The position numbers and the translations under genes were made by a program. The notes under the pieces are model-generated. The model saw only the letters and a list, made by a program, of their open reading frames with translations. It searched no databases and was not told the origin of the DNA. Positions 1 through 48,429 of a stretch of 48,429 nucleotides of DNA are shown one piece after another (within the stretch, counting starts at the first letter, position 1; every line of letters starts with the position of its first letter). The stretch comes from Mariniblastus sp. (GTDB lineage Bacteria; Planctomycetota; Planctomycetia; Pirellulales; Pirellulaceae): positions 1 to 48,429 of the forward strand of contig JAQWLH010000061.1 in NCBI GenBank assembly GCA_029247405.1, given 5' to 3'.

Positions 1-51
1 CGAATCGGGATCCATTGCCCTACTCTTTAACGAAGAACTAATTTTGAAACG

Positions 52-1002
52 ATGAACTTGGATTTTCTTACAAATGAAAACGTAAACGCTCGGCGGATGT
101 TGAACATCGGTTGTGGGCGGCGATATCATTGCGACTGGACGAATCTTGATCTGGGTGAGTCTGATCCCGATGTGATCACCCACGACGTAACGAAAGGACT
201 ACCGTTCGAAAGTTCTGTGTTCTCTGCCGTCTATCATTCGCATTTGCTCGAGCACCTGGAGCCTTTTCAGGGACGAGCTTTGACTCATGAGTGTTTCCGC
301 GTGCTTAAGCCAGGGGGAGTTTTACGAATCGTCGTTCCGGATCTTGAATGTATAGCCCGGTTGTACTTGGAGACTCACTCACACGCTCTCTCGGGTGATG
401 AAACGGCCAAGGTCAATTACAACTGGATGAAACTTGAGTTGCTCGATCAGTTGGTCCGAAAAACTTCGGGCGGGCGAATGGGGCGTTATATGACAAGTCG
501 GGAAATTAAGAACTCCGATTTTGTACGGGGGCGGGTTGGCGATGAAATGTCGCTTTGCCAGAGCCATGTCGTAAGTAAGCGTTTTAAAGGGCAAACAGTT
601 TATGAGCGGCTTGCCAAAACGACATTGGCAGTCAGAAAAAAAGTGACACGAGAAATGGTCCGTTTGCTGCTTGGGCGTGAAGCAAAACAGGCCTTGGATG
701 AAGGCTTGTTTCGTAACGAAGGCGAGGTCCATCGCTGGATGTATGATGAGTTTTCATTGCGCGAGCTAACTGAGGCCATCGGTTTCGTCGATTTCAAGGT
801 TTGTCTTGCCAGCGAAAGTGGAATCGCGGAGTATTCCAATTACGAGTTGGATGCAGTTGACGGAGTAGCCCGAAAACCAGACTCGATCTTTGTTGAGTGT
901 CGACGACCGGTTCCCGTGAGTGGTGCCAAGGCTCCCCAAGATACACAACCTGATTTGTGTGTCGTAGAAAGTGCTTGTAATATCTCGTCTGAGGATTGTT
1001 AA
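52..1002 (+). CDS. Class I SAM-dependent methyltransferase
   Basis: A 316-residue protein with a Rossmann-type methyltransferase core at its N-terminus. Motif I is LNIGCG at residues 17-22, followed by an acidic strand end (TNLDL). The later region has the HLLEHL and RVLKPGGVLRIVVPDLE pattern typical of methyltransferase type 11 domains. The core is interrupted by a basic insertion at about residues 115-215, before a last conserved part (HRWMYDEFSLRELTEAIGF). This layout is common in methyltransferases of polysaccharide or lipid-modification loci, but the substrate cannot be read from sequence. No signal peptide is visible, so it is probably cytoplasmic. The ATG at 52 has only a weak ribosome site. 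The next gene, a sulfatase, lies 232 bases downstream and need not be co-transcribed. Confidence 0.8.
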   Translation: MNLDFLTNENVNARRMLNIGCGRRYHCDWTNLDLGESDPDVITHDVTKGLPFESSVFSAVYHSHLLEHLEPFQGRALTHECFRVLKPGGVLRIVVPDLECIARLYLETHSHALSGDETAKVNYNWMKLELLDQLVRKTSGGRMGRYMTSREIKNSDFVRGRVGDEMSLCQSHVVSKRFKGQTVYERLAKTTLAVRKKVTREMVRLLLGREAKQALDEGLFRNEGEVHRWMYDEFSLRELTEAIGFVDFKVCLASESGIAEYSNYELDAVDGVARKPDSIFVECRRPVPVSGAKAPQDTQPDLCVVESACNISSEDC

Positions 1003-1234
1003 GACTCGCCTTTCGCCAAGTCTCTCGGGACGATTTCAGAAGACGGTTTCCCTTCTGCGTTACTTGGGGGATTTGCGTTTCGATTGGCATCTCAGCAACG
1101 AATCATACAAATTTATTGGTTCGAATACCTAAAGACCTCTCAACTGGATGTTCTTTTGAGTCGCCAGCCTTGGGTTGATGAGTTACGATCTTTAAAGTCA
1201 AACGCATCATTGTCATTCCAATTCCAGGTGTCCC

Positions 1235-2698
1235 ATGGCCCGTTTATTTGCCCTCATCTTGTTCATTGGTTTTGCTTCTATCTCCAATGCGTCTACGCCA
1301 GATGAGCTCCGTTTAACAAACGTCGCTGCAAAACCAGCGGAACAATACAACGTCTTGTTTATTATTTCAGACGACCTGACCTATACCGCGCTTTCGTGTT
1401 ACGGCAATCAGGTTTGCGAAACTCCAAATATTGACCGATTGGCCAAACGCGGCGTTCGATTTACTCGCGCCTACTGTCAAGGAACTTATTGCGGTCCCTC
1501 GCGGGCTTCATTTATGTCTGGCTACTACCCTCATGCGACAGGCGTGCTGGGGTATAAAAATCCTCGACCTAAAATTGGTGACCGGCCGATGTGGTCCGAA
1601 CATTTCATAGACCATGGTTACTATGCCGCACGTGTTAGCAAGATCTTTCACATGGGGGTGCCGGGAGGAATCGAAAAGGGGGGCCATGGTGCCGATGATG
1701 AGCGTTCGTGGACAGAGCGATTCAATAGCCAAGGGCCGGAGTGGCGGGCCGAAGGAGAGGGTGAGACGCTGGAGAATAATCCTGATGGTAAAAAGCCGGC
1801 AGTCGGTGGAAACACCTTTGTCGTTGTTGAAGCTGACGGCAACGATTTGGTTCATTCAGACGGCAAGACGGCGGCCAAGGCAGTTGAGCTAATCGAGAAG
1901 CATGCCGATCAACCTTTTTGGATCGGAGTCGGCTTCGTGCGACCTCATGTGCCGTTTGTCGCGCCCAAAAACTATTATCCGCCCTTTAAACCGTACAGCA
2001 AAATGGTTTTGCCGGAGAAAGTACCCGGAGACTGGAGCGACATCCCTAAACCCGGGATTAATTATAAAACCAGTGAGAATATGAAAATGGATGTGCGCCG
2101 GCAGAAAAAGGCAGTCGGTGGCTATTACGCTTCGGTCGCTTATATGGATGCACAAGTTGGTAAGGTGCTCGACGCTCTTGAAAGAAGTGGAGCCGCAGAG
2201 AAAACGATTGTGATCTTCACAAGCGACCACGGTTACCATTTGGGGGAGCATGACTTTTGGGCCAAAGTGAGCTTGTTGGATGAGTCATCCGGAGTGCCGC
2301 TGATTATTTGTGTCCCGGGCCAAAAACCTGCGGTGTGTAACTCGCTCGTGGAGCTGCTTGATTTGTATCCGACGATGGCGAGCCTTTGTGGGTTAGAAGT
2401 TCCAAAGCATGTACAGGGAAAAGATATTTCAAAGATGCTCAGTGACCAAACCTACGAAGTTCGGGATGCTGCGTTCAGTGTCGCGCCGATGCGAAAAGGA
2501 TTCTTACTTCGAGATCATCAATATTCTTTCATTCAATATCGCGAAGACGCTTCGGGGGGAGTCGAGTTGTACGACATAAACGCTGACCCTCAGCAATACA
2601 GCAACCTCGCCAACGATCCCAAGTACCAAGATCTGGTTAATGCCTACAAAGAAAAAATGAAAGCAAAACTCGCTGAGGTGCGAGATAACGACCTGTAG
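1235..2698 (+). CDS. Secreted type I sulfatase (iduronate-2-sulfatase-like)
   Basis: A 487-residue arylsulfatase-superfamily enzyme that hydrolyses sulfate esters. The first 19 residues form a signal peptide ending ISNAS, so it is exported. Metal-binding Asp pair D46-D47 lies in FIISDDLT. The formylglycine motif is CGPSR at 86-90, with Cys86 the residue modified by a formylglycine-generating enzyme. GFVRPHVPF at 233-241 is typical of the iduronate-2-sulfatase subgroup, and SDHGYHLGEH at 330-339 holds the second set of metal and substrate residues. Length fits the family. All expected active-site residues are present, so it should be active. Planctomycetes carry many such enzymes for marine sulfated polysaccharides; the exact substrate is unknown. 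An AGGTG site lies just upstream of the ATG. Confidence 0.93.
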   Translation: MARLFALILFIGFASISNASTPDELRLTNVAAKPAEQYNVLFIISDDLTYTALSCYGNQVCETPNIDRLAKRGVRFTRAYCQGTYCGPSRASFMSGYYPHATGVLGYKNPRPKIGDRPMWSEHFIDHGYYAARVSKIFHMGVPGGIEKGGHGADDERSWTERFNSQGPEWRAEGEGETLENNPDGKKPAVGGNTFVVVEADGNDLVHSDGKTAAKAVELIEKHADQPFWIGVGFVRPHVPFVAPKNYYPPFKPYSKMVLPEKVPGDWSDIPKPGINYKTSENMKMDVRRQKKAVGGYYASVAYMDAQVGKVLDALERSGAAEKTIVIFTSDHGYHLGEHDFWAKVSLLDESSGVPLIICVPGQKPAVCNSLVELLDLYPTMASLCGLEVPKHVQGKDISKMLSDQTYEVRDAAFSVAPMRKGFLLRDHQYSFIQYREDASGGVELYDINADPQQYSNLANDPKYQDLVNAYKEKMKAKLAEVRDNDL

Positions 2699-3115
2699 AA
2701 CGTACGGCGGTTTACGTCGCCTTGAAGTTCACCGAGTTGGGTTCAATAAATAATCTCGATTTGCTTTTGCACTCAGAGAAATGCCGGCTTGGATTCCGAT
2801 CATCTTCCGGAAGCGGAGCCGGAGATCAAGTATCAGAAAGTGGCCGCTGTCGGAAGTCTTATCGAATATTCAGTCATCGAGGGCAGCCTTTTTGTGGCAA
2901 TTTTCCGAATTTAAGTTGTTCGACATGGAGTCGGTGGGGCAACCGATATCCATCTTGGTAAGGGGGGTGAGTTTTTGCCTCCGTTTGCAAAGTCTCGGGC
3001 GGCCGTGAGGCCAATCATTTTGCGAGAACTGCGTCTGCTACTCGAACGCAAAAAATGTTAAGATGCCGAGCCTGAATTTGTTTGACCGTTTTCAATCGTG
3101 TTCGTGAACCACTAA
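2699..3115 (+). other. Intergenic stretch, possible gene remnant
   Basis: No convincing gene lies in these 417 bases. One frame at about 2789-2914 (+) reads as a protein-like stretch of 41 codons beginning at a TTG and containing EIKYQKVAAVGSLIEYSVIE, but it has no ATG or clear ribosome site. It may be a decayed fragment or chance. The stretch presumably also holds the promoter of the hydrolase gene at 3116; no sure -35/-10 pair was seen. Confidence 0.3.
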
Positions 3116-4066
3116 ATGCCAGCTTCTTCCTCCATCCTGAAATCGTCGGCCCCCACCGACGTCCAGAATAATCGTTCTGAAGCGTGGCGTAGTGAATATC
3201 CGTTTGCGTCAAATTTTCTCCAGCTTGGCCCGCATCGCCTGCATTACGTAGACGAGCGAGGCGGGAATGCAGAGGGACGTGACCCGGTTTTGATGGTGCA
3301 TGGCAATCCGACATGGTCTTTTTACTGGCGGAGAATGATTGGTTGCCTCAGTCCGGAGAGGCGAACCATCGCAGTTGACCATCTTGGGTGTGGCCTCAGC
3401 GACAAACCTGTGGACTACGATTATTGTTTACAAAATCATATTGATAACCTCTGTAATTTAATTGATGAGCTCGATCTAAAAAACGTGACTTTGATGGCTC
3501 ACGACTGGGGTGGCTCGATTGGGTTGGGGGCTTTGTTAGCTCGAAAAGAGCGTTTTAAAAAGATTGTGTTATTCAACACGGGCGCATTTCCTCCACCGTA
3601 CATTCCGTTTCGAATTCGTGTTTGCCGTTGGCCGCTGATCGGTCGGTGGGGCGTTCAGGGACTAAACATGTTTGCTCGGGCCGCCACGTTTATGGCCACT
3701 GAGCAAAAGGGTGGTTTGCCAAAAAATATTGCTGATGGAATGTTGGCACCTTACAACAGCTGGAACAATCGAATTGCCATCTACCATTTTGTTAAAGACA
3801 TTCCACTTTCACAGCGGCATCGGACTTGGAGTGTTCTTGAACAAATTGAGTCAGGACTTTCGGAGCTTGCCGATTGGCCGGTCATGATGGCCTGGGGGAT
3901 GAAAGACTGGTGCTTTCGTCCCGATTGCCTCGAGAGATTTAGCGGTCACTGGCCTCACGCAGAAATTCATCGGATCGCAAACGCGGGGCACTACGTCATT
4001 GAAGATGCAGCTGAGGAAGTCGAACAATTGGCGCAAAAATTTCTGCAGAAAAACGAGTCTGCCTAG
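3116..4066 (+). CDS. Alpha/beta hydrolase, OleB / haloalkane dehalogenase-like
   Basis: A 316-residue alpha/beta hydrolase with an Asp nucleophile rather than Ser. The oxyanion motif is HGNPTWSFYWR starting at residue 62. The nucleophile elbow is HDWGGSIG with Asp130. A likely acid is Asp264 in GMKDW and the catalytic His is His292 in NAGHYV. HGNPTWS plus HDWGG marks the haloalkane dehalogenase branch, which includes OleB, the beta-lactone decarboxylase of long-chain olefin synthesis. The cap region (about 157-240) and the phrase FNTGAF resemble OleB more than DhlA or LinB, but this is judged by eye. No oleA, oleC or oleD is visible in the window. It could act on another ester or epoxide. No signal peptide is present, so a cytoplasmic location is expected. 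Confidence 0.8.
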   Translation: MPASSSILKSSAPTDVQNNRSEAWRSEYPFASNFLQLGPHRLHYVDERGGNAEGRDPVLMVHGNPTWSFYWRRMIGCLSPERRTIAVDHLGCGLSDKPVDYDYCLQNHIDNLCNLIDELDLKNVTLMAHDWGGSIGLGALLARKERFKKIVLFNTGAFPPPYIPFRIRVCRWPLIGRWGVQGLNMFARAATFMATEQKGGLPKNIADGMLAPYNSWNNRIAIYHFVKDIPLSQRHRTWSVLEQIESGLSELADWPVMMAWGMKDWCFRPDCLERFSGHWPHAEIHRIANAGHYVIEDAAEEVEQLAQKFLQKNESA

Positions 4067-4116
4067 ACGGAAGTGCGGCCGGCTTTACGGTGATAATTTT
4101 CTCGCGTTGAAATGAC

Positions 4117-5007
4117 ATGAATCATCAAATGACTCCCGGCGGAATGACGACATTGGCATGTCTTTTAGAAGTTTCGGCTCCCAAGCCAGGTAATGTTCAT
4201 CGTGCCGCTGATTTTGAAGATTTAACATTCACCGATTTTGCCACTAGTGCGGTCGTGTTGGGACAAGTGTTTGACGCCAATGGTGACGCTTCCTTGGGGC
4301 AGACGATTTTGGCTGCCGTCCAACAAACCAGTTGGGCCGTGGGAACCAACACGAATTTAGGAATTATATTACTGTTGGCTCCGCTGGCTAAAATTGCAGT
4401 CGGTGATTCAAACGGCCAAATTGATCAGGCCAGAGTGGCAAAGTTTTTTGACGAGCTGCCTGCTGGTGAGGGCACTGCCGTATTTGAGGCGATTCGATTG
4501 GCTAAACCGGGCGGGTTAGGTCAAGCCCAAGCAATGGATGTCCACTCAAATATCGAGAGTCCTGTGGACTTGCTGGGGGCGATGGAATTGTCCAAACATC
4601 GAGATGCGATTGCTCGTCAGTACGTGACGGGCTTTCAAACAGTTTTTGATAAGGGGGTCCCGTTGCTTTTAAAAGGACGAGAGATTTTCGGGAATCTTTC
4701 ACAAGCAATTGTTTTTGCTCACGTTGCTTTGATGGCTAACGAACCCGACAGTTTGATTCAACGAAAGTTGGGCCAAGAAATGGCGAATCACTCACAGATC
4801 CTCGCTAGGCAAGCACACGACATTTTGGAGGCAGACGATTCGCTGATTGACACAACTGTACAATCGTACTGGAGGGCAGTGAGTGAGTTGGACTTCTGGT
4901 TGCGGTCGGATGGCCACCGACGTAATCCAGGGACAACGGCTGATTTGATTGCTGCGACTCTTTTCGTTTCCATCTTTAATGGCGCGATTCGCCCTCCTTT
5001 TCGATAA
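4117..5007 (+). CDS. Triphosphoribosyl-dephospho-CoA synthase family protein (CitG/MdcB-like)
   Basis: A 296-residue protein of the CitG family. The diagnostic N-terminal motif is SAPKPGNVHRAADF, residues 20-33, followed by FTDFATSA; WAVGTNTNLGIILLLAPLA at about residues 85-105 is the second conserved block. Classical members join dephospho-CoA to ATP-derived ribose to make the citrate lyase or malonate decarboxylase prosthetic group. No citrate lyase or malonate decarboxylase gene is nearby. In planctomycetes and methylotrophs, CitG-like genes are also known near tetrahydromethanopterin (H4MPT) C1 genes, and here the next gene, 53 bases on, is a pterin-synthase homologue. A role in H4MPT-type cofactor synthesis is therefore inferred. 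The first ATG is used; a second in-frame ATG lies four codons on and neither has a strong ribosome site. Confidence 0.8.
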   Translation: MNHQMTPGGMTTLACLLEVSAPKPGNVHRAADFEDLTFTDFATSAVVLGQVFDANGDASLGQTILAAVQQTSWAVGTNTNLGIILLLAPLAKIAVGDSNGQIDQARVAKFFDELPAGEGTAVFEAIRLAKPGGLGQAQAMDVHSNIESPVDLLGAMELSKHRDAIARQYVTGFQTVFDKGVPLLLKGREIFGNLSQAIVFAHVALMANEPDSLIQRKLGQEMANHSQILARQAHDILEADDSLIDTTVQSYWRAVSELDFWLRSDGHRRNPGTTADLIAATLFVSIFNGAIRPPFR

Positions 5008-5060
5008 GTAATCACTGTGCGTAAGGTCTCATTTTAGATAGGTAAGTTGACAGGTGAATC

Positions 5061-5561
5061 ATGCCCCCACAAACTTTTAGAGTTCAGCTTGAAAAAGACA
5101 ACATGGTCTTTAGCGCAGCGCATTTTATTACGTTTAATGGGAATGTGTGTGAGTCGTTACACGGGCACAACTATCGCGTCAAATGTGAGGTCGTTGGGCC
5201 TTTGGATGAGAATGGTTATGTTGTCGACTTTATTGCTCTGCGAGATGCTCTGGCGGAAATAGTTAATTCGCTCGATCACCATGTCGTGCTGCCGACTGAC
5301 CATCCGACGATTAAAGTGATCGATGATGGAAAAGAGGTCACCGCAACTTTCGAATCCAAACGATGGGTCTTTCCAAGTGAGGATTGCGTGCTGTTGCCGG
5401 TCACTAATACAACTGCGGAACTCATGGCGAGCTATATTGCTGTCGAACTTAAATCTAAAACAAAAGCCAAGTTTGGCAATGAAATTTCTCGTCTGTCGGT
5501 GGCGGTCGACGAAAATCGTGGCCAATGGGGAGTTTGTGAACTTGATTGGTCGCAGGAGTAA
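5061..5561 (+). CDS. 6-pyruvoyl-tetrahydropterin synthase / QueD family protein
   Basis: A 166-residue protein with the zinc and catalytic signature of the PTPS/QueD fold. Zinc ligands are His21 (FSAAHF) and His34 and His36 in SLHGHNY. Cys30, four residues before the first His of that motif, is the expected catalytic thiol. A further Asp-His pair lies in SLDHHVV. Family enzymes convert 7,8-dihydroneopterin triphosphate to 6-pyruvoyl-tetrahydropterin or 6-carboxy-tetrahydropterin. QueD serves queuosine synthesis, but no queC, queE or queF is near. Placement directly after a CitG-like gene favours a pterin C1-cofactor role. At 166 residues it is longer than typical QueD (about 120), with an insertion after the catalytic Asp-His region. 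AGGTG precedes the ATG with good spacing. Function class is firm; pathway is inferred. Confidence 0.85.
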   Translation: MPPQTFRVQLEKDNMVFSAAHFITFNGNVCESLHGHNYRVKCEVVGPLDENGYVVDFIALRDALAEIVNSLDHHVVLPTDHPTIKVIDDGKEVTATFESKRWVFPSEDCVLLPVTNTTAELMASYIAVELKSKTKAKFGNEISRLSVAVDENRGQWGVCELDWSQE

Positions 5562-5951
5562 TGTTGACAGCAAGTTGAGGCAAAAATCACCCCGGTGACG
5601 GTTAGGGCGATCCTTTTATGACCGTGTGGTTGCAGTTGAGATCATCTTGAGGAAAAAGCTTCGTTCAAAACGAGTTGTGTCACGCGTAGGCTGGGCCCTT
5701 TTCCGATTATCTTTTTTATCCGGCTCTCGTCATGGGGTTCCCGAGGTGCAAAGAGGGTCTGCCTGAGGACGGAACAACCGCTGCTTACGCCGTTGGTATT
5801 CTGTTAATAAATGGCATCGCCATTCCTGATTTCTGCGTTTTGGCCGGTAGCAATTGATTGACTTCGTGCAAAGGCTGTTGACTTTCAGGAGTGGAAAACG
5901 AAGGGCGGGACGAAGCCGTGTTGAGTAAATCAAGGGGTTAGTAGGCGTCAT
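5562..5951. other. Convergent intergenic region without a recognised gene
   Basis: These 390 bases separate the + strand PTPS-like gene from the - strand hydrolase gene. No credible reading frame, RNA gene or strong terminator was found. The only long frame, on the - strand, is Arg-rich and low in hydrophobic pattern and looks spurious. Confidence 0.4.
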
Positions 5952-6821
5952 TTACTGGGTCAGCCAACGGTTGATGAGATTTTCGACTTCGCCAAATTTT
6001 GATGTGTAGAAATGATCAGCTTCCCTAACTTCTTCAATGGACAAGCTGTTCCAACCCGATCGGAGTACTGTTAATTCGTCGCGGAGTCCCTCAAAGGCAG
6101 GGTTCTCATCGAGTTCTCGTTGGCCAAACAAAAGTAACGTTGGGACGTCGACCTTATCAATAAATTTGATCCAATTAAATGACTCGTCTGGCCCGTATTT
6201 CGCCAGGTAACAGGCTGGCGTCATCCAAGTTGGAAAAGGAAAGGGGACATGAATTGGAGTTTCGCCCTCACCATTTTTTATCTGTTCAAGGCAGTGTTGG
6301 AATGTCGCTCGAAACACATCACCCCGAGGAGATTCAAGCATTTGACGATAGCTTAGCCGTGTTGCCGAAAGCCCAATGATTGAACGGATTTTTGGGTGAG
6401 GCTGATGTGCCTGAGCGTAGAGGGCTTTGATTGCTCCGAGAGAGTGACCAAAAACCAACAAATTGGAGTGCCCCTGTTGGGTCAGGAAGTCAGCCCACGC
6501 GGAAACGTCGTGTTTCGAATCCTCGACATTTTCAAGTGCTGCTCCAATTGATTGGGCTCGTCCAGCCCACGTCGACGTATTGATCATGTCATGACCTCGC
6601 GTGTTGACGATCACGACGCTAATGCCGAGTTCCAAAAGGGGTTGGCTGAAATGGGTCAATAGTCGCGACGAATAAAAATTTCCACCTAGTCCATGAATCA
6701 TGATGGCAGCGTCCACCGAGCCGACCTCAGAGGTGGCCACCGACGGTTTGTTTGCGTGACGATAGAAGCCGTGGAGGCGAACCTTATCTTCGGTGGTTGT
6801 GAATACAATCTCGCCGTTCAT
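5952..6821 (-). CDS. Alpha/beta hydrolase (serine nucleophile)
   Basis: A 289-residue alpha/beta hydrolase. The oxyanion-side motif is MIHGLGGNFYS at residues 41-51. The nucleophile elbow is GHSLG with Ser127. A likely catalytic His lies near the C-terminus in EADHFY, and the acid lies in or near FGQRELDENP. The arrangement resembles the DUF1749-type and general esterase/lipase groups, where substrates are usually unknown. No signal peptide is visible. It is probably a cytoplasmic esterase or thioesterase-like enzyme. The gene lies downstream of a small coiled-coil protein gene on the same strand, with an intrinsic terminator between them, so it is likely transcribed separately. Confidence 0.8.
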   Translation of the reverse strand: MNGEIVFTTTEDKVRLHGFYRHANKPSVATSEVGSVDAAIMIHGLGGNFYSSRLLTHFSQPLLELGISVVIVNTRGHDMINTSTWAGRAQSIGAALENVEDSKHDVSAWADFLTQQGHSNLLVFGHSLGAIKALYAQAHQPHPKIRSIIGLSATRLSYRQMLESPRGDVFRATFQHCLEQIKNGEGETPIHVPFPFPTWMTPACYLAKYGPDESFNWIKFIDKVDVPTLLLFGQRELDENPAFEGLRDELTVLRSGWNSLSIEEVREADHFYTSKFGEVENLINRWLTQ

Positions 6822-6864
6822 GGGATAGGCTTATTCGCGAAGGGTTGGGGTAGTCATGCGCAGC

Positions 6865-6889
6865 AAAAAAGCCCCGAGATCCGGGGCTT
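6865..6889 (-). terminator. Intrinsic terminator after the 153-residue protein gene
   Basis: A perfect six-base GC stem (GCCCCG with CGGGGC) around a five-base loop is extended by A:T pairs. On the - strand it is followed by a run of six T. It lies 29 bases past the stop of the - strand gene at 6918-7379 and would end that transcript before the hydrolase gene. Confidence 0.85.
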
Positions 6890-6917
6890 GGGATGGACAT
6901 CTGTTGCTTCGGGAAAA

Positions 6918-7379
6918 TTAGTTGTTTTGCGTTGGCGTCGCACTTAGCTGCGAGAGCAACTGAAGCACGCCATTCAGGTGGGCCAAGCGCGGGCCGTACC
7001 GATCGACAAATTCATTGAGGACAAATTCGCTGTCCAGCATGCCTTCGTATGTATCATTGACGTCTACCGTCATACTTTGCAGGAATTCTGTTTGAACCTG
7101 CGAGAGTGCTTCGGCGGCAGCACGGCATCTTCGTGCAAGAAGCGGATTGGCTTCTTTCCACTGTGTCAGTTCATTAGCTCGTTGACGTTGCGAGGCCCCC
7201 ATCTGGTCAACCATCTCTTCCAATAATTCGTTTTGGCGATCTTGGCCCTCCACGAGTTGATGAAGCAAACTGACCATTTCACTCTGTAAATTTCCGGAAT
7301 GATTGACAGCAGGTTCGCTAGCAGTTTGCGCGACATCAATTCGAAAAACAGGTGAGATATCTTGTGAATCTTGGGCCAT
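6918..7379 (-). CDS. Small conserved coiled-coil protein of unknown function
   Basis: A 153-residue acidic, soluble protein with no signal peptide or membrane segment. Residues 31-70 (EMVSLLHQLVEGQDRQNELL and onward) have a heptad pattern typical of a short coiled coil. The rest is predicted helical, with a conserved-looking core around NPLLARRCRAAAEALSQVQ. No known enzyme motif is visible and I do not recognise the family. Expression signals are excellent: a GGAGGG ribosome site seven bases before the ATG, a promoter at 7419-7447 and an intrinsic terminator at 6865-6889. This makes it a monocistronic gene of probably high expression. The coiled coil suggests self-association or a partner protein. 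Confidence 0.75.
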   Translation of the reverse strand: MAQDSQDISPVFRIDVAQTASEPAVNHSGNLQSEMVSLLHQLVEGQDRQNELLEEMVDQMGASQRQRANELTQWKEANPLLARRCRAAAEALSQVQTEFLQSMTVDVNDTYEGMLDSEFVLNEFVDRYGPRLAHLNGVLQLLSQLSATPTQNN

Positions 7380-7418
7380 GAATGAACCCTCCGAACAAAT
7401 TCTAATAATAACACCCCT

Positions 7419-7447
7419 AGTATAAACCGCGCCTGGTGGGGTGTCGA
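7419..7447 (-). promoter_or_regulatory. Sigma-70-type promoter for the 153-residue protein gene
   Basis: On the - strand, a -35 box TCGACA (7442-7447) is followed after exactly 17 bases by a -10 box TATACT (7419-7424). The ATG lies about 40 bases further on, behind a GGAGGG ribosome site. Spacing and match are the best in the window. Confidence 0.65.
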
Positions 7448-7855
7448 GTAAATGGTGGACTATTCAGAAATTTGCAAAAAAGGTTTGAGGGAAAAAACGG
7501 ATTGATCCGCAGGGTTTTTCAACCCGATGTTAGACCTAATGACTTGGGTGACTATTGAGGTTTGGAGCAGAGTCGAGCCACCAACAGCCCCTTATTCAAG
7601 TAAAAAACCAATGACTCCGATGTGAAGGTCATTGCGTCACTTCAATCACGCAATAAAAAACAATTTTAAAACAAGGTTTTTTATTGTTGACAAAGCAGTC
7701 CTGATGAAGTCGGAGTGTTTTTTCAAGATTACTGAGTGTCGTAATTTGTTGGCTTTTTGAAAGCCCGTCACCACGTTGCCGAAGTGCAAGGACTCTACTT
7801 CGTGACCCAAAAACAGCCCTCCAACCAACCCTTCTCCAATACGACTTTCGGTTTT
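7448..7855. other. AT-rich divergent intergenic region
   Basis: This stretch separates the - strand coiled-coil gene from the + strand gene at 7856. It contains a long AT-rich inverted repeat (7651-7686). A perfect TTGACA at 7687-7692 has no matching -10 box at the right distance. No RNA gene was recognised. Confidence 0.4.
7651..7686. repeat. 11-bp AT-rich inverted repeat
   Basis: CAATAAAAAAC at 7651-7661 is the exact reverse complement of GTTTTTTATTG at 7676-7686, with a 14-base AT-rich spacer. The stem is weak thermodynamically. It could be a regulator binding site between the divergent genes rather than a terminator. Confidence 0.5.
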
Positions 7856-8359
7856 ATGACAGTCGTTGAGGTACCGTCATTAGGCCACTGTGGGGGTTTA
7901 TTGCTGGTTTCAAATATTGGTCGGCCAATCGAATTCCATTTCACGGCCCCTGTTGCCTCAAACCGTACACAGGAAATTATGTACGGAAAAACCTACTCTG
8001 GGTTTCTTTGTGGTGACCGAATTGGGGCCGCATTGGTTGACAAGGCGAGACGGCTTCCGACGATGTTTGTTACCGACAGTCCGGATATTTTGCCGGTTTG
8101 CGAATTAATCGACACATCGCTGATTCTTGTTCCCTCCACCATGGAATTAGAGAGTAAGCCAGAGCCTTTTGATGGAAAAGGCTTGAAGAGCTTTCAAATC
8201 GACAACGATGAGATTTACTGTTTAAATACCCCCGAGAATCAATTGAATCTAATTCGGCAGCAGGCAGCGACGTTTGCCTCGGTGCTGCCTTTTGATGAGC
8301 CCTTCGAACGGATTCGACAGGCAATTGGTGAGGCGCATCAGGTGCTGAAAGTCGCCTAG
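7856..8359 (+). CDS. Conserved hypothetical protein upstream of SNF2 helicase
   Basis: Read from the ATG at 7856 this is a 167-residue soluble protein starting MTVVEVPSLGHCGGLLLVS. The frame is open further upstream to a TTG at 7757, which would add 33 residues, but that part looks less protein-like. The N-terminal half has beta-strand-rich conserved-looking blocks (GRPIEFHFTAPVASNRTQ, MYGKTYSGFL). The C-terminal part ends in a helix. No known motif was recognised. Its stop codon is followed within about 110 bases by the SNF2 helicase start, and the helicase frame is open right up to this stop, so the two are probably one operon and may act together. The start codon choice is uncertain because neither candidate has a strong ribosome site. 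Confidence 0.65.
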   Translation: MTVVEVPSLGHCGGLLLVSNIGRPIEFHFTAPVASNRTQEIMYGKTYSGFLCGDRIGAALVDKARRLPTMFVTDSPDILPVCELIDTSLILVPSTMELESKPEPFDGKGLKSFQIDNDEIYCLNTPENQLNLIRQQAATFASVLPFDEPFERIRQAIGEAHQVLKVA

Positions 8360-8466
8360 TGACTTTGCGATGTCGACTGGGATCGGTCGCGTCGGGAGCG
8401 TTAGTAAATGCAGGTCCCAGATTTTCATCAAATGGGTGTTTGATGTTACTCAACCAGAGGGTTTTG

Positions 8467-10260
8467 ATGGATCAAAGCTTGAGGCAAATCGACTGGACTA
8501 GTGTCATTGACGGAATGAGTCCCGAGGTCCATTTTGCGGACTCGTGGGAGGCTGGTTCGGTTGAGATGCCACCGGTGGTTTCAGCAAAAATATCTAATCG
8601 CAAGCTCAAGACCAGCAGTTATTTTTTTTCTGATGTAGGTGCTTCTTCAGGCAAGGGGGCAAGCTCGAAGAAAAGTGGTGGGTTATTTGATCCGTTTTCC
8701 AAGGGGGAAGCTGAGGCCAATCAATCGCCAACCAATCAAGAAAAGGGTGCCAAGAAATCGGGGCAAGCATCTGCCGCATCGCAGCGTACTCGAATCCAAC
8801 CGCCGAGTGACGTAATTCGCTTGGAGGATCGGTTGTTCTATTTGCTTCAACCGCCCTTAGAAACTTTACTCGGTGGCAAAACGATGGAGTTTCCATTTGA
8901 GCCATTCAACTTCCAATATGCGGGGATTGCTTTTCTGTTTCCACGGCACAGCGCGATTTTGGCTGACGAAATGGGCTTGGGCAAAACGATGCAGGCGATT
9001 TCTACGGTGCGAATGTTGCTTCGTGCTGGCTATATCAAGAACGTTTTGTTGATTTGTCCGAAGCCACTGATGACCAACTGGCAGCGTGAGTTTAAGTCTT
9101 GGGCGCCGGAGGTTACCGTGGCGGCGATCAAGGGGAACCAGTATCAACGGGCGTGGCACTGGAAAGCCAACCAGGCAATGGTGAAACTTGCCAACTATGA
9201 ATTATTGACTCGTGACGAAGCGATGGTGACTGACAAGAATCACGAGTACGATTTGGTGATTCTGGACGAGGCTCAGCGAGTCAAAAACAAGTCCAACGCG
9301 ACAAGTCAAGTTGTACAGAGGATTCCTCGAAAGCGAAGTTGGGCGTTGACCGGCACCCCGATCGAAAACGGCATTGAGGATCTAGTAGGCATTTGTGAGT
9401 TTGCAGCTAAAGGCACGGTAACAAGTGGAATGACGCCACGGGAAGTCCGCGTTCGCGTCAAAGATTTGATCCTTCGCCGTACCAAAGATTTGGTGATGAC
9501 CGATATGCCCCCACGCATCATGCGGGATGCTGAATTGGCCCTTTCTGCAGACCAACAATTGACTTACGACGGAGCTGAGAATGACGGGGTCATGCGGTTG
9601 AATGAGATGGGAGACGAACTAACAATCAAGCATGTCTTTGAGTTGGTTCTTCGCCTCAAGCAAGTTTGCAATTTTGATCCAGCAACTGGAGCCAGTAGTA
9701 AGATTGAGCGACTCAAGGCGGATATGGAAGAGGTTGCCGCCAGCGGACAGAAGGCGATTGTATTTAGTCAGTGGGTCGATGCTCTTCAGGTGATTGGAAA
9801 GCAGCTGCCCGAGCACAATCCGCTTGAGTATCATGGCCGAATTCCTTCAAAACAACGCGATCCAATACTTGAGGAATTTAAGAACAATCCGAAACGCAAC
9901 GTTTTGTTGATGAGTTATGGTGCAGGGGCGGTTGGACTAAACCTTCAATTTTGCCGTTATGTTTTTCTCTTTGACAGGTGGTGGAATCCTGCGATTGAGG
10001 ACCAAGCCATCAACCGCGCTCATCGAATTGGAGCTGCGGGTAGCGTCACCATTACTCGGATGATTATGGCCGGTACGATTGAACAGCGAATTCATGAAAT
10101 TCTGGAGGCCAAGCGAGAGCTTTTTCGCGAAATCTTGTCGGAGGGGGCACAGCCGGGCCGCCGAGGGCTTTCAAAAGATGAGATTTTTGGTCTGTTTGAT
10201 CTGACCACCCCGAAAGGTAAGATTGTTCCGACCTCAGATGAAGAGGCTCAAGCGGCCTAA
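8467..10260 (+). CDS. SNF2-family DEAD/DEAH-box helicase
   Basis: A 597-residue protein when started at the ATG at 8467, which has an AGAGGG ribosome site; the frame extends to a GTG at 8359 overlapping the upstream stop. Residues 1-110 form a Ser/Lys-rich, probably disordered leader. The SNF2 ATPase follows: Walker A DEMGLGKT (about 167-174), Walker B DEAQ (about 267-270), motif III LTGTPIEN, then the C-terminal lobe with VFSQW, YHGRI and motif VI QAINRAHRIG (about 515-525). All helicase motifs are intact. Bacterial SNF2 proteins remodel protein-DNA or polymerase-DNA complexes (RapA/HepA type) or act with restriction and defence genes; no methylase or nuclease gene is adjacent here. It lacks the RapA N-terminal domains. 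A DNA translocase role is likely, the target is unknown. Confidence 0.9.
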   Translation: MDQSLRQIDWTSVIDGMSPEVHFADSWEAGSVEMPPVVSAKISNRKLKTSSYFFSDVGASSGKGASSKKSGGLFDPFSKGEAEANQSPTNQEKGAKKSGQASAASQRTRIQPPSDVIRLEDRLFYLLQPPLETLLGGKTMEFPFEPFNFQYAGIAFLFPRHSAILADEMGLGKTMQAISTVRMLLRAGYIKNVLLICPKPLMTNWQREFKSWAPEVTVAAIKGNQYQRAWHWKANQAMVKLANYELLTRDEAMVTDKNHEYDLVILDEAQRVKNKSNATSQVVQRIPRKRSWALTGTPIENGIEDLVGICEFAAKGTVTSGMTPREVRVRVKDLILRRTKDLVMTDMPPRIMRDAELALSADQQLTYDGAENDGVMRLNEMGDELTIKHVFELVLRLKQVCNFDPATGASSKIERLKADMEEVAASGQKAIVFSQWVDALQVIGKQLPEHNPLEYHGRIPSKQRDPILEEFKNNPKRNVLLMSYGAGAVGLNLQFCRYVFLFDRWWNPAIEDQAINRAHRIGAAGSVTITRMIMAGTIEQRIHEILEAKRELFREILSEGAQPGRRGLSKDEIFGLFDLTTPKGKIVPTSDEEAQAA

Positions 10261-10284
10261 TTTACTTGGATAATAAATGAGTCA

Positions 10285-11499
10285 TTGGATGACCTGATCG
10301 CCAATCATTTGACTCACACCGATCGTCCCTCACTTAACTTTGACGCCTACGCGTTCATGCCAAACCAGCCAAAAAAGAAAAACACCAAATCCAACTGGTA
10401 CCCACCTTGGGCTCCCCGTTTTTGGAATGGCATGCTTTTGGGTGACTTCTTATCATTGCTCCGCGAAAATCGTTTTCAAATCCACCCCGTCAAATATCCC
10501 ATGGCAGCCATCGGAACGGGGTGTGCCACAGTGAATTCGATTCTTACTCGTATACAACAACTGACGCATGGAAAACAAATTCGATCTGCAAAGATCGATC
10601 GGCCACCAATTTTTGTAATTGGCCATTGGCGGTCCGGAACAACGTTAATGCATGAGCTGTTGGCGATGGACGACCGGTTGGCTTTTCCAACTAATTTCGA
10701 CGCGTTCATTCCCAATCATTTTCTGGTTTCAAGATTTTGTTTCTACCCAATTGTAAAATTGTTGATGCCCAAGCGGCGGCCAATGGACAACATGGCGATG
10801 GGGGTGGGGTCGCCTCAGGAGGATGATTTTGCTCTGTGCGCTTACGGTGCACCGACGCCCTATCGACGAATTGCATTTCCAAATCGTCCCAGTCGTGACC
10901 ATTTGAATTTGGATTTATCTCAATCGTCTGCAGAAGTGCAGACAGAGATCCGCAAGACGATGGAGCGGTTTCTTAAAACTCTGACAGTGCAATACGATTC
11001 GCAACTTGTTTTGAAATCGCCGCCACACACGGGACGTCTCAAGCAACTGGCTGAGTGGTTTCCTGATGCCAAGTTTGTGCATATGTCGAGGCATCCGTAT
11101 CGTCTTGTTCCATCCACCATGCGATTGTGGCGGTTGTTGGATATGCTGCAAGGATTTCAAGTACCCAAATACGACGAGACGTGGCTGAAGAATTACATCT
11201 TCGAATGCAAAAACTTGATGTACTCGGCCTATTTTGATCAGCGATTGGAGGTGCCGGAAAATCGACTCGTTGAAATAAATTTTGAATCTTTGGTTGCTGA
11301 TCCGTTGGAGGAAATGCGACACGTTTATCAACAGTTGGAATTGGGTGAATTTGAATCAGCGAAACCAGCTTTGCAAGATTATTTTGAAAAACGAAAAGAC
11401 CACAAAACAAACCCGTTCAGTCTCGATGCGGCACTTCGGTCAGATATCGATAGCAACTGGAGCGAGTATATGGACGTGTTCGGCTACCAAAGTGAATGA
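10285..11499 (+). CDS. Sulfotransferase family protein
   Basis: A 404-residue PAPS-dependent sulfotransferase. The 5'-phosphosulfate-binding loop is IGHWRSGTTLMHELL at about residues 112-126. The 3'-phosphate-binding region is FVHMSRHPYRLVPSTMRL at about residues 264-281, with the Arg and Ser expected there. The C-terminal helix region LVEINFESLVADPLEEM is also typical. It fits the sulfotransferase_3 (PF13469) group, which modifies carbohydrates or small molecules. There is no signal peptide. The start used here is a TTG 24 bases after the helicase stop; an in-frame ATG lies at 10357 and would give a protein 24 residues shorter. The stop codon directly abuts the stop of flhB on the opposite strand. 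Confidence 0.88.
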   Translation: MDDLIANHLTHTDRPSLNFDAYAFMPNQPKKKNTKSNWYPPWAPRFWNGMLLGDFLSLLRENRFQIHPVKYPMAAIGTGCATVNSILTRIQQLTHGKQIRSAKIDRPPIFVIGHWRSGTTLMHELLAMDDRLAFPTNFDAFIPNHFLVSRFCFYPIVKLLMPKRRPMDNMAMGVGSPQEDDFALCAYGAPTPYRRIAFPNRPSRDHLNLDLSQSSAEVQTEIRKTMERFLKTLTVQYDSQLVLKSPPHTGRLKQLAEWFPDAKFVHMSRHPYRLVPSTMRLWRLLDMLQGFQVPKYDETWLKNYIFECKNLMYSAYFDQRLEVPENRLVEINFESLVADPLEEMRHVYQQLELGEFESAKPALQDYFEKRKDHKTNPFSLDAALRSDIDSNWSEYMDVFGYQSE

Positions 11500-12252
11500 T
11501 TAAACTCGTCTGAGGTCACGCTGTCGCGCTCGGACCCGTGGGTCACCATTTTGCATTCTCAGTTCGTCTCTTAATTCTTGGTCGGTCATTCGCAAGCGTT
11601 TTTGCTGACTCAAGAATCGCAGTCCATAATCTGCAATTGACGTAACCATCAACGCGATTGCAACATGTGAGACGACGGTGAGGACAAGTGCGAAGAGATT
11701 GGTCACCAATGATTCAGGCGGCAGGCTTGCCAAGCCAAAAAACTGATTGCGTTGTTGCCAAGAGCTGCCACATAAAACCGCGAAGGCAATGACGGTCTTG
11801 GGGATTCCCACAAAAAGAAATGCCAAACCCTCAAGGGAAAGTAGTCGTTGCCTCCATGCCTTGATTCCCATGCGACTTAAGTCAGGCGCTATTTTTTTCG
11901 AGATAAATAACGGGCCTGTTTGCAGCCAGTGGGAAGCGAACCCAAAGATCATCAAGAGGGCTAGAAAGGGTAACAAAACCATCAGGCCGCCCCCGATTGT
12001 ATTTTGAATATGAGATGTAACATGCTTTGGCTCAACGGTGAGTTGCAAGCCTGCTTGACTCCATGTCTCGGTGGTCCACGAGCAAAGCCACGTCCCGATG
12101 TTTCCCAGCAAAAAGTAGGAAGCGAGAATGGCGCCAATCATGTGGATAGCCGCTGCGAGTTCAAAGCTTTTGGGGATGTCACCATCACGGCGGGCCTGCT
12201 CCCGGCGTGCGGGTGTGGGAGCATGGATTCGGTCGTCCGAAGTTTCACTCAT
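11500..12252 (-). CDS. flhB: Flagellar export protein FlhB, lacking the C-terminal autocleavage domain
   Basis: A 250-residue homologue of FlhB, the switch protein of the flagellar type III export gate. The N-terminal motif APTPARREQARRDGDIPKS at residues 12-30 is diagnostic. Four hydrophobic segments follow (about 32-52, 92-112, 140-162, 182-207). The protein then has the expected linker, MTDQELRDELRMQNGDPRVR, and stops at residue 250. In typical FlhB (about 350-380 residues) the cytoplasmic domain with the self-cleaving NPTH motif follows some 20 residues later. Here that whole domain is missing. Neither the downstream bases in the same frame nor the other frames encode it, since the sulfotransferase gene occupies the opposite strand immediately past the stop. 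The ATG overlaps the end of fliR by eight bases, so translation is coupled. A separate protein may supply the missing domain. Confidence 0.88.
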   Translation of the reverse strand: MSETSDDRIHAPTPARREQARRDGDIPKSFELAAAIHMIGAILASYFLLGNIGTWLCSWTTETWSQAGLQLTVEPKHVTSHIQNTIGGGLMVLLPFLALLMIFGFASHWLQTGPLFISKKIAPDLSRMGIKAWRQRLLSLEGLAFLFVGIPKTVIAFAVLCGSSWQQRNQFFGLASLPPESLVTNLFALVLTVVSHVAIALMVTSIADYGLRFLSQQKRLRMTDQELRDELRMQNGDPRVRARQRDLRRV

Positions 12253-13042
12253 ATGCCGAAACCTCCACCGCGACTTGGCCTTGCGAAAGTGTGTCTGTGA
12301 TCATGGCCATGAAATTGCCTAAGTCGTCAGCAAACAGCCAGACACAACCACCTAGCGTAAAAAAGATGGCGAGTAACATCACCATCAAGTTGGAACTTAA
12401 GCCGAGGCTAAGGAGGTTCATTTGCGGATAGGTTCGGCTAATTAAGCCAATGACTAACGTCGAGATCATTAAGGCCGCAATTGCAGGTGCGACCCCCCGA
12501 AGTGTCAAAATAAAGCTCTGTTGAAGTAAATTTCCAAGCAAGGCAAAAACGCTGGATTGTTGGAGTGTTGTTCCTAATGGCAAATTAGCAAACGTATCGA
12601 GAGTGGCGGTCACCACAAGTTCAGGACCGCCGATCAATGCAAAGGCAGCGAGTGAAAGGATGCCAAACATTTGATTGACAGGTGAGCTAGGTTGTCCTGA
12701 TTGTGGGTCTAGACTGCTCGAAATTTGGATGCCTGCCATTTGGCCAATCACGGTGCCGGCGACTTGGGCTGCAGAAAACACAATCATGATCCCAAATCCC
12801 AGAAGCGAGCCAATCACGATCTCTGAGAGTAGCATCGAGGCAGCCATGGATGTCGTCCAGCCCTGAAGCCCCCCCATCGAGTCGACTTGAATGAGTGGCA
12901 TTGCGGTGCACGTTAGCAAAATCGCCAGAACCAAGCGAAATCGTAACGGAACGCTTCGGTTTCCAAGAACAGGCGCCGTTAAGATAGCGGCTGTGATCCG
13001 AGTCAACGCGAGCAAGAAAACAATCGTGGTTTGAAGTTCCAT
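12245..13042 (-). CDS. fliR: Flagellar export gate protein FliR
   Basis: A 265-residue integral membrane protein of normal FliR length, one of the three export-gate subunits with FliP and FliQ. Residues 10-36 carry the family N-terminal pattern ALTRITAAILTAPVLGNRSV. Six or so hydrophobic segments follow, with the conserved GFGIMIVFSAAQVAGTVIGQ at about residues 82-101 and NQMFGILSLAAF after it. It sits in the order fliP-fliQ-fliR-flhB, as in most flagellar operons. A GGGGGAT ribosome site precedes the ATG, six bases after the fliQ stop. Nothing looks truncated. Confidence 0.93.
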   Translation of the reverse strand: MELQTTIVFLLALTRITAAILTAPVLGNRSVPLRFRLVLAILLTCTAMPLIQVDSMGGLQGWTTSMAASMLLSEIVIGSLLGFGIMIVFSAAQVAGTVIGQMAGIQISSSLDPQSGQPSSPVNQMFGILSLAAFALIGGPELVVTATLDTFANLPLGTTLQQSSVFALLGNLLQQSFILTLRGVAPAIAALMISTLVIGLISRTYPQMNLLSLGLSSNLMVMLLAIFFTLGGCVWLFADDLGNFMAMITDTLSQGQVAVEVSAYE

Positions 13043-13048
13043 GAATTG

Positions 13049-13579
13049 TTATCCCCCAATTTCGGTTGGGGGGATTTTGGAAAAGCGATAGTGGGGAAGG
13101 ATGAAGGGAGATTCTTTGACATCGAGAGGATCCGTCGTGTCGGAGCGAACCGTTGAAGGCAGAGACGGCACGTTATCAAAGTCTGGTTTTGCGGTTGGTT
13201 GCCCAAAGGAGGCGGTACTGAATGTTCGTTGAGAAGCTGAGCGAGTAGTTTCGAATGCCGGTGTGACAGAAGGTAAATCTTGTCGAGGTTCGAAATCGGA
13301 TGGTTGACCATTTTGCCAATGAGTCATCGGCGTTTCGAATGATTGCTTGGCAAAGTCGAGCATGTGGTCAGTCAACCAAGGCAAACAAAGTCCGATCATT
13401 ACAAGAAGCAATAAAATTTTTGGGACAAATGAGACGGACTGGTCCTGAACTTGTGTCATGGCTTGAAAAACGCTGATGATGAGACCAATCAAGAGACTTG
13501 CAGCTAGAATTGGGCCGCCAACCATGATGCAGGTCATGATGGCCTCGCGACTGTAGTCAATTGCGTCTTGTGGATTCAT
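13049..13579 (-). CDS. fliQ: Flagellar export gate protein FliQ with long C-terminal tail
   Basis: FliQ is normally about 90 residues: two transmembrane hairpins of the export gate. Residues 1-85 here match that closely (MNPQDAIDYSREAIMTCIMV, then PILAASLLIGLIISVFQAMT and QVQDQSVSFVPKI). After FAKQSFETPMTHW a tail of about 90 residues follows, rich in Ser, Thr, Pro, Gln and Asp and without predicted secondary structure, giving 176 residues. The frame remains open upstream to a TTG at 13606, but the ATG at 13579 begins exactly where other FliQ proteins start. The tail is in frame with no stop, so this is not a simple misread of the FliQ stop. It would extend from the end of the second membrane helix. 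Confidence 0.9.
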   Translation of the reverse strand: MNPQDAIDYSREAIMTCIMVGGPILAASLLIGLIISVFQAMTQVQDQSVSFVPKILLLLVMIGLCLPWLTDHMLDFAKQSFETPMTHWQNGQPSDFEPRQDLPSVTPAFETTRSASQRTFSTASFGQPTAKPDFDNVPSLPSTVRSDTTDPLDVKESPFILPHYRFSKIPPTEIGG

Positions 13580-13629
13580 GGTTTGCTTATCAAAACGTAT
13601 AGACAAATGTGTAGATCAAATCGCTAGAC

Positions 13630-14658
13630 TCAGGTCAGGACACCAAAGCTTTGAAGCAACATTCCAATCACGAGATTCCAACCATCAACCATGACAAACA
13701 GAATGAGCTTCAGCGGAAAGCTGACCATGGTCGGTGGCAACATCAACATGCCTGTAGAAACCGTGACAGATGAGACGACGAGGTCGAGCACCAAGAATGG
13801 CAAGTAAATTTGAAATCCGAGGAGGAAAGCGACTTTGAGTTCGCTCACCACAAATGCAGGAAGCAATACATTGAGTGGAACTTCTTTTGGGCTTGAGGGA
13901 GGGGAGAGCGTTTGATGGTCTGGTAAATAACGATAGAACATCGCGATTGATTCACCGTTCCCTGCCGATTCAATCTGGGTAGCCATGAAATTTTTGACTG
14001 GAATCACACCCCGCTCCCAAGCTTCATTCCAGCTGATTCCATTTTCAGCTGTGTACGGATCGATGGCGTCTGTTTTGACCTGATTCCAAACTGGAGTCAT
14101 TACCAAAAGAGTAACGAACAGGGCGAGTGCCGTGAGAACTTGGGTCGGGGGCAACTGCTGAGCCCCAAATGCTTGTTTCAGTAATGTTAAGACAACGATC
14201 ACACGGATATAGCATGTGGTCATTAAAATGATTGCTGGTGCGAGGCTCAAAGTCGCCAAAAGTAATGCGACCTTAAGTGATGATCCAATTCCATCGCGGG
14301 ATGTTAGTTGTTCAGTTTGCGAGGAAATCAGCTGTGAAAAAGCCGCAGCGCCCTCGGTCTGCGTCTTGGGGGCGGATTCCACGGACACGGGATCTTCAAA
14401 TGACGCCAAGCCGATCTGGTGTCGAATTTCGGCGGTCATCAAATCGGAGGCAGGGGAAGCTTGTGGGGCAAAGTCTGAACCCGTCAAATCCGACTCAAGG
14501 GTGGCGGGTTGATTGGCGACAAGGCCAGTTTCAAAATCCGACCACCCATTTGAATCGAGCTGTTGGGCAAACGCAGACCCTGACGCAATCACCAAGCAGG
14601 CGATCAGGATTGCCACTCCGACGCGAAAAAGCCCAATTGTGATTCGAAGAATGTGCAT
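13630..14658 (-). CDS. fliP: Flagellar export gate protein FliP with extended periplasmic N-terminus
   Basis: A 342-residue FliP, the core of the flagellar export gate. A signal peptide (residues 1-32, ending GSAFAQQ) is followed by about 90 residues of Ser/Ala/Asp-rich sequence. The canonical FliP domain starts near residue 128 with LLLATLSLAPAIILMTTCYI and RVIVVLTLLKQAFGAQQLPP. It includes ELKVAFLLGFQIYLPFLVLD and MMLPPxMVSFPLK-like blocks to the C-terminus. Typical FliP is about 245 residues, so the extra length is all between the signal peptide and the first core helix. It lies between fliO and fliQ, as usual. Confidence 0.93.
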   Translation of the reverse strand: MHILRITIGLFRVGVAILIACLVIASGSAFAQQLDSNGWSDFETGLVANQPATLESDLTGSDFAPQASPASDLMTAEIRHQIGLASFEDPVSVESAPKTQTEGAAAFSQLISSQTEQLTSRDGIGSSLKVALLLATLSLAPAIILMTTCYIRVIVVLTLLKQAFGAQQLPPTQVLTALALFVTLLVMTPVWNQVKTDAIDPYTAENGISWNEAWERGVIPVKNFMATQIESAGNGESIAMFYRYLPDHQTLSPPSSPKEVPLNVLLPAFVVSELKVAFLLGFQIYLPFLVLDLVVSSVTVSTGMLMLPPTMVSFPLKLILFVMVDGWNLVIGMLLQSFGVLT

Positions 14659-14717
14659 CGTTGAATGTTGAGGGCTGTGTTGTTTTAAGGTTGCGACGGA
14701 TTTTTTGAGTTGTTTGC

Positions 14718-15704
14718 TTATGCTTCAAAAACCGCACCTTGGCGGTGATTGGCATTTTGGAGGATCTGAATGACGTCATTCAGGTTGGTGGGTCCGATTG
14801 CACGATGGGCTGAAGAATCGCTGGTTGGTGTTTCAGCCGCCGATTGAATTCGAGCCGGGCGAGGTGAACGATTCAATTGGTTGGTTCGTCGCGGGCGATG
14901 ACCTGGACAAAGGGACGCCAGATAGTCGACCTCAGCCGGGTCTGTAATTTCGCCAATCGGTTGCGTGCCTTCGGCACTATTCATTAGCAACAATAGTTTG
15001 CTGCCCAGTCTCACGAGTTGCAGGTTTTTCCGATTCCCAAATGGAACTTGCCCCAAGACCTCGATGACTTCCAAGGGCAACCCTGTTGAGCCGTTTGGGT
15101 TGAGTTTCCGCATAATCCATACGAATGCAAAATATAGCCCGAGGACTAACGCCAGGCTGCCCAGCATCTTGCTAATTTCCGACGAACCGACGGTGGTCTG
15201 CGCTTCCTTGAGCCAATTCCCATCTTGTTGAAGGCTGTTGAAGAAGCCTGTTGTTTTTTCACCCGCTAAGTCTTTCCATTTGGAGAGAGTTTCCGCTGCT
15301 CCGTCGATTTTGGATTCGAACGAACCGATTGATTTTGGTTCGACGATAGGTGATTCAAAACCTGCTGGTCGGACGCCTCCACCATAAGGAGTGAGCGACT
15401 CAGGAAAGGTGACGTTAGAGTTGTTGGCGGGTGGGGAGGTGTGCGAGGCTTGCGGAGGCAAGTTGGGGGGATTTGAGTTTGGCGCCGTCCACTGCACGGA
15501 ATGCGGGGGGGGAAAGTCGGCTGTGCCTTGAAATTGATTTTGTGCGAAGACCGAGTTCGCAAGAAATATCAAATTCGTTGCTAGAACAAACCAACCGCAC
15601 TGGCTTGATTTTGAGCCAAGCAGCGCGACTAAATTAATTTTAAATTTTTGATTCACCTGAAGCGCCTTCCTTGACGATACTGATGATGAGTCACTCCGCA
15701 ACAT
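14718..15704 (-). CDS. fliO: FliO-like flagellar assembly protein
   Basis: A protein of about 328 residues placed where fliO is expected, directly upstream of fliP. The start is uncertain: the ATG at 15704 is used, and the frame is open to a TTG at 15734. A signal-like hydrophobic stretch (FVLATNLIFLANSVFAQ) is followed by a Pro/Ser-rich region of about 100 residues. A transmembrane helix follows (LGSLALVLGLYFAFVWIM), then a small FliO domain: LPLEVIEVLGQVPFGNRKNL, QLVRLGSKLLLLMNS, PIGEITDPAEVDYLASL. FliO stabilises FliP during gate assembly. Canonical FliO is about 100-200 residues; the extra length is the exported Pro-rich linker and a basic C-terminal tail. Confidence 0.82.
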   Translation of the reverse strand: MLRSDSSSVSSRKALQVNQKFKINLVALLGSKSSQCGWFVLATNLIFLANSVFAQNQFQGTADFPPPHSVQWTAPNSNPPNLPPQASHTSPPANNSNVTFPESLTPYGGGVRPAGFESPIVEPKSIGSFESKIDGAAETLSKWKDLAGEKTTGFFNSLQQDGNWLKEAQTTVGSSEISKMLGSLALVLGLYFAFVWIMRKLNPNGSTGLPLEVIEVLGQVPFGNRKNLQLVRLGSKLLLLMNSAEGTQPIGEITDPAEVDYLASLCPGHRPRRTNQLNRSPRPARIQSAAETPTSDSSAHRAIGPTNLNDVIQILQNANHRQGAVFEA

Positions 15705-15849
15705 CTGCTTAATCACAGCCGCAAACGCCGCCAACCAGCTACGGGTAAAAAGTTGGAAAATTCAAACAGGCTTTTCGCGGAATTTCGGACTGATCACAAG
15801 TGCAATCGGTGCTAGCGAACGATCTTGAATCATTCAGTTCCGCATCTTC

Positions 15850-17415
15850 TCACGCCGCGTCGCGAATCCATGATTCAATGACACGGGCTGCCGCATTGGG
15901 ATCTTTTTCGATCAATTTTGATAGTCTGACATCTGGATCGTTGGCGTCCGAGGCGTTGGACGCAGGACGCTCATCACGCTGATTTAGGTTCGAAGAGGAG
16001 GCGTTGGGTTCTGTCCCCGTACCACTCGGTGCAGTATCGGTGTTTCGAGACACGATTGAAAGCAGGATTAGACCGATCGCTAGGACTGCAACCGAAGGCC
16101 AGTTCTTCGAGATCAGAGTCTTGAGTTGAGCCGGCCAAGTCGCGGCGGTTTCGGTTGATTGATCGCGGATCAAATTTACGGCAATGGCGGGATGGTTAAT
16201 CTCATCCACCTGATCCAGTTTTGGCAACAGCGGTAAGATTCTCTTGACGATTTCTGACTCAAGTTGATTAAATTTAAATTGAGTGTCTTTGGCGAGCGCG
16301 GCTTGATAGTCAGAGGGATTGAGTGTTCCGACCCTATTCACAATTGGTTCGCCAAAAATGTCGTGGACCAATTTCTGAGGTACAGCGATCAAAACTGAGA
16401 TCTCTTTTTGAACCCTTTGATTGGGGTTGGAATTTGTTGTGAGAGCGATGGGAGTGGGAGGTGCTGTAAGGTTGGGCCTTTCCGATTTGAATCCATCGAG
16501 AGAAATCACCCCGTTGGCTCCGGCGACAGGCGCGTAGGTAGCGGATGGCAATTGCGAGGGGTGGACGTTGGGAACGACTGCCTGCGATACCAAATGATTG
16601 TTTTTGGCAGCCATTGGATTGAAATCGACCTGAACAGTGACTTCGATGCCCGGGTAGTCTTTGAGCGCTTCCCGAATTCGATTTTCGTAAGTTCGACGCT
16701 CCTCAAGTTCAACTCGTTGAGTGCGAATTTGTTGTGTGGCTAACGGATCCGTTGAATCTTGGTGTGCCCATCCCTCGCTCAGGTCAATCACCACGATTTC
16801 ACTGAGATTTAGGCCCGCGATAGCACCGCCAATCATTCGTTTGACGGTGTCAACGTGCGCGTCAGTGAGCGATGTGTTGCTGAGAGGTTGAATTGAAATG
16901 ACGGCTGACTGCTGGGCTCTTTGGAAAGCCGATCGAGAATCTGATTTATCCATCTCGAACCAAGCTTGTTCGACAAAAGGTAAGCGAACGACCATTTCTT
17001 TGATTTGGCGTTTTTTCTGATTTTGTGCAATCGCCAACTGTTGAGTGCGTGTCAAAAATGGATTTACAGCGGGGGCGTCTTTGTCTTCATCGCGCATGTT
17101 GCCAGGGGCAGCGTTTTGCTCAGCAACTGCGGTTAAATATGTCGCATGTTCTGATTTAGGAACCATGAGGCGGTTGTCGACAATTTCGAAGTTACTCAAC
17201 CCCGATTTTCCAAGTGCAAATTGCATGCGTTGCAAATCTTCATTGGAAACTTCACATTGGTCGAGGAGTTCGCACATTTGAGTGCTGCTCCTCAAGTTAT
17301 TGGCTTGCAGAACAGCGAGGGTAACAAGAACCAAGCACGCGATTGCAAATGCGCGAAATCGAAGATTGCCAATGAGGCCAGTGTATTTTTCAAGGGGTGA
17401 TAATTGCGAATCCAT
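15850..17415 (-). CDS. fliF: Flagellar MS-ring protein FliF
   Basis: A 521-residue FliF, which builds the inner-membrane MS ring of the flagellar basal body. The N-terminal membrane helix is FRAFAIACLVLVTLAVLQA at about residues 21-39. Two ring-building periplasmic regions follow, including VRLPFVEQAWFEMDKSDSR and the later RRTYENRIREALKDYPGIEV. The second membrane helix is at about residues 438-456 (WPSVAVLAIGLILLSIVSR). The last 20 residues, KLIEKDPNAAARVIESWI, are the FliG-binding signature. Sequence is divergent in the N-terminal ring domain and shorter than the Salmonella protein (about 560). No fliG follows; the next gene is fliO. A GGAGAG ribosome site lies seven bases before the ATG, just below a strong hairpin at 17429-17450. 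Confidence 0.88.
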   Translation of the reverse strand: MDSQLSPLEKYTGLIGNLRFRAFAIACLVLVTLAVLQANNLRSSTQMCELLDQCEVSNEDLQRMQFALGKSGLSNFEIVDNRLMVPKSEHATYLTAVAEQNAAPGNMRDEDKDAPAVNPFLTRTQQLAIAQNQKKRQIKEMVVRLPFVEQAWFEMDKSDSRSAFQRAQQSAVISIQPLSNTSLTDAHVDTVKRMIGGAIAGLNLSEIVVIDLSEGWAHQDSTDPLATQQIRTQRVELEERRTYENRIREALKDYPGIEVTVQVDFNPMAAKNNHLVSQAVVPNVHPSQLPSATYAPVAGANGVISLDGFKSERPNLTAPPTPIALTTNSNPNQRVQKEISVLIAVPQKLVHDIFGEPIVNRVGTLNPSDYQAALAKDTQFKFNQLESEIVKRILPLLPKLDQVDEINHPAIAVNLIRDQSTETAATWPAQLKTLISKNWPSVAVLAIGLILLSIVSRNTDTAPSGTGTEPNASSSNLNQRDERPASNASDANDPDVRLSKLIEKDPNAAARVIESWIRDAA

Positions 17416-17428
17416 TTCGACTCTCCAA

Positions 17429-17450
17429 ACCCAAGCGTCCGTGCTTGGGT
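17429..17450. repeat. Perfect 8-bp inverted repeat in the fliF leader
   Basis: ACCCAAGC (17429-17436) and GCTTGGGT (17443-17450) form a perfect eight-base stem with a six-base loop, just upstream of the fliF ribosome site on the - strand. There is no T-run, so a standard terminator is unlikely. It may be an RNA-processing, regulatory or protein-binding site in the fliF leader. Confidence 0.6.
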
Positions 17451-17524
17451 AGCTTTCTAGGCTCGTTTAACAGCCAGTAACGAATGTATGGCTTAACTTT
17501 TGGTTGTGCTTTGTTTGGTTTGAA

Positions 17525-18064
17525 TCAGGCGCATCCTTTGCGATGATTCGGCACGGGTAAAGTCATTTCAAGTTTAGGAACAACTAAGACGTGGGCAGTG
17601 CCCCCTTGGGGGCAATCGAATGTCTGGATCTGGCTGTGGCAAGCGAGCGCCGCTCGGTGTGCTTTTCGTAGATGTTCGTTGTCAGGGAATGGAATGATGG
17701 TTGGCAACGCGTCCTGATCCTCGGTTAGGGATAGGTAAGTCGAGTCGTCATAGGACTCGTACGGGTTAAATACCATGCCTGACGTGTCGGCAATCTCAAG
17801 TTCCCATTGGTGCTTCCCATCAATTAATGTCACCGTGATTTGCCCGCCGGTAGGCATCTTTTGGATGGCATTGTTGAGCAAGGCGATCGTTACAGCCGAG
17901 AGCATTTCTTCATTTACCGAGGAATAGACCGCTTCAAAGTCGTATTCGACGACAATCCCAAAATTTACCAAATCGCTTTGGCATGATTCAATTACACTTT
18001 TTACTCGATCACCAATCGTTTCAGGTGGATTATTGGAAAGCTCATGTGATGGGTGTTTTAGCAT
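17525..18064 (-). CDS. HATPase-fold (histidine-kinase-like) protein, degenerate
   Basis: A 179-residue soluble protein at the head of the flagellar operon. It resembles only the ATP-binding domain of a sensor kinase. An N-box-like motif (ALLNNAIQKMPTGGQITV, about residues 81-98) and a G2-like end (GGTAHVLVVP, about 154-163) are visible. The G1 box reads ADTSGM instead of DxGxG, so two glycines are lost. There is no dimerisation/His-phosphotransfer region and no sensor or membrane part. It may be an anti-sigma-like or scaffold ATPase-fold protein, or a pseudo-kinase that regulates flagellar gene expression. Its position 109 bases upstream of fliF suggests co-transcription. The family call is moderate; the function is unknown. 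Confidence 0.6.
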   Translation of the reverse strand: MLKHPSHELSNNPPETIGDRVKSVIESCQSDLVNFGIVVEYDFEAVYSSVNEEMLSAVTIALLNNAIQKMPTGGQITVTLIDGKHQWELEIADTSGMVFNPYESYDDSTYLSLTEDQDALPTIIPFPDNEHLRKAHRAALACHSQIQTFDCPQGGTAHVLVVPKLEMTLPVPNHRKGCA

Positions 18065-18504
18065 CTAAGGTGTCCAGGCAGATTCCGATGTATGACGTTT
18101 TTGTTTCTGTGATTTAAAACAAAAGCGGACTCGGCTTTTACTGGAATTTCGGCAAAACTGTCAATGCAGTTATTGCGAATTGGAATCGGATCGAGGGGGC
18201 GACAGTTACGGTTGGTGAGTTGTTGTACTCGGTTCCAACCCTGCCAATGACGTCAGTTGACGGTTTCTCGAATTTGGTTGAGGGCTCATTTCACCCCGCA
18301 AAGAGTCTGTCGTTTGTTGAGAAAGCTGCATGCTTGAGCGGCATGGTCTCGGAAGAAGCGATTTCAGCACCAAACCTAACCAAAGATTGGGGAGAAACGA
18401 TAGCACTAGGGATTGCCAGCTTTATCGACACCTGGAAATGCTTTTCAGGAGGCGCTGGGATCTAGCGCTATGATCTAGGTTAGCGGACGTGGGAGTCCGA
18501 GTTT
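18065..18504. other. Region upstream of the flagellar operon, no sure gene
   Basis: A 440-base stretch between two - strand genes. It should contain the promoter of the flagellar operon. A + strand frame at about 18247-18465 (from ATGACGTCAG) and a - strand frame at 18206-18406 are both open, but neither has a ribosome site or recognisable protein features. No RNA gene was recognised. Confidence 0.35.
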
Positions 18505-19242
18505 CTAACGGACTGATGTCTGGATCATTTCCATGATCCAATTATTCATGTCAGAGAGAGTTTTTGAATTGAGGCACTCGTCGTTTGGATATTGGCGAAG
18601 AGTCACTGAGAAACCTGCAATGTGGAGCAAGCGAAGTTGCTCGCATAATTGTTGCTGGCCAAATTCAGTTGACTTTCGACTGTGAGCCCAAAAAACTGGG
18701 ATTTCCCGACAGTCATTCCAGTGCCCAAGAGGCTTTTGTTCGCAGGGCATTGGGCCATTGATGCTTATGACACCGGCAAATAAATCGGGTCGTTCGAGAC
18801 CGATTCGAAACGCCATCGTGCCCCCTGACCCGCAACCAGCAATAAAAATGCGGTGAGAGGCAATATTGAATCGTGCCGCCGCCTGATCAATGGCTGCCAA
18901 AATTGAATCATGAGCGATGTCAATTGTATCGGCTTCTTGTTCCCAGAAATAACCCGCCTTGAAGTTGCCAACAGGAGCTTGGGGGGCAATGCCGACGTAG
19001 TTTCGAATGCTGGCTTGCGGAATGACTCGTTGGATTTCGTCCGGCTTTTTACCATCCGGATGAAGCCAAACGATTAATGGATAAGCATAGTTTTTTTCGT
19101 AATGCATTGGGACGAAGGAAAAGAATTCTTCGTCTGATCGTTTGGTGAGTTTGTCGAAATGGACATGAGGAAGAGTTGCGGTTGAGTTACCTTTTGATTC
19201 GGGGGTAACTGTCGCCAACGGACTGATCTTAATTCTATTCAT
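18505..19242 (-). CDS. Esterase/LpqC-like alpha/beta hydrolase, catalytic residues altered
   Basis: A 245-residue protein with the fold of small PHB-depolymerase/LpqC-type or carboxylesterase-type hydrolases. Visible blocks are YPLIVWLHPDGKKPDE at residues 54-69 and RIFIAGCGSGGTMAFRIGLE at 131-150. The elbow reads C-G-S-G-G around Ser139, with Cys137 where GxSxG has Gly. After the expected last strand, LRQYPNDECLNS replaces the usual YPxGHE; no His lies beyond residue 207, and the acid loop (VFWAHSRKSTEF) lacks the normal Asp. It is thus probably a non-enzymatic member or one with a different mechanism. No signal peptide is seen. It stands alone between the flagellar operon and mdh. The fold call is good, the activity doubtful. 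Confidence 0.7.
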   Translation of the reverse strand: MNRIKISPLATVTPESKGNSTATLPHVHFDKLTKRSDEEFFSFVPMHYEKNYAYPLIVWLHPDGKKPDEIQRVIPQASIRNYVGIAPQAPVGNFKAGYFWEQEADTIDIAHDSILAAIDQAAARFNIASHRIFIAGCGSGGTMAFRIGLERPDLFAGVISINGPMPCEQKPLGHWNDCREIPVFWAHSRKSTEFGQQQLCEQLRLLHIAGFSVTLRQYPNDECLNSKTLSDMNNWIMEMIQTSVR

Positions 19243-19568
19243 GCGCCATTCTTGTATCTGATTGACGATCTTATTGTTGCGAAGGCAAGTTTGTAAAACA
19301 GTTGAGATCGAAAGTCAACCGCGACAGCAACAATCACCTTGCGATTAAGCCTTGGTAAATTTTGTTTAGTAAACGTCCTGTTATGTTTTGGTCGCAAATT
19401 CGACAATCAAAATATTTAAACCGCACGTCACACTTTATTTCCCCAGCAAAATCGCTAGCAGAAAAAAAGCTTCGTGCATCAAACTCGCATAGAGTTTAAA
19501 TGCCACGAAGCTGTTATGAGTGACGCGAAACGAATTACTTGCTTGGGGACTGCGGAGTTTTTTACCAA
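19243..19568. other. Intergenic region downstream of mdh, holding its terminator
   Basis: These 326 bases are AT-rich and contain the intrinsic terminator of malate dehydrogenase (19462-19512, - strand) and presumably the promoter of the esterase-like gene starting at 19242. No coding frame is credible here. Confidence 0.45.
19462..19512 (-). terminator. Long intrinsic terminator after malate dehydrogenase
   Basis: On the - strand, AGCTTCGTG pairs with CACGAAGCT and the stem continues, with small bulges, through GCATTTAAACTC and GAGTTTGATGC around a five-base loop. A run of T (A at 19462-19468 on the + strand) follows. It lies about 60 bases beyond the mdh stop. Confidence 0.85.
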
Positions 19569-21122
<1,554 letters not shown>

Positions 21123-21512
21123 ATGAAACAGTTTGCAATTCTGGTTGCTGCAGTGGGAATGATTGGGTTTTTATCATCCGAATCACTCGCTCAGCATCAC
21201 GGTCATCAAGGACATCGGCATAGCGGGACGTCTTGGGGCGTCAGCATCGGAAATGGCTATGGGAGTGGGGTGACATTTGGTCAAGGAGTTCGCGGTAATA
21301 GCTTTTATGGAATAAGCCTCAACTCTGGATACCGGGGTGGGTACGGTGGCGGGCATTACGCTCCAGCTTACCGTCCCGTTTATCGCCCTGTTTACTCAAG
21401 GCCTTATTATGGTCACTACGGGGGCGGTCACTACCGAGGCGGACACTACGCTCGTCCCTACTATGGTGGCGGATATGGTGGCGGATATGGTGGCGGTTGC
21501 GGACGTTGGTAA
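21123..21512 (+). CDS. Small secreted Gly/His/Tyr-rich protein
   Basis: A 129-residue protein starting at the ATG at 21123, chosen because AGGAGTGG sits at ideal spacing and the protein then begins with a clear signal peptide (MKQFAILVAAVGMIGF, cut after SLAQ). The mature part is low complexity: a His-rich start (HHGHQGHRH), a middle resembling WGVSIGNGYGSGVTFG, then repeats of Tyr, Pro, Arg, Gly and His and a GGGY tail ending with a single Cys before GRW. Such proteins are often cell-envelope or surface-layer linked; the His clusters might bind metal. No enzyme motif is present. The gene ends with a strong intrinsic terminator, so it is expressed alone. The function is unknown. Confidence 0.8.
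   Translation: MKQFAILVAAVGMIGFLSSESLAQHHGHQGHRHSGTSWGVSIGNGYGSGVTFGQGVRGNSFYGISLNSGYRGGYGGGHYAPAYRPVYRPVYSRPYYGHYGGGHYRGGHYARPYYGGGYGGGYGGGCGRW
21465..21500 (+). repeat. Tandem 12-bp coding repeat in the Gly-rich tail
   Basis: The 12-base unit GGTGGCGGATAT occurs twice and is followed by a third, diverged copy. It encodes the GGGY repeats near the C-terminus of the secreted protein and could vary in number by slippage without shifting the frame. Confidence 0.75.
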
Positions 21513-21573
21513 GCCATCTTTGGGCATCCCCCAACTTGAATAGCCGCATCCGGCAATCAGCCTGCATCAGCAA

Positions 21574-21610
21574 AACAACCGCTGCTCCAAGATGAGCAGC
21601 GGTTGTTTTT
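21574..21610 (+). terminator. Strong intrinsic terminator of the secreted protein gene
   Basis: A perfect 14-base stem (AACAACCGCTGCTC with GAGCAGCGGTTGTT) closes a six-base loop and is followed by a T-run. An A-run on the other side means it may also stop the - strand transcript ending at 21659. Confidence 0.92.
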
Positions 21611-21658
21611 ATAAACGCTCATTGATTCGAATGGTTTAATCTGTCCGACCGCTGATCG

Positions 21659-23065
21659 TCACTCTTTTTCTTCGACGCCCGTAAGGTCAATCTTGTCCGG
21701 TAATGCATCTAAGATTTTTTGGCCGTGGCTTTTTTGGCGACGGTCAACGACTCGGTAATACCCGATCAGTATCGCGACTCCCACGATCAGCATGCTCATG
21801 AAAACTAGCAAAATAAAGTTTAACTGGCCCTCCTGCGACTCAATGGTTGTCGCCGTCTTTGCCATGATCAATGGGCTTACTTGGCCAGACGTGCCAGCAG
21901 TGTCAGTCAGATCAGACTGGTATTTCCAGAAGCGGTAAAAGAAGCCATCGACAACTAATGGCTTGCGTTCGACGTCTTGGGCAGTCATGCCTTCTGGAAG
22001 TTCCAAACAACAGACCGTGATTGGAAAACGGCGATACTCAAGATCTTCACCTGATTTGTTTTTGACAACGACTTTTCCTCCGTCGAGGTCGGGAAACATC
22101 ATCAGTTGAAAATACTTTGAAACTCCTAGTCTCTGTTTGATGTCAGGATTTGAAATGAAGACTTCCGTCGCGCTGCGTACCACTCCCTTGATTTTGGCCT
22201 GATCACCAAAATTTGACTTTGCATTCTTCATTAGATCAGAAAAATTTAGGGGACTCGACGGAGCATCGTCGGCGGGGATCTTCTCCATCGCAGCAATCAT
22301 CTGGAAGAAGGCTTCTGAGTCGCGATCACCAAGTCGTTGCGTGTTGCTCTCTTCGACCCGATCTAACAGGCCAATGTCGACGCCGGCACTGGCGAGTTTT
22401 ACGTGAGAGCGAGTTGCGATGTCAGCTTGCGCTACGGCGGGGAACCAGGCGATTCGGTCAACGATAAGCACGGTTGACGGCGTTGCTTCTTCATTTGTCT
22501 CTTTTGCTCTTGCGTACAAAAAGCCGCTAATACCGATCGGTTCATCGAGTTTCGTATCGATCCTGATTTTTCGCGGTATCGTTCTTGAAAGTACCGTCAC
22601 GGATTGCTGTAGTTCGTTTTCACATTCGCAGATGAAAACCCCCTTGATCGGCGCTTCAGCTTCGGCCTCTGCAAAACGGTGCTTGGTGACCTTTTTGAGC
22701 GTAAGCCGTCGTTGAAATACCCAGCATCGAAATTCTTCGGGGGTCGTGGCGATTTTGTCCCACGTGACATTCTTGGAGTGAATTGCAAATTTACTGCGGC
22801 TTTTTGGCGAAGTTTTTTTGATCCGATAAAGCAGTTTAACGATGTTGGGATTATTAATATCTAGTGGCGCGTCGTCTTTGATTTCGTAAGCTTCGCTCGG
22901 AGAGTATCCAGAGAGTTCGAGTGGAGTCAGGTCGTGGATTTGGGCTTTGGCGGATGTCGCGCCGCTCATTCCCCCAAGGGCAGTCAGGATTGCAAATGCC
23001 AAAATGACGCGCCAAGCGGATCTTGGGCTTTCAAAGGATTGGTTGAATATTAACTTTTTAATCAT
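21659..23065 (-). CDS. Single-pass membrane protein with two repeated beta-rich domains
   Basis: A 468-residue exported protein of no known family. It starts at the ATG at 23065, with CGGAG eight bases before it, and overlaps the upstream gene by eight bases, so translation is coupled. Residues 1-42 form a signal peptide (ILAFAILTALGGMSGATSAKA). Two related domains follow, at about 95-210 and 290-408. In the second, VCCLELPEGM and LVVDGFFYRFWKYQS match ELPEGFPKL and VSIDGYFFKLRTYVA of the upstream gene; in the first, FICECENEL and IGISGFLYARA occupy the same places. An OB-like fold is possible but unproved. A C-terminal membrane helix (418-437) anchors it, leaving a short charged cytoplasmic tail. 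The pair probably acts together. Confidence 0.75.
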   Translation of the reverse strand: MIKKLIFNQSFESPRSAWRVILAFAILTALGGMSGATSAKAQIHDLTPLELSGYSPSEAYEIKDDAPLDINNPNIVKLLYRIKKTSPKSRSKFAIHSKNVTWDKIATTPEEFRCWVFQRRLTLKKVTKHRFAEAEAEAPIKGVFICECENELQQSVTVLSRTIPRKIRIDTKLDEPIGISGFLYARAKETNEEATPSTVLIVDRIAWFPAVAQADIATRSHVKLASAGVDIGLLDRVEESNTQRLGDRDSEAFFQMIAAMEKIPADDAPSSPLNFSDLMKNAKSNFGDQAKIKGVVRSATEVFISNPDIKQRLGVSKYFQLMMFPDLDGGKVVVKNKSGEDLEYRRFPITVCCLELPEGMTAQDVERKPLVVDGFFYRFWKYQSDLTDTAGTSGQVSPLIMAKTATTIESQEGQLNFILLVFMSMLIVGVAILIGYYRVVDRRQKSHGQKILDALPDKIDLTGVEEKE

Positions 23066-24596
23066 GAGGCGACTCCGACATTCCAGCAATATCTTCGTTT
23101 TCATACAGAGCCATTATTTTTTCTTGATCAGTTTGAACACGCGGGTCTGATTTTAGATCACCGAGTGTCTGAGTGATCTTGATTGAGGTCTTTCCTCCGG
23201 GGCGGTAAGGGCGGGTTCTTGAGAATCGGAACACCCACCAAGCGATGCCCGTAGCAATGAGGGGCATCAGGAAAAACGCAAAAATTAATGTTGTGCGACT
23301 AGGTTGCCAATTCCCAACATCCAGGAATTCTTCTGGTGCGATTCGAGTTAGTCGCGACGCTAAAACCACAGGGCCCACTTTTACGGCCTTGTCGGCCGCC
23401 ACGTAGGTCCGAAGCTTAAAGAAGTAGCCATCGATAGAGACCTGTTCGTTTAAGTCCTGAAACTGTTCAGACAGCTTCGGGAATCCCTCGGGTAACTCGT
23501 GAGCGTAGACACAATAGATTCCGAGCTTAGTTTCTTTGGGTCGAACCCACAGAGTGTATTGCTCAGACAGTGCCAATTCACTGTTTTCCTTGAGGCGGTT
23601 TTTGCGAGCCGAGCGAACCCAGCCTTCAATCGTGATCGGTTTGCCACGGTAATACCCGGGTTGGCTCATCAATTGGATGTTGCTTGCTGATTCAAATTCG
23701 GGCATTTCTGTTTCAAGTTTTTGCCCTACTACTTTTTCCCACAAGCGGTTCCATCCGGCTGAGTCGCCGGCCCAGCCAATGGCGGTCTTGTCCTCGACTT
23801 GTTCCAGAAGAATCGGATCAATCGCATTTTGTAATTGGTGGATGGCTCGAAGCTGGGAAAGCGTAAAGTCTTCTCCACTTGCTGCCGCAGTCAGGGCTGG
23901 GAAAACTTTCTTGTCCCAAATCGCCTGTGAGTCAAAAAGGCCCGTTGTGAGTTGTTTTTTACTGGGGTTGTCCGAAGAAAGGGCAACCTGATCAAACAGT
24001 TGCTGGTGGAAGCGATCACGATTTTTGCCGAGAGAGACAATGAGTTCTTGGCATGATTGCTGTTGCTCCGGTAAGACGCGTTTGCCATCTCGCATGGTCC
24101 GAAGCAACTTTAGAAAGGTTTTTTGTTGTGTCGGGTTCATTTTTCGAAAGACGGAACGCCAAAAATCGGCAGCGACTTTTGGGTAATTTGAATCCTCATC
24201 CGACAACAAAATCATGGAGTCGTAATCGGGGGTGACTTGGGAGATCGTGCTTGCTGTCTGGTGGCCTTGGGAGGAGGGGGGATTTGGATTGTTCTTGGTT
24301 AATGGGGCGATCGAGACAGCTTCTGAGTCAGGACGGGTACCCACTTCTGGATCCGCGGCATCATTGGCCTTTGGCCGGACAGTTGGTTGGGATTGATCGA
24401 ATCCCATCCACTCCCACCTCTCTGGTTTGCCCGCTTCATGCATCGCGACAATGACCATCAGTAGCATTGCCACGAGCGTCAGGATACGAAACCCCAGCCC
24501 ACCCGATGATTTTCGCATCGGTGGGACGATCGATTTTGGCCGAATAGGCTCATCCAAATGTTCGTCAAGTTCGTCTGAGGTTGGTTCGTTTTTCAT
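23058..24596 (-). CDS. Two-span membrane protein related to its downstream neighbour
   Basis: A 512-residue membrane protein of unknown family, translationally coupled to the 468-residue gene (overlap 23058-23065). Residues 1-35 are charged and cytoplasmic, and a membrane anchor is at 36-52. A Pro/Ser/Asn-rich linker (70-120) is followed by a helical region (135-300). A domain at about 310-420 shares with the neighbour a pattern of YRGKPITIEGWVRSA, YCVYAHELPEGF, VSIDGYFFKLRTYVA and VVLASRLTRI. A second membrane helix lies at 437-457, followed by a tail with TQTLGDLKSDPRVQTDQEK. The large middle part is therefore in the periplasm. No catalytic motif is visible. Its start is divergent from the repeat-protein/ExbB/ExbD unit, suggesting a shared regulatory region. 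Confidence 0.75.
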   Translation of the reverse strand: MKNEPTSDELDEHLDEPIRPKSIVPPMRKSSGGLGFRILTLVAMLLMVIVAMHEAGKPERWEWMGFDQSQPTVRPKANDAADPEVGTRPDSEAVSIAPLTKNNPNPPSSQGHQTASTISQVTPDYDSMILLSDEDSNYPKVAADFWRSVFRKMNPTQQKTFLKLLRTMRDGKRVLPEQQQSCQELIVSLGKNRDRFHQQLFDQVALSSDNPSKKQLTTGLFDSQAIWDKKVFPALTAAASGEDFTLSQLRAIHQLQNAIDPILLEQVEDKTAIGWAGDSAGWNRLWEKVVGQKLETEMPEFESASNIQLMSQPGYYRGKPITIEGWVRSARKNRLKENSELALSEQYTLWVRPKETKLGIYCVYAHELPEGFPKLSEQFQDLNEQVSIDGYFFKLRTYVAADKAVKVGPVVLASRLTRIAPEEFLDVGNWQPSRTTLIFAFFLMPLIATGIAWWVFRFSRTRPYRPGGKTSIKITQTLGDLKSDPRVQTDQEKIMALYENEDIAGMSESPHD

Positions 24597-24884
24597 CGTT
24601 GGTAACCAATGCAGCTAGAGCCGTTGGGAAATACTCAAACTTTGTCGGGCAAAGCCAACATTTTGCCCACGGCGGTCGATATTGGTATTAAAATATAGTC
24701 AGAGTTTCCACTTCCAAAATCTTACAAGCTGTTTTTGGCTTAATTTTGCTTTCGGATTCCAATCTTTTTTTATCGGCGATTGTTTTAACGGCGGGTGTAG
24801 TTAAAAATAGTTTTGCGAATCGTTGTAAAAAAACCAGTAGAACGATCTGGTTTTCGGGAATATCCAACTGAAGGACGGCGTGTA
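24597..24884. promoter_or_regulatory. Divergent regulatory region with a candidate + strand promoter
   Basis: These 288 AT-rich bases separate the membrane-protein pair (-) from the repeat-protein operon (+). A TTGCCC at 24663-24668, 17 bases, then TATTAA at 24686-24691 is a plausible + strand promoter, giving a leader of about 190 bases. No - strand promoter was clear. Confidence 0.35.
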
Positions 24885-27800
24885 GTGTTGAGACTTTCTT
24901 TCTTGTTTGCCATGTTTACGGGGCTTTGCCTGTCCATTCCGAGCCTAAAGGCGGAAGAGCCGGCGCAAATGTTTCTTGAGGCCCTTCGGGATAACGGTTA
25001 TTACGACGTCGCGATTGAATATCTGGATAGCCTTGAATCGAGCGATTTGATTTCGGATGAATTTCGCAGTTCGCTACCGTTTGAAAAGGCTGAAACGCTA
25101 ATCGGTAGCACGCAGCGAGTTCGTGACTTGGAGGTGATTGAGTCTCGACTGGACCAAGCTCAAAAGCTTCTCACCGATTATGCCTCAAAAAACCAATCGC
25201 TTGAAGTCAGTGCACGAACCCTTCGTTACCAGGGCAACCTGCTTTACCAGCGCTCTAACATCTATCTCACTCAGGCCAAAGCTGACCGGGCGACTGAGAG
25301 CGAAAAAAATGTTTTGCGAGCAAAAGCGAGGACGATGCTTGAGCAATCTCAGTCCAGCTACATTAAAGCAAGAGACCAGCTTAAAAGGCTACTGGACCCG
25401 ACCAGTCCAGATGCGATTAAAATTGATGCCCAAGCTGGTTTTGCTGAGGCGAGCAAACGCAACATCAAACGATTACAAACGGGGTACACACAAGTCCGCC
25501 TAAGATTGCCGATGGTGACCGAGCAGCTTGCAGACACTTACCCGCAGGGTGATCCAACTGGTAAAAAATTGCTCACCGACGCAGCGAAGCTTTACAGCGA
25601 CGTATACGATGACTATCGACGGTTTCATTCAGGTCTCAAGGCTTGTGTGTATTCGGCAAGGTGTCAGCAGAAATTGGGCAATCCCAAGCCCGCTCTTGAC
25701 TTGTTGGCTGAGATATTTGAATTGGGAAACAACTCCTCAATTAAATCTTTAAAATTGGAGGCTTATGTTCTGGCGGCCGAGTGCTGGAGCAGTATGAAGC
25801 CTTATCCCCATGTCGAAGTTGTGAAACGTCTCGACCCAGCAGTTGGTGTCCTCAACCGTATCGAGGTGCGAAAGCCTGACTGGCTTCGGGTGCAGCTTGA
25901 GCTTGCAATTGGGAAACACGCCCAAGCGGCGGCCGTTAAGGCGAAAGGCGGCCCTAAAGCAAACAAGAATTCTGGCGAGATTGATCGTGCGGCTGCGAAA
26001 CTCCTTCGCAGTGTAGCGCGTGTTCCCAGTCCCTATCGGGAAAAGGCCCGCGAGCTACTAATCGAATGGGATGTGTCGCTGTCGAACGTTGCCGATGCAA
26101 GTGCGGCGCCCCCCAAGACCTTTGGGGATGCTCGGCAAAAAGCGAAAGATATTATTTCGGAGATTGAGCTGACTGCTGGAGGAGCCAATGAACTTCGCCG
26201 AGAATTTAAAAGTGAAAAGGATGAAGCGAAAAAGTCAGCGCTTCAATCGCAACTAGCTGAGGCTGATGCGGGCGTCCTCTCGCAAGCCGAGGCTGCATTG
26301 GAAATGTTAAACCTGGCCTTAGGGTTGCAGGATGACTCAACGGTCCGCGCTGATATCAATAACATTCGTTATTTGCAGTGTTATTGTTACTTCGCGTCGC
26401 GTCAATATTTTGAGGCTGCTTTGATTGGTGAATATTTGCTTGCCAAGTATCCCAGTGTTTCTGGCACCCAGCAAGCGATGTCGCTAATGATTCAGAGTTA
26501 TTCAAGTTTGCTTGATTCAGCCAAGGAGGCAGAGCGGAAATTTGAAATTAGCCGATTGACTGCTGCTGCTGACGAAGTCATCGCACGCTGGCCGGGCTCG
26601 AGTGAATCGGGGATCGCAGCCAGTACAATGACAAGGTTGGCAATTAACACGAAAGACTTCAAGGCGGCAGAAAAGTATTTGTTGCAAATTCCTAGCGGTT
26701 CGAGTTATCGAAATGCGTTGGCCGTTCGTGTTGGTCAGAGAATGTGGTTGGACGTAAAAGCAAAGATGACAGCCGGTGATGAACCCTCTTCCTATCAAAA
26801 GCAGTTGGTCAACGCCAAGAACTTCATGGCAGACGGTGTCTCCAACGCCTCTCTAGACACTCTAGATTATGAAACCGCGCTAGGCGCGTTGATGTTAGTC
26901 GATGCCTACCTTGTCACGAACGAGACGGATCAAGCTGTTCGCCAACTTGAAACCGCCGCCATTGCGCCGTTGGATTTGGTCAAGCAAAAACACCCCGCAA
27001 TCATGAGGACCTCCTCGCCGGGAATCTATTCTCGTGAGACGTATCGTGTTGCCATGAAGGTCTACCTTGCGGCAATGAAAAGTAGTGCTGACAAACAAAA
27101 GTGGATTACCAAAGCACAGGGTGTGATCTCTCGAATGCGTCAAGATATGCAGCAAAGTAACGATCCCAAGGATCGGAACCGGGTGACTGTGATCTACCGT
27201 ATGATAGCCAAGCAACTAAAGAGTGATTTTGACTCTCTCAGTTCCCAAGAAGAAAAGAGAACGTTTGCGGGATCACTGGTAGCATTTTTAAGCTCAATTT
27301 CTGAAGATTCGAAAGATCCAAAAACCATTCTCTGGGCCGGTTCGACACTTCGAGTTGTTGGCGATTCGTTATTGGAATCAGGATTGGTGGTTGACGCCAA
27401 GCCTTTTTTCAAGAAATCAGTTGAGGCCTTAAACAAAGCTGAAAAGATTGGTTTCGCCGATGATCCTCAATTGGCCGAAATGACGACCGGTTTAAAACGT
27501 GAGCGGGCTCTTTCTCAACGCGGGGCCGGAAACTTCGAGGTCGCTATCGATCAGCTTGCTGAGATTTTGAAAGAGAATTCAAATGCGATCAATATTCAGA
27601 TCGATGCCAGTATGAGTCTGCAGGCGTGGGCTAAAGCGACTCAACGGCAAAAGACCTATGTCGAAGCGACCAAGGGGGCTCGGAGCTACAAGAATCCGAA
27701 AACGAAGCGAAATACGAAGCTAATTTGGGGCTGGGAAAAGATCGCTTTGGCCACTCGCAAGAACCCCAAATATAGATCGACGTACTATGAAGCGCTTTAT

Positions 27801-27974
27801 CATGTTGCTGAATGTCGATTGGAATACGGTATCTTGGCGAAAAACTCAGGTGCCATTAAGTCTGCTGGGAACGAGATTACCAAAGAACGTGAGCGTGATC
27901 CCACCTTTGCCGGAATGGCGAAGTGGAAGCAAAAGTTTGAGGAGCTTGAGTCCCGGATTAACGCGGCAAAATAA
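24885..27974 (+). CDS. Large exported helical-repeat (TPR-like) protein
   Basis: A protein of 1029 residues when started at the GTG at 24885, which has AAGGA nine bases upstream and gives a standard signal peptide (LRLSFLFAMFTGLCLSIPSLKA). The frame stays open to a TTG at 24813, which would put 24 basic residues before the signal. The mature protein is almost wholly alpha-helical, with many TPR/SEL-like pairs, e.g. AEEPAQMFLEALRDNGYYDV, ASRQYFEAALIGEYLLAKYP, NFEVAIDQLAEILKENSNAI. A charged insertion lies near residues 430-465. It probably is a periplasmic or outer-membrane-associated scaffold. It leads an operon with a second repeat protein, an ExbB-like channel and two ExbD-like proteins, so it may couple proton-driven motion to an envelope complex. 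No enzymatic motif is present. Confidence 0.8.
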   Translation: MLRLSFLFAMFTGLCLSIPSLKAEEPAQMFLEALRDNGYYDVAIEYLDSLESSDLISDEFRSSLPFEKAETLIGSTQRVRDLEVIESRLDQAQKLLTDYASKNQSLEVSARTLRYQGNLLYQRSNIYLTQAKADRATESEKNVLRAKARTMLEQSQSSYIKARDQLKRLLDPTSPDAIKIDAQAGFAEASKRNIKRLQTGYTQVRLRLPMVTEQLADTYPQGDPTGKKLLTDAAKLYSDVYDDYRRFHSGLKACVYSARCQQKLGNPKPALDLLAEIFELGNNSSIKSLKLEAYVLAAECWSSMKPYPHVEVVKRLDPAVGVLNRIEVRKPDWLRVQLELAIGKHAQAAAVKAKGGPKANKNSGEIDRAAAKLLRSVARVPSPYREKARELLIEWDVSLSNVADASAAPPKTFGDARQKAKDIISEIELTAGGANELRREFKSEKDEAKKSALQSQLAEADAGVLSQAEAALEMLNLALGLQDDSTVRADINNIRYLQCYCYFASRQYFEAALIGEYLLAKYPSVSGTQQAMSLMIQSYSSLLDSAKEAERKFEISRLTAAADEVIARWPGSSESGIAASTMTRLAINTKDFKAAEKYLLQIPSGSSYRNALAVRVGQRMWLDVKAKMTAGDEPSSYQKQLVNAKNFMADGVSNASLDTLDYETALGALMLVDAYLVTNETDQAVRQLETAAIAPLDLVKQKHPAIMRTSSPGIYSRETYRVAMKVYLAAMKSSADKQKWITKAQGVISRMRQDMQQSNDPKDRNRVTVIYRMIAKQLKSDFDSLSSQEEKRTFAGSLVAFLSSISEDSKDPKTILWAGSTLRVVGDSLLESGLVVDAKPFFKKSVEALNKAEKIGFADDPQLAEMTTGLKRERALSQRGAGNFEVAIDQLAEILKENSNAINIQIDASMSLQAWAKATQRQKTYVEATKGARSYKNPKTKRNTKLIWGWEKIALATRKNPKYRSTYYEALYHVAECRLEYGILAKNSGAIKSAGNEITKERERDPTFAGMAKWKQKFEELESRINAAK

Positions 27975-28037
27975 CTTTGAAAGTTTTGACGCCTCTCATT
28001 TTAACAGTCACAAAACAAGAGCAATTGAACTAACGCA

Positions 28038-29111
28038 ATGGTAGCTTACCCCACGAATCAAATGCAAAAAACGGTCTTCGGTCTGCGTCTTCTAACTCCC
28101 GGAATTGTGGTTTTGGTCTTTGGCCTAATCGCAACGATTACCCATGCTCAAGATGCCGTTTACAAGTATCGAGACGGCGGCCGGACGTCGAAAGTTAGTG
28201 GGAAAATCAGTGATGTTACACCCAATGGCGTGACAATTGGTGGGGCTGAAATTGCCGCCTTCGAAATCAAAAAGGTCATCTATGGTAAAGAGCCAACGGA
28301 GGTTGAACGCGCCCGAAGTCAAATGGAATCAGGTCGATTTGCAGACGCGATAGAAGAGTTGGGGAAAATCCCTAATCGTCTTCCCAAACCGATTCAGGAG
28401 GAGGTTGACTTTATCAAAGCTTTTTCGAACTCGCAGATTTCGCTTCGAGGCGGCAATGTGACACCCAAGGTTGCTGCCAGCGAGGTCAAGTCTTTCATTG
28501 AAGCGCATCCAACGAGTTTCCATTTATTTCCGATGATCGACCAGTTTGCCAAACTGGCTTTTGCTGCTGGGATTCCCAACGTTGCTGAGACGGAATTTAA
28601 GAAACTCAAGAGTGCGACGTGGCCAGAGTTTAAACTCAAAGGGCTGTTCAATGCTGGGCAAATGCAGATCGAACTGGGGAAATTAGCAGAGGCCAAGGCT
28701 TCTTTTGAAGCGATCCAAGCAATTGAGTCCAACGACGATCTTACGCAAACTTACAAGTTGCTGTCGGACTGCGAATTGGCCCGTTTGGTCGGGCTTCAGG
28801 GGGATGCCGTTGCTGCTCAAAAGGCACTGGAGAAGATCATTAAGGATGAGAACCCGGACAACAAAAAGTTATTCGCCCATCTATATAACGCACTAGGCTC
28901 GGTACATGAGAAGGCGGATCGAAAAAAAGAAGCTGCCAGAGCTTATTTGCACACAGAATTGCTTTTTGCGTCTGAATCAGAGGCGCACGCGGAGGCCGTC
29001 TACCGATTGGCTAAGATTTGGCCCTTGCTCGAAGAGACCGATCGTGCGAACCGAGCGAGAGAAACGATCAAAACCCGTTATCGCAACTCATATTGGGCCA
29101 CAAAACTATAA
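28038..29111 (+). CDS. Exported TPR-like protein
   Basis: A 357-residue protein with an N-terminal signal peptide or anchor (residues 9-38, ending ITHAQ). A short beta-rich part follows (RTSKVSGKISDVTPNGVTIG), resembling the small module that often precedes TPRs in planctomycete exported proteins. From residue 90 the protein is helical repeats, including ERARSQMESGRFADAIEELG, FNAGQMQIELGKLAEAKASF and NALGSVHEKADRKKEAARAY, which fit TPR spacing. It lies 63 bases after the large repeat protein gene and about 155 bases before the ExbB-like gene, consistent with one operon. It is probably periplasmic and a partner of the larger protein. No specific function can be assigned. Confidence 0.8.
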   Translation: MVAYPTNQMQKTVFGLRLLTPGIVVLVFGLIATITHAQDAVYKYRDGGRTSKVSGKISDVTPNGVTIGGAEIAAFEIKKVIYGKEPTEVERARSQMESGRFADAIEELGKIPNRLPKPIQEEVDFIKAFSNSQISLRGGNVTPKVAASEVKSFIEAHPTSFHLFPMIDQFAKLAFAAGIPNVAETEFKKLKSATWPEFKLKGLFNAGQMQIELGKLAEAKASFEAIQAIESNDDLTQTYKLLSDCELARLVGLQGDAVAAQKALEKIIKDENPDNKKLFAHLYNALGSVHEKADRKKEAARAYLHTELLFASESEAHAEAVYRLAKIWPLLEETDRANRARETIKTRYRNSYWATKL

Positions 29112-29267
29112 CGTTCGGTCTAAATGGAACGTCGAATGCATGTAACCTCATTCGGTGGGTATCGAGTGCGTTGGGGCAGGTTACAATTAGAGGCACGCCG
29201 CTGCTGACTTTGAACAACCTTCATCAACTAAATCAACCTTACATACAAAGCCTTGGAGACTGTCGTT

Positions 29268-30113
29268 ATGCAGTTAATTGAACTGTCAACCCTTTGCGAG
29301 TCGAATTCATCGACTGGCTGGCTACCCCGGTTTTCCCGCCCGACTTCTTTGCTACTGACATTCGCGATTGTGTTCGTTGCCTTTTCGCTGACGATGCCAG
29401 GATTCGATTCAGGCTCATCACTCGTTGCACAAGAAGCGGCTGCCGCCGCTGGCGGAGCCGCGGAGAACGCGTCGCCGGAAGAGGAGTCGCTGCTTGGTTG
29501 GTTGGTCGGCTCGCTCGGATGGGGCTACATCCTGTTGTTCCTATCGCTCTCATTTATCCTCGTCGCTTTGTTTATTATGAATCTGCTCTCGGCACGGCGT
29601 GAGTACGTTTGTCCGCAGCATTTGGTTGATGGAATCGAAGCCCATTTTGACGAAAAGCAATATCAAGAAGCTTATGAGCTCGCCAAAACGGATGAATCGT
29701 TTCTCGGCAACGTGCTTGCGTCAGGTTTGGCAAGACTAACAACTGGTTACGACCATGCGGTGGGGGCGATGCAGGAAGTTGGTGCTGAAGAAAACATGAA
29801 GCTCGATCACCGCTTGAGCTACCTCGCTTTGATTGGAACCATTAGCCCAATGATTGGCCTGTTTGGGACGGTTCACGGCATGATTCGTTCGTTCTATACG
29901 ATCGCCAATGGTGGAGGTACACCGGATCCAAACAAGCTGGCTGAGGGGATTTCGACTGCGTTACTGACCACTTTGATTGGTCTGGCGATCGCCATTCCAG
30001 CGATTGCAGCTTACAACATCCTTCGTAACCGGGTTCAGAAATTGGTGCTCGAAGTTGGTATCACCAGCGAAAATCTGATGGGACGATTTGAAAAAGTCGG
30101 TAAAAAAGAGTGA
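29268..30113 (+). CDS. MotA/TolQ/ExbB-family proton channel protein
   Basis: A 281-residue inner-membrane protein. The ATG at 29268 has GGAG nine bases upstream; a TTG at 29253 is also in frame. An N-terminal signal-like segment (SLLLTFAIVFVAFSLTMPGF) and an Ala-rich linker precede the first ExbB helix (GYILLFLSLSFILVALFIMN). The cytoplasmic loop follows, then the diagnostic block LSYLALIGTISPMIGLFGTV with HGMIRSF, and the third helix ALLTTLIGLAIAIPAIAAYN. These give the usual three-helix ExbB/TolQ topology. With ExbD-like partners it would form a proton-driven motor in the inner membrane. The additional N-terminal membrane segment is common in planctomycete and Bacteroidetes members. No TonB, TolA, TolB or Pal gene is near. 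Confidence 0.92.
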   Translation: MQLIELSTLCESNSSTGWLPRFSRPTSLLLTFAIVFVAFSLTMPGFDSGSSLVAQEAAAAAGGAAENASPEEESLLGWLVGSLGWGYILLFLSLSFILVALFIMNLLSARREYVCPQHLVDGIEAHFDEKQYQEAYELAKTDESFLGNVLASGLARLTTGYDHAVGAMQEVGAEENMKLDHRLSYLALIGTISPMIGLFGTVHGMIRSFYTIANGGGTPDPNKLAEGISTALLTTLIGLAIAIPAIAAYNILRNRVQKLVLEVGITSENLMGRFEKVGKKE

Positions 30114-30159
30114 CTTGCACTACTTGTTTTTGTCCAACCAAGTTTCTTTTGCTGTTGAT

Positions 30160-30609
30160 ATGAAATTTACCAAACACCAAAGAGTTGAGATTCTCGAGGG
30201 CGATTTGACGCCCATGATCGATATGACGTTTCAATTGATCGCGTTCTTTATGCTGTTGATCAATTTTTCAGAAGTCGATCGGGCCGAAGAGATCACGCTG
30301 CCCAGTAGTGTGCTCGCGGTGGCACCCGAAGTTCGTCCTGACTACCAGATTATTTTGAATCTTGAACCCAGCGGAAAGGTCAAGTTCGAAGGGCAGGAGT
30401 TCGATCAGATTGACATGCTCGGTCCAATTTTCCGCAAGGAAATCAGCGCTGCTGCTCGTGAAGACGTAACGAATCCCGGTGACATCGCTGTGATCATTCG
30501 CTCCCACGAAGATACGCCAACGGGGTTGGTGCAAGACCTGATTGCCAAGTGTCAGGAGGAGTCGTTGGAAAGTTTCAGTCTCAGAGTCAAAGAGCAAGTT
30601 CGAAGGTAG
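30160..30609 (+). CDS. ExbD/TolR-family protein 1
   Basis: A 149-residue protein starting at the ATG at 30160 (MKFTKHQRVEILEGDLTPMI). The frame is open to a TTG inside the exbB-like gene, but that would add an unrelated leader. The family core is present: LTPMIDMTFQLIAFFMLLIN, in which the Asp of the MID motif is the proton-carrying residue. A periplasmic domain follows, of the ExbD type, with DIAVIIRSHEDTPTGLVQDL near its end. It would pair with the channel protein just upstream and with the second ExbD nine bases downstream. The ribosome site is weak. Confidence 0.9.
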   Translation: MKFTKHQRVEILEGDLTPMIDMTFQLIAFFMLLINFSEVDRAEEITLPSSVLAVAPEVRPDYQIILNLEPSGKVKFEGQEFDQIDMLGPIFRKEISAAAREDVTNPGDIAVIIRSHEDTPTGLVQDLIAKCQEESLESFSLRVKEQVRR

Positions 30610-30618
30610 GAGATTGTT

Positions 30619-31110
30619 ATGCGATTGAAGGAAACCGAACCCGAAGAGATCAAGCTGAATATGACCGCGATGATTGATATCGTGTTTCAGCTATTGGTTT
30701 TTTTCATCATGACTTTCAAGGTGGTTGCGATGGAAGGCGATTTTAATATTCGCATGCCTTTGGCCAGCCAAAACCAGGAAGAGTCGATGGACGAGGATTT
30801 TCCGACAATCATTTACGTCCAACTCGCCGCCGGCACCAATGGAAATATTAACAGTATCATTGTCGATGACGATACAACTTTTTCTGACACTGATATGTAT
30901 TCCAAACTAACTCAGTTGGTCGAGTCTAAAATTGCGGCCGAAGGCAATCCAGAAGACTCCAAAGAGACCGAGGTTGAGTTCGATATCGCGCGAGAACTCA
31001 AGTATTCCTACACCGTCAAAGCAATTGAAGCGGTTTCCGGTAAAGTGGTGGATGGCCAAATTAAAAAGCTGATCCAAAAGATCAAGTTTAAAGACAGTAC
31101 CAGCTTTTAA
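30619..31110 (+). CDS. ExbD/TolR-family protein 2
   Basis: A 163-residue ExbD/TolR protein, nine bases after the first one and with a strong AGGAGA ribosome site. Its core is LNMTAMIDIVFQLLVFFIMT with the conserved Asp in the membrane helix, followed by a periplasmic domain. It differs from the first copy in carrying an acidic insertion (QNQEESMDEDFPT, then a Lys/Glu-rich region ending KAIEAVSGKVVDGQ). Two non-identical ExbD proteins with one ExbB are common in planctomycetes and Bacteroidetes. It ends the operon. Confidence 0.92.
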   Translation: MRLKETEPEEIKLNMTAMIDIVFQLLVFFIMTFKVVAMEGDFNIRMPLASQNQEESMDEDFPTIIYVQLAAGTNGNINSIIVDDDTTFSDTDMYSKLTQLVESKIAAEGNPEDSKETEVEFDIARELKYSYTVKAIEAVSGKVVDGQIKKLIQKIKFKDSTSF

Positions 31111-31199
31111 GCCGCATAGCCTTGGTGAGACAAATGAGTCATGTTGAATGTCTCCCTTTTCTCGGGCTGCTAATCTTTAGCCCGCCTTGTCCCGAACGA
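31111..31199. terminator. Two short hairpins between convergent genes
   Basis: GAGACA/TGTCTC (31127-31132 with 31149-31154) followed by CCTTTTCT, and CGGGCT/AGCCCG (31163-31168 with 31179-31184), lie between the ExbD gene and the convergent lipoprotein gene. Either could end transcription, but stems are short and T-runs poor. Confidence 0.4.
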
Positions 31200-32099
31200 T
31201 CAATCGTTCTCAAGTTCTTCATCGTGACTGACGGTGCGCACCGGGCCTGATTTGAAGTCGTCAGAAGTTAGGAGCGAGGGGGCTGACTTCGGGTCGAATT
31301 TTTCGAGTCGCTTAAACACGAATGGCTGGCCGTAGGGAATGAACTTGGCGGGACTTTTTTTATTGCCGGATTTTGATTTTCCTGCCAAGCTCTCGGGGGT
31401 TATTTGCTCGAATGTTGGAGGGGGAGGTATCTCTTGGCCGGCAAAGCGAGTTCCTTCATGGATGGTGCCCTGTTGGAATGGCCCAGCTCCGAAGTACCAA
31501 GTATTGCGACTCGTGCTTTCGGCCTTGGCGACGCCGGATTGCCAGATCGCTTCACGCGATGAACTGTCGTAGGCAAACACAATGACTTTTGCGATCCCTG
31601 TCTGCGCGTTGCTTTTTCCCAAAGAGATTTCGGGGATGGGAGGAAGCGGCGAACTTGAAAATGCGGCTGCTGCACTGGCAAGTGAACCCGATTGTGGTAT
31701 CCCATAGACGACTTCGTGACCATCAGTGCCGAGGGCGCCGACTCTTGGCTCCACAATCACATCAGCCGTCTCAACGGATTCTTGAATTAAGCAATGGGCT
31801 GCTGTTAATTGTTGTCGGAGTGAGCTGATGATGTAATCCGAGTTGACAAATCCAGCTCCCTTAATCGGCTTTAAGTAAGTCGTTTCGATGAATACTTTGC
31901 GGCTCTGCAAAACTCGAAAATCAATTTGAGAGATTGCATTATCAACCGCGTCTGACATAAGCAGTTGTTCAGTCGCAGTCCGGGTGGTTGTTGTTCCACA
32001 ACCGACCAAGTTAACCAGCCCCATGGCGAACAATATCGCGCAGGTTGAGCCGAGCCGTAAACGGAATCCAGTGAAGATTGAATTTTGGAAGTAGTTCAT
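31200..32099 (-). CDS. Lipoprotein of unknown function (DUF6655-like, tentative)
   Basis: A 299-residue protein with a lipoprotein signal: a basic start, hydrophobic stretch (CAILFAMGLVNLVG) and lipobox LVGC with Cys34. The next residues, TTTTRTATEQLLMSDAVDNA, and the block FRVLQSRKVFIETTYLKPIK resemble a planctomycete lipoprotein family that I associate with DUF6655, without a search to confirm it. A GSLASAAAAFSSSPLPPIPE linker and an AKVIVFAYDSSSREAIWQSG strand region follow, then a Lys/Pro-rich end. It would be attached to the inner leaflet of the outer membrane or inner membrane facing the periplasm. It stands alone and converges on the ExbD gene. No catalytic motif is visible. Confidence 0.75.
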   Translation of the reverse strand: MNYFQNSIFTGFRLRLGSTCAILFAMGLVNLVGCGTTTTRTATEQLLMSDAVDNAISQIDFRVLQSRKVFIETTYLKPIKGAGFVNSDYIISSLRQQLTAAHCLIQESVETADVIVEPRVGALGTDGHEVVYGIPQSGSLASAAAAFSSSPLPPIPEISLGKSNAQTGIAKVIVFAYDSSSREAIWQSGVAKAESTSRNTWYFGAGPFQQGTIHEGTRFAGQEIPPPPTFEQITPESLAGKSKSGNKKSPAKFIPYGQPFVFKRLEKFDPKSAPSLLTSDDFKSGPVRTVSHDEELEND

Positions 32100-32238
32100 G
32101 GGATGGGGAAGTTGCGAAACGGTATTGTTACGAGCGGACTATAGAGAAATTCAGAAGCTTGCGAAACAGATTTTTAAGGCGTCATTTATTGGGTTTGCTG
32201 CAAATGTTTGAAAAAAATTGCTGTTTTGGAGCGAGTTG

Positions 32239-32667
32239 ATGTTCTCAGGTGAGGCGGAGTGGGTTGATGCGACATGGCATGCTCTCGATGTGATCGAAGA
32301 GTGTGTAGATGGGCGTGTAGATGGGCGTCCGCTGCAGGCTACGGCAGGACTCGTCAGCCAGGTCGAATGATTCACCGCATCGTTCGAGAAGTTTCATCGG
32401 GGGGCTTCAAGATTCGAGGTGGAGTCCTTTCAGGTTTCAACTCAATATGCGGATCAATCAGTGACAACGGAGTTGCATCATGAGGTGCCATTGAATTTAG
32501 ATTTGACGTGTCGAGAATGTTTTGTGAGGTCCGCCCTTGCTTTCAATTACAGCTCTGTGGTTGTCGCTGAATTTAGCCTCGTGGAGACAGGGGACTGCCG
32601 CCCGAATTTCCAACTCCGTCTTGCCTTGAGGGAAGTCTGCGGGCTGCCAAGGAGACTCGTAACGTGA
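32239..32667 (+). pseudogene. Possible broken gene with one in-frame stop
   Basis: An ATG at 32239 is preceded by GGAG at good spacing. The frame runs 43 codons (MFSGEAEWVDATWHALDVIE and onward) to a TGA at 32368-32370, then stays open for another 98 codons (FTASFEKFHRGASRFEVESF and onward) to the TGA at 32665-32667. Both halves look more protein-like than neighbouring frames. The break, plus the 12-base tandem duplication at 32303-32326, suggests decay. I recognise no family. It may instead be non-coding sequence with a chance open frame. Confidence 0.35.
32303..32326. repeat. 12-bp tandem duplication
   Basis: GTGTAGATGGGC occurs twice head to tail, with GT continuing the pattern. It encodes a duplicated CVDG/RVDG-type tetrapeptide in the broken frame and looks like a slippage product. 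Confidence 0.8.
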
Positions 32668-32943
32668 TAGATACTTGCTTGGCTTGGCTGCTCATTCTCC
32701 CCGCGAGTCGTGAGATTTTGCGCCGCAGGAAGTCGTGCCTCCGACCGAATGACGCGATTGTGAGGCCATTAAATATTACGGTTGTTTCAATTGTTCCATT
32801 GCAAAATTCAGTTTCGCGATAGGCTTGCGTGTATTTTCTGCCTTTTTCAAATTCTCGGCGTGATTGATTGGCTATCTCCCGATCAGTAATAAAGGTGCAG
32901 CGGTAATCTTCGCAACTGTTTCAAACGTTGAACACAACACGCA

Positions 32944-33903
32944 ATGAAGAAAGTCCAAAAAGGAAAACTTCGGAGGCTGAGACCGAGATCGGTTCAGCCA
33001 ATTAACGCAGAGAATTCTACGCGACGGTGGAGTGCTGCTTATACCGAGTATCTGCGTACCGAGTGTCGACTCGCTGAGAATACGGTAATGGCCTACTCGC
33101 GAGATATGATTCGGTTTACGCATTGGTTAGGGAAAAGAAGCGTTCAGCAAATATCAATCGCTGAGCTATCTGATTTCGTCGGCTTTCTCAGTTCCGAGGA
33201 ACTGGCGCCGTCTTCAATTGCGAGACACATTGTCTCAGTCAAAATGTTCTTTCGCTATCTGCAGCTGGAAGGCGTCTTGCTGGAAAACAAGGTCGAGCTG
33301 CTTGGCAGTCAAAAGCTTTGGCAGCGTGTTCCTTCCGTGATGTCGCCTCGGGAAGTCGATCGGTTCCTTATGGCTCCCAAACGGTTTGAGCTATATCACT
33401 TTCGCGATCGTGCTCTCCTGGAGATGCTTTATGCGACCGGTTGTCGAGCGTCGGAAATTTCCAATTTGCGGATTCGCGATTTGCATTTAACGGAAAGGTA
33501 TTGCAAGTGTCACGGAAAAGGCAGTAAGCAACGACTCACGCCGTTGGGGCAAGCGGCCATCGATGCGATTCAACTTTACCTTGAACGCCAAAGGCCACGT
33601 TTGGAAGCGGTCCGACCCGATGAAACAGATTGGCTATTTCTTTCACGCAGTGGAAGACGCTTGCGCAGAGAAGCGATTTGGGAATTGGTCAAGAAATACG
33701 CCGCAATTTCAGACATCACAATCAAGGTCAGTCCCCATACGTTACGGCATAGTTTTGCAACTCACTTACTCGCGGGTGGGGCCGATTTACGTCGCGTGCA
33801 GGAGATGCTGGGGCATGCAAGTATCGCCACCACGCAGATCTACACCCACGTGGACCAATCGAGGTTAAAAAAAGTTCACAAGCAGCACCATCCACGTGCA
33901 TGA
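32944..33903 (+). CDS. xerC: Tyrosine recombinase XerC/XerD-like
   Basis: A 319-residue tyrosine recombinase of Xer size. The N-terminal core-binding SAM-like domain covers about residues 28-112. The catalytic set is complete: Arg168 (GCRASEISNL), Lys192 (GKGSKQR), His265 and Arg268 (SPHTLRHSFATHLL), His291 (LGHASI) and the nucleophile Tyr300 (TQIYTHV). The GGADLRRVQEMLGHASIATT block is highly typical of XerC/XerD, which resolve chromosome dimers at dif with FtsK. XerC and XerD cannot be told apart safely by eye, so the symbol is provisional. The first 26 residues are unusually basic. No dif-like site or mobile-element genes are next to it, so a phage integrase is less likely. The ATG lacks a clear ribosome site. 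Confidence 0.88.
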   Translation: MKKVQKGKLRRLRPRSVQPINAENSTRRWSAAYTEYLRTECRLAENTVMAYSRDMIRFTHWLGKRSVQQISIAELSDFVGFLSSEELAPSSIARHIVSVKMFFRYLQLEGVLLENKVELLGSQKLWQRVPSVMSPREVDRFLMAPKRFELYHFRDRALLEMLYATGCRASEISNLRIRDLHLTERYCKCHGKGSKQRLTPLGQAAIDAIQLYLERQRPRLEAVRPDETDWLFLSRSGRRLRREAIWELVKKYAAISDITIKVSPHTLRHSFATHLLAGGADLRRVQEMLGHASIATTQIYTHVDQSRLKKVHKQHHPRA

Positions 33904-33908
33904 TCACA

Positions 33909-34523
33909 CTAATTTGGATCGGCAGGCAAGACTTCGCACGGATTTAGAGACGTCAGTTTTCGATTCCAGTGGATTGTATGAACCATGAAGCTGAGGGTGA
34001 GTAAGACAATGATTGCACTCCAATCGCGTCCTCCGTGGATCATCGAAACGCGATCGTTCATTTTGAAGAAAAGCAGCAGGGAAATTCCTCCAAGAATTGC
34101 CCATGAAATCCAGCGATCTCGTTTTGCTTCGGGGGGCAATTTGAGAGAGTTTAAGTGAGTTGTCAACAATGGTCCCATTGCCCCGCCAGTTCCGGCTGCA
34201 ACAAAAACAACCCACTTTGCTTCGAGAAACCATTGAGCAAATAGGATGTTAGGCTGTGGTGACCAGGGGCTGGCGTCATAGAACTGGTCGCGGAAGAGTA
34301 GCGAGATGAAGAGATAAATCGCCCCTCCCATTGAACCTCCGAGCACGCCACCAAGGATTCGCCATTTTTTCTTTTCGAACAACAGATTTGCTATCACTGC
34401 AACGGTTGAAACCAGGGCGAAGAAAACAAGCTGTCGGAAGGTTGTCAGGTCGTGGTTGAATGCGGCAAAGGCAATGGCAGCGTAGGTCGTTACCGAAAAT
34501 AGATCGAGAACTCGAAATTTCAT
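33909..34523 (-). CDS. Multi-span membrane protein of unknown function
   Basis: A 204-residue integral membrane protein with about six hydrophobic segments, including YAAIAFAAFNHDLTTF, LVFFALVSTVAVIANLLF, WVVFVAAGTGGAMGPLL, ISWAILGGISLLLFF and AIIVLLTLSFMVHTI. No transporter or enzyme motif is visible and I do not recognise a family. Its ATG lies two bases after the prmC stop on the same strand, so it is very likely translated from the prfA-prmC transcript. Its own stop is six bases from the convergent xer stop. The link to translation termination is probably only one of shared transcription. Confidence 0.7.
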   Translation of the reverse strand: MKFRVLDLFSVTTYAAIAFAAFNHDLTTFRQLVFFALVSTVAVIANLLFEKKKWRILGGVLGGSMGGAIYLFISLLFRDQFYDASPWSPQPNILFAQWFLEAKWVVFVAAGTGGAMGPLLTTHLNSLKLPPEAKRDRWISWAILGGISLLLFFKMNDRVSMIHGGRDWSAIIVLLTLSFMVHTIHWNRKLTSLNPCEVLPADPN

Positions 34524-34525
34524 AA

Positions 34526-35428
34526 CTAGCCGTCGAGTGGTTTGACTTTTTGCGCGACAATGACCCTCTCATGCCCACTATAATCTTTGACGACTTCGAC
34601 GCTTGCAAATGCTGCATTTGATTCAACGATATGGACGCATTTATCCATGATGATGGGGCTGGTTTCAAAAATAAGAAATCCACCCGGCAGCAAATATTTA
34701 GGTGCTTGTTCGGTCAATCGCGTGATGATCTCTGTTCCGAATTCACCGGAGAACAAGGCAACCGAGGGCTCGTGGTTTTTGACCTGAGTGTCGACTGTGT
34801 CGGTTTCGCCCCGACCGATGTAAGGCGGGTTGCTGACAATCATGTGAACGGGATTACTTCCCGCGGGAAGAGCCTCCAATAAATCCCCTTGGAAAAACTT
34901 GACGCGATCAACGGCGTTGTGTGTTTCTGCGTTCGACCGTGCGACGGCGAGGGCGGCATCGGAGATGTCTGTTGCGGCGATCTTGCAATTTTGTACTTGA
35001 GTCGCCAAGGTCACTGCAATGCAACCGCTGCCGGTGCCAACATCGATGATTCGAATTGGATCGGCTGAGAATTTCTTAGCGGCTTCGAGGGCACAAACCA
35101 CGACGTGTTCGGTTTCTGGACGAGGGATCAAAACATTGGAGTCGACCGCGAACCGCAGCGAGTAAAACTCTCGGTGACCGACCAAGTAAGCAACCGGTTC
35201 CCCAGCTCCCCGACGTTTGACCCATGATCTGAACTCAGCCAGCTTTTCTGTTTCGGGAATCTCATTGAATCGTGTATACAATTCAATTCGTTGACAGCCT
35301 AGGGCTTCGGCAAGCAGAGTTTCTGCCTCCAGTCGAGAATTACTAAATGATTTCGACTTGGAGAAAAAATCGGTGGTCCATTCAAGCAAACGTTGGATCG
35401 TCCATTGATCAGCGGCTGTTTCTGACAT
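34526..35428 (-). CDS. prmC: Peptide chain release factor N5-glutamine methyltransferase PrmC
   Basis: A 300-residue SAM-dependent methyltransferase that methylates the Gln of the GGQ motif in release factors. The N-terminal helical domain (about 8-80) is followed by LVGHREFYSLRFAVDSNVLIP and the SAM-binding motif IIDVGTGSGCIAVTLA. The catalytic NPPY is in MIVSNPPYIGRGE, and LPGGFLIFETSP follows. The frame is open to 35512, but the ATG at 35428 gives the family-type start MSETAADQWTIQRLLEW. Its probable substrate, release factor 1, is encoded upstream at 35744-36820 on the same strand, the usual bacterial order. No feature looks abnormal. Confidence 0.94.
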   Translation of the reverse strand: MSETAADQWTIQRLLEWTTDFFSKSKSFSNSRLEAETLLAEALGCQRIELYTRFNEIPETEKLAEFRSWVKRRGAGEPVAYLVGHREFYSLRFAVDSNVLIPRPETEHVVVCALEAAKKFSADPIRIIDVGTGSGCIAVTLATQVQNCKIAATDISDAALAVARSNAETHNAVDRVKFFQGDLLEALPAGSNPVHMIVSNPPYIGRGETDTVDTQVKNHEPSVALFSGEFGTEIITRLTEQAPKYLLPGGFLIFETSPIIMDKCVHIVESNAAFASVEVVKDYSGHERVIVAQKVKPLDG

Positions 35429-35743
35429 GGTATCTATGTCCGTTTTACAGTGGCTTGGTTTCGCCGGTGTAATAAGCAGATTGTGATTTAAAGTAATTGG
35501 CCAAACTCGCAAAAGTTAAAGCCGATAGGTTGGTTTGGAGCGTTCCTACTCGGACGACTGGATAATGGAAAGGTTGTCCATTCAGGCGTCCTGTTTAACT
35601 GGGTTAAATCCGTGTAATGAACAAGCAGTTACTCTGACTCGCCCCTCGGGAAGTTTCTCTGCGAGAGAGTGAGGTTTAAGCTTCATGGTGAATCAACTTG
35701 GCTTGTGGGTATTCTGGTTTGACGAAGGAGCATAAAGGTCTAA

Positions 35744-36820
35744 TTAGTCGAGAGTGCCCATAGAGCTACGAAGCTCTTGGCGATCATGGTCGATCAAAGC
35801 GTCAGTCAACATCTGTACTGAGCCGGCAATGATTTGGTCAAGTTTGTAAAGCGTCAATCCGATCCGGTGATCGGTGAGCCGGTTTTCAGGGAAATTATAA
35901 GTCCGAATTCGCTGGCTGCGATCTCCCGAGCCAACCAGGCTTTTACGCTGGTCAGAACGCTGTTGGTTTTCTTGTTGTTGGAAATGATCGTAAAGTTTGG
36001 ATTTTAGAATTCGCATCCCTTTGGCGAGATTCTTGTGTTGAGAACGTTCTTCAAAACATTTGACGACCACGCCAGTCTCATGATGGGTGATTCGAATTGC
36101 GGAGGCAGTTTTGTTGACATGTTGACCGCCGGGCCCGCTACTGGCCGCATAACGTTCGACCTCATAGTCTTCAGGTTTGAGGTCTATTTCAACATCCTCA
36201 GGCTCAGGGAGGACGGCAACCGTTGCGGCCGATGTATGAACTCTGCCTTTGGTTTCAGTGTCCGGAACTCGTTGAACGCGGTGCCCGCCACTCTCGTACT
36301 GGAGTTCACGGTAACAGCCCTCGCCCTCAATAGAAATGGTGACTTCTTTGAAACCACCCAACTCAGTGATGCTAGACTCGAGGGCCGAGAATTTCCATTT
36401 TTTAATCTCGCAGTGTTTCTTGTACATTTCATACAAGTTGTGAGCAAACAAAGCGGCTTCGTCTCCTCCTGTGCCCGCTCGAATTTCCATAACACATCTG
36501 GAACGGTTGGCGTCCTCGCCGCCGATGGTCATATCCAGAAGTTCATCCCACAATGTTTCACGAGTTTCCAAAAGTGAGGCTAATTCATCCTCTGCCATTT
36601 CGCGTTCCTCCGGATCATTCGATCCGGCCATTTCGCGCACTTCTTCAATTTCTTGGATTGTGGTCTGAAACGTCCGGTATTTATTCGCGAGTTTCGCCAG
36701 CGATCCGTGTTCGCGGGCAACGGCAGCCATTTTTTTAGAATTTGATTGGACTTCAGGATCACTCAGGCTTTTTTCCAGCTCTTCAAATCGGGAGAGCTTT
36801 TCGTCGAGCATTTCGCGCAT
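35744..36820 (-). CDS. prfA: Peptide chain release factor 1
   Basis: A 358-residue class I release factor that reads UAA and UAG. The GGQ motif is at residues 231-233 ([18 protein letters not shown]). The codon-recognition motif of RF1, PxT, is PDT at 186-188 within [20 protein letters not shown], which also separates it from RF2 (SPF). [16 protein letters not shown] at 111-126 is a family block. The N-terminal 100 residues form the expected coiled domain. Length and layout are normal. Gln233 would be methylated by the PrmC encoded about 315 bases downstream. The usual rpmE (ribosomal protein L31) gene is not upstream. A 9-bp inverted repeat lies about 42 bases before the start. Confidence 0.96.
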
Positions 36821-36861
36821 TGTTTTTCGCTTTTGGGCTAAGGATGCTTTGGGAGGAGAAG

Positions 36862-36886
36862 TTTGATTGATTCGTATTCAATCAAA
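36862..36886. repeat. 9-bp inverted repeat upstream of prfA
   Basis: TTTGATTGA (36862-36870) and TCAATCAAA (36878-36886) are perfect reverse complements around a seven-base spacer. The site lies about 42 bases upstream of the prfA ATG and could be an operator or a weak RNA hairpin; AT content makes chance possible. Confidence 0.5.
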
Positions 36887-37075
36887 GGATGAGCGAAAGC
36901 TAAGAATCGAAGAGCGATTCCACCGCATCGTAAACGAAGAAATGATCGTTTGTAAAAATATGCTTCATCATTCGTGTTTTAAGTAGGATTCGATGATCAA
37001 AACTATATCAACGACCAGATTGTCCGACAAGATGACACGGCTAAACGCTTCCACGCTCAGATCGCGTTTTTTGAA

Positions 37076-38032
37076 TTAGTCTTGTCGTTCCTCCTCCTGT
37101 GCTCTTAACCGCTCTGCAAAAACCGTGTCCACGAGTAATTGCAAGGCGTGATACAACACGATGGGAATGATGCTAAATCCCAAATTGATTGCCGTCGACA
37201 GCCCAATCATCAGTGTCTTTTGGCTCCCTGAAAACCCAATCGCAATCTGCTCGTCGCGTGGGAGGCCAATGCGGCAGGCAAGCCAAATTCCCAGCCAGAA
37301 GATGAGAGTGTGAATCGCGAGCAAGATAGCGGTTGCGATGACGAGCTCTTGGCTGCCCGGCGGCGTGCTGACACCACCGGCGAATCGTAAGCCCATTTTT
37401 ACCGCTCCAATAAACACCATGACCAAGATTCCAATCAGGGCGAGCTTACTGAGCCAAGGTTTATTCAGTGTTGCCCATTGGCCAGAGGGGTAATGGAGTC
37501 TTGCAATTTGCGCTGCAGCAATCGGCAAGACGACAAAAAAGAAGAGTTTATAGATGGTTTGAATTAAAGCTGCAGATTCAATTTGGTTGCCAGTTTGCAC
37601 CATGATCCAAAATGGCAAAACCAGAAAGCAGGTTGAGTTGGTCAGAATGGTCACCATGATCGCGACGCTGTCGTCTCCTCCCGCGTATCGAGTGAGGACG
37701 GCTGCTGAGGCAAGCGTGCTCGGGGTTGCTGCAGCAACGATGAGCCCAGGCCCCAATTCGGCGCCTGCCAACGCAGCCAGAGGCCAAATCAACAGGGGGA
37801 TTATCAAGAGGTTTAGAACGGTCGCAAGCAGAGGAGCCAGCGGTCGAGTGGCAGCCCGTCTCAAGCGACCCATCGAAAGTGGCCAAGCCATTAAAAACAT
37901 CGTTACTGAAACAACAGTCCATTTGAGCCACTCTTGGTTCGCCAACGACTCAAATGGCTGGCAAGCAAAGAAACCGATCGCCATCAATACGACTAGCGAA
38001 ATGAGAAACCACTGTTTGCGGATTTGTTTCAT
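37076..38032 (-). CDS. Bile acid:sodium symporter (BASS)-family transporter
   Basis: A 318-residue integral membrane protein with about nine to ten hydrophobic segments in the BASS/SBF-like fold. Helix-breaking family motifs are present: AAATPSTLASAAVLTRYAGG at about residues 97-116 followed by NSTCFLVLP, and IAIGFSGSQKTLMIGLSTAI near 263-282. The pattern is closest to the SBF-like (PF13593) group, which includes a yeast and plant subgroup related to Rch1. Substrates range from bile acids to pyruvate and pantoate; none can be assigned. The frame is open to 38050, but the ATG at 38032 gives MKQIRKQWFLISL, a normal basic start. It is divergent from aroC, with 133 bases between them. Confidence 0.85.
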   Translation of the reverse strand: MKQIRKQWFLISLVVLMAIGFFACQPFESLANQEWLKWTVVSVTMFLMAWPLSMGRLRRAATRPLAPLLATVLNLLIIPLLIWPLAALAGAELGPGLIVAAATPSTLASAAVLTRYAGGDDSVAIMVTILTNSTCFLVLPFWIMVQTGNQIESAALIQTIYKLFFFVVLPIAAAQIARLHYPSGQWATLNKPWLSKLALIGILVMVFIGAVKMGLRFAGGVSTPPGSQELVIATAILLAIHTLIFWLGIWLACRIGLPRDEQIAIGFSGSQKTLMIGLSTAINLGFSIIPIVLYHALQLLVDTVFAERLRAQEEERQD

Positions 38033-38165
38033 GCGATAATACGGGGCCAAGCGATGAATTCAAGGCTTTCATTCGAACGGTTGTTTGCCCCGCTGCCAAG
38101 GTTGGGTGATTGGTTTAAGATTAAGGCTGGTCGACTTTTTCAATACTGTAACCCGAATTAATCCT

Positions 38166-39305
38166 ATGCTCCGATATTGGACCGCTGGCGAGTCACATGG
38201 CAAATGTCTTCTGGCTTTGATCGATGGCTTTCCCGCCGGATTTGAAATCAATACGGACAAAATTGATGAGTTGCTGCTCTTGCGGCAAGGCGGATACGGG
38301 CGCGGAGGGCGGCAGAAACTTGAACAGGATCGTGTCGAAATTCTCAGCGGCGTCTGGAGAAACGTGACGTTGGGGGGGCCGATTACTTTAAAGGTGCCCA
38401 ATAACGACTATAAACTTGAACGACTCAAAGAACTTCCGCGGCCGCGGCCAGGGCATGGAGACTTGAGTGGCTCAATCAAATACCTTAGCTCGATGCGCGG
38501 GATTTTAGAAAGAGCCAGTGCACGTGAAACTTGCGTGCGTGTCGCCGCCGGAGCGCTTTGCCAACAGCTTTTGGAATCTTTCGGTATTCGCTCGCTCGGT
38601 TTTGTTGTCCAGTTGGGGGGCGAAAAAATTCCTGCCCAAGAAGGGACCTTTGAGCAAAAATTGGCTTGGCGGAATGAGAGTGCGATCTATTCGCTCGACC
38701 CCTCCAAGGATGAGTCGGTTAAGCAGCTAATTGATGATACGAAGAAAGCCGGCGATACACTCGGTGGCATTATTGAAGTGGTGGTCGAGGGGCTTCCTTT
38801 TGGGCTTGGCACCCACGCCCAGTGGGATAGAAAACTCGATGGGAAACTCGCACAGGCCGTAATGGCGGTGCAAGCAATCAAGGGGGTCGAAATCGGGATG
38901 GGCTTTGAAGCGGCGACATTGCTTGGCAGTCAGGTTCATGATGGAATCCGTTTCGACGAAAATCAAAAAGACAGTGCCAATCTCGGATACGATCGGCCAA
39001 CTAACAATGCCGGTGGGCTTGAAGCGGGAATGACCAATGGTCAGCCACTGGTGATTCGTGCCGCTAAGAAACCGATCAGCACGCTCCAAAAATCACTTGA
39101 ATCCATAAATCTGGAGACCAAGGAACCGGCGACGGCAAGTTATGAGCGTAGCGACGTTTGTGCGTTGTCAGCTGCCGGGATTATCGTTGAAAATGTGGTC
39201 GCTTTTGAAATTGCCGTCGCCATGGTTGATAAATTTGGTGGTGATAGCATTGAGGAAATGCAAGCTCGCTGGGATCTTTTTCAGCAAATGGCACGCGAAA
39301 AATAA
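38166..39305 (+). CDS. aroC: Chorismate synthase
   Basis: A 379-residue chorismate synthase, the last step of the shikimate pathway, converting 5-enolpyruvylshikimate-3-phosphate to chorismate with reduced FMN. The three family signatures are present: GESHGKCLLALIDGFPAG near the start, ARETCVRVAAGALCQQLLES in the middle, and NNAGGLEAGMTNGQPLVIRA near residue 280, followed by KPISTLQKSL. The frame stays open upstream to 38085 but the ATG at 38166 gives the canonical start MLRYWTAGESHGK. Length is normal. No other aro gene is present nearby. Confidence 0.96.
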   Translation: MLRYWTAGESHGKCLLALIDGFPAGFEINTDKIDELLLLRQGGYGRGGRQKLEQDRVEILSGVWRNVTLGGPITLKVPNNDYKLERLKELPRPRPGHGDLSGSIKYLSSMRGILERASARETCVRVAAGALCQQLLESFGIRSLGFVVQLGGEKIPAQEGTFEQKLAWRNESAIYSLDPSKDESVKQLIDDTKKAGDTLGGIIEVVVEGLPFGLGTHAQWDRKLDGKLAQAVMAVQAIKGVEIGMGFEAATLLGSQVHDGIRFDENQKDSANLGYDRPTNNAGGLEAGMTNGQPLVIRAAKKPISTLQKSLESINLETKEPATASYERSDVCALSAAGIIVENVVAFEIAVAMVDKFGGDSIEEMQARWDLFQQMAREK

Positions 39306-39482
39306 CGAATCGTTATTGGTGATTCTCGACAAACCCGTCAGAATAAACGACGCTTCGAAGCTCGGCATTGTTTGCTTGACAGCAACGCGGTTGACTACCT
39401 CCAAGACCTGCTCGTTGCGTTAGCTTTGAGATACAGAGCTGACTCCGTTATTAATCCCGTCCATCGCTGACAAGGAAGTCAG

Positions 39483-40520
39483 ATGAGTGACAATCAACGA
39501 CGAGTGTTTTGCCGGGTGTTATTCCTGGTTATTTGCGCGTTCCCGACGGCAGTTGTCGGCTACTGGATTTGTCATCCACAAACCGCTAGTGGATGGGAGA
39601 GGTTGCTCCAGGCTCAACTCGGAGTGACGACAACGATTGACTCAATTGAAACACCCGGGCCATACGTCACGATTCTTCGTGGGCTTGAGTTTTCCGATCC
39701 GGACTTGGGCACCCTGTTCAGAGCCGTGGAGGTGAAGATCGAATTTGGCGAAAGTAAAAATGTCATTTCGATTCCTTACCGGGTGCAAGGCCTGACAAAC
39801 AACGGGGTTGCCTGCTTACTCAGGAAAATTGACGAGAACTTACTTCGCTCTCGAATCGTCGATAAGCCATGGAAGGTTCAGTTCGACAAAGAAGCGGTGA
39901 TCACCCAAAACCTGGCAGCTGATTTCAACGAGTTGCGGCGTGGTGAATTTCCACCTCAATTTCAAATGACAGAGTTTGATCTCCACGTTTACTCGCCACG
40001 CGCAGATGGTACCCGTGCGGATGTCAGTTTTAAAGTTCCGATATCTAATGCTCCCGAAAAACTGGTCAGGTGTTCGTTGGTACGAACGGAAGAGTATCCC
40101 CACCTGTTATTGCTCGATTCCAACTCCGTTGCCCTGCCCTGCTGGCTGGTTTCCGATGTAGTTCCCTACATCCCGTCAAGTTTCGGTATCGACTCACAGT
40201 TTGTTGGGCGGTTGGAGGTGGTTCCAACTTTGGGTGAATCTCAAGTCGCCATCAACGGTGTCTTTGATCGGGTGGATTTGGACCTCTCTTTTCGAATTCC
40301 CCCCACCGAGCAGAGGTTCGGTCAAATCGAACTGGATTTTCTATTCGAAAATAGTATCGTTTCCTCTGGGGAGGGTTGGATTCATCAGGGGGTTGGGCCA
40401 CGGATGAGGATTAAGCCAAGCAGTTTGTTTAGTTTGACTCGACAGATTGCTCCCATGCAGGCAATTAAAGGTGCCCTGCAAGAACGGCATGCCAATCGGG
40501 TGGTCGATCAGTTTAGATAA
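39483..40520 (+). CDS. Membrane-anchored protein of unknown function
   Basis: A 345-residue protein with an N-terminal anchor (RVLFLVICAFPTAVVGYWI, residues 11-30) and a large beta-rich outside domain. Blocks such as YVTILRGLEFSDPDLGTLFR, VEVKIEFGESKNVISIPYRV and GVFDRVDLDLSFRIPPTEQR suggest alternating strands as in AsmA-like or DUF748-like proteins, but the likeness is weak. AAGGAAG precedes the ATG with good spacing. It lies 177 bases after aroC on the same strand and might share its transcript. No catalytic motif, lipobox or repeat is clear. Planctomycetes have many such exported proteins. The function is unknown. Confidence 0.7.
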   Translation: MSDNQRRVFCRVLFLVICAFPTAVVGYWICHPQTASGWERLLQAQLGVTTTIDSIETPGPYVTILRGLEFSDPDLGTLFRAVEVKIEFGESKNVISIPYRVQGLTNNGVACLLRKIDENLLRSRIVDKPWKVQFDKEAVITQNLAADFNELRRGEFPPQFQMTEFDLHVYSPRADGTRADVSFKVPISNAPEKLVRCSLVRTEEYPHLLLLDSNSVALPCWLVSDVVPYIPSSFGIDSQFVGRLEVVPTLGESQVAINGVFDRVDLDLSFRIPPTEQRFGQIELDFLFENSIVSSGEGWIHQGVGPRMRIKPSSLFSLTRQIAPMQAIKGALQERHANRVVDQFR

Positions 40521-40676
40521 AGTTGGGAATGCCCCTCAAAACCACTTGGATTGTAAATCGATCCATCGGCATGCGAGGACTGCAAAACCGATTATGATCG
40601 GACACGTCGTTTTCACCAGTCTCGCTGGCACCGCCCTCACTTGGGGGCTTTAATTTGGCGAACGAATTCTCACACG

Positions 40677-43600
40677 CTACTTCAGCTTTGCTAGTTCCTC
40701 GTCTCGGTAACTCATCCAAAACTGAGCTGGGATGACGACTAGGCACGCCACTAGGACATGGGCGACACCGATCAGCAAGATCTTCGAAACGGTGTCGTCC
40801 TCGGTTGCTGCATAAGCGTGCAGACCGACCCCCATCGCGTTGACTCCTTTCCAAGACCAGAGAACGATGACGTTTCCAAGCACGGCAAGTGCTGCCATGC
40901 CACGTTCTTTCACCATCCCGCCCCATCGAGCATGAAGTATTACCGCGTTCCATAAAACGATCATGAGTGCGCCATTTTCCTTTGGGTCCCAGCCCCAGAA
41001 ACGACCCCAGGAATCGTCTCCCCAGAGTCCTCCTAAGACAGTGCCAAAGAAGCTGCAAAGTAATCCGAAACAGACGACCCCATACATCACATGGGTCATT
41101 TTGCGTCGTGCGTCTTTGGTCTTCATTGCCGGAGAAAGTAAGGCGGCAATCAGGTAAGCAAGGCCAAGCATGCCTGCACCAAAGGATGCGGCATAACCGA
41201 TCGAAATGATCACGACGTGAGTCGCAAGCCAAAATTGAGTGTCGAGAACAGCGACCATGACGGTGAATGTGTCGCCATCGACAATCGTCATGGTCCAGGC
41301 CCAAAGCAAAGCCAAAAAGGCGCCTAGAGAGGCCATGACATTGCCGATTCCGAGCTTTGTGAATCTTTCGACGATGAGCATGAGCACCACCATTGAAGCC
41401 GATACAAATAGCACAGAGGAATAAAGATTGGTGACCGGAGGTCGACCTGAAATTACAATTCGGGTGATCAAGCCAACGATATGAATTGTTAACCCAAGCA
41501 TCAGTAGCATTGTTGCCGCTCGGTTAAATGACTCCCGCCAAAACATCCAGCCAAACAAGGCGGCAAAGAATGCTCCGAGGTAGATAACCATTGAAACGTA
41601 AAAAGGCGAAAACGCATTGTAGAAAAGCTCCGCGTTAATTTTCCCTGTTTGCATCCCAAGGGGTGGGGCCGCCTCTGATTTTGCAAGATAGGTCTCCAGA
41701 GTTGAGTTAAACGTATCAGCATCGCCCGATTGGTACGCCGGTTTAAGTTTCAACAACAATTGGGAGGATTCTGAGACTTCTGGCAAAATCTTGCCCGAGT
41801 CGCCATAGGCGTTGGATAGCTGACCTTCCATCACCTGTTCATAACGCGGTAATTGCTGAGAGATCATCGCATCGACCAATGGTCCTTCGGCAGCGACTAA
41901 TTCAGTCTTAATGTCCTCTGGAAAGACGCTCGAATCCCAGTTTTGTTCCAGAGCTCGCGACAAAACTCGAAGATCAGTTTCGCCGTACTGAGTTTCAATC
42001 GCCTTTCGAAATTCTGGGACGGACAGGAATCGTTGAATAATTCGCTGCCGAATCATGTCTTCACGAAGTGAAGGTAGAATTTCTTTCTGAATGATTGCTT
42101 TGGCCAGTGCCATGGTGGAATCACACTCGTATTCGGCTGCTAACCCGACAAGCCAATTGCGGTTTTTTACGTCCAGGCAGGAAGCCCAGGGAGTTTCCTC
42201 ATTATTCGTTGGAATAACGAGTGGAATTAGAGGAGAAGAGAGTTTTTCACTTGCCTCTTCGATCCGAAGAAGCAAGTCCTCTCCGCTTCGGTCAGGACCG
42301 CCAAAAGCAAGTTTGGCCCCATAAACCTGTTGGATCATCTGGGCAACCGAACTTAGCCGTCTTTGAAATTGCGACCAAGTCTTGGGGTCTTTTTTATCTG
42401 CGTTAGAAATCAGTTCTCGGAGCTTTGGTTCCGCTTTTAGTAACTCACCTAGTGTGTACCGGAAATCACCGCGGGGTTTATTGAATTTTGCCGGCAACTC
42501 GATTGCGTTGAGTATGTTTAGATCTTCAATTCTAAAAAGACGGTAGTCCATGTAGCCCTTGGCTTCAAACATTGTGTCAGCCAGCCACATGATGGCAGGC
42601 TGTTTCTGTTCATTCTTGTCAAAAACGAACTCTCTTTTGGTCAATTGCCGAGCTGTGTTGCGAGCAAAAGAATCCAGTGGTTGGACGCGTCCATTCATCG
42701 CAATCGGGATTTTTCCAAGTAAATCAAGTCGCATTTTGCTTTCGGTTTCGACTACTTTCCCACGCATCGATTTAGCTAGTTCACCGCAAGACCAGATGCC
42801 AAAAAAGCCAACCATCAAAGCAGCGGGAAGCCATTTTTTCACAGGGCTCGGTGGAGCTTGATCTTGACTGATGTAGGGTGATTTAAGTTTGGATTCCCGT
42901 TTCGATTTCTCCGGTGAGCTCGTTTTTGGTGAACGCTGAGGTGTGGCTTCGGGGTCCGCCGCGTTTTCCCCGGAAGTTGCCTTGGAAAGCTCCTTTTTTC
43001 GGGTCTTTTCTAAAAAAGAAATTAACGAGCTGCCAAATTGTGCCATCAGCCCGACCACTGTGAACATGCAACAGACATAAGGAATCATCCAGCCCTTGTT
43101 GGTAACGACTTGAAGAATTGTCAATTCCCGACCGTCGTTGAGTTGATTCATTCCCGATTGGTAAAACGTTTCATCCGAATATCGCAATGGATTGTTCATC
43201 CAGATTTTTTGCTCACTCGTGACATCGTTCTCATGGTCATTCAGGAGCACGTCGGATGAATACCAGCGCGGTGTTTTCGTGCCAATGTAGTATTCGACTT
43301 TGGCATCTTCGAGTGTGAGCGAGTAAGGCTTGTACTCGGTTTCGAAACGCAGGGCGATTCGGTATTGCTTATCGCCGACTTGAATGGCATCAGATTGGCT
43401 CTCACCAATGTTCTGGCTGATCAGGTATGTTCCGAGTGTCTTCCCTTGCTTGGATGTCAATTGGACGTAGGCTGAAGCAAAGTCGACTGTTTGTTCGGAA
43501 TCAGTTCCAGCGGTTGTGGATAATTCGTAGGCTTCAAATCGAAGGCCGACGCCGGCGGTAGCAAAATTGTTCGAACTTCCGGCAGCTTGGCGAAGGTCAG

Positions 43601-44639
43601 AGCTAGGTAAGTAAGCCAGGCACTTGATGTCGAAAGGGAGTTTGTCGTCCGAAATTGGTTCACCGGCGCTTAGTTTGGCACCCGGCACAGTCGTGATCTG
43701 ATCCATTTCCGGATCCGAGACATCAATGATCGCCATCTCAGTTGCACGAATGTCGACGGCGTGAGACACCGTCTCACCTTCGATGATTGTCATCCGGTGT
43801 TCATCATTGGTCGCCGTCACGTAAATCTCGTTGAGCATCAGCCCAGCGATCCCGAGGTGGAGCAGTACAATTCCGGCTTTGCGGCGGAAAAGCATGACGC
43901 ACGCAACATAGCCCACGGCCGCGGCCATGGTTGACTGCCCAAGTTGCCAAAGGATGCGCATTGCGGAGTCGCCAATAAAAGCCTTTGACCCCAGGTAAAC
44001 TGTGGCTCCTAGCGTCAGTGTACATGCCAAAGCCGCCGAGCCAAGCAGTACTCGCTCGGCCATGCGAGTCTTGTCGATCATGAAACAAGAGACCCCCGCT
44101 CCAATCGCCAGCGCGAGTAGACCAACTTGCATTAGTATCCACATCTGCGCGTACGAGATCGGTGGGGATGCCTGAAAGCCCTGCGCATTCTGGCCATTGA
44201 AAATTACTGCCCAGGTTACAAAGCTTGCTAAACCAGCGATCCCGAGCCCGGCCGCTAGTCGTTTGCCTTTGGCCTGGAGTTTAAACCGTAATACATGAGC
44301 TGCAGTCAGGTTCAACAGCATCAAAATCAAGATGGATCGACCACTCGGGATGTAAAAAAATCCCGGAACATTCTGCCTCTCAGGAAACCAAGCTGGAACG
44401 AAAAATGTTTCGAAAGAGATCGGCACAAAATGACTGCTGAAATGCTTCATCTTGACTTGGTAGATGTCAGCGCGAGTCTGTTCCAATGATGCAATGAAAG
44501 TAATTGCAACACCGAGAACGAGAAGGCAAACAGTGAGTTTTAACGAGGCCAGCGGCGTCAGGATCGCGCGGGCATAGTCAGTTACGCCAAGTGGTGCTGA
44601 GTTAGCTCGGTTTGTTTGTGGTTTAGCTATAGTTGCCAT
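40677..44639 (-). CDS. ccsBA: Giant ResB-CcsA fusion cytochrome c biogenesis protein
   Basis: A 1320-residue protein combining the two parts of the system II cytochrome c synthase. Residues 1-560 form a ResB/CcsB-like part with membrane helices (LKLTVCLLVLGVAITFIASL, then several more to about residue 250), a long periplasmic domain, and a closing helix near 515-535. A Lys/Ser/Pro-rich linker follows (about 545-605). Residues 605-1000 are a second soluble, mostly helical region (GKIPIAMNGRVQPLDSFARN) seen in planctomycete and epsilonproteobacterial fusions. The C-terminal CcsA part (about 1025-1320) has the haem-handling WWD-like motif DSWGRFWGWDPKENGALM and nearby His residues in LATHVVIISIGY and LHARWGG. 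It should export and ligate haem to CXXCH apocytochromes. The lipoprotein gene 57 bases upstream is probably in the same operon. Confidence 0.92.
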   Translation of the reverse strand: MATIAKPQTNRANSAPLGVTDYARAILTPLASLKLTVCLLVLGVAITFIASLEQTRADIYQVKMKHFSSHFVPISFETFFVPAWFPERQNVPGFFYIPSGRSILILMLLNLTAAHVLRFKLQAKGKRLAAGLGIAGLASFVTWAVIFNGQNAQGFQASPPISYAQMWILMQVGLLALAIGAGVSCFMIDKTRMAERVLLGSAALACTLTLGATVYLGSKAFIGDSAMRILWQLGQSTMAAAVGYVACVMLFRRKAGIVLLHLGIAGLMLNEIYVTATNDEHRMTIIEGETVSHAVDIRATEMAIIDVSDPEMDQITTVPGAKLSAGEPISDDKLPFDIKCLAYLPSSDLRQAAGSSNNFATAGVGLRFEAYELSTTAGTDSEQTVDFASAYVQLTSKQGKTLGTYLISQNIGESQSDAIQVGDKQYRIALRFETEYKPYSLTLEDAKVEYYIGTKTPRWYSSDVLLNDHENDVTSEQKIWMNNPLRYSDETFYQSGMNQLNDGRELTILQVVTNKGWMIPYVCCMFTVVGLMAQFGSSLISFLEKTRKKELSKATSGENAADPEATPQRSPKTSSPEKSKRESKLKSPYISQDQAPPSPVKKWLPAALMVGFFGIWSCGELAKSMRGKVVETESKMRLDLLGKIPIAMNGRVQPLDSFARNTARQLTKREFVFDKNEQKQPAIMWLADTMFEAKGYMDYRLFRIEDLNILNAIELPAKFNKPRGDFRYTLGELLKAEPKLRELISNADKKDPKTWSQFQRRLSSVAQMIQQVYGAKLAFGGPDRSGEDLLLRIEEASEKLSSPLIPLVIPTNNEETPWASCLDVKNRNWLVGLAAEYECDSTMALAKAIIQKEILPSLREDMIRQRIIQRFLSVPEFRKAIETQYGETDLRVLSRALEQNWDSSVFPEDIKTELVAAEGPLVDAMISQQLPRYEQVMEGQLSNAYGDSGKILPEVSESSQLLLKLKPAYQSGDADTFNSTLETYLAKSEAAPPLGMQTGKINAELFYNAFSPFYVSMVIYLGAFFAALFGWMFWRESFNRAATMLLMLGLTIHIVGLITRIVISGRPPVTNLYSSVLFVSASMVVLMLIVERFTKLGIGNVMASLGAFLALLWAWTMTIVDGDTFTVMVAVLDTQFWLATHVVIISIGYAASFGAGMLGLAYLIAALLSPAMKTKDARRKMTHVMYGVVCFGLLCSFFGTVLGGLWGDDSWGRFWGWDPKENGALMIVLWNAVILHARWGGMVKERGMAALAVLGNVIVLWSWKGVNAMGVGLHAYAATEDDTVSKILLIGVAHVLVACLVVIPAQFWMSYRDEELAKLK

Positions 44640-44696
44640 GGTTACTCGTTGCGGGGTCCGTTATCTCAGTTGCTGTAAAAGCGATAGGTTGGTAAC

Positions 44697-45797
44697 TCAA
44701 AATCGAATTGATTTCATAAATGCTTTGAATTCATCGCGACTTGCTTTGACTAGTTCAGTTTCACCTGAAAGCTTCAAGAACCACGCTGAATCGTTTCGTT
44801 TAATCATGCCTGCAAGCAGTGCATTTTCAGACTCGATGTCTTCGGCAAAATCAATGATCAATCCGTCAATGCCGTCGACCTTAATGTCGCTCGTTCGAGC
44901 GGCGAGTTGTTCGGCTGATTGATTTGACAACCCGACTTGTCCAGCCCATCTTTTGGCGTTGGGCTCCCATTCGTTAATGTCAGCAGGCATTTCAATGATA
45001 GTGATTTGAACGGCTCCCTCGTCTGTGTTCTTGGAGAGACGGGCATGGACGATTGATGAGGTTTTGCCTTCGGTCCAGCCTTTAGGGGCGTCGTAGCTTA
45101 ACCCTGAAATCGGTGGCGACCCGCCTACTCCAATCCCACCGATGCCTTGCTCGCTTTGCCCAGAGCTGTTTGGAGGGACGCCCGTTCCCGCCGCCGGAGA
45201 ACCGCCTGCAAATGGTGGTCGCATTTGGCCAGAGCCTTTACCCTCTGCATCGAAAATTACATATTTCCCATGGCTTGATTCCTTTTGGATAACCTGAGAA
45301 TTCAGGCTGGTTTGGGTCGCGGGAGCAAGTCCGAGTTGCCCACGCCAGCGATTGACATTGAGCAAGAGGTCTTGGTCCGGACCCAGACTGGAAATGGCTA
45401 TTTCCAGTTTTGGTTCTGTATCCGGAATCACCAATGTTTCAAATCTCATTGGTTTAGGCCCCGTCGCTTCCCAGTCCTCAGGGGCATCCCATTTGGGTTG
45501 GCCGTCCGCAAAGTAAACGGAATCAAATAACGCTAACCATTGGTCTTCGGTCTTCTCGACCTGTTTCTGAGATCCGTTGACTTTGAAAAACCAGGTGGCG
45601 TCTTTTGTATCAAAAATGGCTACTGCCATCCGCGTTGTAGATTCTGCGGGCAGTTTGGTTTTCTTTTTTCGTAATGCCTCAAGTCCCGATCGGGACTTGG
45701 GGATCTTATGCTGCACGATTTCAGGACTGTCCTGACACCCAAGTGAAATTGCAAGGATCGTTGCGGCACAAACAATGAGAGGTAAATTGATGTTCAA
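44697..45797 (-). CDS. Lipoprotein with permuted internal duplication
   Basis: A 366-residue lipoprotein with lipobox LGC (Cys21) after ILAISLG. The start must be non-ATG: the frame has a TGA four codons upstream and no ATG before Cys21, and the TTG at 45797 is the first usual start codon. Two related halves are visible. The second (residues 233-366) runs DAPKGW, RWAGQVGL, DGIDGLIIDFAED, WFLKLSGE. The first has the same pieces in a different order: WFFKVNG (69-75), DAPEDW (104-109), RWRGQLGL (150-157), YVIFDAEG (179-186). A Gly/Pro/Ser-rich linker (189-232) separates them. It lies just upstream of ccsBA and is probably co-transcribed, so a role in cytochrome c maturation or envelope redox work is possible. 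I recognise no family. Confidence 0.75.
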   Translation of the reverse strand: MNINLPLIVCAATILAISLGCQDSPEIVQHKIPKSRSGLEALRKKKTKLPAESTTRMAVAIFDTKDATWFFKVNGSQKQVEKTEDQWLALFDSVYFADGQPKWDAPEDWEATGPKPMRFETLVIPDTEPKLEIAISSLGPDQDLLLNVNRWRGQLGLAPATQTSLNSQVIQKESSHGKYVIFDAEGKGSGQMRPPFAGGSPAAGTGVPPNSSGQSEQGIGGIGVGGSPPISGLSYDAPKGWTEGKTSSIVHARLSKNTDEGAVQITIIEMPADINEWEPNAKRWAGQVGLSNQSAEQLAARTSDIKVDGIDGLIIDFAEDIESENALLAGMIKRNDSAWFLKLSGETELVKASRDEFKAFMKSIRF

Positions 45798-46131
45798 TTT
45801 TTTGGTTCAAGCTGAGGGTTGGGACGGGGACTCGCCATGTTTTTTGTACTGAGGCGTCTCTCACACAAAAGTGAAAAGACCAGCAACTAATTAGCTACCT
45901 TAGTAAACTGTTGTAATCCGACAGAAATTCGCAGGAAAAATTCAGAATCAGATTATAAACGCGGACTTTGGACGATCCTATATCCTAGGTGAATCACCTT
46001 GGTTTAAGTTGCACAAATTGTCGCACCCAAACCGAATTTTCGGTACAGATTCAAACACCTCTGGTACCGCACATCAAAAGTGAGCTCAATACACCTGTAA
46101 ACGTAGGAAACTGGAAAACTTCCTCACTTTT
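45798..46131. promoter_or_regulatory. Divergent region between lipoprotein/ccsBA and the sigma factor
   Basis: A 334-base AT-rich region. A perfect palindrome ACCGAATTTTCGGT lies at 46031-46044, and CGGTAC (46041-46046) pairs with GTACCG (46064-46069). These overlapping inverted repeats lie about 90 to 190 bases before the sigma factor start, where an operator could sit. No sure -35/-10 pair was found for either direction. Confidence 0.4.
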
Positions 46132-46758
46132 TTGAAGAAATTAACTAGTTGCATACGTTTTTCCAATAAGGCAACTCAAGTTCATTCAGACGAGAATTAT
46201 GCTGTTCATGGAAGGTTACGGTACTTGCACCCAAGGCAGTCAACGAAGGATGAACTTGAAAAGTTGTACCGCGACCATCGAGAGGGGCTTTACGCGTATT
46301 CGCTTTCATTGACCCGTTCGGAGTTGATCGCGGAGGATGCGCTACAGAACGGTTTTTTAAGATTGGTGCACAGTCAGGCGGCATGGGATCGACTCAATGC
46401 ACATAACGGGAATCGGGTCGCCTATTTATTCAAGTCTGTTCGCAACGCGGCGATAGATTTGGGAAGGTCAGTCAAAAGGCAAAACTCGCTCAGCCAAGCC
46501 TTGTTTGGGGCATATGGTGAATTTAGCTTGATACAGGAGCCGATTGAAAATGCACTTGTCGAGGAACGAAGTGAAATTTTGCGGAAAGCGATTGATCGAC
46601 TTGATGACAAAGATCAGGAAGCAATCGTGCTGAAGTTGTACGGTGGCTTGACATTTGAGCAAGCAGGCGAAATCGCCAATGTGTCGCCCAAGACCATTGC
46701 GATAAGATACAGACGAACCCTCGGTAAACTTGAGGAATATTTAAAGGGAGTGCTATGA
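46132..46758 (+). CDS. ECF RNA polymerase sigma factor
   Basis: A 208-residue (or shorter) extracytoplasmic-function sigma factor. Region 2 is LYRDHREGLYAYSLSLTRSE followed by AEDALQNGFLRLV, at about residues 45-82. Region 4 is the C-terminal helix-turn-helix: LDDKDQEAIVLKLYGGLTFE and QAGEIANVSPKTIAIRYRRT. No ATG is available near the start. Two in-frame TTG codons are candidates: 46132, giving the long form, and 46225, which has GGAAGG nine bases upstream and removes a poorly conserved leader. The second may be the true one. It overlaps the following short frame by an ATGA, the usual arrangement with an anti-sigma factor gene, but that gene appears broken. The regulon is unknown; palindromic sites upstream could be control elements. 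Confidence 0.88.
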   Translation: MKKLTSCIRFSNKATQVHSDENYAVHGRLRYLHPRQSTKDELEKLYRDHREGLYAYSLSLTRSELIAEDALQNGFLRLVHSQAAWDRLNAHNGNRVAYLFKSVRNAAIDLGRSVKRQNSLSQALFGAYGEFSLIQEPIENALVEERSEILRKAIDRLDDKDQEAIVLKLYGGLTFEQAGEIANVSPKTIAIRYRRTLGKLEEYLKGVL

Positions 46759-47022
46759 ATTCCAATCCACAAATCGAAGCGTCACTCAAGCTGTTAGGGG
46801 TGAAGAAACCCCCAGTCTTTAGATGCAAAAATTGAATTAATTCTCGGGTCAGTGAATCAACATGAACTCGCCGATTTTCCGGAAGTGGATTTAGAGAAAG
46901 AGAACGATTTTAATGGTCAGCCTCAATCCGAGAGTTGCGGCACTCCGCTTGGCGCTTCTGCCGGCGAGGAGTTCGGAGGGAATGCTCTGAGTTGCGAGTT
47001 AGGCCTCAACCTTTGCAGGTAA
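46755..47022 (+). pseudogene. Frameshifted gene downstream of the sigma factor, possible anti-sigma remnant
   Basis: The ATG at 46755 overlaps the sigma factor stop in an ATGA. The frame gives MNSNPQIEASLKLLGVKKPP and ends at a TGA after 26 codons. If one C of the CCCCC run at about 46809-46813 is removed, the reading continues as SLDAKIELILGSVNQHELAD and onward to the TAA at 47020-47022, about 88 residues in all. The continuation looks like coding sequence, being acidic and helical. The position is where an anti-sigma factor is normally found, but no zinc-binding or membrane part is visible. It may be a broken, truncated gene, a homopolymer sequencing error, or rarely a programmed shift. Its 3' end overlaps the end of the convergent fumarylacetoacetase gene by 24 bases. 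Confidence 0.55.
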
Positions 47023-48345
47023 TATTTTCCCTTTACAAGTTCCAAATCCGATCCGCCGATGCGAATCGCTCTCGCAATAGCCTTTGAGGATGACTTCATC
47101 CCCATCGCCCAAGAACTTTCGTTCTTCACCAGTTGGCAGCGTGATCGGAGTCCTCTGGGATCCAGGCACAGGATTGTCGCTTGCACCATCCCAAGTCAAC
47201 TCAAGCAACGATCCCCTTGAGTCTCGAGTCAAACCGCTGACTGTGCCGCTTCCCAGCATATCTCCAGATTGCATATTGCAACCGTTGCTGCTGTGGTGAG
47301 TTAAGAGCTGAGCGATGGTCCAATACATATTTGTAAAGTTGCCGCTGGACAGCTTGACCGGCTCAATTCCCTGTTGGTTCATTTTTTCGGAGCACAGGAA
47401 AACCTCAAGTTTCATGTCGACGCCGCCGGAACTCGAGTTTTCATCACTATGAAGATAATCAAGAGGTTGGGGATCACCCTCTGGCCTCGCAAATTCACGA
47501 CAGCGAAAGGGAGCTAAAGCCTCCAGCGTAACGATCCACGGCGAAATCGTGGTCGCGAATGACTTGGCTAAAAAAGGGCCTAATGGCTGGTATTCCCATT
47601 TTTGGATGTCTCTTGCCGACCAGTCATTGAGCAGCGACATTCCGAAAATGTGGTCCTCGGCATCAGCAATCGAAATCGAATTACCCAGTTCATTACCCTG
47701 AGCAACAAACATCGCCACCTCAAGTTCATAATCGAGTAATTTGCATGGCCCGCGAGTCGGAATCCCGCCTTCTTCAGTTGGAGACAGCTGTCCAACGGGG
47801 CGATGAAAACTAGTACCGCTGACAACGACACTCGATGCACGCCCGTGATATCCAATCGGAATATGTTTGTAGTTAGGAAGCAACGGGTTGGTTGGACGAA
47901 ACATCGTTCCAACATTGGTCGCATGATAAATTGATGCATAAAAGTCGGTGTAGTCACCAACGTGACAGGGCATCAATAAATTTGCGTTGGCTTGAAAGAC
48001 AAGTGATTTTTCAATTACAGACTTGTCGGCTGTTGTTCCGTTAGCAAGAAGTTCACTGAGCCTTGCCCGTAAAAGTGTCCGATCTGCCGGGGACATGGCC
48101 ATCACAGCATTTAGCGTTGTCTGTGATGCTGCGTCATTAAACTGGTCGCTAAGTAATCCCAGTTCAGCGCACGTTCGCAAATTTAGGATCTGGTCGCCAA
48201 TTCCAACTCCAATCGCTGGGGGTTGATCCAAGAGTTGGAAAACACAAAACGGTAAGTTTTGGATGGGGAAGTCGGTTTCTTTGGAATTAGCGCTTTCGAT
48301 CCAAGAAGTTAGGCTTGGTTCGTGGGTGGAGTTAAGTGTGTTCAT
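46999..48345 (-). CDS. fahA: Fumarylacetoacetase
   Basis: A 448-residue fumarylacetoacetate hydrolase, which splits fumarylacetoacetate to fumarate and acetoacetate, the last step of tyrosine catabolism through homogentisate. The N-terminal SH3-like domain covers about residues 20-125. The catalytic region includes YTDFYASIYHATNVG with the metal Asp and catalytic His, DYELEVAMFVAQGNELG with two metal Glu, and NDWSARDIQKWEYQPLGPFL with another metal Asp. KSFATTISPWIV and SGDMLGSGTVSG follow. Length is slightly over the mammalian 419. All active-site residues seem intact. The homogentisate dioxygenase gene, often adjacent, would lie outside the window past 48429. The ATG at 48345 follows an AT-rich leader. 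Confidence 0.95.
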   Translation of the reverse strand: MNTLNSTHEPSLTSWIESANSKETDFPIQNLPFCVFQLLDQPPAIGVGIGDQILNLRTCAELGLLSDQFNDAASQTTLNAVMAMSPADRTLLRARLSELLANGTTADKSVIEKSLVFQANANLLMPCHVGDYTDFYASIYHATNVGTMFRPTNPLLPNYKHIPIGYHGRASSVVVSGTSFHRPVGQLSPTEEGGIPTRGPCKLLDYELEVAMFVAQGNELGNSISIADAEDHIFGMSLLNDWSARDIQKWEYQPLGPFLAKSFATTISPWIVTLEALAPFRCREFARPEGDPQPLDYLHSDENSSSGGVDMKLEVFLCSEKMNQQGIEPVKLSSGNFTNMYWTIAQLLTHHSSNGCNMQSGDMLGSGTVSGLTRDSRGSLLELTWDGASDNPVPGSQRTPITLPTGEERKFLGDGDEVILKGYCESDSHRRIGFGTCKGKILPAKVEA

Positions 48346-48429
48346 GATTTTAGATTTTGGATTTTGGATTCGATGTAGTGTTTAAGCATGCAACAGTGTC
48401 GTTCACGCCGAAAAAATAGTCTCGTGCGC

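Follow-up and report, generated by a model that had tools for sequence, protein, structure and literature searches.

What work might a motor of the ExbB/ExbD kind perform when the genes around it encode helical-repeat proteins? Proton-driven motors of this kind power Ton, Tol, flagellar, gliding and secretion systems. The question is raised by a locus in the window, the 48,429-nucleotide stretch of Mariniblastus sp. DNA analysed here, where five plus-strand genes, referred to below as the block, stand beside a divergent pair of genes for membrane proteins. The argument starts from what is directly observed: the gene content and conservation of the locus, the predicted folds of its products, the lack of TonB_C and TolB_N matches in the window's own genome, and the linkage of the block to secretin genes outside the window's class. 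From sequence comparison, the cluster is conserved across many planctomycetes, and in a number of distant relatives it carries on from genes for an outer-membrane channel of the pilus type; this suggests an envelope-crossing machine that has gone unstudied. The reading preferred here, at a probability of roughly 0.4, is that the block is a proton motor serving a PilM/secretin-type machine, the two being unlinked in the window's class. The locus comprises:

21659..23065, minus strand: memB, open reading frame for a membrane protein predicted to contain two OB-like beta domains followed by a membrane helix at the C-terminus
23058..24596, minus strand: memA, open reading frame for a memB paralogue with N-terminal and C-terminal membrane spans
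24885..27974, plus strand: TPRL, open reading frame for a large exported helical-repeat protein
28038..29111, plus strand: TPRS, open reading frame for an exported TPR protein (TPR_6)
29268..30113, plus strand: channel subunit of the ExbB/TolQ/MotA type, extended at its N-terminus (PF01618, MotA_ExbB)
30160..30609, plus strand: ExbD1, ExbD/TolR-type subunit with membrane Asp (PF02472)
30619..31110, plus strand: ExbD2, a further ExbD/TolR-type subunit, distinct from ExbD1 and likewise with membrane Asp (PF02472)

All seven open reading frames of a preliminary description of this DNA were recovered in place. The start of TPRL was reassigned from TTG 24813 in the open reading frame list to GTG 24885, which has AAGGA upstream and yields the 1029 residues already given for this protein. 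Starts were likewise reassigned for ExbB (ATG 29268, with GGAG at 29255-29258), ExbD1 (ATG 30160) and memB (ATG 23065, overlapping the memA stop by 8 bases). Gene spacing and strand are the basis for a putative single transcription unit; shuffled sequence contains more promoter-like matches than the region and about as many terminator-like ones.

The motor subunits are readily recognised. ExbB matches MotA_ExbB (PF01618) in Pfam with E 2.1e-30, while ExbD1 and ExbD2 match ExbD (PF02472) with E 8.5e-16 and 7e-13, respectively; the latter two are 16% identical to one another, and the membrane Asp is invariant in both in a 16-row alignment. The locus thus holds the domains expected of an ExbB/TolQ–ExbD/TolR motor, a MotA_ExbB domain and an ExbD domain with its membrane Asp, and the Pfam matches and alignment bear out the earlier proposal of an ExbB/TolQ-type channel with two different ExbD/TolR proteins. 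In a tree of ExbB sequences the block ExbBs, 19 rows from the window's order and seven from the rest of the class, form one clade (98/94), separate from the four own-genome ExbB paralogues placed in the tree. The ExbBs of loci L190 and L211 pair beside this clade (joint clade 100/99). Four rows were dropped from the tree: L082 and L083 for want of a profile match, and the two from E. coli because the domain was too short. Four others, L081, L080, L221 and L078, have long branches and uncertain positions.

The two genes at the head of the block encode exported helical-repeat or TPR-like proteins, as had been surmised. TPR matches to TPRL in Pfam are all sub-threshold; AlphaFold2 models the protein (mean pLDDT 89.5) as an all-alpha solenoid that includes a single beta hairpin at 955-972, and its Foldseek matches are generic helical solenoids. 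TPRS matches TPR_6 above the Pfam cut-off (E 2.9e-6). Both proteins begin with an N-terminal hydrophobic stretch. TPRL used alone as a query against named genomes gave no match.

TPRL homologues occur in 58 of 60 genomes of relatives and in 40/40 family, order and class genomes of the phylum sample, own genome included in each case, and in each of the 104 unique loci where TPRL is full, TPRS follows it. Of the 41 loci of the window's order found via TPRL, 36 have all five block genes, and contig ends account for two of the other five, whereas the neighbouring DUF6655 gene is matched in just one of the same 41, so that the block appears to be conserved beyond chance. It is also present in 7/10 other loci of the window's class, and in a diverged form in other classes; G053 and G054 have TPRL-TPRS without an ExbB of block strength. 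Of the co-conservation of all seven genes proposed in the preliminary description, the part concerning these five holds among planctomycetes, but the divergent pair is no constant companion of them (see below). The ExbB-alignment scan of relatives retained the best 80 of 574, and 131 loci were merged to 115 by ExbB end; since ExbB led to 80 of the 131, the proportion of 82/89 among merged loci is biased upward and 36/41 is preferred. The 40 TPRL loci and the non-class loci were hand-picked for long contigs and strong matches, and the fractions are therefore not rates for the phylum. A further cluster in 101 loci, almost wholly on the strand opposite to the block, was read as antisense open reading frames and disregarded.

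The link to a secretin comes from outside the window's class. There, a secretin match ends at most 1.5 kb upstream of TPRL on the same strand at 28 of 51 places (28/49 genomes, 17 families), among the matches listed; at the other 23 no upstream secretin is among the matches listed. This count takes TPRL matches outside the class with E no higher than 1e-8, each gene counted once, and omits G291:C96 and G130:C98, which match other parts of TPRL; 13 of 64 places were set aside, their genomes having no secretin row among the matches listed, and these include G174, whose row is not N-terminal. The motor genes were read at eight of the 28 linked places (L179, L180, L182, L183, L186, L187, L188 and L195), and at all eight TPRS, ExbB and at least two ExbDs lie downstream. 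PilM is present in five of them. The order PilM-N1-O1-SEC-TPRL-TPRS-ExbB-ExbD-ExbD is found in L179, L183/L245 and L188, and in L180 and L186/L246 with O1 not recognised. The L188 array matches PF11104 (E 3.8e-27) and PF00263 (E 5.1e-26), and the PilM and secretin of the window's class match these profiles at E 1.4e-71 and 3.8e-76; the two single-span neighbours, N1 and O1, match weakly across classes (hhalign probability 72 and 92). In the arrays outside the class, reading, as distinct from a profile search, brought up no pilin or pilus ATPase. The order differs in L174-L176, L178 and L190: there ExbB-ExbD-ExbD leads, TPRL closes, and an OB protein stands between them (in L175 it went unrecognised at the cut used).

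Within the window's class no linkage of secretin or PilM to the block was seen. PilM is present in 55 of 60 genomes, and the secretin profile matches all 39 other family, order and class genomes in the phylum sample with E 7.2e-107 or better. Co-occurrence of secretin and block alone says little, since this profile matches 390/392 genomes at E<=1e-3. Against the preferred reading, the window's own genome, 84% complete, yielded no PilM and no full secretin, the best secretin match being 1.6e-46. PilM was likewise not found in G004, the closest genome by TPRL (80% complete), or in G038 (99% complete), although G038 keeps the block and the OB pair.

In the preferred reading, the plus-strand genes would encode an ExbB/ExbD-type motor driven by protons, in which ExbD1 and ExbD2 probably together form the axle, at a stoichiometry that we infer. 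The motor would act in the periplasm on the two TPR proteins, presumably by contact, rather than on TonB or TolA. As the module in other classes often follows a TPR-secretin, joined in the fully read arrays by a PilM(-PilN)-like gene and by genes for a pair of single-span membrane proteins, its most likely job would be to supply force to a PilM/secretin-type machine, for example in gating the secretin or driving cargo through it, and motor, TPR proteins and secretin would then touch. In the window's class the motor and secretin halves are unlinked, and the functional link may still hold there; in much of the window's order a membrane pair with predicted OB folds stands divergently beside the motor. 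A fuller version, held a shade more tentatively, is that Planctomycetota possess a secretin machine on a PilM-type platform, driven through TPR solenoids by ExbB-ExbD1-ExbD2 and not only by cytoplasmic ATPases, and that the window carries its motor half together with a lineage-specific OB pair.

Perhaps one chance in four attaches to the idea that the motor and TPR proteins substitute for Tol-Pal, tethering or pulling in the outer membrane at division or stabilising the envelope, independently of any secretin. The near-universal presence of TPRL among relatives is what would be expected of a housekeeping envelope function, as is the failure of TolB_N (PF04052) to match in any of 16 genomes when the E. 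coli, Caulobacter and Bacteroides controls did match; the sub-threshold similarity of TPRS to YbgF-type and BamD-type TPR families fits as well. Against this, a lipobox-like pattern, self-devised for this analysis, occurs in 1/117 TPRL and 0/120 TPRS homologue rows (duplicates counted), and the commonest partner outside the class is a secretin.

The divergent pair prompts a second, unlikely alternative. As previously described, its members are related: neither has a significant Pfam or NCBIfam match, and the memA and memB families align with hhalign probability 99.7 (E 2.6e-27, 160 columns). The AlphaFold2 model of memB (mean pLDDT 87.8) places strands within 117-205 and 290-408 and a helix at 413-455, and is read as two OB-like domains and a membrane helix. 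Its best Foldseek matches are SSB and POT1 (best E 4.1e-7, low TM-scores), with VIA Z at most 7.6, graded middling by the tool; these OB-fold matches are nucleic-acid proteins, a likeness of predicted fold that does not by itself show function. By its match to memB, memA probably has one OB-like domain; two hydrophobic spans are present in 66/76 of its homologue rows. In the window's class the motor might have been uncoupled from an ancestral secretin machine and now work with this pair as a separate envelope system. Of 81 unique loci having 5 kb of room, 59 carry the pair in divergent orientation to TPRL; L190 and L211, with their neighbouring ExbBs, carry an OB protein after the two ExbDs, and G038 (99% complete) keeps block and OB pair with no PilM found. 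However, only one of the ten class loci outside the window's order has the pair at the block, the OB proteins lying elsewhere in the other nine and in G052, which belongs to the same order as the window, and PilM and secretin are retained in nearly all these genomes.

Rather more doubtful is kinship with the proposed vWA force transducers, in which a vWA protein would be the moving partner, lost from the window's genome or encoded elsewhere in it. PMC12204202 describes, for PVC bacteria, TPR-tolQ-tolR-tolR neighbourhoods whose partners are vWA proteins, the vWA helix bearing an SHLS motif. The motor composition is the same, and in 19 of 104 unique TPRL loci, 87 of which have 3 kb upstream, the gene just before TPRL, co-directional with it, encodes a single-span vWA/YfbK-type protein; with the PVC loci in print and vWA genes next to the block in these 19 relatives, 'undescribed', as the system was first called, was too strong. 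The upstream vWA gene is often preceded by an ECF sigma gene, and such a gene lies within 4.5 kb upstream in 23 loci. In the window's genome, locus L079 has a vWA gene adjoining TPRS-like and ExbB genes. Yet Pfam finds no vWA gene at the window's block, the remaining TPRL loci have none beside them, and SxxxH is absent from the eight upstream-vWA membrane spans inspected; it occurs in 1/63 rows in the N-terminal span of memA. The L079 ExbB falls in another clade, and the L079 vWA protein as a query matched nothing in 152 loci, which suggests that the two vWA types are distant.

An ordinary Ton system with TonB encoded elsewhere is largely refuted for the window's genus: TonB_C (PF03544) is found in 5/16 genomes, none near the block and more than 370 kb from TPRL, and Plug in 6/16, but both are absent from the four genus genomes (own included) and five family f21 genomes tested, of which the seven read at TPRL (all except G018 and G083) keep the block. 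Nor, with TolB_N at 0/16, is TonB or TolB a regular partner in relatives. The preliminary description had set two outcomes against itself, a failure of co-conservation and a regular TonB/TolA partner; for the five block genes, with TonB_C and TolB_N as the domains searched, neither was observed.

Were the preferred reading true, it would add a new use for the ExbB/ExbD-type motor and bear on how planctomycetes energise the periplasm and outer membrane. The motor is kept through the class without TolB and often without TonB, and its commonest neighbour in other classes is a secretin. The gene set is small, named, and open to deletion and purification in a tractable species. Among openly licensed PMC papers none related was found on secretin and ExbD in planctomycetes; the main text of the Planctopirus limnophila essential-gene paper (PMC10632474) does not mention Exb, Tol or TPR, and the searched terms are absent from a Verrucomicrobium paper as well.

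A number of parallels can be drawn with known systems. Tol-Pal shares a TolQ/TolR-type motor and a periplasmic TPR protein, but TolB_N is missing in the genomes tested and there are two TolR-type proteins here. The Ton system shares an ExbB/ExbD-type motor, but TonB_C has no match in the four genus genomes tested and the partners here are TPR solenoids. The Agl-Glt gliding and Nfs machineries of Myxococcus combine a single TolQ-type subunit with two of the TolR type and have TPR partners, a set that, compared by description, resembles that of the window. The vWA force-transducer loci of PMC12204202 are alike in having a TPR gene, a single TolQ-like gene and a heterologous pair of TolR-like genes, and in the vWA gene that also adjoins the block in 19 relatives. 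They differ in that the window's block has no vWA gene, that the relatives' vWA lies upstream, not downstream, with no SHLS-type pattern in the inspected spans, and that the window adds a second, very large TPR protein and the OB-fold pair; secretin linkage is not mentioned in the section on them. The Amuc_1098 and Amuc_1101 families of Akkermansia (PMC4960237) resemble the non-class arrays in having an N-terminal-TPR secretin of similar size, although the array proteins score far below the Amuc family cut-offs. Finally, the type IV pilus alignment complex (PilM to PilQ) shares a PilM-like gene with the arrays outside the class, which, unlike it, continue into TPRL-TPRS-ExbB-ExbD-ExbD.

All seven genes named in the preliminary description, an ExbB, two ExbD, two repeat proteins and a divergent pair of membrane proteins, are present as it stated, with a further gene beside them:

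21659-31110: the large exported helical-repeat protein TPRL, the exported TPR protein TPRS, ExbB, ExbD1 and ExbD2 (plus strand; the block), with memA and memB (minus strand) divergent from TPRL
31200-32099, minus strand: a gene convergent with the block, for a DUF6655 protein (E 1.4e-67) whose start is signal-like; matched in only 1 of 41 loci

The window is a single contig of 48 kb, one of 302 in a genome 84% complete, and this genome has seven MotA_ExbB places, so that the window's motor is one of several. Another motor locus there (L080:4162-13325) combines ExbB and a single ExbD with a TPR protein of 1146 residues and a further protein of 1305 residues.

TPRL homologues occur in 58 of 60 genomes, the window's own included, with none in G014 and G051. 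Among 41 loci (40 chosen among the TPRL matches, plus the window) the order TPRL-TPRS-ExbB-ExbD-ExbD is complete in 36; contig ends truncate it in L045 and L057, and motor genes are missing from L053, L056 and L066. Ten additional loci from the class (Planctomycetia) include seven complete blocks, L169, L170 and L171 having TPRL-TPRS only. Merging the earlier loci with 80 named loci, the best 80 of 574 relatives, gave 115 unique loci. In 104 of 104 TPRL is followed by TPRS; the full block is found in 82 of the 89 with 4.5 kb of room, a figure raised by the 80 loci having been found via ExbB. A block-strength ExbB is located elsewhere in G047, G146 and G423, while G033 has a second full copy of the block; ExbB strength is intermediate in G434, and no ExbB of block strength was found in G053 and G054.

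Across the phylum the TPRL profile matches 192 of 392 genomes, including each of the 40 that share the window's family, order or class (the window's own among them); matches in other classes are weaker and mostly N-terminal. ExbB and at least two ExbD genes are present in 16 of the 17 non-class loci read, the ExbB of L178 being cut by a contig end and L177 having none. A secretin with N-terminal TPRs lies ahead of TPRL, in the same direction, in L179, L180, L182, L183, L186, L187, L188 and L195, and in five of these eight the secretin is itself preceded by a PilM-like gene plus one or two genes for single-span proteins. L188 matches PF11104 (E 3.8e-27) and PF00263 (E 5.1e-26), and TIGR01175 is matched above its cut-off. 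Since the PilM profile runs on into PilN (PDB 3jc8 PilN, E 3.4e-4), the PilM-like gene may be a PilM-PilN fusion. Taking the 51 TPRL places outside the class whose genome has a secretin among the matches listed, 28 have a secretin match on the same strand whose end is no more than 1.5 kb upstream of TPRL (28 of 49 genomes, 17 families); motor genes downstream were read in eight and are assumed in 20. That this gene order persists in 17 families is good evidence that secretin and TPRL are functionally linked outside the class, and the eight arrays read extend the link to the motor. An alternative order, with motor and OB protein before TPRL, is seen in L174-L176, L178 and L190. In L245:2653-19593 ten genes run in one direction, with TPR-secretins flanking the motor block at either end; a second, downstream secretin is present in L246 and L247 too.

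The secretin link would be carried over to the window by homology, and the block is tentatively read as a secretin-linked motor, with a probability of about 0.4. Class genomes have PilM and secretin, but apart from the block; the secretin is close to PilM or elsewhere, and 8 of the 10 class PilM loci read have recognisable ORFs for two single-span neighbours. Cross-class profile comparison is strong for secretin (E 3.8e-76) and PilM (E 1.4e-71) and weak for the single-span neighbours (probability 72 and 92). PilM occurs in 55 of 60 genomes and was not found in the window's own, G004, G006 and G012 (77-87% complete) or G038 (99% complete). In the 39 remaining genomes of the family, order and class, the secretin profile scores at least as well as E 7.2e-107; the window's own gives just 1.6e-46, which we read as other secretins. 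A gene for a large protein that begins near 'PCHSLEDFP' and weakly matches glycosyl hydrolase 38 is recurrently divergent from the PilM cluster (L232:2685-5573, with similar genes in several of L228-L242).

A Tol-like role for the block appears rather unlikely, if the best placed of the alternatives. Ton or Tol identity of the motor was set aside from domain distribution and the distance to TonB: TolB_N is found in 0 of 16 genomes, TonB_C in 5 (0 of 4 genus genomes, the window's own included, and 0 of 5 of family f21) and Plug in 6, none of them among the same nine, and TonB, wherever present, lies >370 kb from TPRL. An SxxxH pattern occurs in the N-terminal span of 1 of 63 memA rows, so this span is unlike a TonB/TolA anchor.

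That the block in this class is an uncoupled system with OB proteins seems improbable. Of the 81 unique loci offering 5 kb of room, 59 have at least one of the paralogues memA and memB divergent from TPRL, and 53 have both; in class loci outside the order (Pirellulales), one member is beside TPRL in L172 only (1 of 10). Within the phylum sample, every one of the 40 genomes from the family, order and class, the window's own included, has a match of memA type; those inspected (G107, G349, G430, G211, G052) lie away from TPRL. In the memB model (mean pLDDT 87.8) two beta domains match OB folds at modest scores, and the C-terminal helix is long. L211 and L190 each have an OB protein gene downstream of ExbB-ExbD-ExbD and co-directional with it, and the ExbBs of these two loci form a pair that groups with the block's clade (98/94; joint clade 100/99), so the tie of the OB family to such motors does not depend on the window. 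In the motor operons of L174, L176, L211 and L190, two or three ExbD genes precede the gene of an OB-fold protein.

Frequent flanking genes at the 115 unique loci are of integrase/XerC (51), malate/lactate dehydrogenase (36), esterase (27) and PrmC (25) type, or encode a 162-residue protein that matches no Pfam family (28); an ECF-sigma-type gene is found at any position of the stretch in 31. The vWA/YfbK_C family is the one with a bearing on function. In 19 loci (L057:3350-5596, VWA_2 E 4.3e-13, and 18 others) the gene for its single-span protein, with a cytoplasmic part, directly precedes TPRL in the same orientation and often itself comes after an ECF sigma gene; the protein could be a regulator or partner of the block. 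In 23 loci the 4.5 kb upstream of TPRL include an ECF sigma gene. In the window neither gene is upstream of TPRL, whose immediate neighbour on that side is memA, and a vWA-type system is an unlikely reading.

Nothing relevant on secretin with ExbD in planctomycetes was found in the openly licensed papers searched, and the parts of PMC10632474 covered make no statement on the block's genes. PMC12204202 describes TPR-tolQ-tolR-tolR loci with vWA transducers in PVC bacteria, likening the vWA part to YfbK, and thus partly foreshadows the block. L079:5470-8332, on another contig of the window's genome, is likely a member of these loci: a vWA protein, its LLSLLLH membrane start resembling that of TonB, is encoded there in a row with a TPRS-like gene and ExbB. 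In PMC4960237, Amuc_1098 is a 907-residue secretin with TPRs and is given as the most prominent protein of the Akkermansia outer membrane.
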